Positions 1 through 47,658 of a DNA stretch of 47,658 nucleotides are shown here, in pieces. How positions within the stretch are numbered: position 1 is the first letter of the stretch; the number at the start of each line of letters is the position of its first letter. Under the pieces are notes generated by a model, which saw nothing but the letters and a program-made list of their open reading frames with translations, made no database searches and was not told the DNA's origin. The stretch is taken from the IMG/VR virus record IMGVR_UViG_3300031951_000280, positions 1 through 47,658 of that record; one strand, given 5' to 3'. The stretch is from a virus. The position numbers and the translations under genes are program-made.

Positions 1-638
1 GTGCAGTAAAACAGTTTGCTTCCGGGATTGTATACCTCAGCAGCTGGGTGCCCGGCAAGAAGAGTAATGTGATTAGCAGCTTCAAGCTCGTTTGCTTCTT
101 TGATAATCGGCAAAAACGCTTCTTTGGCATACTTTCCCCACAGCATAAAAATCAATCCGGATCTTCGTACAGTAAGTTCTTTGATCATGGCTTTTGTAAA
201 CCATTCCCAATGTGATTGATGAATATTCGGTCTGCCTTTTTCTACCGTGAGTGTGGTATTCAGCAACAGTACACCTTGCCTGGCCCAGTGCTCCAAACTG
301 TAATCGAAGTTTTCAAAGCTTTCCAAAGAATGACTTCTCAGCAATTCCCGGTAAATAATCTGAAGACTTGGGTTGATTTTAAATCCCTGGCGTACACCAA
401 AAGCCAGCCCTGTTGCTGCACCGTTGTGATATGGATCTTGTCCAATGATCACAATTTTGACATTTTTAAGTTGTGTCAGTTTGAAAGCACGAAGTACCTC
501 ACCACTGTCCGGATAGACAGTGGTTGAGGTCCTCGCGGCTTTTACTACTGACGTCAGGCGATTGAATTGCTCCTGGTTTTCTGCAACAACTTTTGCATAT
601 ACCGGAGCCCAGTCCCCTAATTGGTCAATCAAAGCCAT
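1..638 (-). CDS. ung: Uracil-DNA glycosylase, family 1, 3' end outside window
   Basis: This open reading frame runs off the left edge, so the C-terminus is missing. It would remove uracil from DNA to start base-excision repair. About 212 residues are visible. They include the catalytic water-activating motif GQDPYH near residue 65, the segment LLLNTTLTVEKG near residue 123, and GHPAAEVYNPG near the end, which corresponds to the family HPSPLS-type loop. These are hallmarks of the Ung family, although the second motif deviates. The start ATG overlaps the end of the upstream gene by 14 bases, which supports translation in one operon. Phages carry Ung to repair or control uracil in their DNA. Confidence 0.93.
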   Translation of the reverse strand, partial: MALIDQLGDWAPVYAKVVAENQEQFNRLTSVVKAARTSTTVYPDSGEVLRAFKLTQLKNVKIVIIGQDPYHNGAATGLAFGVRQGFKINPSLQIIYRELLRSHSLESFENFDYSLEHWARQGVLLLNTTLTVEKGRPNIHQSHWEWFTKAMIKELTVRRSGLIFMLWGKYAKEAFLPIIKEANELEAANHITLLAGHPAAEVYNPGSKLFYC

Positions 639-1443
639 GTTTATTGGATTTATAGGTTTTTGTGTGATAAAATTCTGCTCGGAAAATTTCTTGTTCTAAA
701 CTGGGTGCAGATAAAAGCTCTGCATCCTCCGGAAGGGTCGCACCCAACATTTCGTTCAGCTGTTCCCGGCGCTCAGGATGTTTGAACAGCACTGCAGCAG
801 TCTCACCTTTCATGTCATAATTGTGAAAGCGTAAAATGCCAAGTTTTGTCATGTCATCCATCTCTGAGTACTTTCCCTCTCTGAAAGCTGTATAGCTATT
901 CTTTCCAGTATCAGGAACTTCAAATACGTAAAGCACATGATGTGGATCAGTGTCTTTTACATACAGAAAGTTCTTGTAACTTTTGAGTCTTGCTTCAAGC
1001 TTTGCAAATTCAGCAGTAGCCGAGAATCGATAGAGTAGTGCAATGCATTCTTCAGGACCACCATCAATTCCCATAAACACATTTACCAGATGGGATTTAT
1101 TCATGTACGATGCAGCGTAGCCACCTAATAAAGGCAAGAGAAATGTCATGCTTTTAGTGGCCCGCGCAACAATCAGGTTGAAGTTCACAGGAACTACAAC
1201 TTTACCTCCGGCAGAGATTTGATCGATATGGTTTATCCGAAATGGAGTCTTTGGTTTTGGAAGCACTATCCCAGGAACCTTAAAATCTTCTCCATCTTGT
1301 CTGAAGATTCTTACAATCTCACCCGACTCATTCAGCTCCTTATTGAATAAGGATACCGGTCCAGAAATCTGAACAATTCTTGGATTGAGCACACGGTAAG
1401 AAATACTACCATGGAGACTCGGACCAGGATTCATCGGATTCAT
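625..1443 (-). CDS. Conserved-looking phage protein of unknown function
   Basis: The 272-residue product is not recognised. It has no clear signal peptide or membrane segment. The N-terminus is rich in proline and glycine, and the C-terminal half is charged. The gene lies between the FEN-type exonuclease and ung and overlaps both (38 and 14 bases), so it is translated with replication and repair proteins and probably works with them. No catalytic motif could be assigned by eye. Confidence 0.8.
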   Translation of the reverse strand: MNPMNPGPSLHGSISYRVLNPRIVQISGPVSLFNKELNESGEIVRIFRQDGEDFKVPGIVLPKPKTPFRINHIDQISAGGKVVVPVNFNLIVARATKSMTFLLPLLGGYAASYMNKSHLVNVFMGIDGGPEECIALLYRFSATAEFAKLEARLKSYKNFLYVKDTDPHHVLYVFEVPDTGKNSYTAFREGKYSEMDDMTKLGILRFHNYDMKGETAAVLFKHPERREQLNEMLGATLPEDAELLSAPSLEQEIFRAEFYHTKTYKSNKHGFD

Positions 1444-2203
1444 TGGAATCGGGAGTTTGATTAATTAAATCAGATATTGGCGGGAGCGCATAACCGACTT
1501 CACGAAGAATATCGGTAGGTGTTCTCAACAAGTAGACAAGTCGGAAAGTTTTATGAAACTCAAAGAGTCCATCTACTACTCCGAACTTCTCAACATACTT
1601 TTTCAATGCAAAGGTTTCGAACTCCTTGGTTCGGCCGGCTAACCAGTTCTCAGAGGTTTTATCTCCTATACCTGGTAGTCCACCTATGCAATCTGTTGCA
1701 TCACCCATTAAAACTTGCTTCCACAAAAATCTCACAGCTTCTTCAGGAGTCGTTTTAACGATCTCCATTGTACGATAATTGTAGTGCTCTCCGGAACATT
1801 GGTAAAGAACGTCCTTGTCTGGAGAACAGATAATCGCTTTTGTAGGGTCTACACCACTTGAGTATTTATAGTACGCTACTAAGTCATCAGCTTCGAGCCC
1901 ATCAAAGTACTTAAACCTCCAGAACTGCTCCGCATGCTTTTGCAATGCATAAAAGATTGGAGGTTTTGGTTTGTGTACTCGATTTGCTTTGTATGAAGTT
2001 GCGACTTTAGTACGAAACTTCTCAGTAGATGTAAGAAATCCTACATACTTGGTTGTCGAGCAGGCATGCAGAATAGTCTCGACTCTGGAGTTGAAACCAG
2101 ATATGGCCATTTCCAAAGTCGAGCTACCCATTTCATAGTAGATCAAGCTATCTCCATCTATAAGGCACACGTTCTCACGAGTCTCACTCACAGGTGTGTC
2201 CAT
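1406..2203 (-). CDS. 5'-3' exonuclease / flap endonuclease (FEN, PIN-like)
   Basis: The 265-residue protein matches the FEN family that removes RNA primers and flaps, as in the N-terminal domain of DNA polymerase I or T5 D15. Metal-binding acidic motifs appear in order: LIDGDSL near residue 14, GLEADDL near 102, and SPDKDVL near 127. They are followed by the helix-three-turn-helix DNA-binding motif GDATDCIGGLPGIGDKTS near 167. The family A polymerase at 22159-24102 lacks an attached 5' nuclease domain, so this gene probably supplies that activity separately. A serine- and acid-rich tail ends the protein. Confidence 0.92.
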   Translation of the reverse strand: MDTPVSETRENVCLIDGDSLIYYEMGSSTLEMAISGFNSRVETILHACSTTKYVGFLTSTEKFRTKVATSYKANRVHKPKPPIFYALQKHAEQFWRFKYFDGLEADDLVAYYKYSSGVDPTKAIICSPDKDVLYQCSGEHYNYRTMEIVKTTPEEAVRFLWKQVLMGDATDCIGGLPGIGDKTSENWLAGRTKEFETFALKKYVEKFGVVDGLFEFHKTFRLVYLLRTPTDILREVGYALPPISDLINQTPDSNESDESWSESPW

Positions 2204-2214
2204 AATAGAAAGGA

Positions 2215-3384
2215 TTAAAGGCTTGTCAGTTCCTGCTTTTCACCTTCGATTTTTGCAGATGCTGCCTCCATTTCTGCAATGGCTACAGTACGCATGTCAT
2301 TCCACTCAGCATCAGTCATGTTGGCATACTTGGACGAATGGTAAATGGAACCATTCACCCCAGCCAAGCTGGAATGCACGAAGTACTGAATGCAACGGAT
2401 GGCACCATCACCACCTTCCGGAACTGCACCAATGTGCATAGGATCCACGAAAATATTATGGACTTCTCCAGAGTAGTTGTTGATGTAGATAAGGCCACCA
2501 ACATGAAGGCCTTTTACGCAAGCGGCTTCATCATTTGTGTTTACCTGATCCCAACTGTCAAGACGGTGTACACATCCGACACGGATAAAATGTCCTGGCT
2601 TTTTGAATCCATTTATACCTATGCACCAAAAAGGATCCCCATTAGTACCCATAACAGCGGGTTGAAACAGACGATTTTCCACGAATTCTGGAAGTCCGTC
2701 AGATTCAATTTCTCCGGTGTTGATGTTGAAAGTACGCTTGTAGCGTGGCTCTTTTTCACCGGTCTCCGGATTGAATTTTTCCAGGATCTCTTTGGATACT
2801 TTATAACCATTGAGAAGACCTTCTGCAGTGATCTTCATTTGATAGATGGTAGCTTTTTCTGCTGCCACTTCTTCAGAATATCCATGCTCTTTCATGAGCT
2901 TGGCTTTCAGCCCCGGGTGCATGTACTTTGCATTCACGAAAGAAAAGAAGCGTGCAGAGAAGCGTTCTCCTGTGCCGGCTTTCATCTTCTTGTGCAGGAT
3001 TGGGTTACGCATCCAACGCACCCACATTTTGATCAGTGGATCGAAGTCGATGTCTTTGTCCATGGAATCGTAAATACGATCCACCAATGGTTTTGGCATT
3101 GGCACAGACGAAACTACATCTCCATTCTTCAGGAAAAACTTTCCGGTGCCCGGCTGAACATAAATGTTCGGATGCCGGTCCTGAATTTTCTGAGAAGCGT
3201 CATATTTTGTGAGCTCTGTAATTTCCGCTACCACAGCAGTGTAATCTGCCATGTTTTCAGCAGTATTGCCTTTTTCGGCAAGGTGCTGAATCTTTTCGTA
3301 AAGCTCTTTGGTAAAAGGAACGGTAAACGCTTCTTCTCCGCAAGAACCTACAATTTGATTATCAATCACATTGATGGTGATCAT
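2215..3384 (-). CDS. rIIB: rIIB-like protein
   Basis: The 389-residue protein resembles T4 rIIB, the partner of rIIA in controlling lysis and excluding other phages. The recognisable part is the C-terminal block with AACVKGLHVGG near residue 285, followed by a stretch ending VDPMHIGAVP, which matches the CxxGLHV...V.P.D...VP pattern of the family. Its start overlaps the end of the rIIA-like gene by four bases (ATGA), the usual rIIA-rIIB arrangement. The molecular mechanism of the pair is poorly known even in T4. Confidence 0.85.
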   Translation of the reverse strand: MITINVIDNQIVGSCGEEAFTVPFTKELYEKIQHLAEKGNTAENMADYTAVVAEITELTKYDASQKIQDRHPNIYVQPGTGKFFLKNGDVVSSVPMPKPLVDRIYDSMDKDIDFDPLIKMWVRWMRNPILHKKMKAGTGERFSARFFSFVNAKYMHPGLKAKLMKEHGYSEEVAAEKATIYQMKITAEGLLNGYKVSKEILEKFNPETGEKEPRYKRTFNINTGEIESDGLPEFVENRLFQPAVMGTNGDPFWCIGINGFKKPGHFIRVGCVHRLDSWDQVNTNDEAACVKGLHVGGLIYINNYSGEVHNIFVDPMHIGAVPEGGDGAIRCIQYFVHSSLAGVNGSIYHSSKYANMTDAEWNDMRTVAIAEMEAASAKIEGEKQELTSL

Positions 3385-6383
3385 AAGTCAGGGTGTTGCT
3401 TTTTGAGATTTTCTATTGCTGTCAACGGAAGTTCAACTGCCAACGCACCCACAGCTTTAAGGTACGTTTCAACTTGCTTCTGGTATTCAGTTGAGGTGTA
3501 GTCGCCGTAAAGTGCAGCGCTTTCTCCATTTTCAACTCTACCGAGTAAGTACTTTGCACTTTGTGAAAACTCTTCGCAGAATTCAGAAACCTGAACTATG
3601 TCAAGGCTGATAAAGTCTGCCCCGGGAATGTCAGAAAGCACAAAAAGTTCTTCCGAAACCTGTTCCTTTCCTCCATACCCTTCCTGCTGATCTTCAGGCA
3701 TGGCACAAAAGAGTTGGAACTTGATATACTTCTCGAAAGTAGACATAAATTCCGGAGTTCGCAAAAGAATTTGAATCCGGAAATAAGTGTCATACTCAAA
3801 TATTTCTGCTACAAATCTTTTAATGATTTTGTACGCAACGGGATAGTTCTCGTTGAGATACGGTACATCAAAGACTTGTGTAAACCTTTCTATTTCAGTG
3901 TGCTCTGGGAAAATTTTCTGTATGTAGTATGCAGTCAGAAACTGTTTCATTTCAGGAGCACATGTAAGTTCTCCTTTTTCATTTTCGGCCAAAAAGAATT
4001 CATCAACAGGACGAAGGTGCGGCAGATTTAATTTGCTCAGCTTTGCTGCAAGTGCAGTATTAACCTTCAAAACCTGAGATGCTTTGATAGGTGTTTTAGA
4101 GAGCTGCGTTCCTACGTCTGTGGGGCTACCACCGTCCTGCCACGTTAAGAATCCTTCAGAGTCTACACCCAATCGCAGTCGAGACGGCGGATATTCGTAA
4201 AAGAACAATTTTGGGTTGTTATCACTTGAAGTGCGCAAGCTAAATTTGGATGATGAATCTTTGTAGATGTCTGCAACAGACGGCGCTGAAGGTTGAATAA
4301 TGGCAGCTACTTTTTTCAAAAGCAGCTCATCTTCATTAGTACCGTAGTAAATTGTACTCTTACACTCCAAAAGGGATTTGAACGGAAGTTCTATTTTGTC
4401 CCACACAAAAGAATCTTCAAGATCCTTCATATCATAATGACGAGTTCTAAGATGCTCAGGACGAACTGTGTAACAAACTATCTCTTCAAACATTTCCCTG
4501 ATTTCAGCAGGACTCATGTTTTTCATAGCTTGCTTATGCTCTTCAGCTGCAGCGGCTGTTTTAAACACATCCTTATATTCCTCAGGAACTTCAATGTCAT
4601 CCAGAAACTTGTAGTGTGAAGATTTGCTGAGTAAGCTTTCAATCAGATCTTGCTGCTTCACAATTCCCTCTTCGTAAGTCTTTCGATTCTCGGGCAGAAT
4701 ATCCGTAAGAAAGCTTCCTGTTGCTTTTCTTCGAATTGTAATGTAGTAGTCCGAAGTGCTGCCAGTAGTCTTTTTCAAATACTCGTTGAGAATGTAATGA
4801 CTTCGCAGCTTAGAGACAATTTTTTCACGGTGGAAGATATGCTCCGCTGTAAGTGGAGGATCTGATTTGGTGGAGTAGGTTTTGGAAATCAGTTTGAATC
4901 CTTTTAACCCGGACTCACCATCCTCAGCAATGCTTTCATGCTCTGAAACATCTCCTTCGAGTTCTTCGATTACATCATAGGCATTGAAACTTGCAGGAAC
5001 AAGTCTGTGAATCTTTACATCAAAATACTGAAACAAATTCAGTGTGTTGGTAAAGTAAATTCCCTTAGAACCGCTGTACTGCAGCCTCAAGCTTTTAGTA
5101 TCGATTACCCTTGAAAGAGTAACCAGAATAGCCTCAGACTTGTCAGAAGTTTTACTGCGCCCATTAGCTACTGCCATGGCTGCTTCAAGCCACTTGAGGA
5201 AGTCTGTTTGACTGAGCTCTGTACTCACAAGTTCTGATACTTCTGCCGCAGCCCGGCGCAACATATCCTGGACAAAAGCTTTCGTGGATTCACTCCAGAT
5301 TACTTTTTCCCGAGATGGAGTCACATCTACACCGTCCTGAACAACTACCACTTCTCCATCATCATTCACGTAGGTCTGTCGAATAGGGCACTTAAACCCT
5401 ACCGGCCCGAAAAGCTCTTCCATTTCGAGCTCTTTGAAATCCACATACCCATAATTGATACCGCTGCTGGAATTCTTTCCTTTAACGATAACGATGTGGG
5501 GCCGGGCGAGCCCTGTGCTTTTGCTGACGATCATGGTTTCTGAATCGTACAGCACAGAAGTTTTAAAATAGACTTCCTGCATTGCACCAGACTCCAGTCG
5601 TTCCCAGAAACGTACATTCTGAAGATAGTTCAACTGCTCTACAACAGATTCTTTGAACCTTACAGAATTGTGTTTCTTAACACCAAAACTGATCTCTGTC
5701 CAGTTGCACCCATCGACTTCTTCGTAGTAAATGGTGGTACCATCACTCAAAGTCATTTTTGGATTCTCCGTGCCATCTGCACGAAATCTGGGAATTACAA
5801 AGTCAGTCTTGTAATTGAAGCAATGAGCTTTCACTCGTTTGCCATTGTACACACTTTCGAGAACATAATAATCCACTCCGGTTGAAAGAGCAACTTTTGC
5901 CCCTAACCCGAATGCACCAAAGTTCTCAGATGTATTGCGTTTAGTAGAATATCCAAGCTCGAGGACACCTTCTAAACGACGCGCTCCAATTCCAACACCA
6001 TAATCCTTAATCCGAAAACGATCACAGTAACCTACGCCCGGGTTGTGCTCGTACACAACTTCGACTGTATTGTTTACTGTATCCAATCGGCTGAGATCGT
6101 AATAGTCAGGATTGAAGTTAGAGTCAGCGTATTGCTCTCCTTCCCGGGTAATGTAGTAGTCTTCTACTTTTTTCTGGCCGGTAAGAATTTCAATCGCAAT
6201 TTCTTTTTCACGCTGAGAGTCAAATGCATTGACCACCAGCTCTCGAACAGTTGAGGGTATGGGTGTAGAATACTGAGTTGACTGCAAAATATCAAAGACC
6301 AAACGTGTGGCGCCGGCATTAATCTTCTTTGCAACTCCAGTGTCTTTACCAATATACTCCTCTTCAATGGTTTTTACACTCAT
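3381..6383 (-). CDS. rIIA: rIIA-like GHKL ATPase
   Basis: The 1000-residue protein has an N-terminal GHKL (gyrase-Hsp90-kinase-MutL) ATP-binding fold. The N box ELVVNAFDS is near residue 48, the DxGxG motif KDYGVGIG near 126, and the lid motif GAFGLGAK near 156. This order and the following rIIB gene identify it as the rIIA type of phage protein, which acts with rIIB at the host membrane. The remaining 800 residues are uncharacterised. It is the longest gene in the window. Confidence 0.9.
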   Translation of the reverse strand: MSVKTIEEEYIGKDTGVAKKINAGATRLVFDILQSTQYSTPIPSTVRELVVNAFDSQREKEIAIEILTGQKKVEDYYITREGEQYADSNFNPDYYDLSRLDTVNNTVEVVYEHNPGVGYCDRFRIKDYGVGIGARRLEGVLELGYSTKRNTSENFGAFGLGAKVALSTGVDYYVLESVYNGKRVKAHCFNYKTDFVIPRFRADGTENPKMTLSDGTTIYYEEVDGCNWTEISFGVKKHNSVRFKESVVEQLNYLQNVRFWERLESGAMQEVYFKTSVLYDSETMIVSKSTGLARPHIVIVKGKNSSSGINYGYVDFKELEMEELFGPVGFKCPIRQTYVNDDGEVVVVQDGVDVTPSREKVIWSESTKAFVQDMLRRAAAEVSELVSTELSQTDFLKWLEAAMAVANGRSKTSDKSEAILVTLSRVIDTKSLRLQYSGSKGIYFTNTLNLFQYFDVKIHRLVPASFNAYDVIEELEGDVSEHESIAEDGESGLKGFKLISKTYSTKSDPPLTAEHIFHREKIVSKLRSHYILNEYLKKTTGSTSDYYITIRRKATGSFLTDILPENRKTYEEGIVKQQDLIESLLSKSSHYKFLDDIEVPEEYKDVFKTAAAAEEHKQAMKNMSPAEIREMFEEIVCYTVRPEHLRTRHYDMKDLEDSFVWDKIELPFKSLLECKSTIYYGTNEDELLLKKVAAIIQPSAPSVADIYKDSSSKFSLRTSSDNNPKLFFYEYPPSRLRLGVDSEGFLTWQDGGSPTDVGTQLSKTPIKASQVLKVNTALAAKLSKLNLPHLRPVDEFFLAENEKGELTCAPEMKQFLTAYYIQKIFPEHTEIERFTQVFDVPYLNENYPVAYKIIKRFVAEIFEYDTYFRIQILLRTPEFMSTFEKYIKFQLFCAMPEDQQEGYGGKEQVSEELFVLSDIPGADFISLDIVQVSEFCEEFSQSAKYLLGRVENGESAALYGDYTSTEYQKQVETYLKAVGALAVELPLTAIENLKKQHPDL

Positions 6384-6403
6384 AGTGAGGTGTCTGGTAT
6401 GAA

Positions 6404-6946
6404 TTAAGTTTTGAGAGATGCTTCGTATTCCAGAATCATCTTAATGCACTGATTGACTTGAGACTGATTTCTGGGCTTGAAAAGAGGACAGGGGTTCTCC
6501 TGTTCGATGAACAGCCTTTTGAACATTTTCCATACAAGTGGAAACCTATCATTTTGATAACCCTTACATTCAATTACCCATCGGATTTTCTTGGTATCCG
6601 GATCCACACAAACAAAGTCCGGTTTATACGTGATCCCCAAAGTTTTCTTACCGCCAGAGCAATTGTCCTGAAGTACTCCACGAACAGTATTTTCAAGGCA
6701 TGGTCCGGAGTAATGAAACCCTTCCACGAGTTGAAACTTATGCTGTTCGTAATCAGCAACCAGGTTATACTTCAAAAGCTGCTGGTAGGTATAAACTTCG
6801 AGACGGGATTTGAATTCAATCCCATCTACAGTCAGAGCCTGAGCATTTTTGATCTTCTTGTTCTTTTTGCTTGGCAGGGCCTGATCTTTTTTGGTGGCAC
6901 GCAGTTGTCCTTTGTTGCGGCTGTTACGGTAGTTCTTCGTTCTCAT
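6404..6946 (-). CDS. PD-(D/E)xK endonuclease, T7 endonuclease I / DUF1064-like
   Basis: The 180-residue product (start MRTKNYRNSRNKG) has a basic N-terminus of about 35 residues and then a nuclease core. The motif GIEFKSRLEVYTYQQLL supplies a conserved E, YKPDFV supplies the catalytic D, and WVIECKGY supplies the ExK pair. This is the pattern of phage junction-resolving or branched-DNA nucleases. The ATG at 6946 is preferred over an upstream ATG at 7054, because the longer form would overlap the primase gene by 131 bases rather than 23. Probable roles are resolving replication or recombination branches, or degrading host DNA. Confidence 0.85.
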   Translation of the reverse strand: MRTKNYRNSRNKGQLRATKKDQALPSKKNKKIKNAQALTVDGIEFKSRLEVYTYQQLLKYNLVADYEQHKFQLVEGFHYSGPCLENTVRGVLQDNCSGGKKTLGITYKPDFVCVDPDTKKIRWVIECKGYQNDRFPLVWKMFKRLFIEQENPCPLFKPRNQSQVNQCIKMILEYEASLKT

Positions 6947-7940
6947 AGATTGTAATTGGTAACTGAATACGAATGATACGAAGGGCCGCCTGTTTTCCAT
7001 GATCTCGAACAAAGTCAGAGATGTCTTTGGATTTGTAATGTGATGGTAATACAATGTTCAGCAAGTGATATGTTGCACATACCTTATTGGCAATGGTTTG
7101 CCCAGGATTGTCCGTTTTGGTAAAGTCGTTATCGTAAAGAACTGCTACCAACTTAAATCGTTGCTGCAATCTATGGATCAACTCTACATCAGGAACAATC
7201 GATTCTCCCTGCATTGCAATTGCATAATACCCAAGAGACCGTAGTGTCATCACATCTTTTAAAGATGAGGCAAGTAAAACCAATTCTCCGGTTGCAGGTA
7301 ACTGTTCGTACCCCTGCAAATCCGTTTTTTTAGTGTTGCTTATCCACTTCTTTTCTCTGCTCTCCAAAGGCTGATAGATTTTCATTCTTGGACCGAATTT
7401 GTAGGCATAGCCAAGGCTTTTGCATTTGTACCGGTCATCGTTGATCCAGTAATGATCTATTGCTTCTACGTTATACGCTTCCAACAACTCAATACTGATT
7501 CCAAACTGTGCCCAGTAATCCTTGTCTGCCTGGATCCACGGCCGCTGTCTTTTTTGCAACTTAGTCTCTACCGGCGGTCGGTACTCAACGTTTCCATAAG
7601 TCATGGCAACTGCTGGTTTTAACGACTGTCCGGTAGTAAGCCCTAACCCAAAATCTGCATCTACAACTTTCAATGCTTCAATGAAAGTAAGATTGAATTT
7701 CTTACAGATGTAATCAAAGCAATCAAGAGCATCTCCAGTAGCAAAATCTTTGTAGATCAGCTTTCCTCGAAGGAAAACAATCTTACAAGTAGGGTTAGTG
7801 TCCTTTCTGAGTTCACTGCAAAATCGATGGTTCACATCACGAAAAGGATTACAGTAAAACCTGAAAATGTCATATTCAGAAATCATGCTCAGGATCACAT
7901 CTTTGTGCAGATATGAATTGCTGTCCCTAGCCTGTATCAT
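6924..7940 (-). CDS. DNA primase, DnaG/TOPRIM type
   Basis: The 338-residue protein makes RNA primers at the fork. Its N-terminal 130 residues contain cysteines and a segment ALDCFDYICKKFNLTF like the zinc-binding and CHC2-like part of phage primases. The TOPRIM core follows: ELVLLASSLKDVMTLRSLGY near 219, the metal-binding LYDNDFTKTDNPG near 268, and KDISDFV near 305. At 338 residues it is shorter than cellular DnaG and lacks a clear helicase-interaction domain. It is encoded near SSB, DnaB and helicase-loader candidates. Confidence 0.88.
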   Translation of the reverse strand: MIQARDSNSYLHKDVILSMISEYDIFRFYCNPFRDVNHRFCSELRKDTNPTCKIVFLRGKLIYKDFATGDALDCFDYICKKFNLTFIEALKVVDADFGLGLTTGQSLKPAVAMTYGNVEYRPPVETKLQKRQRPWIQADKDYWAQFGISIELLEAYNVEAIDHYWINDDRYKCKSLGYAYKFGPRMKIYQPLESREKKWISNTKKTDLQGYEQLPATGELVLLASSLKDVMTLRSLGYYAIAMQGESIVPDVELIHRLQQRFKLVAVLYDNDFTKTDNPGQTIANKVCATYHLLNIVLPSHYKSKDISDFVRDHGKQAALRIIRIQLPITIYENEELP

Positions 7941-7963
7941 TTCGGATGAAATTTACAAAGAAA

Positions 7964-7987
7964 GGGGGCTCCTGTATAAGAGCCCCC
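7964..7987 (-). terminator. Rho-independent terminator
   Basis: A GGGGGCTC/GAGCCCCC stem with an eight-base loop is followed on the minus strand by CTTTCTTTG. It lies directly after the SSB-like gene and before the primase gene, so it would separate or attenuate transcription between these units. Confidence 0.88.
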
Positions 7988-8009
7988 AAATCTTTGTAGA
8001 AATTGACCG

Positions 8010-8801
8010 TTAGAACGGAAGATCGTCAGCTGCGTTGGTTTCCGCTGCTGTAACTGGTCCGGCCTCTTCAGTCACCTCGTAGTTTTCAGGATCCGGAGCG
8101 ACAAGCTCTGGCTTGAAAGCAATGAGTTGAAGATTTTTCGGATACCATGCTTTGAAAGACCCATACTCATCATTCAGTTCCTTGATGAACAGGTCATCAC
8201 GAACTGGCTTGAGCCGGCCGAAGTGCTTGGTGTAAGCTACCTGGTACTTTTCGTCCTTTACTCCGAAGAGTACACGGAAACGATTTTCTTTCAGATGCTC
8301 CACATAACCTTTCAGCTCGGAAACGTCGCCGGCAAACACTTTGGTTGGGGTGTCAATAGATACCTCACCGCCATTTGCTACGTTAGCCCAAGCCTTGAGC
8401 AAGTTGATGAGAGTGTCCTCACCAACATATGCTTTCCGGGACTTGTCAGGATTCTTCCACCAATCGTATCCTGGAACCTGATCAGACCATGTGATCTGAC
8501 CAATATTGTTCACCCACATGGATTTGCCACCATCTTTGCTGGTTCGCATTTTTGGTTGAACAAGAATTTCGATTCGGGAAGTAAAATCAGGCTCTTCGCT
8601 CTTCACCCAGAACACAATCTTGTTGAATGTGTCATCGGAAAACGAAACTGTATACTCAGGTTCGTTTTGAACATTGATGCCAATTTTGGCCAGCTCGTCC
8701 TTTGAAGGATTTACGGCCAGAACAGAGACGGTCGCAATACCTGCGTACAGGCTATACGAACCTACTACTGCTTCATCAGAATTATTTGACTGAACTGCCA
8801 T
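8010..8801 (-). CDS. Single-stranded DNA-binding protein candidate with acidic DLPF tail
   Basis: The 263-residue protein ends in a low-complexity acidic linker and the tail ADDLPF. This closely resembles the C-terminal tip of bacterial SSB (DDxPF), which recruits replication and repair partners. The body is rich in beta-type sequence and aromatic residues, consistent with an OB fold, but I could not match it to a named family. The gene sits between the primase gene and the recombination/helicase genes and has a terminator just after its stop. The SSB role is inferred from tail and neighbourhood. Confidence 0.7.
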   Translation of the reverse strand: MAVQSNNSDEAVVGSYSLYAGIATVSVLAVNPSKDELAKIGINVQNEPEYTVSFSDDTFNKIVFWVKSEEPDFTSRIEILVQPKMRTSKDGGKSMWVNNIGQITWSDQVPGYDWWKNPDKSRKAYVGEDTLINLLKAWANVANGGEVSIDTPTKVFAGDVSELKGYVEHLKENRFRVLFGVKDEKYQVAYTKHFGRLKPVRDDLFIKELNDEYGSFKAWYPKNLQLIAFKPELVAPDPENYEVTEEAGPVTAAETNAADDLPF

Positions 8802-8907
8802 TTTGTTTGTAGATTGTTGTTCGTTTGACTTTTTGATTTGACAACTTCTGGAAAATTTCAGACAGTGGAGGAGGATAAAAAAACTTATACCTCACATCCG
8901 CTGTAAT

Positions 8908-9225
8908 TCAGTTTTCCAGTTCTTCTGCCGGAGCAGTTGGCAGTTCTGTCGATGCAGAGATAACACCTGCTTCTTCGTCATCAATGATGATCAGACGAGT
9001 AACTTTCTTCTTTGCACGCTTGCCTTTCAGTTTTGGGTGCTTGAAGAGTTCAGTTATGTCGGTAGGACGCAGGTCATACTTTTTCTGAATGTCTTCACGC
9101 TCCAAACCGTTTTCCAGGTCAGAGAGAATTTCAGAAATTTTGATACGGCGCGGCTCCTTAGGAGCAGCAGCTTCAGCGAGATTTGCGGCCGGAGTAGTCG
9201 GCTGCATTTGGGCATCAATTGCCAT
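8908..9225 (-). CDS. Small helix-turn-helix-like DNA-binding protein candidate
   Basis: The 105-residue product has an Ala/Pro-rich N-terminus. Residues 28-75 resemble a small helical DNA-binding module (KISEILSDLENGLEREDI followed by KKYDLRPTDITELFKHP) with a basic patch GKRAKKK. The C-terminus is acidic and proline-rich. It is encoded between SSB-like and Sak4-like genes and may be a recombination or replication accessory factor or a regulator. No specific family is claimed. Confidence 0.75.
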   Translation of the reverse strand: MAIDAQMQPTTPAANLAEAAAPKEPRRIKISEILSDLENGLEREDIQKKYDLRPTDITELFKHPKLKGKRAKKKVTRLIIIDDEEAGVISASTELPTAPAEELEN

Positions 9226-9255
9226 AATGGAGATTATGTTTTAGAGTGTTCGTTG

Positions 9256-9972
9256 TTAGTCGATGAAAATTTTACTCCAGTCAAGTTCCATGACCTGACC
9301 GCGCAAATGCTCACACCGGGAACCGGCGTTTACATTTTCGTTGGAGTTAAAGGAAATCATCGTTTTTCCTTCTTCACGAAAAATGTATCCTACTGCATCA
9401 GCATCTTTACACACAATGTTTCGGACTTTACCAGTGAGATCCAGATCTTTTGCAGCAACTTCTTTGCCTGCTTTTTCGATATTGGAGTCTCTCAAGTGAC
9501 CAATCCAAATAATGTGATCGGCCAGTTGCTCAATAGCACTCATCCATTTCTGAATGGCTATCCGGAGGTACAAATACCCACCTCCTTTGGGCAAAGTAAG
9601 AACTGAGATTCCCTTGTTTTCAGGGTCAAAATTCTTACCAATTGGAGTTGCTTTATACAACACCTTTGCTTCTGCCTCACACCAACTTTCGAGCTCTGTT
9701 ACAGTATCCACAGCAATGTATTTGTAGGGCTTTCCAGCATCCTTAATAGCCTTGCCAAGGGCTGAAAGTTCTTTCAGGTTATTTACCTGAACTTTAAGAG
9801 CTGAGATCATGTCTGTTCCCATCTCCAAGTCGATAATAAGACAGTTAGGCAGTGTTGCAACAGCTGTTGTTTTTCCGATTTTAGGTTGGCCGTACAGAAC
9901 GAGATTTTTAGGACTCTTTCTCTTTGCCGGCACTGCTTCAGTCGGAAGTGAAAACGCTTGTGATTCTGCCAT
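9256..9972 (-). CDS. Sak4-like RecA-fold ATPase (phage recombinase)
   Basis: The 238-residue protein carries Walker A GQPKIGKTT near residue 28 and a Walker B-like YIAVDTVTEL near 85. This matches the compact P-loop ATPases (AAA_24 / Sak4 type) found beside SSB genes in many phages, where they promote single-strand annealing or strand exchange. The position near the SSB-like gene supports that role. A 13-base sequence in its leader, GAATGATTTGAAA as read on the plus strand at 9992-10004, recurs in front of the gene at 26591-27205. Confidence 0.85.
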   Translation of the reverse strand: MAESQAFSLPTEAVPAKRKSPKNLVLYGQPKIGKTTAVATLPNCLIIDLEMGTDMISALKVQVNNLKELSALGKAIKDAGKPYKYIAVDTVTELESWCEAEAKVLYKATPIGKNFDPENKGISVLTLPKGGGYLYLRIAIQKWMSAIEQLADHIIWIGHLRDSNIEKAGKEVAAKDLDLTGKVRNIVCKDADAVGYIFREEGKTMISFNSNENVNAGSRCEHLRGQVMELDWSKIFID

Positions 9973-10019
9973 GATTTTTACAGTGACTTTTGAATGATTT
10001 GAAAATGATTTACTTGTGC

Positions 10020-10970
10020 TTATTTACGTTCTTCGATAGAGAACGTAGCAAGATTGGATTCATAGGGGATCATACCTAATACTCCATCCCTGTTTTTTTC
10101 TACATGGCAAGCCAATAGACCTTGGGGATCCTGACCGCAGTACTTATCAGTAATGCCATATAAATCGAATGGTCGCTGCAACATCATAACTACGTGAGCA
10201 TCTTGGCCAATAGAGTCTCCGCCGAAGAGATCAGTGAGCAACGGCTGATACTGATTTTTGGCACGAAACTCAGATTCGATATTTCTGTTGAGCTGTGACA
10301 GCAGAATATTGATACACCCTGTCCTGGCCTGTAGCCACATACAAGTTTTGGAAATAGTGTTCAATTTCTGTAATTCTGTATCCTCTGACCCAAGAATCAA
10401 TCGGCTGTGGTCAAACAGATTGATTACAGTGTGATGAGGGTACCGAATGTTTACCTTCTGAACAGTCTCCTTGATTTTATTCATGTTCTGAGGAATAGAA
10501 CAGAAGTACACAGGATACTTTCGAAAGTGATTGGTTGAAGTTTTAAACTGTTCGATTTCAGCATCGGACATTTTTTGCTCCAAACTGTAAAGTTCAGAGA
10601 TCTGCTTATTTAGATAGTGAGCTGCAGATCTCATAATTTGTTGGTAGTCTGGCATCTCGAAAGACCAGTAGAGAACTACTAAATTTTTCGATTGATTGAC
10701 TTCCAAAACGTCAAAGAGCAGTTGATTGCTAAAAGCACTCTTACCTACCCCAGGACGTCCCGCAATTACATACATTTTGCCAGGCTGTAAACCTCCCAAA
10801 AGATTTCGATTGAGTCTCGGCCACTTTGTAGGAAAAACAACTCGATTACCTTTCTGAGCCTCTTGAATAACATTCAAAGCAGTATCTACTGAATCAGAGA
10901 TATGCTGAAAATCTTTCAAAGACTCTGAAAGATCAGAGAAGTCTTGTAATCCTTCCGGAGTTAGATTCAT
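10020..10970 (-). CDS. Replicative DNA helicase, DnaB C-terminal type
   Basis: The 316-residue protein contains the RecA-like motor of DnaB. Walker A GRPGVGKSAF is near residue 71, a Walker B-like TVINLFDHSRLI near 178, and the downstream motif NILLSQLNR. It lacks the full N-terminal domain of cellular DnaB, as in many phage helicases. It would unwind DNA at the phage fork. Its start lies inside the end of the upstream loader-like gene (38-base overlap), so the two are translationally coupled. Confidence 0.9.
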   Translation of the reverse strand: MNLTPEGLQDFSDLSESLKDFQHISDSVDTALNVIQEAQKGNRVVFPTKWPRLNRNLLGGLQPGKMYVIAGRPGVGKSAFSNQLLFDVLEVNQSKNLVVLYWSFEMPDYQQIMRSAAHYLNKQISELYSLEQKMSDAEIEQFKTSTNHFRKYPVYFCSIPQNMNKIKETVQKVNIRYPHHTVINLFDHSRLILGSEDTELQKLNTISKTCMWLQARTGCINILLSQLNRNIESEFRAKNQYQPLLTDLFGGDSIGQDAHVVMMLQRPFDLYGITDKYCGQDPQGLLACHVEKNRDGVLGMIPYESNLATFSIEERK

Positions 10971-11505
10971 CGGTATCGGAATTGGATTTTACATCTGACG
11001 ACAGATACTTTTCCCACGTGCTGTTATTGATCCAAGTGTCAAGCATTTGCATGTAGCCAAGAGAGTTTGTTTGACGTTTTAACGCCAGCTCTATTTCCAA
11101 ACCTTTTAAGATTCGTTCATGCAATCCAGGTGATTTGGAAACGATTGCTTTGTACTTCTTTTTGGCTTTTGCATTTGAATTTGAATCTGGATCTGCAGCA
11201 CGTAGAACACGTACCCCTTCTTTTGTACTTACTTTGATTGGGAATCTGGAAAGTAACGCAGCCCACTGTTGTTCAAAGTTTCCTTTCAAAGAAAAAAACC
11301 TTTCACGCAAGTGGACCACGTCCTCACCAAGTTTTATCCAACCATCGTTTTCCAACTTTTCAAGATCCACCGAAAGCTTCACAGCCATCTGCCCGGGCAA
11401 TGGACCAGTGTTGGTTCCTTGTACTGACAAAATTTGCAAGTACACCATTTCGTCCGGAGACAGCGATAGGCTACTGAGGACCTCAGTGTCAAGCTCGATA
11501 ATCAT
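10933..11505 (-). CDS. DnaD-like replisome organiser / helicase loader candidate
   Basis: The 190-residue form starts at ATG (MIIELDTEVL). A GTG ten codons upstream would give 200 residues. The first half looks like a winged helix (SPDEMVYLQILSVQG, then MAVKLSVDLEKLENDGWIKL). Near the end is YMQMLDTWINNSTWEKYL, similar to the terminal 'TWLNQRRWED' motif of DnaD-type loaders and phage replisome organisers. Overlap with the DnaB-type helicase gene agrees with a loader role. Assignment is by motif resemblance and context. Confidence 0.75.
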   Translation of the reverse strand: MIIELDTEVLSSLSLSPDEMVYLQILSVQGTNTGPLPGQMAVKLSVDLEKLENDGWIKLGEDVVHLRERFFSLKGNFEQQWAALLSRFPIKVSTKEGVRVLRAADPDSNSNAKAKKKYKAIVSKSPGLHERILKGLEIELALKRQTNSLGYMQMLDTWINNSTWEKYLSSDVKSNSDTDESNSGRITRLL

Positions 11506-11535
11506 GTTCGATGGATTGGTTAGCCGGTAAAGCAC

Positions 11536-12747
11536 TCAAATATACGAATCAACATGGTCAATCCACTCAACGTTTGACAAATTTCTTACTGCATTCTTGA
11601 GCCATACTTCTTCCTGAGAATCAGCTACATAGAGCACGATAATCTCCCCAATTTTGTTAGGGGCAAATCGCACTAATCGGCCGACTCTCTGAATCATTTG
11701 TAAGGCTTTTGAATCCAGTCCGCAAATGATCCCAAGTTGGGCATCCGGAACGTCAAATCCTTGGTTGAGAGCTTTTGTTGAACACAATACTCGAGTACTT
11801 CCCTGCTTGAATCTTTCCAATGCTTCTCGACGCTCTTTGGCTTTCATGAGAGAGTGATACCGATCTGAATCAATGTCACTTTCTTGCAAAGTTTTATTGA
11901 TCAGGTCAGTAAAATTATTTGTACCAGCAAAGGTCAAAGCTTTCTTCTCAGGAAACTTTAAGAGCAACTGCTTGGTAACCTCAATTTTGCTTTGAGCATG
12001 CTGCACAATTTCTTTTCGTTGCCGGATAGCGCTGTAGAAAAGTGTAGCATTCTTTTTCTGCTCGGGTGTAGCACTGGAAGACCCTAAAATTCGATTAGCT
12101 TCATTGAATGCATCAAACTGACCAAGCTGAAGTTTATAGTAGACAAACAGATTGTTTGCCTTTTTGTACTTAGCAAGTTCCTCATCAGTAAGCTGCACTG
12201 CAATGCAAGAAAGACGGTACGGAGCTACAAATCCTCTGGCGACACATTGGTCCAGCGTAATTGTGTACACTGGCTGAGCAATATTCACCAAAAGTGTTCG
12301 GTACTCGTCTTCTTCAGGTAACGTAGCGGTCATACAAAGCAATCGTTCGTGAGTGTTTTTCTCAAAAATTGCTCTGTACATTGGAGACAGTCCAAGATGC
12401 ACTTCATCTGCTACGGTAACCGTCCAGGTTTGGTCAAACAACTTATAAGCTGTCTGGTAGCATAAAATGTCTACTCTATCAAGTACATCTGAATATCCCC
12501 AAGCATGAAACTGAGTTGCAAACTGATCCTGCAACTGTGTAGTAGGCACAAGAACAAGTCCTCTGCCTTCGTGTAGTCTTAGCATTTCTCCAATTGCCAT
12601 GATACCTACACGACTCTTTCCAAATCCAGTACCGGCTATCACTGATCCCCGGTACCCATTTTTAGCCCAAGCACGTAGGGCTATGCGCTGCTCCTGATCT
12701 CGAGCAGCATCTACCGGTTTTAGCGGTGTAGTCACTGTTTCCTCCAT
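11536..12747 (-). CDS. Superfamily 2 DNA helicase
   Basis: The 403-residue protein has the standard SF2 motif series: Walker A GTGFGKSRVG near residue 39, DEVH (motif II) near 114, TATLPEED (motif III) near 140, and VGRLVRF (motif VI) near the C-terminal third. It is compact, without accessory domains. Related phage helicases act in recombination, fork restart or origin remodelling, like T4 UvsW. It lies between the DnaA-like and loader-like genes. Confidence 0.92.
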   Translation of the reverse strand: MEETVTTPLKPVDAARDQEQRIALRAWAKNGYRGSVIAGTGFGKSRVGIMAIGEMLRLHEGRGLVLVPTTQLQDQFATQFHAWGYSDVLDRVDILCYQTAYKLFDQTWTVTVADEVHLGLSPMYRAIFEKNTHERLLCMTATLPEEDEYRTLLVNIAQPVYTITLDQCVARGFVAPYRLSCIAVQLTDEELAKYKKANNLFVYYKLQLGQFDAFNEANRILGSSSATPEQKKNATLFYSAIRQRKEIVQHAQSKIEVTKQLLLKFPEKKALTFAGTNNFTDLINKTLQESDIDSDRYHSLMKAKERREALERFKQGSTRVLCSTKALNQGFDVPDAQLGIICGLDSKALQMIQRVGRLVRFAPNKIGEIIVLYVADSQEEVWLKNAVRNLSNVEWIDHVDSYI

Positions 12748-12753
12748 AAGGTT

Positions 12754-13332
12754 TTATCTGAATTTTGGACGTTCACGATTATCGTATTCAGCAAAATGCT
12801 TTTCCATTTCAGCCCAGGTTTTCACATACCCGGAAGCATATAGACGTTTGGCAATTCTCTCTGCTGAAATTCTCCAGAGAAAATCATTTTCCATAGCTGT
12901 CAGAGCCTTTTTGCAATGATGGATTACTGTACTGTGATCAATAGGTGGCTCGAAGTAATGCCCAATGTCTTCATAGGTAAATTTTGTTTCGAGCCTCATG
13001 CACCAACAGAAAAAAGATTTTACTGAAGGGATAATGCCTTTTCTGGTGCCTGGGTGGCTCCTATGGAATATTTCTTCATCAGTCATTATCAATTCTTCTT
13101 TAATGCATGCAATCAAAAAATTCGGAAAGCTCACAAGATGAGGCTTTGGAAGTGGATTAATCACGAGCCCATCCAATCGGACGTCATTCATAACAAGATC
13201 CAGAATTTCAACATTTTCATCTGTGAGAACTTTCCGAAGTGCGGCTACAACTTCAAAAGGATATGGTGCTCCCAATGAAGATAGTATTGTACGTATTGCG
13301 GCAATTTTTTCGCCATCAAACTTTTTAGCCAT
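12754..13332 (-). CDS. DnaA domain IV-like origin-binding protein candidate
   Basis: The 192-residue protein contains KFTYEDIGHYFEPPIDHSTVIHHCKKAL at about residues 117-144 (quoted here as two parts: TYEDIGHYF and DHSTVIHHCKKAL). This matches the DNA-binding signature of DnaA domain IV (IGxxFgxRDHSTVxHAxxKI). No AAA+ ATPase domain is present: the first 100 residues have no P loop. The neighbours are SF2 helicase, loader and DnaB. The likely role is recognising a phage replication origin or recruiting the replisome. It could instead be a DnaA-mimicking regulator. Confidence 0.82.
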   Translation of the reverse strand: MAKKFDGEKIAAIRTILSSLGAPYPFEVVAALRKVLTDENVEILDLVMNDVRLDGLVINPLPKPHLVSFPNFLIACIKEELIMTDEEIFHRSHPGTRKGIIPSVKSFFCWCMRLETKFTYEDIGHYFEPPIDHSTVIHHCKKALTAMENDFLWRISAERIAKRLYASGYVKTWAEMEKHFAEYDNRERPKFR

Positions 13333-13347
13333 CCTTGCTGCTGTCAG

Positions 13348-13509
13348 TTATCGAATCTTTTTGATCTCCACAACGTATGTAGCGTCTTTTACAGACACTT
13401 CCATTTTCAGCAATTTCTTTGATGGATTTGCTTTTGACAACAGGTACACTGAATTTGTAACGCTGTTCAAAAACTTCTCCATTTTCAACTGGTCTTTATC
13501 AAGGCTCAT
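13348..13509 (-). CDS. Small protein of unknown function
   Basis: A 53-residue open reading frame (MSLDKDQLKMEKFLNSV...) fills the gap between the DnaA-like gene and the membrane-anchored protein gene and overlaps the latter by 11 bases. The product is lysine-rich with no signal peptide. Its codon use looks like that of its neighbours. No function is assigned. Confidence 0.65.
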   Translation of the reverse strand: MSLDKDQLKMEKFLNSVTNSVYLLSKANPSKKLLKMEVSVKDATYVVEIKKIR

Positions 13510-13792
13510 GCTTGTATTCCAAAGGTTTTGATGGTGAATATGTCAGATTGCAAACTTCCATGTATTCAATGTGCTTGACCATCAGGTATCGATTTAAAAT
13601 CTCTACCTTACGTTCAAGATCTGCATACACAGAAGCCAAAGAGTCAATCTGTTCAACGCTCTTTGTTGGGAGTTTTTCTTCTGGCTCAGGTTCATACCCA
13701 ACTTTTACGAAAAAATCCGTATTGGAAATATGCAATGTAACTGCTGCTAAAATGAACAACAGTATCCAAAACAACACACAAAGTTTTTTCAT
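13499..13792 (-). CDS. Small membrane-anchored protein
   Basis: The 97-residue product begins MKKLCVLFWILLFILAAVTL, a single hydrophobic segment after a basic start. A hydrophilic region with a short predicted helix follows (residues 45-75). The topology is a type II membrane protein or a secreted protein. No lipobox was seen. It is located among replication genes, so its role is unknown. Confidence 0.75.
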   Translation of the reverse strand: MKKLCVLFWILLFILAAVTLHISNTDFFVKVGYEPEPEEKLPTKSVEQIDSLASVYADLERKVEILNRYLMVKHIEYMEVCNLTYSPSKPLEYKHEP

Positions 13793-13813
13793 GTTGTATG
13801 AATTTAAGAAATT

Positions 13814-14383
13814 CTACGGTATCACAATCAATCGAAGGTCTCTTGAATATTCATCGGCTCTGTCACTCCAGAATTTTCCATCCAGCGTAAAGCTATTTAG
13901 ACTTAAACTTGCGCCTATGTAGCCAACTAACGGATAAGTAAGACGACTCCCAACAGGATCTTTACCGAATTCGAATTCATGTAACTCTTCGACTTTATCG
14001 CCGGCAAGAGTTTCAATTCTTACAAAATTGCCACTTTTCCAACGCTTAAAATCAAACGGTATAGCGTATTCAAGAGTTTTACCATCTGGTATTGCCGGTA
14101 CTTCTACACTATTCGACTTTTCAAAGTTTCCATAAATTCGAAGTAGGAATTCATCAAAGGGAAGCCAATTATAGTATACTCCTGGTAATATACTGAGACC
14201 TTGAAGTGTATTATTACTCCAGCATAAATCAGGATATTCAGAAGCAGAGTGTCTAGTTGCTGAATACACTGCAATTCCGGCTACATCAGCAGCTTTGATT
14301 AATTCAACTCGATCTTGTGGTGTATAACATACTACGGCGTGCCCATTTTTAAGCTGGTGAGGTTTTTTAGTGGTTGATTCCAT
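13814..14383 (-). CDS. Protein sharing a domain with the 620-residue modular protein
   Basis: The 189-residue product is of unknown function. Its N-terminal 85 residues align by eye with an internal segment of the product of 19916-21778: TPQDRVELIKAADVAGI against TPEQRAEIIRVAREYKV, EYPDLCW against EYPNLCW, and WLPFDEFLLRIYGNF against WLPFDEFIARLKGEW. These are clear paralogous modules within one phage. The C-terminal 100 residues are unique and look like a beta-rich domain. Confidence 0.8.
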   Translation of the reverse strand: MESTTKKPHQLKNGHAVVCYTPQDRVELIKAADVAGIAVYSATRHSASEYPDLCWSNNTLQGLSILPGVYYNWLPFDEFLLRIYGNFEKSNSVEVPAIPDGKTLEYAIPFDFKRWKSGNFVRIETLAGDKVEELHEFEFGKDPVGSRLTYPLVGYIGASLSLNSFTLDGKFWSDRADEYSRDLRLIVIP

Positions 14384-14400
14384 GCTTTGAAGTTTTACAG

Positions 14401-14496
14401 TTAGAAATCTGAAGACTCAAAATCTAAGTCACAGAAGTCTGAAGATTCAACATCAGAACTTCCGGGACGCCAGCCGGGATCAATAGTTTTTTCCAT
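14401..14496 (-). CDS. Very small acidic ORF
   Basis: A 31-codon reading frame (MEKTIDPGWRPGSSDVESS...) overlaps the end of the MazG-like gene by 17 bases and fills the gap to the next gene. The product is Asp/Ser-rich with a repeated SSDF motif. The tight spacing suggests a real small gene, but its length makes the call uncertain. Confidence 0.4.
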   Translation of the reverse strand: MEKTIDPGWRPGSSDVESSDFCDLDFESSDF

Positions 14497-14863
14497 GGAG
14501 CTTTTCACGTGTTTTGTTGAAGTCTACCTTGTGACGAATGTGGAACTCAAGATCGATTTCCAGTCCTTCGGCCAAATCCAAAAGACGAATGACTGCATCT
14601 GCAATTTCGTCTTCGAATGTGTCCTTCATGTGAGTTTTGAAATGCGCTGCCGGCATAATACTACCATCAACTGCCTCAAGAGCTGCCTTATACTTTTCAA
14701 CATCAGCAAAAGCACTTTTACGATGTGCTTCAAGAGCCTCTCCAAGTTCAGATGTAACGAGCATCAAAAGTTCTCCCACGTTTCTGGATTTCTTGTCTTC
14801 GGGCCAGAACCCTTTTTCCACATTTACTGAGTGGATTTCAGTTGCAATTTCTTTGATGTTCAT
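14480..14863 (-). CDS. MazG-like nucleoside triphosphate pyrophosphohydrolase
   Basis: The 127-residue all-alpha protein matches the MazG/dUTPase superfamily that hydrolyses NTPs or dNTPs to monophosphates. The metal-binding pattern is visible as SELGEALEAHR near residue 38 and DEIADAVIRLLDLAEG near 85 (the ExxE and ExxD pairs). Phage versions adjust nucleotide pools or the host stringent response. It is followed by a small ORF and preceded by a strong terminator. Confidence 0.88.
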   Translation of the reverse strand: MNIKEIATEIHSVNVEKGFWPEDKKSRNVGELLMLVTSELGEALEAHRKSAFADVEKYKAALEAVDGSIMPAAHFKTHMKDTFEDEIADAVIRLLDLAEGLEIDLEFHIRHKVDFNKTREKLHGKNY

Positions 14864-14914
14864 AGAAGTAGAATTGTGCAGATATCTGCGTTAGTAAACT
14901 GTTTGAAAAACTTA

Positions 14915-14953
14915 GCCCGAGTGCAAGGAGATTGCTCTCCTTGCTGCCCGGGC
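14915..14953 (-). terminator. Strong terminator ending the tRNA-like island
   Basis: A long stem, GCAAGGAG/CTCCTTGC extended by a GCCCG/CGGGC outer stem with a small internal loop, is followed on the minus strand by TAAGTTTTTC. It would stop leftward transcripts from the tRNA-like island before the MazG-like gene. Confidence 0.85.
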
Positions 14954-15009
14954 AATCAGAAGGGAATTACCTGGATTGGTTACCGCTCTGACCCTTACTG
15001 AAGACGGAA

Positions 15010-15162
15010 TCACTCTGAAAAAATGCCAGTAGTGCCGATGATCATACCACAAGAAACGAATGAAATTCGTGTACCGTTTTTGATTAATCTTTCGACCGGC
15101 ATTCCGTAGACGTAAAGTCTGTCGTTGATGTACTCAACTTTTGGTAAGTAGGGATTAATCAT
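15010..15162 (-). CDS. Small ORF directly after tRNA-like element 1
   Basis: A 50-residue reading frame (MINPYLPKVEYINDRLYVYG...) starts two bases after the 3' discriminator base of tRNA-like element 1. It has plausible codon use and no recognised domain. Such close coupling to a tRNA-like element recurs in the three other elements upstream, so it is part of a repeated arrangement. Confidence 0.55.
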   Translation of the reverse strand: MINPYLPKVEYINDRLYVYGMPVERLIKNGTRISFVSCGMIIGTTGIFSE

Positions 15163-15164
15163 AG

Positions 15165-15246
15165 TAATCAGGACAGGACTTGAACCTGTAACCTATGGTT
15201 TGCTTCCCGAAGGTCCACCATCACGCTACCCTTGCGCCACCTGACC
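15165..15246 (-). tRNA. tRNA-like element 1 (atypical anticodon region)
   Basis: The minus strand forms a 7-bp acceptor stem (GGTCAGG/CCTGATT), a D arm (GCGC...GCGT with GGG in the loop) and a perfect T arm (ACAGG-TTCAAGT-CCTGT). The 3' CCA is not encoded. The anticodon stem ATGGT/ACCAT would enclose a loop of 17 bases instead of 7, so no anticodon can be assigned with confidence. It may be a tRNA with an inserted segment, a degenerate tRNA, or a tRNA mimic that uses processing enzymes. Confidence 0.6.
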
Positions 15247-15255
15247 ATTTAATGA

Positions 15256-15474
15256 TTATTTTTTAAAAGAAAACTTTTCTCCTAAAATCTCTAACCTTTG
15301 ACCTAAAACTTGCAAATACTCATTCATCAATCTTGATTGTTTGTAAAGTAAATCTTTATTTTGGCGGTCTAAATCAATAAATGCTTGTGTACGCATAAAA
15401 TCGTTTAAAGCATTTGTTTTTGTTGCTAATTCCTGTGCTTCAATAAGAAGTCTGTCATAAAATGAATTTTCCAT
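15256..15474 (-). CDS. crAss001_48-related small helical protein
   Basis: The 72-residue, highly helical product (MENSFYDRLLIEAQELATKT...) resembles small proteins found in crAss-like and other Bacteroidota phages: an N-terminal helix ending in a short 'NDFM...F..L' segment, then 'LL..Q...M..YLQVL..R'. Function is unknown. It is encoded between tRNA-like elements 1 and 2, with its stop ten bases from the 5' end of element 1. Confidence 0.75.
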   Translation of the reverse strand: MENSFYDRLLIEAQELATKTNALNDFMRTQAFIDLDRQNKDLLYKQSRLMNEYLQVLGQRLEILGEKFSFKK

Positions 15475-15496
15475 TTTTATTTAATTTTAAAGTTAG

Positions 15497-15598
15497 CAGT
15501 CAGGACAGGATTCGAACCTATACGGGAACCGTTGTTAGACCTCAATTTATTCCCACCCCAGGTTATCGAGGCGCGTCTACCAATTTCGCCACCTGACT
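15497..15598 (-). tRNA. tRNA-like element 2 (leucine-type D arm)
   Basis: The acceptor stem AGTCAGG/CCTGACT is perfect. The D arm GGCGAAATTGGTAGACGC is the form seen in class II leucine tRNAs. The T arm is ATAGG-TTCGAAT-CCTGT. Two interior folds are possible: a four-pair anticodon stem CCTC/GGGG with an eight-base loop containing TAA plus a long variable arm (GGGAA/TTCCC), or a CCTCG/TGAGG stem with a 22-base loop. The 102-base length is abnormal. If functional it may be tRNA-Leu(UAA), but U33 is missing. CCA is not encoded. Confidence 0.6.
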
Positions 15599-15601
15599 AT
15601 T

Positions 15602-15769
15602 TTATTCCCTTTGTCCTTTTATATCTTTAATGGTGTTCTCTACCATCCAATTTGCAATTTTTTCTCTTCCTTTTTGGTTTGGGACTAATTCAGGACTATC
15701 AATCCCAAATTGAATTGCTGTTTCAACTAATTTTTTTAGTTTTTCTGTTGTAATATTAATCGTTTCCAT
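15602..15769 (-). CDS. Small protein of unknown function between tRNA-like elements
   Basis: A 55-residue reading frame (METINITTEKLKKLVETAIQ...) is AT-rich with a lysine-rich helical product. It starts 14 bases after tRNA-like element 3 and ends 3 bases before element 2. This packing supports a real gene. No family was recognised. Confidence 0.65.
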   Translation of the reverse strand: METINITTEKLKKLVETAIQFGIDSPELVPNQKGREKIANWMVENTIKDIKGQRE

Positions 15770-15783
15770 AATCTTTATTTTTG

Positions 15784-15906
15784 TAGTCAGGACAGGATTC
15801 GAACCTGTACGGGGTCTGGAGTGTTCGGTACCTATAACCTAACTTTTTTATACTCCCTATTCCGAGGATGTTAGTCCCTCTGCGTCTACTTTTTCGCCAC
15901 CTGACT
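15784..15906 (-). tRNA. tRNA-like element 3 (oversized variable region)
   Basis: The acceptor (AGTCAGG/CCTGACT) and T arm (ACAGG-TTCGAAT-CCTGT) match element 4 exactly. The D arm is leucine-like (GGCG...GTAGACGC). A GAGGG-ACTAACA-TCCTC anticodon arm places TAA at positions 34-36, but C stands at position 33 where U is expected. The variable region is about 55 bases and contains GGAGT/ACTCC pairing, far beyond normal class II length. It may be a tRNA-Leu(UAA) derivative or a tRNA mimic. Confidence 0.6.
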
Positions 15907-15912
15907 ATTTTA

Positions 15913-16068
15913 TAATTGTTTTTTAAAGTATGTTGATAATAAAGTTACATCATTTGATTTAACATAATATGAATTCATATTCATCCACCTTTCTTGTTTA
16001 TTGTTTTCACAAATAAAGTATAATTTTGAAAGTGTATGAAGTACTATATCACCAATTCTTATCATTTT
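15913..16068 (-). CDS. Small AT-rich ORF of unknown function
   Basis: A roughly 51-residue reading frame (MIRIGDIVLHTLSKLYFICE...) fills the space between the lipoprotein gene and tRNA-like element 3. It resembles small phage proteins with an N-terminal 'GDIV' beta strand, which often form SH3-like folds. That comparison is weak. Exact ends were read by eye and may be off by a codon. Confidence 0.55.
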
Positions 16069-16080
16069 ATTTAATTTAAT

Positions 16081-16329
16081 TTACTGATGAGTATTATCAC
16101 AATGTCCAGCGTGTGTAATGGAAATCCCTTCTCTAACAGGTGTATATAGATACAAATGACCTTTTATACGTACTTCATAAATTTCAAAAGAACAACATTC
16201 ATTATGAATTACAGTATAAGATTCTTTACCGATTTCAGTTTTTTGATTGGTAAATTCTGATTTTTGTTCTTTGGGTTCACAAGAAAACAATAATGTTAAA
16301 CTTGTAAATGTTACTAATATATTTTTCAT
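16081..16329 (-). CDS. Small lipoprotein
   Basis: The 82-residue product starts MKNILVTFTSLTLLFSC, a signal peptide with a lipobox ending LLFSC, so it should be lipid-anchored. The mature part has EPKEQKSEF at its start and five further cysteines or histidines near HNECCSFEIYE. A consensus Bacteroidota promoter (16355-16384) lies just upstream, so it can be expressed alone. A host-modifying or exclusion role for such phage lipoproteins is possible but unproven. Confidence 0.8.
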   Translation of the reverse strand: MKNILVTFTSLTLLFSCEPKEQKSEFTNQKTEIGKESYTVIHNECCSFEIYEVRIKGHLYLYTPVREGISITHAGHCDNTHQ

Positions 16330-16354
16330 AATTAATCTTTTTAACAGAATAGTT

Positions 16355-16384
16355 CAAAGATACATGGTATTCTTCATTTGACAA
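16355..16384 (-). promoter_or_regulatory. Bacteroidota-type promoter for the lipoprotein gene
   Basis: On the minus strand TTG (16384-16382) is followed after exactly 19 bases by TATCTTTG (16362-16355). This matches the housekeeping sigma consensus of Bacteroidota (TTG-N19-21-TAnnTTTG). The predicted start is about 20 bases upstream of the lipoprotein ATG. Confidence 0.8.
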
Positions 16385-16435
16385 AATTTTATTTTTTTTT
16401 CTATTTTCTTTCATGATTTTTACTGTTTTAGATTA

Positions 16436-16466
16436 CAAAGGTAAGTATTTATTTTTGATTCACCAA
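16436..16466 (-). promoter_or_regulatory. Second Bacteroidota-type promoter in the AT-rich island
   Basis: On the minus strand TTG (16466-16464) is followed after 20 bases by TACCTTTG (16443-16436), again a full match to the Bacteroidota consensus. The transcript would cross a possible 45-codon ORF starting at 16414 (MKENRKKNKILSNEEY...) that overlaps the lipoprotein start. I do not list that ORF as a gene. Confidence 0.7.
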
Positions 16467-16488
16467 ATAAAACTGAATATATTTGATA

Positions 16489-16535
16489 AACGTTAGCAAA
16501 CATTAAAACGATTTGCTAACAACAAATAAGCGTAA
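16489..16535. repeat. Hairpin and left arm of an inverted repeat
   Basis: A GTTAGCAAA/TTTGCTAAC nine-base inverted repeat forms a hairpin near 16493-16520. Adjacent CAAATAAGCGTA (about 16523-16534) is the exact reverse complement of TACGCTTATTTG at about 16690-16701. The two arms flank the 49-residue ORF. The arrangement recalls imperfect palindromes of mobile gene cassettes. Confidence 0.6.
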
Positions 16536-16685
16536 TTATTTCTTACTTGTTGTATGATAAGCATTACACTTTGAACAAAAATAAAACCTAATCTCTCGCC
16601 TATAAAAATCCTTCTGTGTTTTTTTTTGAGCATTAGCAACTATTATCATTGCTTTTATTTTATCGAGTTTCTTTTTGTTACACAT
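16536..16685 (-). CDS. Small zinc-ribbon-like protein in an inverted-repeat cassette
   Basis: A 49-residue lysine-rich reading frame (MCNKKKLDKIKAMIIVANAQ...) ends with FYFCSKCNAYHTTSKK. CSKC followed by H suggests half of a zinc-binding site. It lies wholly between the 12-base inverted repeat arms, and the sequence is much more AT-rich than the surrounding phage genes, which suggests recent acquisition. Confidence 0.55.
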   Translation of the reverse strand: MCNKKKLDKIKAMIIVANAQKKTQKDFYRREIRFYFCSKCNAYHTTSKK

Positions 16686-16687
16686 AG

Positions 16688-16712
16688 CTACGCTTATTTG
16701 CAAACGTTAGGT
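16688..16712. repeat. Right arm of the inverted repeat, overlapping a gene stop
   Basis: TACGCTTATTTG pairs with the left arm near 16523-16534. It is followed by CAAACGTTAGGT. Read on the minus strand, the stop codon of the 107-residue gene lies inside ACCTAAC, which fits RYYYAAC, the inverse core of integron attC sites. The match is short, so I treat it as suggestive. Confidence 0.5.
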
Positions 16713-17030
16713 GCAATGCTGTGACACCCACCAATTGACAGCTTTAATAACTGCTTCAAGTTTTGTTTTTCCGACAAATTCTTCATCACCAAGTTGAACA
16801 CAATTACCAAAAATATCCAACTCATTTTCATCGCCACCAAAACTTTCAATTTTTATAACAACAGGCATTATTTCATTCCAATTATCATAAAAGGGCAATA
16901 CTTCGTAATCTTGCATTTCAGCATTATTGTAGTAATAATAGTTATTACCTGTGTGTTCATTAAAGCCTTTAATTGGGTTCAATCCCATAAACTTGGCTAT
17001 TTTCAAAATTTCTTCTGTGTAGTATTCCAT
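16707..17030 (-). CDS. Protein of unknown function, possible cassette cargo
   Basis: The 107-residue acidic product (MEYYTEEILKIAKFMGLNPI...) has no signal peptide. It contains a C-terminal KTKLEAVIKAVNWWVSQ helix typical of small phage proteins related to 'phage ABA sandwich'-like folds, but the match is weak. It starts 16 bases after tRNA-like element 4 and ends in the inverted-repeat region. Confidence 0.75.
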   Translation of the reverse strand: MEYYTEEILKIAKFMGLNPIKGFNEHTGNNYYYYNNAEMQDYEVLPFYDNWNEIMPVVIKIESFGGDENELDIFGNCVQLGDEEFVGKTKLEAVIKAVNWWVSQHCT

Positions 17031-17046
17031 ATCTTTTAATTTTGTG

Positions 17047-17171
17047 TAGTCAGGACAGGATTCGAACCTGTGTTGAATTGTGTAGCACTCCCTTTTTGCA
17101 GTCTGCAGGGTCCCTAAATCGGGTGTCTACAAAAAACTTTACCAAAAGCATCCAGACTTCTGCACCTGACT
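17047..17171 (-). tRNA. tRNA-like element 4 (125 bases, degenerate interior)
   Basis: The acceptor stem and T arm match element 3 exactly. The D arm is weak (GCA...TGC with GG in the loop). The interior has a long helix (TGTAG.CAC.CCC against GGG.GTG.CTACA) instead of a normal anticodon arm. A small CCC-GATTTA-GGG hairpin within it might mimic an anticodon stem. No amino acid can be assigned. It could be recognised by tRNA end-processing enzymes and so separate transcripts. Confidence 0.5.
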
Positions 17172-17215
17172 ATAGCTCAACCATTTCTGACTGTCCCCAA
17201 TACCGAATAGCTTCA

Positions 17216-17479
17216 TAAGACGTCAGCGGCAACTCATTATTATGAGGGGTTAGAACTTGTGTGTCGTAACTTGCTGTTTGTTACTTGGTACACCAACCAA
17301 CCGACTTAGATTCAAGTAGTCGGCTCAGGTCCCTATGGCTGTAACACCATTTCTCATCATTCGGGAGCAAACTAGCTGAACACTACTCAGCACGTATTGT
17401 TGGTAAGAATTTTATCCAAACGACAAGATTCGATACCTGATTTCAATTTGATGGCGTCTATCTTCCGCCACACGTCTTA
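17216..17479 (-). other. Degenerate tRNA-like segment bounded by an 8-base inverted repeat
   Basis: At the minus-strand 5' end TAAGACGT is followed by a leucine-like D arm (TGGCG...CGCCA) and, about 25 bases later, a T-arm-like CAGGTATCGAATCTTG, with no room for an anticodon arm. The exact complement ACGTCTTA occurs 250 bases downstream, so an acceptor-like stem could close a 264-base domain that also holds a CCGACT/AGTCGG hairpin. No ORF was found in this stretch. Confidence 0.35.
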
Positions 17480-17585
17480 AAAAATGAAAGCTCTCCCTTC
17501 CATGAGTCTTGTGCCTGGCGGACGAAAGAGCATTCGGCTATGCTTCGACGGTTTCAACTCCATGCAGTCGCTTATTCATTTTTTG

Positions 17586-17903
17586 TGGAGCCGCCGGGAT
17601 TCGAACCCGGGTCCAAACGATGTCCAAGATTTGTCTTTTTACAGGCTTATCGGATTTCATGTTTCCGCAAACAAGGCCCGACGTTACCGCCGGATATGTC
17701 CACCAGTCCGTTTTACGTTCGGACAAACGTTGTGAAAGCTTTTTTAACAGTCACTGCTCACGCAGCGGCTTTCTCACCGTACCACGCACCGCTTACTGCG
17801 GCCGGAGTAAAAGGAACTACTTTGTTGTCATTTCGACGTTTGCGTAAGGTCGCCACCTGCCTGAACTACTCTCTTCTTATCGCTGTCAAATCCTGTCGGC
17901 CCC
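17586..17903 (-). ncRNA. ssrA: Transfer-messenger RNA (tmRNA)
   Basis: The 5' GGGGCCG pairs with the 3' CGGCTCC as the tRNA-like acceptor. The 3' T arm GGGTTCGAATCCC and the 5' motif GACAGGATTTGACAGCG are typical tmRNA ends. CCA is not encoded. The length, 318 bases, is short. The mRNA-like part most likely runs in the frame NDNKVVPFTPAAVSG... ending YGEKAAA-stop; the UGA (17760-17758) lies in a GUGA loop of a CGCTGC/GCAGTG hairpin within a larger GTGAgAAAGC/GCTTTCAC stem, as expected for helix 5. A shorter frame, ANVEMTTK-stop, is a less likely alternative. tmRNA rescues stalled ribosomes with host SmpB. Confidence 0.9.
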
Positions 17904-17914
17904 AAAGCACCTTG

Positions 17915-17922
17915 CAAATTTA
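17915..17922 (-). promoter_or_regulatory. -7 box of the tmRNA promoter
   Basis: TAAATTTG (minus strand, 17922-17915) fits the TAnnTTTG box and ends 11 bases before the mature 5' end of tmRNA. No TTG stands at the right -33 distance, so the promoter is partial. It sits right after the stop of the upstream gene. Confidence 0.5.
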
Positions 17923-17927
17923 CAAAA

Positions 17928-18122
17928 TCAGCGAGGTCTTAAAAAACTTTCAAGTACAGTAGTTATAGTGCCGCCTTCTGTAAACTGGCTTGGCAAAATT
18001 TCTACTTTCCAAACGCCTTCTCCCACTTTAGAAAGAAGTTGTACTTCACACGCTGCTGCTTCTCCTGCAGCCATGTCGTCTTCTACTTCAGCGTAATCTA
18101 ACGGTTCCCAAATTATTTTCAT
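17928..18122 (-). CDS. Small acidic protein of unknown function
   Basis: The 64-residue product (MKIIWEPLDYAEVEDDMAAG...) is acidic and starts with a beta-strand pattern. It overlaps the upstream 48-residue ORF by an ATGA junction and ends 25 bases before tmRNA. No family was recognised. Confidence 0.7.
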   Translation of the reverse strand: MKIIWEPLDYAEVEDDMAAGEAAACEVQLLSKVGEGVWKVEILPSQFTEGGTITTVLESFLRPR

Positions 18123-18265
18123 AAGTGTAGTTTTAAAATGTCGATATCACCAGGAAGTGCTGCCTTCTGGCGGTATCCCTCGAACGCCTCTCTTTTCAGA
18201 GCTGGTGACTCGACAATGTTTTTGATCTCAAGGTCGCAGTTCAGTGTAAGTTCCGATTCGAACAT
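18119..18265 (-). CDS. Small ORF of unknown function
   Basis: A 48-residue reading frame (MFESELTLNCDLEIKNIVES...) begins inside the end of the 84-residue gene and stops in an ATGA overlap with the next gene. Both overlaps suggest translational coupling. The product looks soluble. Confidence 0.6.
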   Translation of the reverse strand: MFESELTLNCDLEIKNIVESPALKREAFEGYRQKAALPGDIDILKLHL

Positions 18266-18482
18266 CACACATCTTAACCGAATCTACATAACCACGACTT
18301 TCGCTGATGCACCTTTGTTTGATACTGTTTAACAGTGCAGTCATTGCACCATCATAAGTATCCCACCCATGTCCATCGTATACTCCATAACAAGAATACG
18401 GTTTCCATGTAGAGAACAACCTTTCAGCTTTTTGCTGAATGTAAAATTTTCCTTTCTGTTCGACAATTCTGAATTTTGCCAT
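18228..18482 (-). CDS. Small protein of unknown function
   Basis: The 84-residue form starts at ATG 18482 (MAKFRIVEQKGKFYIQQKAE...). A longer frame reaching 18683 has an unlikely, cysteine-rich N-terminus and is rejected. It is beta-strand rich at its start with aromatic residues (WKPYSCYGVYDGHGWDTYDG), resembling small phage proteins of unknown role. Confidence 0.72.
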   Translation of the reverse strand: MAKFRIVEQKGKFYIQQKAERLFSTWKPYSCYGVYDGHGWDTYDGAMTALLNSIKQRCISESRGYVDSVKMCDVRIGTYTELRP

Positions 18483-19010
18483 AGTTTGAAATTTGAAAAA
18501 GTTTGCCAATGCAGTGCGACACTCTGCAAATGTTGGAATTAAACAACTCTTCATGCACCAGGTGGCATGAAAAATAGTTGGTGAGCACTCCGTCTTAATC
18601 TCACTCTTTTGGCAATTTCTTTGTGTGATGGATTTGGTTTTATTAGCACCCTCTACATTCATATGCGTACAACGCTCACTCATGAAAAAGTAGGGTCCAG
18701 CAGTTTGCTCTGCTTTGCTGAGAACTCATTTGTGTTGTAGTGTGTCTTTTACGTGTAGCGACCACTTCATAAACTTACACTCTGAATAACAATTCCTTTC
18801 TCAAGGGAACAACACATCTGGGATTACTCCGTACTTTGTTTATAGGTTCGAGCGAACCACCAGGAATATTCTTGTGAACAGTTTCCTGAACTTTCTCTGT
18901 TCTAGTACACTCTGTTGGTTCAGAGTCAGTATCCAATTTTTAAAGTGGCTTTCAATGTTTAGTCCACTGTGGTATCCGGGCAAGGTATTAAGCCTTACCT
19001 GGATATGAAA
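18483..19010. other. Non-coding hairpin-rich stretch
   Basis: No convincing gene was found. Several inverted repeats are visible: TTCATGC/GCATGAA near 18551, GGTTCG-AG-CGAACC near 18845, and CCGGG.AAGG/CCTT.CCTGG near 18975. It probably forms a long structured leader for the 84-residue gene or a set of small RNAs. No consensus promoter was seen. Confidence 0.5.
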
Positions 19011-19037
19011 AGCCCCCACCAATTATTGGCAGGGGCT
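19011..19037 (-). terminator. Rho-independent terminator
   Basis: An AGCCCC/GGGGCT stem with a 15-base loop is followed on the minus strand by TTTTC. It ends transcription from the lipoprotein gene at 19236-19382. Between the two lie further hairpins (CACTC-TTTA-GAGTG near 19071, ATCTTCA-GTT-TGAAGAT near 19195) and no gene. Confidence 0.82.
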
Positions 19038-19235
19038 AATCGGAGCTTTTCGCAAATGAGTTTAACCAGTCACTCTTTAGAGTGGAATTGTGCCGAGGTA
19101 CCTAAGTTCCGCCAGGCTCAAACCATTTGGGTGAATCAAAAATTAGAGAGTGACTGCAACTTGACCGGTAATTGAACTTTTGGGGAGTGTACAGATCTTC
19201 AGTTTGAAGATAAGTGTACTGTGCCTGTGGTACAA

Positions 19236-19382
19236 TTACACATAATCATCGCCGCCCAAAGGCTGCGAACACTGCGATTCTGCCGGGATTTTGGCAAGAA
19301 TTCCGTTTTTGGAAACGCAGGCTGTGGCCATTCCGAATACAAGGGCCCAAGCCATGATAACAAGCACATTCAGTTTTTTCAT
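19236..19382 (-). CDS. Small lipoprotein
   Basis: A 48-residue product starts MKKLNVLVIMAWALVFGMATAC, a signal peptide with a lipobox (GMATAC). The mature part is about 27 residues (CVSKNGILAKIPAESQ...). This is one of four tiny lipoprotein genes in the leftward unit, probably acting at the cell envelope. Confidence 0.72.
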   Translation of the reverse strand: MKKLNVLVIMAWALVFGMATACVSKNGILAKIPAESQCSQPLGGDDYV

Positions 19383-19435
19383 CTGAATTTGGATTTAGGG
19401 GTTTAACGAATTTGAGTTGGTTTGGCTAATGTATA

Positions 19436-19459
19436 AAATTTCACGGTTCAATGAAATTT
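19436..19459 (-). terminator. AT-rich hairpin, possible terminator
   Basis: AAATTTCA/TGAAATTT is a perfect eight-base stem with an eight-base loop, located just after the 55-residue gene on the minus strand. It has few G:C pairs, so termination may be weak. Confidence 0.5.
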
Positions 19460-19470
19460 CAGCCAAAATT

Positions 19471-19638
19471 TTATTCTACTGTTTTTGGATCCGGTATTCC
19501 AAGTAACGGGTTTTTTGGCATAGGAATGGCATGTCGATTAACTCTACGGTCTACGATCATACCAGTCTTGTCTAAACCAGCATAGCCGGATTGCATCAAG
19601 TCAAGCTGACTATGCAATTCTTGATTTGGTCCATCCAT
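19471..19638 (-). CDS. Small protein of unknown function
   Basis: A 55-residue reading frame (MDGPNQELHSQLDLMQSGYA...) starts 12 bases after the upstream gene's stop. The product is hydrophilic with a proline-rich C-terminus (IPMPKNPLLGIPDPKTVE). No function is assigned. Confidence 0.65.
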   Translation of the reverse strand: MDGPNQELHSQLDLMQSGYAGLDKTGMIVDRRVNRHAIPMPKNPLLGIPDPKTVE

Positions 19639-19650
19639 TGGGTTTAAGGG

Positions 19651-19923
19651 TTAATAATCATCCCTGTCAAAATCTGCTTGTTCAACTGAAAAGCAGGTTT
19701 TGCAAAGGCCTATTTCGTTTCGAATCTCGTCAAGAACTTCTTCGAGTTTATCTTCGTCTACTTCACCATCTTCGTTTTTGCCATATCGAAAAATGGCTTC
19801 CTCTTCAGCAATTACTTTCAAGTGTTCACTATCGCAGTAACGGCAAAGATCGCTAAGATCTCTTCCGTTCCAAGGAGCTCGAGAATCAAATTCACTACCA
19901 GCAGGCAATTTAGGATCATCCAT
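19651..19923 (-). CDS. Small protein with two CxxC pairs (zinc-binding candidate)
   Basis: The 90-residue form starts MDDPKLPAGSEF at an ATGGATGA overlap with the end of the 620-residue protein gene. CRYC near residue 28 and CKTC near 77 flank an acidic helical segment and could bind one zinc ion, as in small TraR/DksA-like or zinc-ribbon phage proteins. The central region is very acidic (EDGEVDEDKLEEVLDE). Confidence 0.75.
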   Translation of the reverse strand: MDDPKLPAGSEFDSRAPWNGRDLSDLCRYCDSEHLKVIAEEEAIFRYGKNEDGEVDEDKLEEVLDEIRNEIGLCKTCFSVEQADFDRDDY

Positions 19924-21778
19924 TTTTGTCAGGGTTTTCGTCTTTCGGATTTGAAAGGTCGAAGTGTTCCTGTGGGCCACCATCATAACCAAAACGCCAC
20001 ACTGAACGGTTCCATTCATGCGAATCTACTTGATACCACAATCCCTCTTTATACTTTACCATTCCTAAACTTTCTTTTACACATTGCACCCACTTCCCAC
20101 TTAACTCGTCGGGTTCGGCGTCGAGAGGGTTGATGAGGTCGAACTGCGCGACAAACGCTTCGTAATCGTCAGATGTATCCTTGCAGGTAATCGGTGAATT
20201 GTCGCAATCAAGTATTGCAATTCCGGTAACAGGATTATCGTCACTTACTACCTTATACCATTTCCACTGAGTATAACAGGCGTTTGAAAATCCAATCCGC
20301 ATCACCCACTTGCCAACAAGATGCGAGTAATCCCTCTGCGGGCGGTACTCGTATTTCGTGCCGTTGTAGTTACACCAAATTGACTTCGGGATTTCACCGT
20401 CTTTGACAACTGCCTCCAATCCTTCGGGGTAAAGCAAATTGGTTTTTGGTTCTTCGGTCGGCTCAACCCACTCCCCTTTCAGCCTTGCGATAAATTCGTC
20501 GAAGGGAAGCCAAAGGAGTTGCGTATGATGTATCCAATGGTATTCTTTTTTTGCGTATGACGAACACAAGACCTTATAATCCTTATCCCAACATAAATTT
20601 GGATATTCGGCGGCTGACTTAGAAATATCGTCGTTCGTGTCTCCGGCTATATCAACCTTGTACTCCCTCGCAACCCGAATAATCTCCGCCCGTTGCTCAG
20701 GCGTACACTCTACATAAGTGTCGCGGTCAGTCGCAAACTGAACGGGTTTGATTTCGGGTTCATGCACTACAGCATTAGCAATCTGTTCAGATTCCTCAAT
20801 CAAAAGTTCCAAATGTTCTCCAGTTTGTGGCCATCTTCTGTCATCACATTGGCCAATTTTGGTTAACATGTCAGGACTATCCCAAATAATAAACGGAACA
20901 TCATCATCTTCATCTACTGTACCTGTAGCCCCATATCGTATATAAGGCTCGTCGGTTTGAGTGTTTCTTACTCTTTGGCCTTTTTTGAATTTAGGGCCTT
21001 GTTTAGCAGAAGATGATTTTTCAGGCTTTTCAATTAAAAGCTCCATATTATTTTCCTTCTGCGCCCACACTTTGTCATTATTGCGACGAGCTGTTTCTTG
21101 CAGCATATCAAAACTGTCCCAAATTACAAATGGAGCCGGAGAATTCATGTTTACTGTTCCTGTAGCGCCCTTTTTAATCCAAGCTGATTCAACCAAGTTT
21201 TTCACTCGATCTCCTATTTTGAATTTGCATTCAGTTTCACAAGTTTGTTGAGATTTTACAGCCGGTGGCTCAGGATTTGCTACTTTTTCTTGCTTCGATT
21301 CTTCAATGAGCTTTTTTACTCGTTCGTAATGAATCTCAAAAAGCTGTTCGATGTAAAGCAAAAGCTCTTTGGGAACTTCCGGTACAGATTCAGATTCGGG
21401 CATTGGATACATCAATTGAACATCTTGTTGAAAATTTCGTAAAGCTTCCGTATTCTGAGTTGTCTCTTCCTGGAACCATCCTGCACTCCATCTGAGACCA
21501 TCAAGAGTTGCAATGACTCTTTTTTCAGAATCTTCACTGCTAACTTTTTGAATTGCTTCTTTTACACGCTTCGACCATAATTCTGGCATCAACTCAATTT
21601 GTTTTTCCGAAACATACATTCGTTTAAGGCCAAAGGGCTGAGGATTGTCCCAGATTACAAATGGAAAATGTGAACCGTTTTCATCTACTGTACCACATTC
21701 ATTTTTAGAAATGAAAGCACTTTCTTCAGTAGCGTAAACTCTATCACCTTTTTTGAATTTTGGTTTTATAGTTTCCAT
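19916..21778 (-). CDS. Large modular protein with repeated SH3-like domains
   Basis: The 620-residue protein is built of repeats. Three N-terminal copies follow 'KFKKGDRV...GTV......PFVIWD...ELLIE' (starting near residues 8, 185 and 264), resembling KOW/SH3-like barrels. Around residues 357-435 is a module shared with the 189-residue protein (EYPNLCW, WLPFDEF). The C-terminus has two related modules, HLVGKWVMRI...FDLINP and ELSGKWVQCV...FDLSNP. There is no signal peptide. It may bind many ligands or nucleic acid, or inhibit a host complex. The DNA for the C-terminal half looks more GC-rich than the N-terminal half. Confidence 0.85.
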   Translation of the reverse strand: METIKPKFKKGDRVYATEESAFISKNECGTVDENGSHFPFVIWDNPQPFGLKRMYVSEKQIELMPELWSKRVKEAIQKVSSEDSEKRVIATLDGLRWSAGWFQEETTQNTEALRNFQQDVQLMYPMPESESVPEVPKELLLYIEQLFEIHYERVKKLIEESKQEKVANPEPPAVKSQQTCETECKFKIGDRVKNLVESAWIKKGATGTVNMNSPAPFVIWDSFDMLQETARRNNDKVWAQKENNMELLIEKPEKSSSAKQGPKFKKGQRVRNTQTDEPYIRYGATGTVDEDDDVPFIIWDSPDMLTKIGQCDDRRWPQTGEHLELLIEESEQIANAVVHEPEIKPVQFATDRDTYVECTPEQRAEIIRVAREYKVDIAGDTNDDISKSAAEYPNLCWDKDYKVLCSSYAKKEYHWIHHTQLLWLPFDEFIARLKGEWVEPTEEPKTNLLYPEGLEAVVKDGEIPKSIWCNYNGTKYEYRPQRDYSHLVGKWVMRIGFSNACYTQWKWYKVVSDDNPVTGIAILDCDNSPITCKDTSDDYEAFVAQFDLINPLDAEPDELSGKWVQCVKESLGMVKYKEGLWYQVDSHEWNRSVWRFGYDGGPQEHFDLSNPKDENPDKNG

Positions 21779-21788
21779 GTGTCAGAGT

Positions 21789-22148
21789 TTAACGGATTTC
21801 AGCAAGATCACAGAACTTCTCCCAAGAAATGTAGTGTGGAGATCCCCAGGGCAGGGTGTTGATTTTTCTCATGATCGTGCTTTTAGAGCTTCCAACGAAC
21901 ACAAAATGATCAACTGCTCCAAGTGCAATGACTGCAATAAACCCAACTGAGGCATAGACTGCCGGCCAGATAAATTTGTTAATCCCTTGAGGATCTGCAA
22001 TCAAAGCAACCACTGAGAACACTCCGACTATCCCAAACAGCACTTTAAGTGTTGTGTGAAATAGTTTTCGATTTCGGTTGTACAACCGGTAGATTCCGAG
22101 ATCAAAGTAATACTTGTCTCGGATTTCTTTTGCTTCTTTCGATGTCAT
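21789..22148 (-). CDS. Integral membrane protein with two transmembrane segments
   Basis: The 119-residue product has hydrophobic segments at about residues 33-51 (TLKVLFGIVGVFSVVALIA) and 61-85. A basic loop precedes the first segment, and the N- and C-termini are probably cytoplasmic. It lies between polymerase and modular protein genes. Function is unknown. Confidence 0.78.
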   Translation of the reverse strand: MTSKEAKEIRDKYYFDLGIYRLYNRNRKLFHTTLKVLFGIVGVFSVVALIADPQGINKFIWPAVYASVGFIAVIALGAVDHFVFVGSSKSTIMRKINTLPWGSPHYISWEKFCDLAEIR

Positions 22149-22158
22149 AGATTAAATG

Positions 22159-24102
22159 TTATTTGCTCCACTTTTCAGTAATAGAGGTTTCAGCTTTTAA
22201 CAAGCCATTAGTCAGTATGACGTTTGCAGCTTTCTCCATCAGTTCAGTCATACGAACTTTCCACTGCTCAGCATACTCAGCTTTGCAGATAGTGTCAATC
22301 TGATCATGAACAGTCATTACCAATTTGACCGGTAAGTCGTTTTCAGTAATTTCTTTGTAGATGTAAATCAGCGCAAGTTTTGTCATATCAGCACCACTTC
22401 CCTGAATAGGAGTGTTTTTACTTGCTCTTTCAATGGACCCAAGTTCTGTAAAGTTCTCACGTTCTTGGTACATTCTTGGCGTCCAGTTACTGAACCATCG
22501 TTTTCGTTTGAATGGGTCGTAAGTAAATATGTATCCATTGCGCTTTCCAAACTCTCCAAGTGTATCCAGAAAGTTCTTGATTTTCGGAAATTCCTTGAAG
22601 TACTCCTTGATCAGCGATTTAGCTTCATCTTTAGAGCAGTTGATAGTTTCAGAAAGCTTACCAGGACCCATTCCATACGCCAGTCCAAAGTTGATGGTCT
22701 TTACCCATGTCCGGAGTTTTTTATGTCCGGAACATTCACATTTCTTTTTTTCTTCTTCGTAAGCACAGCCTTCTTCAGTAGCGTCTTTCCATTTTTCCTT
22801 GAACACAAGCTCTGCACAAATTGAATGCAGATCTTGATTTTTAGATAGTGCTTCTAAAAAGACAGGGTCTTTGCTACCAAAGGCAATTACGCAAAGCTCC
22901 TGGCTGGAAAAATCAGACGATACAAACACCCAGCCCGGCTCTGTAATGAAGCAATTCCGAAAAGCATTGTTTCCAGGAATCTGCTGCATGTTTGGTTCCT
23001 GAGAACTCATGCGGCCGGTGTCGAGTATTTGAGAAAATCTGGTGTGAATTTTTCCGTCAGCACGTACGTACTTAAAGAAATCACTACCAAATGCTGTAGC
23101 TAACTTACCTGTTTTCTTGAACTTTATATATTGATCGATGAGAGGATGTTTGAAGCGATACTTCACAATTTTCTTCTCACTAACAGTTTCTATTTCGGGG
23201 ACAATTCGTTTGAAAAGTTTCAGTACTTGTGTCGGAGAATTCCAATTCACATTGGATTGTTTTAACTCTTCCACCGGCGCAAACAAATCCAATTGAATTC
23301 GTGCTTTGCAATCCTCAAACATAGGATCTGCAAGAAGGATACCATCCAGCTTGCGCTCAAAGTCTTTTGCAAGACTTGTGTTCACTTTTGAAAGTGATAA
23401 CCAGGCTTGTTTATCAAGAGTAAGCCCTTCAAACTCTATTTCAGCAAGTATTGGTAACAATGCCTGCTCCATTCTATTCACAGTAACCAGCTGCTTTAAT
23501 GCAAGCTGAAAAAGCTGATGCTCTCTGATTTTAAGCAGCTGCACTACATCCCGGGCACCATAATGAATCTGGGAGAGTGTGAATGGCTGACCGGTAAGAC
23601 CAATAAATCGATTTTGCTCACTCTTGTTAAGAGTTACATTTAAGTAACGAGAGCAGACAGCAGCCAGAGAAAAGCCGTAGTTTTCTTTACCACAGTGCAG
23701 AATTTTCTCTGCAATGAATGTATCGAAAATATTCGTAAGCTTTATATCGAGCCACTTTCGCAAAAACAAGTAGTCAAATTTCGCATTATGAAGAATCTTT
23801 AAGGGTTGAGGATCTTCCAATGCAGTTTTCAGCTTCAGTTTTTCATCAGTTGTCAATGTACGACAATCGATTACAAATTGAAGATGCTCGTTCCCAAGCT
23901 GAAGCATCAGAATAGGATCGGACACAAAATCAAGCCCTGCGGTCTCAGTATCAAGACCGTATACATCTACATCTCTGATGTACTTTACTACATCATCGAT
24001 GGTACCACGCCGAATATCGGTGGTGTCAGCAATCAGACTTTCGTGCTTCGAAATAAGCACTATCGTCTGGAGCTCCTCCTGAATGTTGATGTTTTTTGAC
24101 AT
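22159..24102 (-). CDS. polA: DNA polymerase, family A (exonuclease + polymerase)
   Basis: The 647-residue protein has an N-terminal 3'-5' proofreading exonuclease (YGLDTETAGLDF near residue 48, LHNAKFDYLFL near 110, YGARDVVQL near 185). The polymerase domain follows: TGRMSSQEPNMQQIPG (motif near the thumb/palm), SSDFSSQELCVIAFG (motif A), KTINFGLAYG (O helix, motif B) and VMTVHDQID (motif C). It lacks the 5' nuclease domain, which the FEN gene at 1406-2203 probably replaces. It is the likely replicative polymerase. Confidence 0.95.
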   Translation of the reverse strand: MSKNINIQEELQTIVLISKHESLIADTTDIRRGTIDDVVKYIRDVDVYGLDTETAGLDFVSDPILMLQLGNEHLQFVIDCRTLTTDEKLKLKTALEDPQPLKILHNAKFDYLFLRKWLDIKLTNIFDTFIAEKILHCGKENYGFSLAAVCSRYLNVTLNKSEQNRFIGLTGQPFTLSQIHYGARDVVQLLKIREHQLFQLALKQLVTVNRMEQALLPILAEIEFEGLTLDKQAWLSLSKVNTSLAKDFERKLDGILLADPMFEDCKARIQLDLFAPVEELKQSNVNWNSPTQVLKLFKRIVPEIETVSEKKIVKYRFKHPLIDQYIKFKKTGKLATAFGSDFFKYVRADGKIHTRFSQILDTGRMSSQEPNMQQIPGNNAFRNCFITEPGWVFVSSDFSSQELCVIAFGSKDPVFLEALSKNQDLHSICAELVFKEKWKDATEEGCAYEEEKKKCECSGHKKLRTWVKTINFGLAYGMGPGKLSETINCSKDEAKSLIKEYFKEFPKIKNFLDTLGEFGKRNGYIFTYDPFKRKRWFSNWTPRMYQERENFTELGSIERASKNTPIQGSGADMTKLALIYIYKEITENDLPVKLVMTVHDQIDTICKAEYAEQWKVRMTELMEKAANVILTNGLLKAETSITEKWSK

Positions 24103-24256
24103 AGTTGAGTATGTTGTAAGCTGTGTCAGTAGAAATTACTGTGTTTTCAAAGAATACTTCATGCTGACGCAATGCAATTGCTTCATCATAAGCATCTTTT
24201 AAAATCTGTAATCTTTCACTTTCGATCAGCTCTGCAATCCATTTCATGTAACTCAT
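24026..24256 (-). CDS. Small protein overlapping the polymerase start
   Basis: A 76-residue reading frame (MSYMKWIAELIESERLQILK...) is helical and charged. It overlaps the polymerase gene by 77 bases in another frame, which is long for this genome. The first 50 codons lie upstream of polA and look coding. It may couple translation of polA. Confidence 0.6.
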   Translation of the reverse strand: MSYMKWIAELIESERLQILKDAYDEAIALRQHEVFFENTVISTDTAYNILNYVKKHQHSGGAPDDSAYFEARKSDC

Positions 24257-24293
24257 GAGTGAAAGAATTTGAGTGAATGTACAATAATAAGAA

Positions 24294-24329
24294 AACGTTG
24301 GGACAATCGGCAAAGAAAGCCCCAACGTT
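24294..24329 (-). terminator. Rho-independent terminator
   Basis: AACGTTGGG/CCCAACGTT is a nine-base perfect stem followed on the minus strand by TTTTC. It directly follows the 84-residue gene and ends that unit before the polymerase unit. Confidence 0.85.
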
Positions 24330-24331
24330 AT

Positions 24332-24586
24332 TCATCTCTTCTGCGGAATTCGAATGATCACTCTTTCTGTTTTGCTAATTGCACGATCAGCAAAACGAAA
24401 ATGAGGATGTAAAGCCATAACAGCTTTCTTAGCGCGTTGGACACATCCGTAGCCATTAGCTGCATAGACTATGTATCCATGTCTAGGAAAGCTGGTCAGA
24501 ACTTTTATAAACTCTGCCGAGTCAAACCTTTTGACATGTGTCATAGCTTTTTCGACTTCCTTACTGCTGAACTTTTGTACCTGCAT
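24332..24586 (-). CDS. Small basic protein of unknown function
   Basis: The 84-residue product (MQVQKFSSKEVEKAMTHVKR...) is basic, with a beta-like middle (HGYIVYAANGYGCVQRAKKAVMALHPHF) and a basic tail. It could bind nucleic acid. It is flanked by terminators on both sides, so it is a monocistronic unit. Confidence 0.7.
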   Translation of the reverse strand: MQVQKFSSKEVEKAMTHVKRFDSAEFIKVLTSFPRHGYIVYAANGYGCVQRAKKAVMALHPHFRFADRAISKTERVIIRIPQKR

Positions 24587-24612
24587 AGAATCAGAATTAG
24601 AGTATTGGAAAA

Positions 24613-24643
24613 GCAGTAGGGAATTGCTTCCCCACTACTTTGC
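24613..24643 (-). terminator. Rho-independent terminator
   Basis: AGTAGGGAA pairs with TTCCCcACTACT (one bulged C) and is followed on the minus strand by GCTTTTCC. It follows the 112-residue coiled-coil gene. Confidence 0.8.
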
Positions 24644-24655
24644 CGGCAACATTGA

Positions 24656-24994
24656 TTACTCTGCAGAAGCGTCTTCGATTTCAACAGAGCACAGCTGTGT
24701 CATCTCCTCTATCAGGGCAACTTTTGCTTCCTTCAGGTCGGAAATCTGGCCACGGAGTTCAACGAGCTGTGTCATCACCGATGACATGTCGCCATTGTTC
24801 TGAGCCAGCTGACCGAGCTGTTCGCGGAGTGAAAACTGCTTGCTTTCTGCTTCACAGATCTGCTCTTCGATATCATCGATAGCAGAATCGAAGGCACGGA
24901 TCACCCGGTTTTCAACGATCGGGCGTTTAACGGCGTCAAGAGCACCGTCCAGAATGCGTCCCATCAGGGACTTTGATTTGATTTTCTCACTCAT
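24656..24994 (-). CDS. Small coiled-coil protein
   Basis: The 112-residue form starts MSEKIKSKSLMGRILDGALD at 24994. A longer frame to 25096 would overlap the next gene by 35 bases with an unlikely N-terminus. Residues 40-105 are predicted as coiled coil (IDDIEEQICEAESKQFSLRE, then VELRGQISDLKEAKVALIEE). It may oligomerise or scaffold partners. Confidence 0.78.
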   Translation of the reverse strand: MSEKIKSKSLMGRILDGALDAVKRPIVENRVIRAFDSAIDDIEEQICEAESKQFSLREQLGQLAQNNGDMSSVMTQLVELRGQISDLKEAKVALIEEMTQLCSVEIEDASAE

Positions 24995-25061
24995 AAGAGT
25001 AAAAATTGATTTGGGGTTAGAAAAAAGTGAATTGATTGTATGAATCTGGCCTTGAATTGCT

Positions 25062-26498
25062 TCAAAATGGCAGATCATGCTTTGGTTCTGAGTCAAGCTT
25101 CAATTTGGTTTCGGGCTGTACCTTAAACTGTATCTTGCTTTTTTCAGAGGGTTTGAAATTCAATTTTGCTTTTGAGGTGGGGTTAATTTTTGCACCTACT
25201 GCAGATGTGTTTTTTGGTAAAGAATGACTACCAATTGTTTCAGGAGTTTTGACATGATTTTTAGATAGTGCTTCTTCCGTTTCTATCAGAATATCGCCAG
25301 CTTTCAATTTCTCATAAGCTGTTACCCATGCAATTTTTTCATCCCCAGAAACGATACAGTAAGGTGCTTTTTGCCAATTAAACGCTTCATCTAAAATCTG
25401 ATAAGGACGTAAAGTTTTATATGCCGCAAGAGTAATCCATCCTAATTTAACAGGTCTATGATTTTCGTGAAAAACCACATTCAAGAATCTTGCAAAATTA
25501 CGTGTACACAATTGAGTTGCCAATTTATTAAAGTTAAAAGTAATGGCCTCTACAAGAATTCCTTCTGGAAACCTGGCTATGTGTGCTTGAGCAAGGACTC
25601 GAAATAAAGCGGAAAGTGAGGTTGACACGAATTCTCTGTACTTTGATTTGAGAAGTGAAGGTAAGTCTACAAATAAAGGAGAACGTAAAAATTGATTGCT
25701 TCCAATCTTCTCTAAAACCTCATATAAAGATTTTGAATGCCTGAAAATATTGAGATGCTCTTTTGGGAAGTGTGACATAACATCTGTAATTATTTTTTTC
25801 CAATACGGATCCAGATAAAGTAGCACGCTCTGTAACTCAGATGGAAAGTCTGATGCAGATGTTCTTACAGTAGTTGTAGCAGCATCTTCTTTTATTGGTT
25901 GTATAAAAACACTAGTTCCTGGAGCAGGTTTAATGATAGTCACGTTGCTTGCAGCATCTGTAGATAGTTCAGCGCCGTTTCTGGAGCACCCTATAATTAT
26001 AGATCCTTCATGTGGTCGGGGTGTGACAATGTATTCAGTCATCCCATATCTAACAATTGTACCCGATTTATAAACAGGATGCTCATTAAAGCTTTCTCCA
26101 GAAGTAAGTAAAATAAATCCACGCTCTACAACGTGTAAATCAGAAGGCTTAAAAGTTGGAACCATTTCAGAAAATGGGGCATTTGGAAGATCCGAAAAAT
26201 ACCCGGGATAAATATGAGCACTTCCAGAATTAGTACTTCCGTTCCATACAGTCAACGTAGAATTTAAACTCAAAATTGAGTCAGTTGCATTAAAGTAATA
26301 ATACGATCCTTCCTTACTTGGATCTTTTAAGTATTTTTCTACATCTAATCTTAATTTGCAGCCTGGATAAAATCCAGGTAAATACTGACGAATTCCTGCA
26401 ATGGTGCTATAAGCTTTGAGAGTGCTGCACTCATATACAGGAATTTGTAAAAAATCTTTAATCGATTGAATTACTTCAGTTGTGAGTGGTGCTCCCAT
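25062..26498 (-). CDS. Uncharacterised protein ending in a DLPF tail
   Basis: The 478-residue protein is unknown. The first 210 residues are beta-rich and the middle 200 residues are helical. The last 80 residues are a flexible lysine/serine/threonine-rich linker that ends KHDLPF, almost the same final peptide as the SSB-like protein (DDLPF). This suggests docking to an SSB-binding-type pocket. AT content is somewhat higher than in neighbours. Confidence 0.8.
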   Translation of the reverse strand: MGAPLTTEVIQSIKDFLQIPVYECSTLKAYSTIAGIRQYLPGFYPGCKLRLDVEKYLKDPSKEGSYYYFNATDSILSLNSTLTVWNGSTNSGSAHIYPGYFSDLPNAPFSEMVPTFKPSDLHVVERGFILLTSGESFNEHPVYKSGTIVRYGMTEYIVTPRPHEGSIIIGCSRNGAELSTDAASNVTIIKPAPGTSVFIQPIKEDAATTTVRTSASDFPSELQSVLLYLDPYWKKIITDVMSHFPKEHLNIFRHSKSLYEVLEKIGSNQFLRSPLFVDLPSLLKSKYREFVSTSLSALFRVLAQAHIARFPEGILVEAITFNFNKLATQLCTRNFARFLNVVFHENHRPVKLGWITLAAYKTLRPYQILDEAFNWQKAPYCIVSGDEKIAWVTAYEKLKAGDILIETEEALSKNHVKTPETIGSHSLPKNTSAVGAKINPTSKAKLNFKPSEKSKIQFKVQPETKLKLDSEPKHDLPF

Positions 26499-26535
26499 GA
26501 TTGGTTGGTTTAATGAAACTTAATGAATGTGTTGT

Positions 26536-26568
26536 AAAGCAGGGACATTACAAGAATGCCCCTGCTTT
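26536..26568 (-). terminator. Rho-independent terminator
   Basis: AAAGCAGGG/CCCTGCTTT nine-base stem with a 15-base loop lies after the stop of the 204-residue gene on the minus strand. The U tract is short (TTTAC). Confidence 0.75.
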
Positions 26569-26590
26569 TTCACACAAGAGATCTGAGATC

Positions 26591-27205
26591 TTACGATCCC
26601 AGTTCGCCAAACGGAGCTGAGCTTACAGACTCAGCTTTAATACCACCGGCCAGATTTGTTGCCGGAGCATCAGGCTCCAGAAACACATGGTTGGCTTTGT
26701 CGAACACCACGGTAGTGTTCGCAAAGATGTACATTCCCTTGTGGAGAATGTACTCTCCGTCCGCACCACGACGTTTTGCCGCAGTTGAGACATTCTGAGC
26801 CTGATACTCAGTAGGAGTAACAGTCTCGTTGATCTGCACTTTCAACTCATGAGTGCTTTCACCGATTTTTGCAACCGGCTTAAGGATCATGAGTGAAAGA
26901 ACTTCCTGACCCATGTCGTTCACTGCCCATGCCGGATTGTTGTCCGTCAGGTCAATTCCGAGCTTCGCGCTGGCATCTTTAGGCTCAGCTGTGATCCATG
27001 CGCGGCGCGCACCCGGTTTTGTGAAACGATCGTCGCTTTCGTTGAAAGCTGCAAGCGGATTGGTCGCACGAGTGGGGATAATCTCCGCCAACTCGAGTTG
27101 AATTTTGTCACCGGCCACCTTGCGGGCGCCAACGAGCAGTGTTTGACCAGGCTGAAGCGTGGTCAATGATCCTGAGTTCAGGATGTTTTTCTGATCTTCC
27201 ATCAT
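26591..27205 (-). CDS. Uncharacterised protein, probably abundantly expressed
   Basis: The 204-residue acidic protein (MMEDQKNILNSGSLTTLQPG...) has no signal or membrane segment. The codon use is more GC-rich and uniform than in the flanking genes, which often accompanies strong expression. It has its own terminator and a structured leader upstream (27260-27346). Predicted beta-rich; function unknown. Confidence 0.82.
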   Translation of the reverse strand: MMEDQKNILNSGSLTTLQPGQTLLVGARKVAGDKIQLELAEIIPTRATNPLAAFNESDDRFTKPGARRAWITAEPKDASAKLGIDLTDNNPAWAVNDMGQEVLSLMILKPVAKIGESTHELKVQINETVTPTEYQAQNVSTAAKRRGADGEYILHKGMYIFANTTVVFDKANHVFLEPDAPATNLAGGIKAESVSSAPFGELGS

Positions 27206-27259
27206 GATTTTGGAATGATTTGAAATGGTTAATAAATGAATGAATTGATTTTGCCCCTC

Positions 27260-27346
27260 TGCGTTCAGGTATGATAGCAGCCCTATTTGTTCAGTTCAGC
27301 ATGAACTACCATACCTGCCTGGCCTTGGGAACCAGGTTATGACGCA
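27260..27346 (-). ncRNA. Structured leader with a branched fold
   Basis: An outer TGCGT/ACGCA stem encloses a long helix CAGGTATG/CATACCTG (with an inner GTTCA/TGAAC hairpin) and a CTGG/CCAG hairpin. It lies between the terminator of the previous gene and the start of the 204-residue gene. It could be a stability element, regulatory leader, or separate small RNA. No known riboswitch was recognised. Confidence 0.5.
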
Positions 27347-27355
27347 TTAGCAAAA

Positions 27356-27375
27356 AGGCTGGGAAACCCCAGCCT
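27356..27375 (-). terminator. Rho-independent terminator
   Basis: AGGCTGGG/CCCAGCCT with a four-base loop and a following TTTTT on the minus strand is a textbook terminator. It ends the transcript from the 73-residue gene, or the leftward unit above it. Confidence 0.92.
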
Positions 27376-27421
27376 AAATGCTCATCCTACTTCCCTCTCA
27401 CAGAAAGTATCGTTATCCGGA

Positions 27422-27643
27422 TTAACGGAAAATTTCTATCAAAACAAAAATGATGTCTGCAATTGCGTAACAAACGCTAATAGCGACTAGTGGCAAATAA
27501 ACCTTTAAAGTCTTTTCAGACTCTTGCCTTATTTTAAATTCTGCATACCAACCGTCTCCACTGTGGAAAAATCGAAGTGCTTTTTTGTAGCGGGTTCTAT
27601 TCAAAATTTGCCTCCTTGTATGAGGCCGAAATTTCATTTTCAT
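27422..27643 (-). CDS. Small membrane protein
   Basis: The 73-residue product has a strongly basic N-terminus (MKMKFRPHTRRQILNRTRYK) and a C-terminal hydrophobic segment (VYLPLVAISVCYAIADIIFV). The topology is a tail-anchored inner-membrane protein. Flanked by terminators on both sides. Confidence 0.72.
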   Translation of the reverse strand: MKMKFRPHTRRQILNRTRYKKALRFFHSGDGWYAEFKIRQESEKTLKVYLPLVAISVCYAIADIIFVLIEIFR

Positions 27644-27676
27644 ACTAGAGGGTTTAAATTAATGAAACAATCAAAA

Positions 27677-27712
27677 GGCAGGGGCCTGGTTATCATACCA
27701 AGCCCCCAACCT
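27677..27712. terminator. Bidirectional terminator
   Basis: GGGGCCTGGT pairs with ACCAAGCCCC across a short loop, with a T tract on the plus side (CTTTTTTTAA) and GCCTTTTG on the minus side. It sits between the 73-residue gene and the 165-residue gene. Confidence 0.85.
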
Positions 27713-27804
27713 TTTTTTAACGTGTGAAATTGAATGGCCAATCTCTGCTATAAGGGTGTAGTCTAACCAATTAACTAATCCTGCCAGCACGTTGGCAGCA
27801 CACG

Positions 27805-28302
27805 CTATTCTTCACTTTTTTCTGGTCGTTGAAAAAGTACTGATGGATCTGACATTTGTGCAATTTCATGCAGCGCTTCCAGCAATTTTACTCTTGCTGG
27901 AAATGTCATCATATTTTCCATTGTGCCACGCTCAGATATTTTTGTCAAAGCCTGTGCGATGACTAACGGAGAATTAATTGCAAAAAGAATCATAAAGTCT
28001 TCTGACGAAAACTTTCTTTTTGCAAATCTCAGTAGCTTTTCATTGCTGATTGCCCCGTCCTCTGCATGCAAACATTGGTCTACAAACGAAAAAATCTTTT
28101 GGTAGACTTCTTGTGTTGCTTTTACAGAAGATTGAGACAGTTGTAAAATTGTCTGCACTTTGTCATCCGCCGCCCCATTTTTTGGAGCTGTTTCTTCTTC
28201 AGAAGAAGATTCCTCTGGTAGGTTTTCAGCCGCCCAGAGAAAATCTTCATTGGTAATTTCTGAATCAGAGAGGACCTTCATGATACGATCCTTTCGAGTC
28301 AT
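27805..28302 (-). CDS. Protein of unknown function
   Basis: The 165-residue acidic protein (MTRKDRIMKVLSDSEITNED...) has a flexible acidic segment at residues 29-45 and a helical C-terminal half. It overlaps the upstream 243-residue gene by one base, so the two proteins may act together. Confidence 0.78.
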   Translation of the reverse strand: MTRKDRIMKVLSDSEITNEDFLWAAENLPEESSSEEETAPKNGAADDKVQTILQLSQSSVKATQEVYQKIFSFVDQCLHAEDGAISNEKLLRFAKRKFSSEDFMILFAINSPLVIAQALTKISERGTMENMMTFPARVKLLEALHEIAQMSDPSVLFQRPEKSEE

Positions 28303-29033
28303 TACTCTTCAGTTGTAGATCCTGAAGTTGGAGACTCAAGAGGCTCAGTGATCTCATGCCCTCCAGGTAAAAGTTGACCCTGAAGCGCTCTGAGTACCAT
28401 GGCCTCAAGAGGATTCATATCCGGATGCTCTTTGCTGCAGAAATCAAGAATTTCTGTTTTCAGCTCCTGTTTTTCTTCAGGAGTTGTACTTTCATGTCCG
28501 ATGAAAGCTGCAAGTGTCGACAGATCAAATTTGCACGCAGAGCTTTTTCCGTAAATCGTCGCTGCCGTTGTCGGGATTCCGTAATCCTCTTCAAACTTTG
28601 AGAGGATTTCTCTGATTGCATTGATTGTCAGCTCATTATTTACTTCGCTGAACTGATCTACTTTTTCAGTGATTTCACTCACTTCAGCAGCATTCTCCTC
28701 AGAAAGACGCGCATATGCAAAAAGAGTGATGTTTTGGAACTTTTCAGAGCCCAGGCAGCAGAAGAAATACTTTTCTTCAGCTGTGAACAAATCTGTCGAA
28801 AGAACAGTACGTGTTAGACTTTCGATGTGCGCCAGCGCCTCGAGATTTTCAGTGAAATTGTTGGTCGCCTTTTTAAAGACTTCCCACGCTTTCTTGTAAA
28901 AAGCCTCAGCTTTCGCATGCGCCTGATCAGGACGATCATTTGGATCTACAAGCCCTACGATGTAGAGCAGGTTGCCCTGCAGAGCTTGTGAAAGCTTTGG
29001 TACGTCATTGATGACGATTTCTACCTTTTTCAT
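28302..29033 (-). CDS. Protein of unknown function, helical and acidic
   Basis: The 243-residue protein (MKKVEIVINDVPKLSQALQG...) starts with a beta segment and then is mainly helical with a Ser/Thr/Glu-rich tail. It has no membrane segment. A highly structured leader (29112-29283) lies upstream. It is coupled to the 165-residue gene. Confidence 0.8.
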   Translation of the reverse strand: MKKVEIVINDVPKLSQALQGNLLYIVGLVDPNDRPDQAHAKAEAFYKKAWEVFKKATNNFTENLEALAHIESLTRTVLSTDLFTAEEKYFFCCLGSEKFQNITLFAYARLSEENAAEVSEITEKVDQFSEVNNELTINAIREILSKFEEDYGIPTTAATIYGKSSACKFDLSTLAAFIGHESTTPEEKQELKTEILDFCSKEHPDMNPLEAMVLRALQGQLLPGGHEITEPLESPTSGSTTEE

Positions 29034-29111
29034 TTGATGTGATAGGGGTTAAAGGATTAATGAGTTTTGTGAATTTTAGATCATTAGTAGCAAGAGCAAA
29101 ACTTGCATTAC

Positions 29112-29188
29112 GAACGCACCATGGGAATACTTATATCCCTGAGGGTGATCAATTGCGTTCTTGCATCATAAGATTGCTCTTATGATGC
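29112..29188 (-). ncRNA. Structured leader, part 1
   Basis: GAACGCA/TGCGTTC encloses an AT-rich hairpin (GGGAAT/ATATCCC type), and next to it is a perfect 11-base hairpin GCATCATAAGA-TTGC-TCTTATGATGC (29163-29188). It has no U tract, so it does not look like a terminator. It lies in the leader of the 243-residue gene. Confidence 0.5.
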
Positions 29189-29235
29189 TCAGATTCTTAC
29201 GTGTAGCGGTTGAAACTCACATAAAAAATCGTGAA

Positions 29236-29283
29236 GAGGTGTATGGAGTGCTGAATTCCATCCTCGCCGGGAACGAGTACCTC
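29236..29283 (-). ncRNA. Structured leader, part 2: three-way junction
   Basis: GAGGT/ACCTC closes a junction with two hairpins, ATGGA/TCCAT and CTCG/CGAG. It is located between the stop of the 109-residue membrane protein gene and the hairpins of part 1. It may cap the leader or be processed from it. Confidence 0.45.
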
Positions 29284-29302
29284 TCCCAGCCCCAGACTTT
29301 TG

Positions 29303-29632
29303 TCAATTTGGAAGCCAATGCTTGAGCTTCACTTCTGTCTGGCTGGGTTTATTACGTATGAGAGTCGATTTACTCTTTCGTCTTTTTACCTGCAATTTGA
29401 GTGCAAGTTCAGCAGTCAATACTGCCTGATATACTCCTACAACAAAGAGGAGAAAGCCCAGCCAACCAGGAATGTCATTGTTTTTGACATGCATGGCCAT
29501 AAAAATGCAGAATGTGATCATAACGATCAGATTCAATGTGAACCAAGTCAGAATTTTTCGATTGTGCTTGGTTGCGATCTTATCCCGCGCATTGGCAAGA
29601 TAAGAATCGGCTTCGTAAAGATTTGTTTTCAT
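29303..29632 (-). CDS. Membrane protein with two transmembrane segments
   Basis: The 109-residue form starts MKTNLYEADSYLANARDKIA. A frame reaching 29788 would cross a terminator and is rejected. Hydrophobic segments lie at about residues 28-47 (ILTWFTLNLIVMITFCIFMA) and 56-80. The C-terminus is basic. Function is unknown. Confidence 0.75.
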   Translation of the reverse strand: MKTNLYEADSYLANARDKIATKHNRKILTWFTLNLIVMITFCIFMAMHVKNNDIPGWLGFLLFVVGVYQAVLTAELALKLQVKRRKSKSTLIRNKPSQTEVKLKHWLPN

Positions 29633-29660
29633 TTGGAGAGAGAAAATTGGTGAATAAAGC

Positions 29661-29695
29661 AAAGCCCCAGTGATATTGCTATCACCGAGGCTTTT
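29661..29695 (-). terminator. Rho-independent terminator
   Basis: AAAGCC..GTGATA pairs with TATCAC..GGCTTT, with an internal loop, followed on the minus strand by GCTTTATTC. It follows the 72-residue gene. Confidence 0.78.
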
Positions 29696-29708
29696 GAAAA
29701 TGGTAGGT

Positions 29709-29927
29709 TCACGTGACAGGGAGCAGCTGTTCGTCGTGGACCTGATAGCGGCTTCCGTCAGGGAAACCGAGTACAATCCCATCCTCAATTGGATGGGCAG
29801 TAGTACGATTGAACCGGCGGCTCATCCCGCGGATTGCTTGTTCAGCATTATCCGCAACCACAGCGCCTACTTTCAGGAACTCGGTTCGACCGTTAAGATA
29901 ATACGGTCTGAGAATAGTAATGTTCAT
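29709..29927 (-). CDS. Small protein of unknown function
   Basis: The 72-residue form starts MNITILRPYYLNGRTEFLKV at ATG 29927, which overlaps the end of the upstream lipoprotein gene. It resembles small soluble phage proteins with a beta-alpha-beta arrangement (PYYLNGRTEFLKVGAVV, then DNAEQAIRGM). No family is assigned. Confidence 0.7.
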   Translation of the reverse strand: MNITILRPYYLNGRTEFLKVGAVVADNAEQAIRGMSRRFNRTTAHPIEDGIVLGFPDGSRYQVHDEQLLPVT

Positions 29928-29935
29928 TGCAGTAT

Positions 29936-30199
29936 TTAGTTTTGGATGAATACTGCTTTGAAACACGTTCCGCTTGGATTGCGGTTACCGGCAAATTTTT
30001 GCCAGTAAGTGTCCACTTTCCATTTGTCCAGTGGGACATCATAGGTCACAACTAATGTATCGGTTGGCCGATACAAATCGTGAGGCAATTCCACAAAGGC
30101 TTTTTCACCTGTGTAGAGAATCCGGACAGGACGTTCCGGATTAATGTTGCAAGAGGCCATGCCGGCCAAAAGCAGAAGAAAGAGCAAAATCTTTTTCAT
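29936..30199 (-). CDS. Lipoprotein of unknown function
   Basis: The 87-residue form starts MKKILLFLLLLAGMASC, a signal peptide with lipobox GMASC. The mature part is about 70 residues with beta-type sequence (RILYTGEKAFVELPHDLYRP). It is one of several short lipoproteins in this leftward unit, possibly involved in receptor blocking or exclusion. Confidence 0.78.
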   Translation of the reverse strand: MKKILLFLLLLAGMASCNINPERPVRILYTGEKAFVELPHDLYRPTDTLVVTYDVPLDKWKVDTYWQKFAGNRNPSGTCFKAVFIQN

Positions 30200-30228
30200 T
30201 GTGAGATGGAATTTGGTTGAGAAGCAGA

Positions 30229-30363
30229 TTAATGCCAGCACCCAGCATGCTTCTTGAATTGCTGAGAACGTTTTTGGTGCGCTTTGTAATCATAGCCACG
30301 CTTAGTAGTAGCGCACGATGTAGCCATGATAGCAACGAGTACCAAAAGGATGAGTTTTTTCAT
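30229..30363 (-). CDS. Very small lipoprotein
   Basis: A 44-residue product starts MKKLILLVLVAIMATSC, with lipobox (MATSC), followed by a short basic tail (ATTKRGYDYKAHQKRSQQFK...). It overlaps the end of the 112-residue gene by ATGA, which supports translation. Its small size resembles envelope-targeted toxins or exclusion peptides, but no function is claimed. Confidence 0.7.
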   Translation of the reverse strand: MKKLILLVLVAIMATSCATTKRGYDYKAHQKRSQQFKKHAGCWH

Positions 30364-30698
30364 GATGTAAGAATTGGTGTTAAAGGAAATTTTTGTAGAA
30401 TTTCAGATTTGATTTTTTCCCACTCCATTGCAATTGGCCTTTTATGCAGACCAAAAGATGCAGTGAAAAACCGATCATCTGTTTGAAGTCCAGAAGAGTC
30501 AAACATTTCTTTGAAGGCTTCAAATGTCTCCATGGGAACTTTGACAGTAATCACTGTTACAAGCTCTTTTGCTTGTCTGTTTGCACCTTTCAAAGGTTTA
30601 AGATGATTGACATTGTTGCCTTCAACTATATGTCGATACACTTTTACCTCTGAATCACCGTTTAAAATGCAGTAGTATTTCCAGTACCGTGGTTTCAT
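30360..30698 (-). CDS. Protein of unknown function at the leftward unit's start
   Basis: The 112-residue product (MKPRYWKYYCILNGDSEVKV...) is basic. The second half resembles a small alpha-beta fold (ELVTVITVKVPMETFEAFKE). It is the first leftward gene after the divide and is preceded by the elaborate hairpin region at 30727-30839, which lies in its 5' leader. Confidence 0.75.
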   Translation of the reverse strand: MKPRYWKYYCILNGDSEVKVYRHIVEGNNVNHLKPLKGANRQAKELVTVITVKVPMETFEAFKEMFDSSGLQTDDRFFTASFGLHKRPIAMEWEKIKSEILQKFPLTPILTS

Positions 30699-30726
30699 GT
30701 AATTGAAGTTAAGTGGAATACAAAGT

Positions 30727-30839
30727 AAACTCTATCACCAGCATAATCTCGGGCTATTAACGAGACACAGATCGCGGAGAATCTGCTTTATGCTGAGTGA
30801 TAGAGTTTGGGTAAGGACTACCAGCTATCCCGATCTGTG
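30727..30839 (-). promoter_or_regulatory. Large hairpin with an overlapping alternative stem
   Basis: AAACTCTATCAC plus AGCATAA pairs with TTATGCT plus GTGATAGAGTTT (30727-30808), a 19-bp interrupted stem whose apex holds two hairpins, TCTCG/CGAGA and CAGAT/ATCTG. A second perfect nine-base pairing, CACAGATCG (30766-30774) with CGATCTGTG (30831-30839), crosses the first. The two could form a pseudoknot or exclude one another. It lies in the leader of the 112-residue gene and could control expression or DNA processing. Confidence 0.6.
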
Positions 30840-31015
30840 CCATGGTCACAGACTTTAATAAGTTCTTTCATCTGTGAGAGGTTAAAGAGTTAATTAGAGA
30901 GCTAGTAGTTTGTGTAAAATGGCTCAGCTTGCTCGAGGCTGAGTTGAAAACTGCCAGTGATGCCACCAGGCTATTGGTTAGGTTAGTTAAAGTGCCATAG
31001 AATAACCATTTGGAA

Positions 31016-31040
31016 TTCGAGGTATGGCTGAGACCTCGAA
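31016..31040. repeat. Perfect eight-base hairpin
   Basis: TTCGAGGT/ACCTCGAA flank a nine-base loop. It lies in the non-coding divide, 21 bases before the 12-base repeats, and could be a protein-binding palindrome or RNA hairpin. A second perfect hairpin, CTCAGC/GCTGAG, lies near 30923. Confidence 0.7.
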
Positions 31041-31061
31041 AATGGTGAAGGGATTCCTGGT

Positions 31062-31121
31062 CAACTCACAACTTAACTCACGATATAACTCGGAAGCTAA
31101 CTCAGTTGTTAACTCAGAACC
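31062..31121. repeat. Five tandem 12-base repeats (iteron-like)
   Basis: Five back-to-back 12-base units begin (C/T)AACTC at 31062, 31074, 31086, 31098 and 31110. The first eight bases are conserved (TAACTCAC/AG) and the last four vary. Fixed spacing close to one helical turn suggests a row of protein sites on DNA, as in iteron origins or operators. The region is non-coding and lies between leftward and rightward genes. Confidence 0.75.
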
Positions 31122-31195
31122 CAAATGCCATAGCTTGAGTGAATACAAAGTACTCACCCAAGCCAGGCAGAAGAGTGAACTGTAATACTACATTG

Positions 31196-31219
31196 ATGAT
31201 TGCCTTCACAAACAATCAT
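31196..31219. repeat. Perfect seven-base inverted repeat
   Basis: ATGATTG/CAATCAT flank a ten-base spacer in the divide region. More hairpins follow: CACTT/AAGTG near 31244, GTAAG/CTTAC near 31260, and a long imperfect stem at about 31307-31342. Nothing else in 31122-31367 looks coding. Confidence 0.55.
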
Positions 31220-31367
31220 AACAATAAGCCAATGTAATTGTATCACTTTGTACAACAAGTGTAAGGGAGCTTACCCTAGTCTCTTGTACTACAGTTCTAG
31301 GACAAAGAGCAAGCCTGAACTAACCGTAGTTAATTCAGACTTGCCCCCAATGGGCGAAGCCCAACCC

Positions 31368-31523
31368 TTATGGGTTGAGCGTCGCTGCAAAGGCCTCGGC
31401 CTTTGCTCGATCCTTGTCGTTGGGATCGACGTAGATCTTGGACTCAACGGGACCGTCCTTGGTCCATTGACGTTGAGTGAAGATGAGAATGCCGGTTTTC
31501 GGCGAGAGGAAAACTGTCCACAT
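31368..31523 (-). CDS. Small ORF in the divide region
   Basis: A 51-residue reading frame (MWTVFLSPKTGILIFTQRQW...) ends in a Lys/Asp/Ala-rich segment. A longer frame to 31613 has a less likely N-terminus. It is followed by an AACCC/GGGTT hairpin with no U tract. It may be a real small gene with beta-type sequence, but the evidence is limited. Confidence 0.45.
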   Translation of the reverse strand: MWTVFLSPKTGILIFTQRQWTKDGPVESKIYVDPNDKDRAKAEAFAATLNP

Positions 31524-31703
31524 GGTTTGTTGGGAACGGGGGATGTTTGCCCGCTCCCTTGTTAGCCGGGGTCTTTGAATACGTAGGTACCCACACTCAA
31601 AACCACAGATCAAATTTTCAAAACCGGTTCCGAAAAAAATTTTGGGGAAAATTTTGGGAGGTGAGTTCTCTGAAAGCCTTGCCGGAATGGAAAGTCCAGA
31701 AAA

Positions 31704-31767
31704 CGAAAAAGCCCCGGGCTGATTCAGGGCTAGTTCGGTTCACATACGATGGCCGTATATGTAGAGT
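31704..31767 (-). ncRNA. Probable small RNA with own promoter and terminator
   Basis: A consensus promoter (31774-31803) points leftward. About 6 bases after it a roughly 60-base transcript would begin, containing a stem ACATA.ACG/CGTATGT and ending in AGCCC/GGGCT (31710-31731) with TTTTT. No start codon with a sensible ORF lies inside. Promoter, one hairpin and terminator in 100 bases fit a small regulatory RNA. Confidence 0.6.
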
Positions 31768-31773
31768 GGGATA

Positions 31774-31803
31774 CAAATGTAATCAATATTTTTTGAAAGT
31801 CAA
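31774..31803 (-). promoter_or_regulatory. Bacteroidota-type promoter for the small RNA
   Basis: On the minus strand TTG (31803-31801) is followed after exactly 19 bases by TACATTTG (31781-31774), a full match to the host consensus. It is the best leftward promoter near the divide. Confidence 0.82.
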
Positions 31804-32112
31804 GTGTTGCTCGAGAAATTTTTTGGAGTATATTTGGCACTGCTTCCGATTCCAATCGATCCCCCTTGATGGCCAGTCAGGTAGTTAGAGGGGCAGAAGT
31901 CGGGTTCTACCGGTAACGTTTTACCTACATAGTTACTGGAAGTTGTCCCCGATAGGAGCAAAAACGGCAATAGTATAGTAGGGTGGGAGGGAATAAGGCT
32001 ACAGGCTGACAGAAATGCCCCCTCGAAGGCTCAAAACGGCACCTTACAAAATCTGTTGTGAAACCTCAAAAATCCCAAGGGGAGAGGTGTGCCCGAGAAG
32101 GAAAGAACATCG
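31804..32112. other. Non-coding stretch before the late unit
   Basis: No gene is supported here. The sequence between the small RNA promoter and the late promoter box contains no long ORF with plausible codons and no strong hairpin. It probably holds upstream control elements for the first late promoter. Confidence 0.5.
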
Positions 32113-32120
32113 TAGATTTG
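32113..32120 (+). promoter_or_regulatory. Late promoter box, four bases before the start codon
   Basis: TAGATTTG fits TAnnTTTG and is followed by CAAT and the ATG of the tail fibre gene. No TTG is present at the -33 distance, so a phage-modified or activator-assisted polymerase may be needed. The same four-base spacing recurs at 41076 and 43838. Confidence 0.6.
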
Positions 32121-32124
32121 CAAT

Positions 32125-33747
32125 ATGGCAAAATCGCTGAGCCTGAAAGATCTGATCGATCTGGATAAGTCGAACTTTAATGTCGATCGTCCGGATAACA
32201 TTCGGCACAATCAAATACTTACGGCTTACTCGAAGACATCACGTCCAAAAACGTTTGTGTTCAAGTACTTGACTGATTTGTTGGTTGCCGGTAGTAATGT
32301 AACTCTTGTTCAGAATTCGGATGGGACCCTGACAATAAACTCTTCAGGAGGCGGCGGAACGATCGGATTGAGTCTTCCACCGGCTTTTACAGTTGTGGGC
32401 AGTCCGGTTGTAGGATCAGGGACTTTTACGGTTACCGGAGCCGGCACTAGTGCACAATACATTGATGGGACTGGTAATCTGCAGACTTTTCCGACGGGTG
32501 GTACGGGTACGGTTACAAGTGTAAACTTGGCAGTACCGTCTATTTTCAGTCTTGCCGGAAATCCAATTAGCACATCAGGGACTATTACAATTGGGCTCAA
32601 TACACAGGCAGCCAATCTTGTGTTTGCAGGGCCTAGCTCAGGTAGTGCAGCAATCCCAACATTTCGAGCGCTGACTCTGGCTGATCTGACTGTGGTTACG
32701 GACCCGGGTGTAATTTCGGTGAGTACAGCGAATGCCCGGGAAGATAATTACACACCAGCTGGTTGGCCAGGAACTACGACTATTACAAAAGTCATACGGA
32801 TTACTCCGACCAATGCCAATAACATTGTGTCGATCGGGGGATTGACAAATGGGGTTGCCGGCCAAATGGTTACAATTGTCAATGCGGCAACTGATCAGCT
32901 GCTGATTATTGATCACGACTCTCCAACGAGTACTGCAGCTAACAGGTTCAGGCTACAACATCAAACTTCTTACTTCTTACTTCCTGGCCGGGACATCACG
33001 TTTTTGTACAACGGCACCAGGTGGAGTCAAATGTCTTATGGTAATTGGGGAGGTTTGGATGTGGTGGATCACTTTACTTCAGGTCCTCAGAACAGGGTAA
33101 GCCCTACTGTTGTATTCAGTACTACCTACATGTCTTGGATATCTTCCGGAGCTGCTTCCGGAATACAGAGTAGCGGTAACCTTGGAAACTTTGATCTGGG
33201 TGGTGTGCAGTTAAGCACCGGTTCAACTGTAACTGGTAATACAGTAGGGGGAATGGCAATCAGACATGGAAGTGGTAACAATGCTTTAAACTTGAATGGT
33301 CAATTCCCGATGGTTATGCTGGCCATTGTAGATGCCACCCCAACTCCAACTGCTTTGCAAGATGTAGTTTGTGGGGTAGGCCTTGAGAGTAACTCTGGAA
33401 GTTGGGTAGGGAATGGTTACATATGGAAAACTCCAGCATTTGCTACGTTTGCAAACGTGTGGGAAATTGACGTCATTAATACCGGTGGAGGATTGGCTGT
33501 AAACGTGGTAACTGCAGTAGCGACTACTACAAAACAGTATCTAGGGATCTGGAACCATGGCAATAATGGAAACGTGACGTTTTTCAGTTCTACTAACGGA
33601 ATTACATACTCTGCAGTTTACAGGTTTACAAGAGTATCAAACAACTTTGCCGGCTATCCTAAAATAAGGATAAGTAGTCTAGTTGGAACGACTCCAAAAA
33701 ACTGGACAGCTCACATGCTCGGAGTGTCACTAAATCAGAAGCGATGA
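32125..33747 (+). CDS. Tail fibre / receptor-binding protein candidate
   Basis: The 540-residue protein is rich in Gly, Thr, Ser and Asn and has many short beta-strand repeats (GTVTSVNL, SGTITIGL, PTFRALTLADL) typical of trimeric phage fibres. The N-terminal 60 residues are different and probably attach to the virion. The C-terminal third likely folds as a globular receptor-binding head. It is the first rightward late gene and overlaps the next gene by four bases. Confidence 0.82.
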   Translation: MAKSLSLKDLIDLDKSNFNVDRPDNIRHNQILTAYSKTSRPKTFVFKYLTDLLVAGSNVTLVQNSDGTLTINSSGGGGTIGLSLPPAFTVVGSPVVGSGTFTVTGAGTSAQYIDGTGNLQTFPTGGTGTVTSVNLAVPSIFSLAGNPISTSGTITIGLNTQAANLVFAGPSSGSAAIPTFRALTLADLTVVTDPGVISVSTANAREDNYTPAGWPGTTTITKVIRITPTNANNIVSIGGLTNGVAGQMVTIVNAATDQLLIIDHDSPTSTAANRFRLQHQTSYFLLPGRDITFLYNGTRWSQMSYGNWGGLDVVDHFTSGPQNRVSPTVVFSTTYMSWISSGAASGIQSSGNLGNFDLGGVQLSTGSTVTGNTVGGMAIRHGSGNNALNLNGQFPMVMLAIVDATPTPTALQDVVCGVGLESNSGSWVGNGYIWKTPAFATFANVWEIDVINTGGGLAVNVVTAVATTTKQYLGIWNHGNNGNVTFFSSTNGITYSAVYRFTRVSNNFAGYPKIRISSLVGTTPKNWTAHMLGVSLNQKR

Positions 33748-34031
33748 TCTACTACCAATTCAGAATAGCGTACACAAATCCATCTGGAATGCTGGCCAGA
33801 GTAACTCTTACCAGACAGGCCGAAAATGCTGATTTTACAGCCAGCGTCGAAGAAAGTAGGATTATAGCAAAGCAGCAAATAGTTATAAACGACGGAATCC
33901 TCCCTCCTGCTGCTGCCCGGGTCGAAACCACTACAACTCTTACGCTATCTCAGTATAACGCGATCATCAGAGGTCCTAACGAATTTGAGGTGGATTCAGA
34001 AATTCCGGTAGAAGAACCACCGATTGAATAA
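33744..34031 (+). CDS. Small protein coupled to the tail fibre gene
   Basis: The 95-residue product (MIYYQFRIAYTNPSGMLARV...) has an acidic proline-rich tail. It begins in an ATGA overlap with the fibre gene. It may be a fibre-associated or chaperone protein; no family was recognised. Confidence 0.72.
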   Translation: MIYYQFRIAYTNPSGMLARVTLTRQAENADFTASVEESRIIAKQQIVINDGILPPAAARVETTTTLTLSQYNAIIRGPNEFEVDSEIPVEEPPIE

Positions 34032-34051
34032 AATTGGCTACTTTAGCTGAA

Positions 34052-34062
34052 AACTATAACCC
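34052..34062 (+). promoter_or_regulatory. Shared 11-base element directly before the ATG
   Basis: AACTATAACCC abuts the ATG of the 356-residue gene. The same 11 bases occur at 45045-45055, 18 bases before the major capsid gene. It may be a late promoter box or translation enhancer for abundant proteins. Confidence 0.45.
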
Positions 34063-35133
34063 ATGACCCAAGTAGAAATCGAAAAAATCAAAAGCCTGTC
34101 AGGCCTTGAAACAGATGTTATCACTAAACTAGCCAATGTAGTAGTGCAGGAAATGCGCGTAAACTCGTTCGGTCTGCAGCCAGTGAGCAAACGCAATCAA
34201 ACCACTGGTCAGCTCGAGTTGCAGTACTACCGTGTGGTACGACAAAGCAAATATCAGCGTGCCGGAGATTATGCATTGAATTTCGTAGAAACCTATCAGC
34301 ACGAACGCAACTACGCCTACGTTGGAGAAAACCTGGAAACCGGAAAACTCGAATGGGTAAATCCGGAAGTGTCGTTTGCAATGACTACAAATGGCACTAC
34401 AAAAATCCACACTACTCCGGAAGGACGCATGTACGTATATTTCAGTCCGCAGCTGAGCAAATGGGTGTTCGAAATGCAAAGTCGTCCAGACAGCTACACG
34501 TTTCTCGTTCGTGAAGCCAACCCAAACTTTGACCCGACACGGCCGGTAAGCGCTTCAAACTCACGACAGATTACTGTCCGAAGAGAGTTCGCAGTTGAAG
34601 AGCTGGCAGCCATGGCCAAAGTCAGTGTCGAGACAATTTATCAGTGGGACACTGATTACTACTACGGTGTAGAGCGTGATCCGGAAACACACATCACAAG
34701 TATATTTCTCGAAATCTTCAATTCCGGAGATTCCCTCAACGTGTACGCCGGGCAGGTTTACATCAATGGAAAACCGTTCTCGGGAACAGGTTACGGAAAC
34801 TACGTCACTGCTGTGGGGAAAACTGGAAGTGATTATGTGGCACGTTGGAAGATGTACAACGATTGCACCAAAGAAACAGCAGTAAACGGAGGATCTGAAG
34901 CCGGAAATTATGGGCTTTGCGAACTCGTAGGGCCAATGCAGTCTGGTGATGAACAAAATCCACGGGTATTTGTTCCGCAGTACGACAGAGAATTCGCAAT
35001 TCTCGAATTGCAAATTGAAGAGCTGCCGGCACAGGGTAAAAACCTGATTTACCATGCCTACTTTGACATGAAGACCCGAACACTTTTGTTCGAGCCTGCT
35101 ATGCGGACTCCGGACAATGTAGTATTTTTGTAA
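34063..35133 (+). CDS. Probable structural protein, function unassigned
   Basis: The 356-residue protein (MTQVEIEKIKSLSGLETDVI...) has regular, GC-richer codon use like the capsid gene, which suggests high expression. It is beta-rich after a helical start. Leader similarity to the major capsid gene supports a virion role. It ends with a terminator (35176-35203). It may be a head decoration or tail protein. Confidence 0.75.
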   Translation: MTQVEIEKIKSLSGLETDVITKLANVVVQEMRVNSFGLQPVSKRNQTTGQLELQYYRVVRQSKYQRAGDYALNFVETYQHERNYAYVGENLETGKLEWVNPEVSFAMTTNGTTKIHTTPEGRMYVYFSPQLSKWVFEMQSRPDSYTFLVREANPNFDPTRPVSASNSRQITVRREFAVEELAAMAKVSVETIYQWDTDYYYGVERDPETHITSIFLEIFNSGDSLNVYAGQVYINGKPFSGTGYGNYVTAVGKTGSDYVARWKMYNDCTKETAVNGGSEAGNYGLCELVGPMQSGDEQNPRVFVPQYDREFAILELQIEELPAQGKNLIYHAYFDMKTRTLLFEPAMRTPDNVVFL

Positions 35134-35175
35134 CTGACTACTCATTCGAGTAGAATTTGGTTAAGGTTTAGTGAG

Positions 35176-35203
35176 GGGCCTCTTGCATACGAGCAGGAGG
35201 CCC
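35176..35203 (+). terminator. Terminator overlapping the next promoter
   Basis: GGGCCTC/GAGGCCC is a seven-base stem with a 14-base loop, followed by TTATATTTG. It ends the transcript of the 356-residue gene and lies within the promoter at 35183-35212. Confidence 0.85.
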
Positions 35204-35212
35204 TTATATTTG
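35183..35212 (+). promoter_or_regulatory. Bacteroidota-type promoter for the lysis genes
   Basis: TTG (35183-35185) is followed after 19 bases by TATATTTG (35205-35212), a full consensus match. It is immediately followed by GTACCAAACTCACTA, a 15-base sequence repeated at 41060-41074 before the portal gene. Confidence 0.85.
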
Positions 35213-35225
35213 TACCAAACTCACT

Positions 35226-35630
35226 ATGATGAAAATCAAATCCTTTTTCAAAAATCTAGCTTGGGCCGTGCTTCGCTGGCTGCAATTATGGGACGCTATC
35301 TGGACACTTCCCCTCATGATTGCCGCGATCGTGTGGATCAGCCGTTGGCTTGTAGAACAATACGGACCTGCAGTCGGGGTGTTTCCTCCAGGACTTCTCA
35401 ATGCCGGCCTTCTTGCTGCTTTTTACCTTTTGACTGGTACCACAGTAGTGAACATCATCATCTTTTTTGGACACCGCGGGTGGTTCAAAATTTACTACTC
35501 CCGTAAACTGAAAGATACTCGTAAGTACCTTCTTACACACTTACCACCATGGCTACAACTTCTATTCGTTCCATTGTATGGAGCCTTTTTGCTTGTGCTG
35601 TTCTGCTGCTTGGTTGCGGCCCTGATCTGA
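35226..35630 (+). CDS. Holin candidate (membrane protein, three transmembrane segments)
   Basis: The 134-residue product has hydrophobic segments near residues 27-44 (IWTLPLMIAAIVWISRWL), 56-80 and 113-133, with a basic loop between the second and third. Location directly before the endolysin gene, which it overlaps by 82 bases, supports a holin that would open the inner membrane. The overlap in another frame is compact packing. Confidence 0.72.
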   Translation: MMKIKSFFKNLAWAVLRWLQLWDAIWTLPLMIAAIVWISRWLVEQYGPAVGVFPPGLLNAGLLAAFYLLTGTTVVNIIIFFGHRGWFKIYYSRKLKDTRKYLLTHLPPWLQLLFVPLYGAFLLVLFCCLVAALI

Positions 35631-36196
35631 CGAGCATTGCTCCGACTGGAAAAACTCCGATATCTGAGCTTACAGCTGAGCCTCAGCCAATTGTAGTAGA
35701 AAAACCGGTCCAAAAACCAGTACAGAAGCCGGTAAATCGACGGGATCTGCTCCAAAAAATCTACACCTCTCAAATAGGTGTACGAGAAGCTACCGGGAAA
35801 AATGACGGCCCGGAAGTAGAAATGTACCTCAGAGCTACCAATCTTGGAAAAGGAAATCCGTGGTGCGCTGCCTATGTAAGATGGTGTCTGGATTCAGCCG
35901 GCGTAGAAAGTCGGGTTACAGCTTGGTCCCCGACTGCTTTTAACCGGCGCAATCCGGTATACGTCGATCGACAATGGATTCGAGAGGGGCGCCACGGAGA
36001 TGTTTTTACCCTATACTACCCAAAGCTTGAGCGGATAGGTCATACAGGTTTTGTAGACAAAATCTACAACGATGGCACTATGATGCAAGCTGTAGAAGGA
36101 AACACCGATGGAAAAAGCCGAGACGGTGACGGAGTTTACCTTACCTTTCGGCCGGTCAAAACCATTCACAACATAAGCTCCTGGATCTATGACTAA
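35549..36196 (+). CDS. Lipoprotein endolysin with CHAP / NlpC-P60-like domain
   Basis: The 215-residue protein starts with a signal peptide and lipobox ending LLLGC (Cys23). A proline- and valine-rich linker of repeated KPVQKP follows. The catalytic domain shows GNPWCAAYVRWCLDSAG (Cys106), RIGHTGFVD (His165) and VEGNT (near 183), the cysteine-histidine layout of CHAP-type peptidoglycan amidases/endopeptidases. A lipid-anchored endolysin is unusual compared with secreted or cytosolic ones. It would cut the cell wall at lysis. Confidence 0.85.
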   Translation: MATTSIRSIVWSLFACAVLLLGCGPDLTSIAPTGKTPISELTAEPQPIVVEKPVQKPVQKPVNRRDLLQKIYTSQIGVREATGKNDGPEVEMYLRATNLGKGNPWCAAYVRWCLDSAGVESRVTAWSPTAFNRRNPVYVDRQWIREGRHGDVFTLYYPKLERIGHTGFVDKIYNDGTMMQAVEGNTDGKSRDGDGVYLTFRPVKTIHNISSWIYD

Positions 36197-36551
36197 GAAC
36201 TGCATTATAGCTGTATTCTCAATCTTTCTACTAATGGGAGGAATTGCTATTTATCAAATCAGACAGCGCCACAAGGTCCAAAAAGTTCTAGAAACCTACC
36301 AGTCATACCCAACAGAATTGCTGCAGGAGTACGATCGAATTCAGGCAGAAAGAGATTCTCTCAAAAAAGAAGAGGAAAAGCTTATGCTTCAGATATCAAA
36401 ACTTGAAGAAGATATTGAGCTTTCTGACAAGAATATCAACAAACTTAAACGTAAACTCGATGAAGAACTTCGCCGCGCTGCTGGTATGTCTCCTGATGAG
36501 CGTCTCAGGGATGTCGCAGAAAGACTTTCCACGGTACCTAAAACTCCCTGA
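36189..36551 (+). CDS. Inner-membrane spanin candidate (Rz-like)
   Basis: The 120-residue product has one N-terminal transmembrane segment (IIAVFSIFLLMGGIAIYQI) and a long coiled coil (residues 45-100, with KKEEEKLMLQISKLEEDIEL). This is the topology of i-spanins. It overlaps the endolysin gene by 8 bases and contains the start of the next gene inside it. Confidence 0.72.
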   Translation: MTKNCIIAVFSIFLLMGGIAIYQIRQRHKVQKVLETYQSYPTELLQEYDRIQAERDSLKKEEEKLMLQISKLEEDIELSDKNINKLKRKLDEELRRAAGMSPDERLRDVAERLSTVPKTP

Positions 36552-36933
36552 CGGGACTACCGTAGTAGCATTCGACATGGAACAGCTGGAAGCTATCCAG
36601 CGAGTTCTCATTCTTTGGGATAACCTAGAGTTCAAGAACTACGAGCTTGAAAAAAAAGTGGCCAAGCAGGACACCTTAATTGCTGCTAAGGACAAGTTGA
36701 TCGATCGAAAAAATATTGACATTGCCAAGCTCGAGTATCAAGAACGAATCTCCAGCGGGCTGTATGAACAGTTCAAAGCACTGTATGAAGAACAAAAAGC
36801 AGAGACACAGAAATGGTCGGTAAAGTATAATAAAGAAGTAACGAAAAAGAAGTGGTGGCGCAGAGTAGCGATAATTGAAGCTGGAATAATCGGTATCGAA
36901 ACTGTAGTAATTACCTTACTTCTAAAGAGTTAG
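36460..36933 (+). CDS. Secreted coiled-coil protein nested with the spanin candidate
   Basis: The 157-residue form starts MKNFAALLVCLLMSVSGMSQ, a signal peptide, at an ATG inside the i-spanin gene (92-base overlap). An upstream start at 36403 lacks a signal peptide and is rejected. A coiled coil covers residues 40-125, and the C-terminus has a hydrophobic segment (IIEAGIIGIETVVITLLL). Nested position suggests an o-spanin partner, but a C-terminal membrane anchor and lack of lipobox differ from Rz1. Confidence 0.7.
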   Translation: MKNFAALLVCLLMSVSGMSQKDFPRYLKLPDGTTVVAFDMEQLEAIQRVLILWDNLEFKNYELEKKVAKQDTLIAAKDKLIDRKNIDIAKLEYQERISSGLYEQFKALYEEQKAETQKWSVKYNKEVTKKKWWRRVAIIEAGIIGIETVVITLLLKS

Positions 36934-36951
36934 AAAAATCTACTATTTCTC

Positions 36952-36981
36952 TTGACTTTATAAAAAGTCTTCTTACATTTG
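36952..36981 (+). promoter_or_regulatory. Bacteroidota-type promoter for the co-chaperonin gene
   Basis: TTG (36952-36954), 19 bases, then TACATTTG (36974-36981) match the host consensus fully. The ATG of the GroES-like gene follows at 37000. Confidence 0.88.
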
Positions 36982-36999
36982 ACATGCAAAACCATACAC

Positions 37000-37335
37000 A
37001 TGTCAAACGAAAAAGAACACGTTGGAGTTCAAGCTTCAGAATTCCCAGAATCTTATCTGACCACAATTGGATACATTCCTGATCCATATCATGTGGTTGT
37101 AGAGCACCCTGAAGAAAAAAAGACTGCTGCCGGCCTTGTAATTCCGGAGCACATCGTAGCACGACAGAGCAACGATTTGAAAGTAATGGCAGTTGGCCAG
37201 GATTCATATCCTCTTTACAAGCCTGGCGACACCGTAAAGGTGCATCCAAATGCAGAAGCGACAGTCATTATTATCGGAGAGCGAAAGTATGCCCAAATTC
37301 AGCGCTCTTACATTCTCGGTAAATACACAAGCTGA
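37000..37335 (+). CDS. GroES-like co-chaperonin
   Basis: The 111-residue protein matches the Cpn10 fold. YHVVVEHPEEKKTAAGLVIP near residue 26 includes the mobile loop (TAAGLVIP for TxGGIVLP), VMAVGQDSY with YKPGDTVKV near 70 follows, and VIIIGERKYAQI with YILGK ends the barrel. It likely works with host GroEL to fold capsid proteins, as T4 gp31 does. It has its own promoter. Confidence 0.88.
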   Translation: MSNEKEHVGVQASEFPESYLTTIGYIPDPYHVVVEHPEEKKTAAGLVIPEHIVARQSNDLKVMAVGQDSYPLYKPGDTVKVHPNAEATVIIIGERKYAQIQRSYILGKYTS

Positions 37336-37337
37336 TT

Positions 37338-37592
37338 ATGGATCCAATGACGATTCCGGGCACGGTTACTATTACCGTGCACGATTTTGACGCTTTACGA
37401 AAAACTGCAGTCGAAAAAGAGCTTAAAGAACAACGGCTGACTAAAAGCATCCAAGAAGTGGAAGTCTTCCTACGCTATATCAGCAATACAGTTGACATGC
37501 AGCGACACATCGAAATGTTCAACAATCAGTCCCAGTTCATCAAAATGGAGCTGGACAAAGAGAAAGGACTTCGTCTAATTCCTGCCAAATGA
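37338..37592 (+). CDS. Small protein of unknown function
   Basis: The 84-residue product (MDPMTIPGTVTITVHDFDAL...) has a short beta start, a coiled-coil-like middle and a lysine-rich end. It begins 2 bases after the co-chaperonin stop and overlaps the next gene by 4 bases. Confidence 0.7.
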   Translation: MDPMTIPGTVTITVHDFDALRKTAVEKELKEQRLTKSIQEVEVFLRYISNTVDMQRHIEMFNNQSQFIKMELDKEKGLRLIPAK

Positions 37593-37927
37593 GTGCAACA
37601 ATAACGGTCCGGGCGACGACCACATACAAGTACATCAAATTCTTCAACAGCTTTTTTGAGCTGACTGACATGGAAATTCGTGTGCTTGCCAAGCTCTACG
37701 ATCTCCGAGAAACCGTAAATTTGTGTTCCGCCACGAACAAACGGAGAGTTGCAGAAGCTTTGAAAATCAAAGATTTCAATACTCTTAACAATTACGTACG
37801 GATACTCAAACAGAAAAAAGCCATCTACAAAACAAAGGATGGCTATGAAATAACTGATCTGCTGAGACCTAAAAAAACGTTGGTCCGAATTGAAATTACA
37901 ACTCCCGAGAATGCTCCTGCTTCGTGA
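37589..37927 (+). CDS. Winged-helix DNA-binding protein
   Basis: The 112-residue protein has a clear winged-helix pattern: LTDMEIRVLAKLYDLRETVN, then NKRRVAEALKIKDFNTLNNY (recognition helix), then VRILKQKKAIYKTKDGYEI (wing). It probably regulates late transcription or helps DNA packaging, because it precedes the terminase genes. The last codons overlap the next small ORF. Confidence 0.8.
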   Translation: MSATITVRATTTYKYIKFFNSFFELTDMEIRVLAKLYDLRETVNLCSATNKRRVAEALKIKDFNTLNNYVRILKQKKAIYKTKDGYEITDLLRPKKTLVRIEITTPENAPAS

Positions 37928-38039
37928 AAATGCCGTATGCACAGTGCACCAATTGCAAAATGCGCTACTTGTAATACAACAAGACGGTTACGGTAGTGTA
38001 GAACAAATTGACTTACTTGAATTCTTGCCAAATGAATGA
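37911..38039 (+). CDS. Very small ORF bridging two genes
   Basis: A 42-residue reading frame (MLLLRENAVCTVHQLQNALL...) overlaps the winged-helix gene by 17 bases and the next gene by 8 bases. Continuity of overlaps suggests translation. The product looks amphipathic. Confidence 0.5.
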   Translation: MLLLRENAVCTVHQLQNALLVIQQDGYGSVEQIDLLEFLPNE

Positions 38040-38334
38040 CGAAACTCCAAAACTTCCTTCTTTTGCAACCATGGTCAAAAACTTCGTGAAGTCTTCTGTG
38101 GAATACATCGCAGAAGGCATGCCTGCGGTAAGCCCGGAAGTTTATAAAACCAGAATGGAAGCATGCCAAAAATGTGAACTTCGAATTGCAAAAGACGATC
38201 GATGCTCACTGTGTGGCTGCTATGTGTTTCATAAAGGACAATGGGCAACAGCAGATTGTCCTGACAATCCCTCAAGATGGAAAGTAGCAGAACTTGAACT
38301 CAAGAAAAAGTCCGACAATGTCACTGACCTCTGA
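38032..38334 (+). CDS. Zinc-ribbon protein of the packaging region
   Basis: The 100-residue form starts MNDETPKLPSFATMVKNFVK. It has CQKC near residue 45, then CSLCGC near 58 and DCPDNPSRW near 75, a zinc-binding layout common in small Bacteroidota phage proteins encoded beside terminase. It probably binds DNA or protein during packaging. Confidence 0.78.
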   Translation: MNDETPKLPSFATMVKNFVKSSVEYIAEGMPAVSPEVYKTRMEACQKCELRIAKDDRCSLCGCYVFHKGQWATADCPDNPSRWKVAELELKKKSDNVTDL

Positions 38335-38575
38335 TCAGAAAGCGCTGATTCAAAGAATTGCGACAAAATACAATCTCCCATTGAGAAAAATTGAGGAAAT
38401 TGTAATGTCGCAATTCAAATTTTCGGCCGAAAAAATTGCCAGTGGCGAGTTTAAGGCTATTCGATTGGCATATCTCGGAAAATTTTCGGCAAACCCAAAA
38501 CGATTGGAGCACCTAAGCGCCAAACGAAAGAAAAAAGAGGAAGAAAATGAAGAATCTGGTAGCTCTGGAGAATGA
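38318..38575 (+). CDS. Small IHF/HU-like protein candidate
   Basis: The 85-residue form (MSLTSDQKALIQRIATKYNL...) has a helical start, a segment EIVMSQFKFSAEKIASGEFK, then IRLAYLGKFSANPKR, and a basic tail. This resembles HU/IHF-domain proteins that crAss-like phages encode just before the terminase. Similarity is by memory of pattern only. Confidence 0.6.
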   Translation: MSLTSDQKALIQRIATKYNLPLRKIEEIVMSQFKFSAEKIASGEFKAIRLAYLGKFSANPKRLEHLSAKRKKKEEENEESGSSGE

Positions 38576-39047
38576 TAATGTAGTAATAAGTCCATATGCA
38601 AAGCTGATCTCAGAGTTTGCTAAGCTTTCTCCGAACGAACTCGGTTTCGTTTACTTTTTCTGCGATTACAGATCCCCGTATTCAGCGTACACAGAAGACG
38701 AGCGATTGAAAATATTACTCGAGGATTTCAAAATTAAGTCCGTTTCAAAGCAGTTGCAGGCTGCAATTGATAAATACAGGCAGCTTTCAGAAACTCACTC
38801 AATCCGACTGTTGGTGGCGGCCCGGGAATCAGTCAATAGATTGGAAGAATACCTTCGAGAAATTGATCTTACGCAGCTCAATGAACGTGGAACTCCTATT
38901 TTTACAGCCCGAGACCTTGTAGCAAACCTCACAAAACTCGGAGAAGTTGTGGAAGGCCTTCAAGCCCTTGAGGAACTTGTTCGAAAAGAAGCTACAATTG
39001 AGGGCCCAAACCGTGGGGGAGTAAAGGTCAATAAATTCAGTGAATGA
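38547..39047 (+). CDS. Packaging-region protein, small-terminase candidate
   Basis: The 166-residue protein (MKNLVALENDNVVISPYAKL...) is highly helical. It is encoded immediately before TerL with a four-base overlap, the usual place of the small terminase subunit. No HTH motif is obvious, so the role rests on position. Confidence 0.6.
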   Translation: MKNLVALENDNVVISPYAKLISEFAKLSPNELGFVYFFCDYRSPYSAYTEDERLKILLEDFKIKSVSKQLQAAIDKYRQLSETHSIRLLVAARESVNRLEEYLREIDLTQLNERGTPIFTARDLVANLTKLGEVVEGLQALEELVRKEATIEGPNRGGVKVNKFSE

Positions 39048-41056
39048 GTCTTCCGATTCTGACCAAATACAACTTTGTTGACACCCATCTTCTCAGTCCT
39101 GCCGCTGCGGCATTTAGAGAAATGGGTAAATACACCAAGGCAATTGAGGGAACAAAGCAGTATCTGGAATTCTGGGAAGAAGAGCAGCATAGATGCCTGC
39201 ATGGTTACACTGCAGCCGGCATAACCATTACCGGATACCACTATTTCTACCTCAACTACTGTCCGATTGCACTAGTTTCAGACGAAGAGCAGCCAGATGG
39301 CTCAATTGTGTCCACTCGTGAGTATGATTTTCCACGATTTTACGACGGAGACTGGGAATTTTTCCATGCAATTGACAAAGCTCGAAAAACGAACAAGCAC
39401 ATTGCAGTATTAAAGGCCCGCCGAAAAGGATATTCCTACAAAGCGGCTTCGATGATGGCCAGAAACTACTACCATCTGCGCAATTCCAGAAATTTTGTAG
39501 TAGCTGAGCAGAAAGAGTACCTTACGGGGGACGGTATTCTGTCAAAAACGTGGGAAATGCTCTCATTTAACGATGAGCACACGGCCTGGAGACAACCTCG
39601 AGTAAAAGACCGGGATCTTCACAAGCAAGCCGGCTACAAACGGAACATCAACGGCTCCGATGTAACCATGGGGTTCAAATCCCAGATTATAGGTCTGTCG
39701 CTAAAGGACAATCCCAACAAAATTCGTGGTAAAGCCGGTGAGCTGATGTTCTTTGAAGAAGCCGGATCTTTTACCGGGCTCTTAAAAGCATGGGAAATTG
39801 CCATGCCTACCATGAGGCAAGGTTCAAAAACACTTGGAACCATGATTGCTTTTGGTACCGGTGGTGAAGAAGGTCCTGGATTTGAAGGCCTTGAAGAACT
39901 GTTCTATCATCCGGAAGCTTATGACTGCATGGCATTTGAAAACGTGTGGGACCCGGGCGCCATGGGTACGGAATGTGGTTTCTTCGTGCCTATTACCAAA
40001 AATCTGGATGGATTCATAGACAAAAACGGTAATAGTCTCGAGGAATCGGCGATCGAGTACGAGGAAAGTCAACGAGAGAACAAGAAAAAAGCCGGTGATC
40101 CAAAATCATACGATCAGTACATTGCTGAACACCCATTCAATCCTCAAGAAGCAACTCTTCAGGTAACAGCCAACTACTTTGATGTCACGTCGCTAAAAGA
40201 ACAATACAACCGGGTAGTTGCCGGCAACCTGGATAAAATCGGTGTGGTTGGAGTACTATATCGGGACGTTTCCGGAAAAGTAAAGTTCCGGCCAGACTCT
40301 GAAGCACGTGCTATTAAAGCTTATCCTCACAGAAAAGGGGATAATCTTACGGGAGCCGTAGTAATATACGAACCTCCGTTCAAAGCCGACATAGATGACA
40401 ACGGGATAAAAGTTGGGATAACTCCGAAAAACCTGTACATCCTTGGACACGACCCGTACGCCCATGGTAAAACCAGCAACGAAATCTCTTTGGGTGCTGC
40501 GTACGTTCTCAAGGTCCCGAATAACCTCAGTAAACCCGATGATTTAATTGTGGCCTCATACGTAGGCCGGCCGGAAAACCAGGATGACTACAACTACACC
40601 CTGTTTATGCTGGCGGAATACTACAACGCCAAAATCGGATTTGAGAACGACCGCGGAGAAGTAATTCCGTACGCAAAACGTTTCAGGAAGCTGCATTTGC
40701 TGCAGGAAGAGTTCGAAATGCTGGACAAAAAAGACCTGCAAAGTAAAACTGTCAAGCGGCAGTACGGCATGCACATGACCGAACAACGAAAAGGCCAGGG
40801 TGAAATCTACATCCGGGACTGGTTGGTCTCAGGCCGCGGCGCCAATGAAGATGGGGAAATTACGCTAAACCTTCAGAAGATTTATGACACGGCATTGCTG
40901 CAGGAGCTGATCAAGTTTAACCGAAAGGGAAACTTTGACCGAGTCATGGCACTTATGATAGCCATGTATCACATCAGGGAACTTCACAACAAAGAGCTGA
41001 CTTTTGCAACAAAAGACAATAGCTCAAACGAATGGTTCGATAGAATCTATAAGTAA
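39044..41056 (+). CDS. terL: Terminase large subunit
   Basis: The 670-residue protein has the crAss-like N-terminal segment ITGYHYFYLNYCPI near residue 62, a divergent Walker A KARRKGYSYK near 124, Walker B LMFFEEAG near 234, and a nuclease domain with GHDPYAHGK near 465 and FENDRGEVI near 525. It packages phage DNA into the prohead and cuts concatemers. Length is typical of large-genome Bacteroidota podophages. Confidence 0.93.
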   Translation: MSLPILTKYNFVDTHLLSPAAAAFREMGKYTKAIEGTKQYLEFWEEEQHRCLHGYTAAGITITGYHYFYLNYCPIALVSDEEQPDGSIVSTREYDFPRFYDGDWEFFHAIDKARKTNKHIAVLKARRKGYSYKAASMMARNYYHLRNSRNFVVAEQKEYLTGDGILSKTWEMLSFNDEHTAWRQPRVKDRDLHKQAGYKRNINGSDVTMGFKSQIIGLSLKDNPNKIRGKAGELMFFEEAGSFTGLLKAWEIAMPTMRQGSKTLGTMIAFGTGGEEGPGFEGLEELFYHPEAYDCMAFENVWDPGAMGTECGFFVPITKNLDGFIDKNGNSLEESAIEYEESQRENKKKAGDPKSYDQYIAEHPFNPQEATLQVTANYFDVTSLKEQYNRVVAGNLDKIGVVGVLYRDVSGKVKFRPDSEARAIKAYPHRKGDNLTGAVVIYEPPFKADIDDNGIKVGITPKNLYILGHDPYAHGKTSNEISLGAAYVLKVPNNLSKPDDLIVASYVGRPENQDDYNYTLFMLAEYYNAKIGFENDRGEVIPYAKRFRKLHLLQEEFEMLDKKDLQSKTVKRQYGMHMTEQRKGQGEIYIRDWLVSGRGANEDGEITLNLQKIYDTALLQELIKFNRKGNFDRVMALMIAMYHIRELHNKELTFATKDNSSNEWFDRIYK

Positions 41057-41075
41057 AAAGTACCAAACTCACTAC

Positions 41076-41083
41076 TATCTTTG
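41076..41083 (+). promoter_or_regulatory. Late promoter box before the portal gene
   Basis: TATCTTTG is followed by TGCT and the portal ATG at 41088. The 15 bases GTACCAAACTCACTA directly before it (41060-41074) are identical to those at 35212-35226. No TTG at -33. Confidence 0.6.
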
Positions 41084-41087
41084 TGCT

Positions 41088-43304
41088 ATGGTCAACTTCA
41101 CACCACTCCCGAAACAACGAATTCCAGAGTCCCAAAAGACTGAAAGCTGGCATATTGAAAATGTCAAGGCCTTTATCAGCATGTCCAGATTCGGGACAAC
41201 TGATCGGAGATCCTATCTGAAATCTCTCTATGATTTCTACAACGGGATCATTGACGAAGAGGATTACGATTATGTACTTCGGCCGTATGGTAAAACCCGC
41301 AGCAACTTCCCTTCGAAGATGCGCAACTACCCAATCATAAAACCGATCATTGACCTTTTACTTGGGGAAAAATCAAAGCGCCCGCTCGAGTATACAGTCA
41401 CAGTTCAGAACAGTGACTCAATCAGTATCAAGGAGGAGCAGAAAAAAGCAAGGATTCTGGAGAACATCAAAGCCATGTTCATTAATGAACTTGCTGAACA
41501 GGGAGTTGTTGATGCACCAGAGCAGGAAGTCCAGATGCCAGATCAGCTCGTCAAAGAGTTTGATATGAGTTACGTAGACAATCGGGCAATTCGGGGCCAA
41601 GCTGCGTTGAACTATATAATGTACTTCAATGAGCTCTACGACAAACTCCAAAAGCAGTTTTTCCACTTCCTTACAGCCGGAGAAGTTTTCTCTGAAAAAG
41701 GTGTACGAAGAGGTGAAGTATTCTACGACATCATTAATCCAATGGACGTGGATTATGATAAGGATCCGGATGTGGAATTCATTGAAGACGGGGACTTTGC
41801 GCTTCGTAGAAGATTTGCTCACGCATCCTCTATCATTGATGCTTACGGGGACAAGCTGACAGCCGAGCAAGTGCTGGCACTGGAAACTCCGGAGCAAACT
41901 ACCTCTGATGTATTCTTGCTGTACAAGATGGAAAGTACTGGCCCGGATCCAAATCTGGCCCGGAACCGACTGACCGAAGTCATTACTGTTTATTGGAAAA
42001 CTCGGAAACGATATGCATTTTTGAAGTATACGGACCCTGCGACAGGCTCTGTTGAAGAAACAATCGTTCCGGAAAACTACAAGCTTACTCCGGAAAATGC
42101 CCAGTTAGGCGCTGTTCTCACATATGAATGGGGAAATGAAGTCCGACAGGGAACTCAAATCGATGGCAGATTTTACGTAGATCTCGGACCGGTACCAACT
42201 CAAAGAAAAAGCCTCGACAATCCATCACTTTGCAAGTTGCCTATCAACGGCCGCAAGTATTCGGATGTAAACTCCCAGAATATCTCATTGGTCAGCCTGG
42301 GAATTCCCTACCAGCTCAACTACAACATCTACAAGTATCGACTTGAGCTTGCCATTGCTCGAAGCAAAGACATCATTGCTCAGTTCGACATAAACATGAT
42401 TCCCAAAAACTGGGACATGGACAAATTCATGTACTTTGTAGAAGGTACCGGTATTGCATGGGTCGACTACAACAAAGAAGGTATCACTCTTTCTCCTCAG
42501 CACCAGTCAGTACTGGACATGTCAATCAAGACAATTTCTCAGTACTTGTCTCTGCTTGATTCAATTGTTCTCGAGTGGGAAAAAGTATCCGGAGTTACAC
42601 GTCAGCGCCAAGGCCAGATGGGTGTGCACGAAGGAAAGGCAACCAGTCAGCAGTCGATCGTCCAGTCATCTCACATCACAGAAGATATCTTCCGAAAGTT
42701 TTCTCACTTCGAACAACGGGAGCTTCAAGGCCTACTTGATTACTCAAAAGAGGCATGGCTGAACGGCAAAAAGTCTATGTACATTATGCCGGATGGAACC
42801 ACAAACTTTCTGGACATTGATTCCCTCATTTACTCTGAGTGTGAATTCGGGATCTTTGTATCTGACTCCGGTAAAGACATTGAACGCAAGGAAAAGCTTG
42901 AGGCGCTGTCGCAAGCAATGGTCCAAAATGGAGTACCAATTTCAACCATTGCTTCAATCTTCAAAAACGAAAGCTTTGCACAGATCGAGCAGAAGATCAA
43001 AGAAGTTGAGCGTGCACAGGCCGAGCTTGAAAAAGCTGTCGCTGAAGCTGAAAGAGCCAAGGCTGAAGAGCAGGCGGCAACTATAAAATATCAAACTGAT
43101 ATGCAGGCAGTTGACAAAGAAAAAGACCGGCAGCTTGCAATTGAACTTGCGCTTATCAAAGCAGAGTCAGACGAATCTTCGAATGCAGCTGACCTAAAGA
43201 AAGCAATGGAAGATCTCGAAGTGAAAAAAGAAGCGCTTGCTCTGAAAGAAAAAGAGATTACACTGAAGCACCAAGCTGCTATAACTGACAAAGGCACAGA
43301 ATGA
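41088..43304 (+). CDS. Portal protein
   Basis: The 738-residue protein follows TerL and is the portal by size and position: N-terminal clip/stem-like domain with YDFYNGIIDEEDYDYVLRPY near residue 45, a conserved IIKPIIDLLLGEKSKRPLEY segment, and a long C-terminal coiled coil from about residue 640 (QIEQKIKEVERAQAELEK). A frame starting 84 bases upstream overlaps TerL and is rejected. The coiled coil is longer than in classical portals. Confidence 0.88.
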   Translation: MVNFTPLPKQRIPESQKTESWHIENVKAFISMSRFGTTDRRSYLKSLYDFYNGIIDEEDYDYVLRPYGKTRSNFPSKMRNYPIIKPIIDLLLGEKSKRPLEYTVTVQNSDSISIKEEQKKARILENIKAMFINELAEQGVVDAPEQEVQMPDQLVKEFDMSYVDNRAIRGQAALNYIMYFNELYDKLQKQFFHFLTAGEVFSEKGVRRGEVFYDIINPMDVDYDKDPDVEFIEDGDFALRRRFAHASSIIDAYGDKLTAEQVLALETPEQTTSDVFLLYKMESTGPDPNLARNRLTEVITVYWKTRKRYAFLKYTDPATGSVEETIVPENYKLTPENAQLGAVLTYEWGNEVRQGTQIDGRFYVDLGPVPTQRKSLDNPSLCKLPINGRKYSDVNSQNISLVSLGIPYQLNYNIYKYRLELAIARSKDIIAQFDINMIPKNWDMDKFMYFVEGTGIAWVDYNKEGITLSPQHQSVLDMSIKTISQYLSLLDSIVLEWEKVSGVTRQRQGQMGVHEGKATSQQSIVQSSHITEDIFRKFSHFEQRELQGLLDYSKEAWLNGKKSMYIMPDGTTNFLDIDSLIYSECEFGIFVSDSGKDIERKEKLEALSQAMVQNGVPISTIASIFKNESFAQIEQKIKEVERAQAELEKAVAEAERAKAEEQAATIKYQTDMQAVDKEKDRQLAIELALIKAESDESSNAADLKKAMEDLEVKKEALALKEKEITLKHQAAITDKGTE

Positions 43305-43780
43305 CAAACGCAGAACGCAGAGAACTCCTCACTCGTGCCCGGGAATCAGGTTACCAGGGAAGCATCCTGGATGTTTTCTCTGCACACCGGCAAGGAGTAG
43401 ACATCCTGTCACAAAGCATGCCGGTGGCAACGACTCCTGAACAGCAACAAGCTGGCCTTATTCCGGCGCATCAAGCTGGAAACACTGGAGCATCCATGGT
43501 ATTTCCGGACCTGCCTCCAAATCAACCAATGACCACAGTCGGGTTGAAAGCTCCGATCGACATTACAAAAGTGGACGATCGTGGCAATGTTGTGGAGTCC
43601 TACAAATCAGTTCCTCCTGGAATTGTCAACCTTCCGACCGGCCCTAACCGCGGTACCGTAATTGAAACTCCAGCCAAAACTTTTCAAACCGGCGGAGTAG
43701 CAGAAAAAATTAAGCTGCGCCAACAAAATAAGCTTTCAAAATACTGCTACAGTTGTGGTGGATTTTGGCAAAAAATGTAA
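43301..43780 (+). CDS. Head-region protein between portal and scaffold
   Basis: The 159-residue product (MTNAERRELLTRARESGYQG...) has a short helical start and proline-rich middle, and ends KYCYSCGGFWQKM with a CxxC pair. It overlaps the portal stop by four bases. A position between portal and scaffold suggests a head-assembly role. Confidence 0.75.
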   Translation: MTNAERRELLTRARESGYQGSILDVFSAHRQGVDILSQSMPVATTPEQQQAGLIPAHQAGNTGASMVFPDLPPNQPMTTVGLKAPIDITKVDDRGNVVESYKSVPPGIVNLPTGPNRGTVIETPAKTFQTGGVAEKIKLRQQNKLSKYCYSCGGFWQKM

Positions 43781-43781
43781 T

Positions 43782-43816
43782 ACTGTAAAGCACGGTGTAA
43801 AAATTAACTTTACAGT
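43782..43816 (+). terminator. Hairpin after the head-region gene
   Basis: ACTGTAAAG/CTTTACAGT is a nine-base perfect stem with a 17-base loop. There is little U tract (GTAG follows), so it may be a processing or pausing hairpin rather than a strong terminator. The next promoter box begins 21 bases later. Confidence 0.5.
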
Positions 43817-43837
43817 GTAGAAAGAAAAACCCACAAA

Positions 43838-43845
43838 TACCTTTG
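43838..43845 (+). promoter_or_regulatory. Late promoter box before the scaffold gene
   Basis: TACCTTTG is followed by TAAC and the scaffold ATG, again four bases. No TTG stands at -33. Confidence 0.6.
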
Positions 43846-43849
43846 TAAC

Positions 43850-45031
43850 ATGCAATCCAAAAATGAAAACGACGACAAACTGAACCTCGAGGATATCTCG
43901 ATGGAGTCACTCTTGTCAGAAGAAGCCGGAGGCGGTGCCGGTGGACTTGACCCAATTGATCCTCCGGGAGGAAAGGAAAAACCAGCTGCTGGAAAAAACA
44001 ATCCTTCTCCCGCTCCAAAAGGAAACGAGGAGAAAGAAGAGGAAGAGGAAGAAGAAGAGGAAGAAGAAAATGATGATCCAGATGGCGATGATGAACCTGG
44101 TAACGGAAAACCGAAAGGAAAAACCGGCAAAGGTGCCGGAGACGGAGACGGTTCTGAAGACGACGGGGGTGAAGAGCCCATGGTCAAATCAATTGCTACA
44201 GCATTGGGATTTGATCTTGGTGAGCGCGAAGAAGAGTTCGAGGACACCGAACAAGGTCTGACAAAACTTACCCGGGAAATCGCAGTTACCATGGCCGAAA
44301 ATGAACTCGAAAGAATTTTCAGCCAACACCCATCGATTCAAAAACACCTCGACTACGTCCTTGCCGGGGGTGATCCGGATAAGTTCTTTCAAACGTTTGG
44401 TGGAACTCAAGATTACAGCAAGCTTGAACTGGCAAAAGAAGATGTTGCTGTTCAGCGCTCAATTGTAACTGAGTACTTCAAAGCAAAAGGTCATGATGAA
44501 GCCTTCATCAAAGACACCCTTACGGAGTACGAGGATACCGGAAAGCTTTTCGATAAAGCTGCCGTGATCCAAAAAGAGCTTGCTAAGCTTCAAGGAGAGC
44601 AACGTGAAAAGTTGCTCAAAGAACAGCAGGCTGAGCATCAGGCTAAAGTTGACAAAGAGCTGCAGTACTGGAATACAGTTCAGCAGACCCTGGCAACCAA
44701 GGAAGAGTTTGCAGGTTTGCAAATTCCTGCTAAGGAAAAGGCCTCGTTCTTTGAATTCATTGCAGTGAAAACTGCAAGTGGAAAAAGCAAACGGGATGAA
44801 GCACTTGCTAAAATTCCGGTAGAACAGCGCCTGGCACTGGACTACATTCTGTACAAAGGCCTTGATCTGAAAACTTTGGTGGAGACCAAAGCAGATACAA
44901 AGGCTGCAAGAACTCTCCGGTCAAAACTCAAGGATACCGCAGCCGTATCCGGAAAGCAAGCGCCGGTAGACAAAACAAAACGATTCGATCCACAACAAGT
45001 GGACAGCGCAACATTGTTCGGATTAGGTTAA
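43850..45031 (+). CDS. Scaffolding protein candidate
   Basis: The 393-residue protein has an acidic, low-complexity N-terminal third with a run of glutamates near residues 63-74 and many Gly/Asp/Lys. A helical, coiled-coil C-terminal half follows (KELAKLQGEQREKLLKEQQA). This is the composition of phage scaffolds, and the major capsid gene follows. It probably shapes the prohead and is then removed. Confidence 0.82.
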   Translation: MQSKNENDDKLNLEDISMESLLSEEAGGGAGGLDPIDPPGGKEKPAAGKNNPSPAPKGNEEKEEEEEEEEEEENDDPDGDDEPGNGKPKGKTGKGAGDGDGSEDDGGEEPMVKSIATALGFDLGEREEEFEDTEQGLTKLTREIAVTMAENELERIFSQHPSIQKHLDYVLAGGDPDKFFQTFGGTQDYSKLELAKEDVAVQRSIVTEYFKAKGHDEAFIKDTLTEYEDTGKLFDKAAVIQKELAKLQGEQREKLLKEQQAEHQAKVDKELQYWNTVQQTLATKEEFAGLQIPAKEKASFFEFIAVKTASGKSKRDEALAKIPVEQRLALDYILYKGLDLKTLVETKADTKAARTLRSKLKDTAAVSGKQAPVDKTKRFDPQQVDSATLFGLG

Positions 45032-45044
45032 TAACCTCCCGGGC

Positions 45045-45055
45045 AACTATAACCC
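45045..45055 (+). promoter_or_regulatory. Shared 11-base element before the capsid gene
   Basis: AACTATAACCC is identical to 34052-34062. It lies 18 bases before the major capsid ATG, at a different spacing from the other copy. Confidence 0.4.
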
Positions 45056-45073
45056 TTCAAAACGACAACGACA

Positions 45074-46498
45074 ATGGCTCTTATGCAAGTTCTGAAGACG
45101 TTCTACAATGATCAGCAGATGACCGACACTAACTCGCTCGTCAACGCTCTCATGGATCGTCCCGCGGAGATCTCTCCGATCATCACGCATTTGGCCGGCC
45201 GTGAAGACAAAAAGTTTCCTCTCACTTTTCTCACAGAAGGTGTCGGAAACACAAAGTCCATCGATCGGTTCGAGTACGAGTACCGTGTGAAAACACACGA
45301 AATCAACGTACGTCCTGTAATTGCATCTTCCGGCACTGGTGCTGGTGGATCAGTTTTCACAGTGACGTTCCCTGACAAATGGTTCGTGTTTCCGTACACC
45401 CTGGTTTCTCAATCAGGTATTCTGGCACGTATCATGAATGAACCAGTTGCTGACGGCAACGGTTGGAAGTACACTCTGCGTCTGGTTTCTCCGGATGCAT
45501 CTGCACTCTCAGCTGGTGCCGGTGGTGATTTGGCAGACGGCGCCCTCTGGGGGCAGCTGTACGCTAACGTAGGTATCGACTTCTCACGTGGAAACGCGTC
45601 AAACTGGACCGCTCCCGGCCTGGTTCGTTCGAAGATCGGTACCATTCGTAAGTCTTATCACTTCTCCGGAAATGCCAAAGACTACGTTGCACAATTTGAA
45701 CTTCCTCTCAAGGACGGCTCAAAGACCAAGCTGTGGATGGACTACGAAGAGTACCGCCACATGCTCAAGTTCAAAGAAGAGTGTGAAATGTACTACTGGT
45801 ACGGCCAGAAAACTCACGATGCAAGTGGCACAACCACCATGCTCGATGAGAACGGTCAGCCAGTTGTATCTGGACCTGGTCTTCTCGAGCAGGTAATCAA
45901 CAAGGATACCTACTCAACTTTGACCACGAACAAAATTGAAGAAGTCGTAGGAGATCTGTTCTACGGTATGACCGACGCTACGGACAAGCAAATCACCCTG
46001 TACACTGGTACCGGTGGTGCACGTGAGTTCGACCGCGCTCTCAAGTCTTACTACGGAGCAAACGCCTTCCTGCAGACTGCTGATGCCAAGTTCATCACTG
46101 GTACCGGCCGCAACCTCGGACTCACTGGTTACTTCACAAGTTATGACCACGTTGACGGTCACCGTGTGAATGTCGTGAAAGTTCCGATGTTTGACCACGG
46201 TCCGGTTGCTCAAGCCTCCAAAAAGCATCCTTCTTCAGGCCTGCCTATGGAGTCTTACCGTATGGTGTTCGTTGACCAGTCGGCTTACGACGGTGAAAAC
46301 AACGTACAGATGATCAACAAGGCAAAACGTGAAATGCTCCGCTGGTGCGTTGCAGGTTCTGTGGTCCCACGTGGATTCACCGAATCTTCTACCCGTGCCA
46401 GTGACATCGACGGCGCGTCAGTTCACATGCTGAAGACTGCCGGTATCTTGCTCCGCCGCTTTGATACCAGCCTTGACCTCCAGTGTGTTGCTTCGTGA
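45074..46498 (+). CDS. Major capsid protein
   Basis: The 474-residue protein (MALMQVLKTFYNDQQMTDTN...) follows the scaffold and has no recognised enzyme motif. Length, strong and uniform codon use, and a terminator right behind the gene fit the major head protein of an HK97-type capsid. It is probably the most abundant phage protein. Confidence 0.87.
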   Translation: MALMQVLKTFYNDQQMTDTNSLVNALMDRPAEISPIITHLAGREDKKFPLTFLTEGVGNTKSIDRFEYEYRVKTHEINVRPVIASSGTGAGGSVFTVTFPDKWFVFPYTLVSQSGILARIMNEPVADGNGWKYTLRLVSPDASALSAGAGGDLADGALWGQLYANVGIDFSRGNASNWTAPGLVRSKIGTIRKSYHFSGNAKDYVAQFELPLKDGSKTKLWMDYEEYRHMLKFKEECEMYYWYGQKTHDASGTTTMLDENGQPVVSGPGLLEQVINKDTYSTLTTNKIEEVVGDLFYGMTDATDKQITLYTGTGGAREFDRALKSYYGANAFLQTADAKFITGTGRNLGLTGYFTSYDHVDGHRVNVVKVPMFDHGPVAQASKKHPSSGLPMESYRMVFVDQSAYDGENNVQMINKAKREMLRWCVAGSVVPRGFTESSTRASDIDGASVHMLKTAGILLRRFDTSLDLQCVAS

Positions 46499-46517
46499 CA
46501 TGTATGGATTGCAAAAA

Positions 46518-46545
46518 CCGGGGAAAGTGTAAAAGCTTTCCCCGG
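46518..46545 (+). terminator. Terminator after the major capsid gene
   Basis: CCGGGGAAAG/CTTTCCCCGG is a perfect ten-base stem with an eight-base loop. The following bases CTTCC give only a weak U tract, so it may reduce rather than stop transcription. Confidence 0.8.
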
Positions 46546-46619
46546 CTTCCATAACAGACAACTCAAGAGCTATTCTTCTACTCAGAGAAGTCTTACACAA
46601 ACAAGAAGAACAATATTCA

Positions 46620-47495
46620 ATGACTTCGAAAAAAATCTATGTCCGTCGCCGCGAAACGATGGGGCACCTCCCGAAAGAAATCCGGGCAGCTGCAAAGATC
46701 CGAATTGGATCGATTTTCGTAAACCGACTTCCACTCAAAGGAGTAGAAGGAGAGGAAGAAGCGCAACTGCTTCGACCAATTTTGAATGTACCACCAACCC
46801 ACCAGGACTGGCCGCAAAAAGCCCACGATTTTTGGGCAAGCCTCAGTCTCTTGGTTCCGTTCGAAGGACGTGAGTTGGAAGTAGGACTCCGTGACGATAA
46901 ATCTCCGATCAATCCCATGGATTACATCTACTGGCGCTGGATTCAGCGTCACAAGCATGTAGCCGAAACCGAAACGCTGATGCTCGATAACGCTGAAAAG
47001 CGATTCTACATCTACGATCCGGAACGTGAAAAGGTAAAACGGAACGAACTTGTCAAATTCAAAAAGGATGCAGACAAGGAATTCCTGAAATTGGACGGGG
47101 ATTATTCACGAATGCGTAAGCTGCTCCGTGTATGTGTTCCCGGTACAAACCCGGACAAGATGATGGATATGGACGTAGAAAATGCTCTTTACGAAGAGAA
47201 AGAAAAGCGTCCAAAGACATTCCTCCGGTATGCTACTGACGAAAACCTGGACACCCAGGCAGAAATTGAAGAGCTGGTAGAAGAAGGTATCCTGCGCCGA
47301 ATTGGCAACCAAGTGATTTTCGGAGACGAAACAATTGGTCAAGATATGAAAGACACCATCGTCTACTTCAAAAATCGCCGAAATTCAGGTCAGGTAAACG
47401 TCATGAGAGCACGACTGCGTGAAATCACAGGCAAGTTTTACGCTGAAGCTGAAGCTGCGCCTGTTGCTGAGAAAAAAGAAGTTGACGAAGAATAA
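46620..47495 (+). CDS. Head-associated structural protein
   Basis: The 291-residue charged protein (MTSKKIYVRRRETMGHLPKE...) has a basic start, a central aromatic segment DYIYWRWIQRHKHVAETETL and an acidic end (AEAEAAPVAEKKEVDEE). It follows the capsid gene and precedes a ring-like head-tail gene, so it probably completes the head or is packaged in it. Confidence 0.75.
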   Translation: MTSKKIYVRRRETMGHLPKEIRAAAKIRIGSIFVNRLPLKGVEGEEEAQLLRPILNVPPTHQDWPQKAHDFWASLSLLVPFEGRELEVGLRDDKSPINPMDYIYWRWIQRHKHVAETETLMLDNAEKRFYIYDPEREKVKRNELVKFKKDADKEFLKLDGDYSRMRKLLRVCVPGTNPDKMMDMDVENALYEEKEKRPKTFLRYATDENLDTQAEIEELVEEGILRRIGNQVIFGDETIGQDMKDTIVYFKNRRNSGQVNVMRARLREITGKFYAEAEAAPVAEKKEVDEE

Positions 47496-47498
47496 GAA

Positions 47499-47658
47499 TG
47501 ACCGTCTCTGAATTGCATATAGCTGTGAATTTGGGAGTGCAGAAAATTGCATCTTTCCAAAGTGACAACCTGTTGCCGGAAGAAATCGATTTTGAGCTCA
47601 ATCGAGCCCAAGAACGAATCATCAAGCACAGGTTTGTGCCTATGGGAAACCGGTATGG
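47499..47658 (+). CDS. Head-tail connector/ring protein, 3' end outside window
   Basis: The first 53 residues (MTVSELHIAVNLGVQKIASF...) are visible. The pattern 'ELHI..NLGVQKI.S...DNLLPEEIDFELNRAQERIIK.RF' resembles head-tail ring proteins that crAss-like and other Bacteroidota phages encode after the capsid gene. It is incomplete, so the call is provisional. Confidence 0.65.

Follow-up and report, generated by a model that had tools for sequence, protein, structure and literature searches.

The window analysed here, the whole stretch of 47,658 bp, is a fragment of a crAss-like phage, as judged by the homology of its terminase, portal and head protein genes (Table 1). The gene that lies between those for portal and major head protein is called the scaffold gene here from its position only. 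An ORF beginning at 41004 opens with TTG, and homology supports the ATG at 41088 as the start of the portal gene. The replication arm, which includes DNA polymerase A, a DnaB-like helicase and a 5'-3' exonuclease, is transcribed in the opposite direction. An Rfam search of the window returned tmRNA and tRNA and nothing else. The tmRNA is phage-encoded (17583-17903, minus strand; RF00023, 83.6 bits; ARAGORN tag GAWYGEKAAA), which is unusual in a phage, and two tRNAs found by Rfam (15165-15246 and 15497-15598, both on the minus strand) were not reported by ARAGORN. In addition, ggttcgaatcctgtcctgact at 15785 and 17045 resembles tRNA 3' ends and lies close upstream of small ORFs, and a AAAATTTTGGG tandem repeat with a period of 12 bp (31636-31658) occupies intergenic DNA ahead of a fibre-like gene.

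Table 1. Features of the window discussed in the text
Feature	Position	Strand	Remarks
Distal-like AGTGGGATACAAATG	31765-31779	+	N49 before box 31829; weak; overlaps divergent minus-strand box; without A-tract
Canonical box TATATTTG	31829-31836	+	TTG 31807-31809 (N19); about 285 bp upstream of 32125 gene
Box TAGATTTG	32113-32120	+	Gap of 4 nt to ATG 32125
Winged-helix-type protein, 112 aa	37589-37927	+	Kept in 8/9 relatives
HU-like protein, 85 aa	38318-38575	+	Below Pfam cut-off; kept in 9/9 relatives
Large terminase	39044-41056		
Portal box TATCTTTG (predicted -7 element)	41076-41083	+	Gap of 4 nt to ATG 41088; distal element absent
Portal protein	41088-43304	+	PHROG 6547, E 1.3e-109
Distal element AATGTAATACTGTAA	43774-43788	+	9/11 constrained bases of AGTGNNATANNATAA, 2 mismatches; N49 before box
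A-tract and inverted repeat TGTAAA-AATTAAC-TTTACA	43796-43814	+	Centre 32.5 bp before box, as in relatives
Scaffold-position gene box TACCTTTG (predicted -7 element)	43838-43845	+	Gap of 4 nt to ATG 43850
Gene between portal and major head protein	43850-45031	+	Annotated order in phi14:2 and others
Major head protein	45074-46498		

TAnnTTTG is the -7 box of the primary sigma factor of Bacteroidota. A preliminary description of the window had pointed to three copies, at 32113, 41076 and 43838, each ending exactly 4 nt before an ATG, and all three are indeed placed in this way. As a plain octamer it shows no enrichment in the window (30 occurrences against about 40 expected), and this would suit the explanation that a common AT-rich octamer has fallen at these positions by chance. 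It is the placement that is non-random. When the gene map was shifted over the sequence, none of 47,258 shifts gave three starts sharing one gap. Together with near-universal conservation at two of the genes (see below), this makes chance scarcely credible as a general explanation and refutes it for the boxes at 41076 and 43838. For 32113, which does fit chance, it is the likely explanation. The boxes at 41076 and 43838 also match TAHHTTTG, and 32113 has a G at the third base.

The three boxes were also said to have no TTG at -33, and this is borne out: TTG is absent at spacers of 17-22 before all three, and the -33 TTG/TTTG about 19 bp upstream that would mark a sigma-ABfr-type promoter is found at none of the sites. 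Six other boxes in the window do have TTG-N19/20-TAnnTTTG (31829, 35205 and 36974 on the plus strand; 31781, 16362 and 16443 on the minus strand), and these are promoters with longer leaders or intergenic DNA. Because of these six, the phage appears to use canonical host promoters as well. At 35174-35212 on the plus strand a strong terminator hairpin overlaps a canonical promoter. Its 5' arm contains the -33 TTG and its U-tract is the -7 box TATATTTG, which would place termination and re-initiation on the same bases. An identical 15-mer, GTACCAAACTCACTA, at 35212 and 41060 was considered and set aside, as its recurrence is roughly the chance expectation.

Are the boxes kept in relatives? Loci were fetched by portal homology (80) and by head-protein homology (80). 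TAnnTTTG stands 5-6 nt before the portal ATG in 44 of 46 distinct upstream regions, with TAnnTTTA-like remnants in the remaining two, and 4-5 nt before the ATG of the scaffold-position gene, located in relatives only by its adjacency to the head-protein (capsid) gene, in 59 of 59 distinct relatives; the loci share descent, so these counts are not independent. No box precedes the starts of the head-protein, terminase or neighbouring genes in the relatives compared. On this comparison of sequences, the boxes at the portal and scaffold genes are conserved elements, and their gap to the ATG has been kept over deep divergence.

The same spacing was looked for in nine near-complete relatives. The gaps from TAnnTTTG to the next ORF peak at 4-5 nt (41 sites), and seven control octamers show no peak there. 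Portal and scaffold are joined in this by a family of 87-aa proteins, by two giant late genes and by a small number of other genes, and the distal element described below is absent from these other boxed late genes of the relatives. The 87-aa family (MAAWQNKxGKNPKGGLNxKGR) has the box 4-5 nt before its ATG in 6/9 relatives, with only about 20 bp of intergenic DNA; its members include genes at 41880 (minus strand) in G003, 51171 (minus strand) in G001 and 57937 (plus strand) in G010, and their orthologs. Among cultured phages, Cellulophaga phage phi14:2 (portal box TATATTTG, gap of 6) and Fpv1 (scaffold gap of 7) come near the pattern.

What would such a gap mean for the mRNA? In F. johnsoniae the measured spacing between box and transcription start is 4-5 nt (PMC6847099). 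The gap between box and AUG matches this spacing, being 4 nt in the window and 4-5 nt (scaffold) or 5-6 nt (portal) in relatives, and on the F. johnsoniae value the mRNAs are predicted to begin 0-2 nt from the AUG. The earlier proposal of leaderless or nearly leaderless mRNAs is thus well supported for portal and scaffold, as a prediction that borrows its spacing from F. johnsoniae, which may not be the host. It does not extend to 32113, where the canonical promoter at 31829 is the likelier source of the transcript. If true, leaderless mRNAs would be used here with unusual consistency, although the phylum as a whole has few of them: they make up 5.5% in F. psychrophilum (PMC9723704), and leaders under 10 nt make up 3.7% in B. 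thetaiotaomicron (PMC7366714).

The box at 32113 is a different matter. A G at the third base is found in 0 of 59 scaffold-gene boxes and 0 of 37 deduplicated bipartite promoters of relatives, and hardly ever occurs in the -7 boxes of F. johnsoniae (PMC6847099). The TAG within TAGATTTG is an in-frame stop ahead of the 32125 gene. No box precedes this gene in the relatives compared and no distal element was found at 32113. With its disfavoured G, without conservation and with a canonical promoter lying 285 bp further upstream, the box at 32113 is most likely a non-functional coincidence, and the 32125 gene probably depends on that promoter, at 31829. The surrounding strand switch (31774-31836) holds back-to-back divergent canonical promoters about 25 bp apart, with TTG-N19 on each strand.

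Alignment of the relatives' promoters reveals a second component, a distal element (AGTGNNATANNATAA) that lies 48 or 49 bp before the box at the scaffold genes and most portal genes. A PWM was made from the portal and scaffold promoters of relatives, and its 12 best matches across the nine genomes and the window lie only at portal and scaffold promoters and start 63-64 bp before the box. A blind scan with the spacing left free (N36-62) covered viral contigs and bacterial genomes. Among the matches listed for viral contigs, 102 are distinct and 63 of these have N48 or N49, which is the sole peak, and those of the listed viral matches with a called downstream gene belong to crAss-like portal or scaffold genes. 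In bacterial genomes the spacing is flat, with 2-8 per value among the matches listed.

At scaffold promoters the distal element has the same offset in 59/59 relatives and an A-tract is present in 59/59, and in 37 deduplicated promoters the A-tract always occupies +25 to +28, counted from where the element starts. TTG occurs at N19 once among those 37, and at N17-21 in 3/59 scaffold promoters. Of the 95,286 positions scored with the PWM, the copy ahead of the scaffold gene in the window ranks among the top 5. Because the window's portal promoter and those of some relatives are without AGTGNNATANNATAA, the element appears not to be obligatory. In other crAss-like families (phi14:2, crAss001-like, crAss002, Carjivirus, Fpv1 and others) no right-spaced match to AGTGNNATANNATAA was found near portal or scaffold genes. 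The scaffold promoters of the near-leaderless group also contain an inverted repeat, with its centre 32.5 bp before the box, which may be no more than an A-tract and a T-tract opposite each other.

Perhaps the box is a translation signal placed by the start codon, and not a promoter element at all. The distance between box and ATG is conserved in most relatives, as this idea would have it. However, TAnnTTTG is a known -7 consensus with no complementarity to the anti-Shine-Dalgarno sequence, and in one subclade (L212, L222, L216, L247 and similar) the leaders are 15-28 nt long rather than 4-7 and the 48/49 bp between distal element and box are still kept. This argues for transcription rather than translation, and makes a translation signal highly improbable. 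A role for the box in transcription is suggested both by its match to the host -7 consensus and by the behaviour of the upstream stop codon, whose distance from the box ranges over 29-87 bp while the spacing between distal element and box stays fixed. Two further ideas were rejected. One is coding constraint as the source of the distal element, which in some relatives falls within the upstream gene and in others beyond it. The other is that the inverted repeat forms a conserved RNA hairpin, which is not supported, as RNAalifold found no consensus structure.

It had been proposed that, with no TTG at -33, a phage factor may replace region-4 contacts. The one does not imply the other, as the lack of this TTG is common in Flavobacterium, whose promoters generally have a weak -33 motif and more prominent AT-rich ones (PMC6847099). 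A phage factor is nevertheless plausible, because the distal element is conserved at a fixed spacing and not because the -33 TTG is missing. Its position would make it a site of the upstream activator type and not a replacement for region-4 contacts.

What if no phage factor is involved? These could be ordinary host sigma-A promoters with short leaders, for which AT-rich DNA upstream would be enough, the distal element being an UP-like site for the alpha subunit of the polymerase. In favour of this idea are the weak -33 motif and prominent AT-rich motifs of Flavobacterium promoters (PMC6847099) and an A-tract at about -50 inside the conserved upstream block. However, an UP element is far less specific than AGTGNNATANNATAA, which keeps a fixed distance of 48/49 bp, and the same phage uses TTG-N19 at other promoters. 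This explanation is unlikely, if still a serious one. Another idea is that the distal element is the promoter of a phage-encoded RNA polymerase and TAnnTTTG a second, partly redundant start. The element is AT-rich and promoter-sized, and crAss-like phages do have a polymerase of their own, which is active on early genes (PMC10136315). What does not fit is that late head genes are the only ones at which the distal element is found. Moreover, two independent promoters would not be expected to keep 48/49 bp between this element and a sigma-A box, and the idea is very doubtful.

The explanation that we favour, and regard as probable, is that host sigma-A RNA polymerase is drawn to late promoters lacking the -33 element by a putative activator at the distal site, which would give leaderless or near-leaderless mRNAs. 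The portal and scaffold boxes would be -7 elements read by RNA polymerase with the host primary sigma factor (sigma-ABfr type), and transcription would start 4-5 nt past the box, on the A of the ATG or beside it. At the scaffold genes and most portal genes of the clade, a DNA-binding protein of the phage or the host would occupy AGTGNNATANNATAA at about -76 to -62, with the A-tract near -50, and would help to recruit the polymerase late in infection. Late transcription in crAss-like phages is believed to rely on the host RNA polymerase (PMC10136315, PMC8375218). A more specific proposal is a reasonable possibility rather than a probable one: that one large crAss-like clade has a class of late promoter not described before, at which a phage activator on AGTGNNATANNATAA and the A-tract (about -76 to -47) brings host sigma-A RNA polymerase to a -7 box without a -33 element, leading to leaderless head-gene mRNAs.

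Which protein might bind the distal element? Pfam scans of the window proteins revealed no clear transcription factor, and neither a sigma domain nor an Ogr-like protein was found among the proteins scanned. One candidate DNA-binding activator is the protein at 37589, for which AlphaFold2 predicts a winged-helix-like fold (pLDDT 91); its best PDB match is the activation domain of T4 MotA, although the match is weak (E 0.12). The HU-like protein at 38318 is a second candidate and might act as a DNA-bending factor. Fold and conservation are what suggest the two proteins, and the distal element provides a handle for finding the activator. For the late-gene switch of crAss-like phages host RNA polymerase is assumed, and a conserved bipartite signal with exact spacing makes the switch testable. 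The signal could also mark this clade when late genes of metagenomic phages are annotated. In the literature searched, no report of crAss promoter motifs or promoter signals was found.

Several known systems share parts of this arrangement. T4 late promoters consist of a TATAAATA box used with a phage sigma-like protein. The likeness is that a late promoter is reduced to one core box, but here that box is the host -7 consensus TAnnTTTG and not TATAAATA read by a phage sigma. At the late promoters of P2 and 186 the -35 is weak, and the phage zinc-finger activator Ogr/B has a conserved site upstream; the weak -35/-33 and the upstream site are alike, whereas the sequence and position of the site differ. 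Bacteroidota sigma-ABfr promoters (-33 TTTG / -7 TAnnTTTG) have the same -7 box, with the start predicted 4-5 nt downstream. Unlike them, the promoters described here have no -33 TTG, place the box at the start codon and, at scaffold and most portal genes, have a distal element 48/49 bp upstream. At the A3 promoter of phi29 the phage protein p4 stabilises host RNA polymerase where the -35 is poor, and this too is a late promoter with a conserved AT-rich site well upstream (PMC3100819). However, the host, the box and the sequence of the site are different, the activators here are only candidates and no early promoters were seen embedded at the site. Of the marks of activator-dependent promoters of the phi29 A3/P2 type, the poor -35/-33 is present here, and the fixed upstream site is present at the scaffold promoter but not at the window's portal promoter. 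Finally, leaderless (TA-led) bacterial genes are alike in that about 10-12 bp separate their promoter box from the start codon downstream (PMC3160421). What differs is that the predicted leaderless state is near-universal for two head genes here, as against 3.7-5.5% in Bacteroides and Flavobacterium (PMC7366714, PMC9723704).
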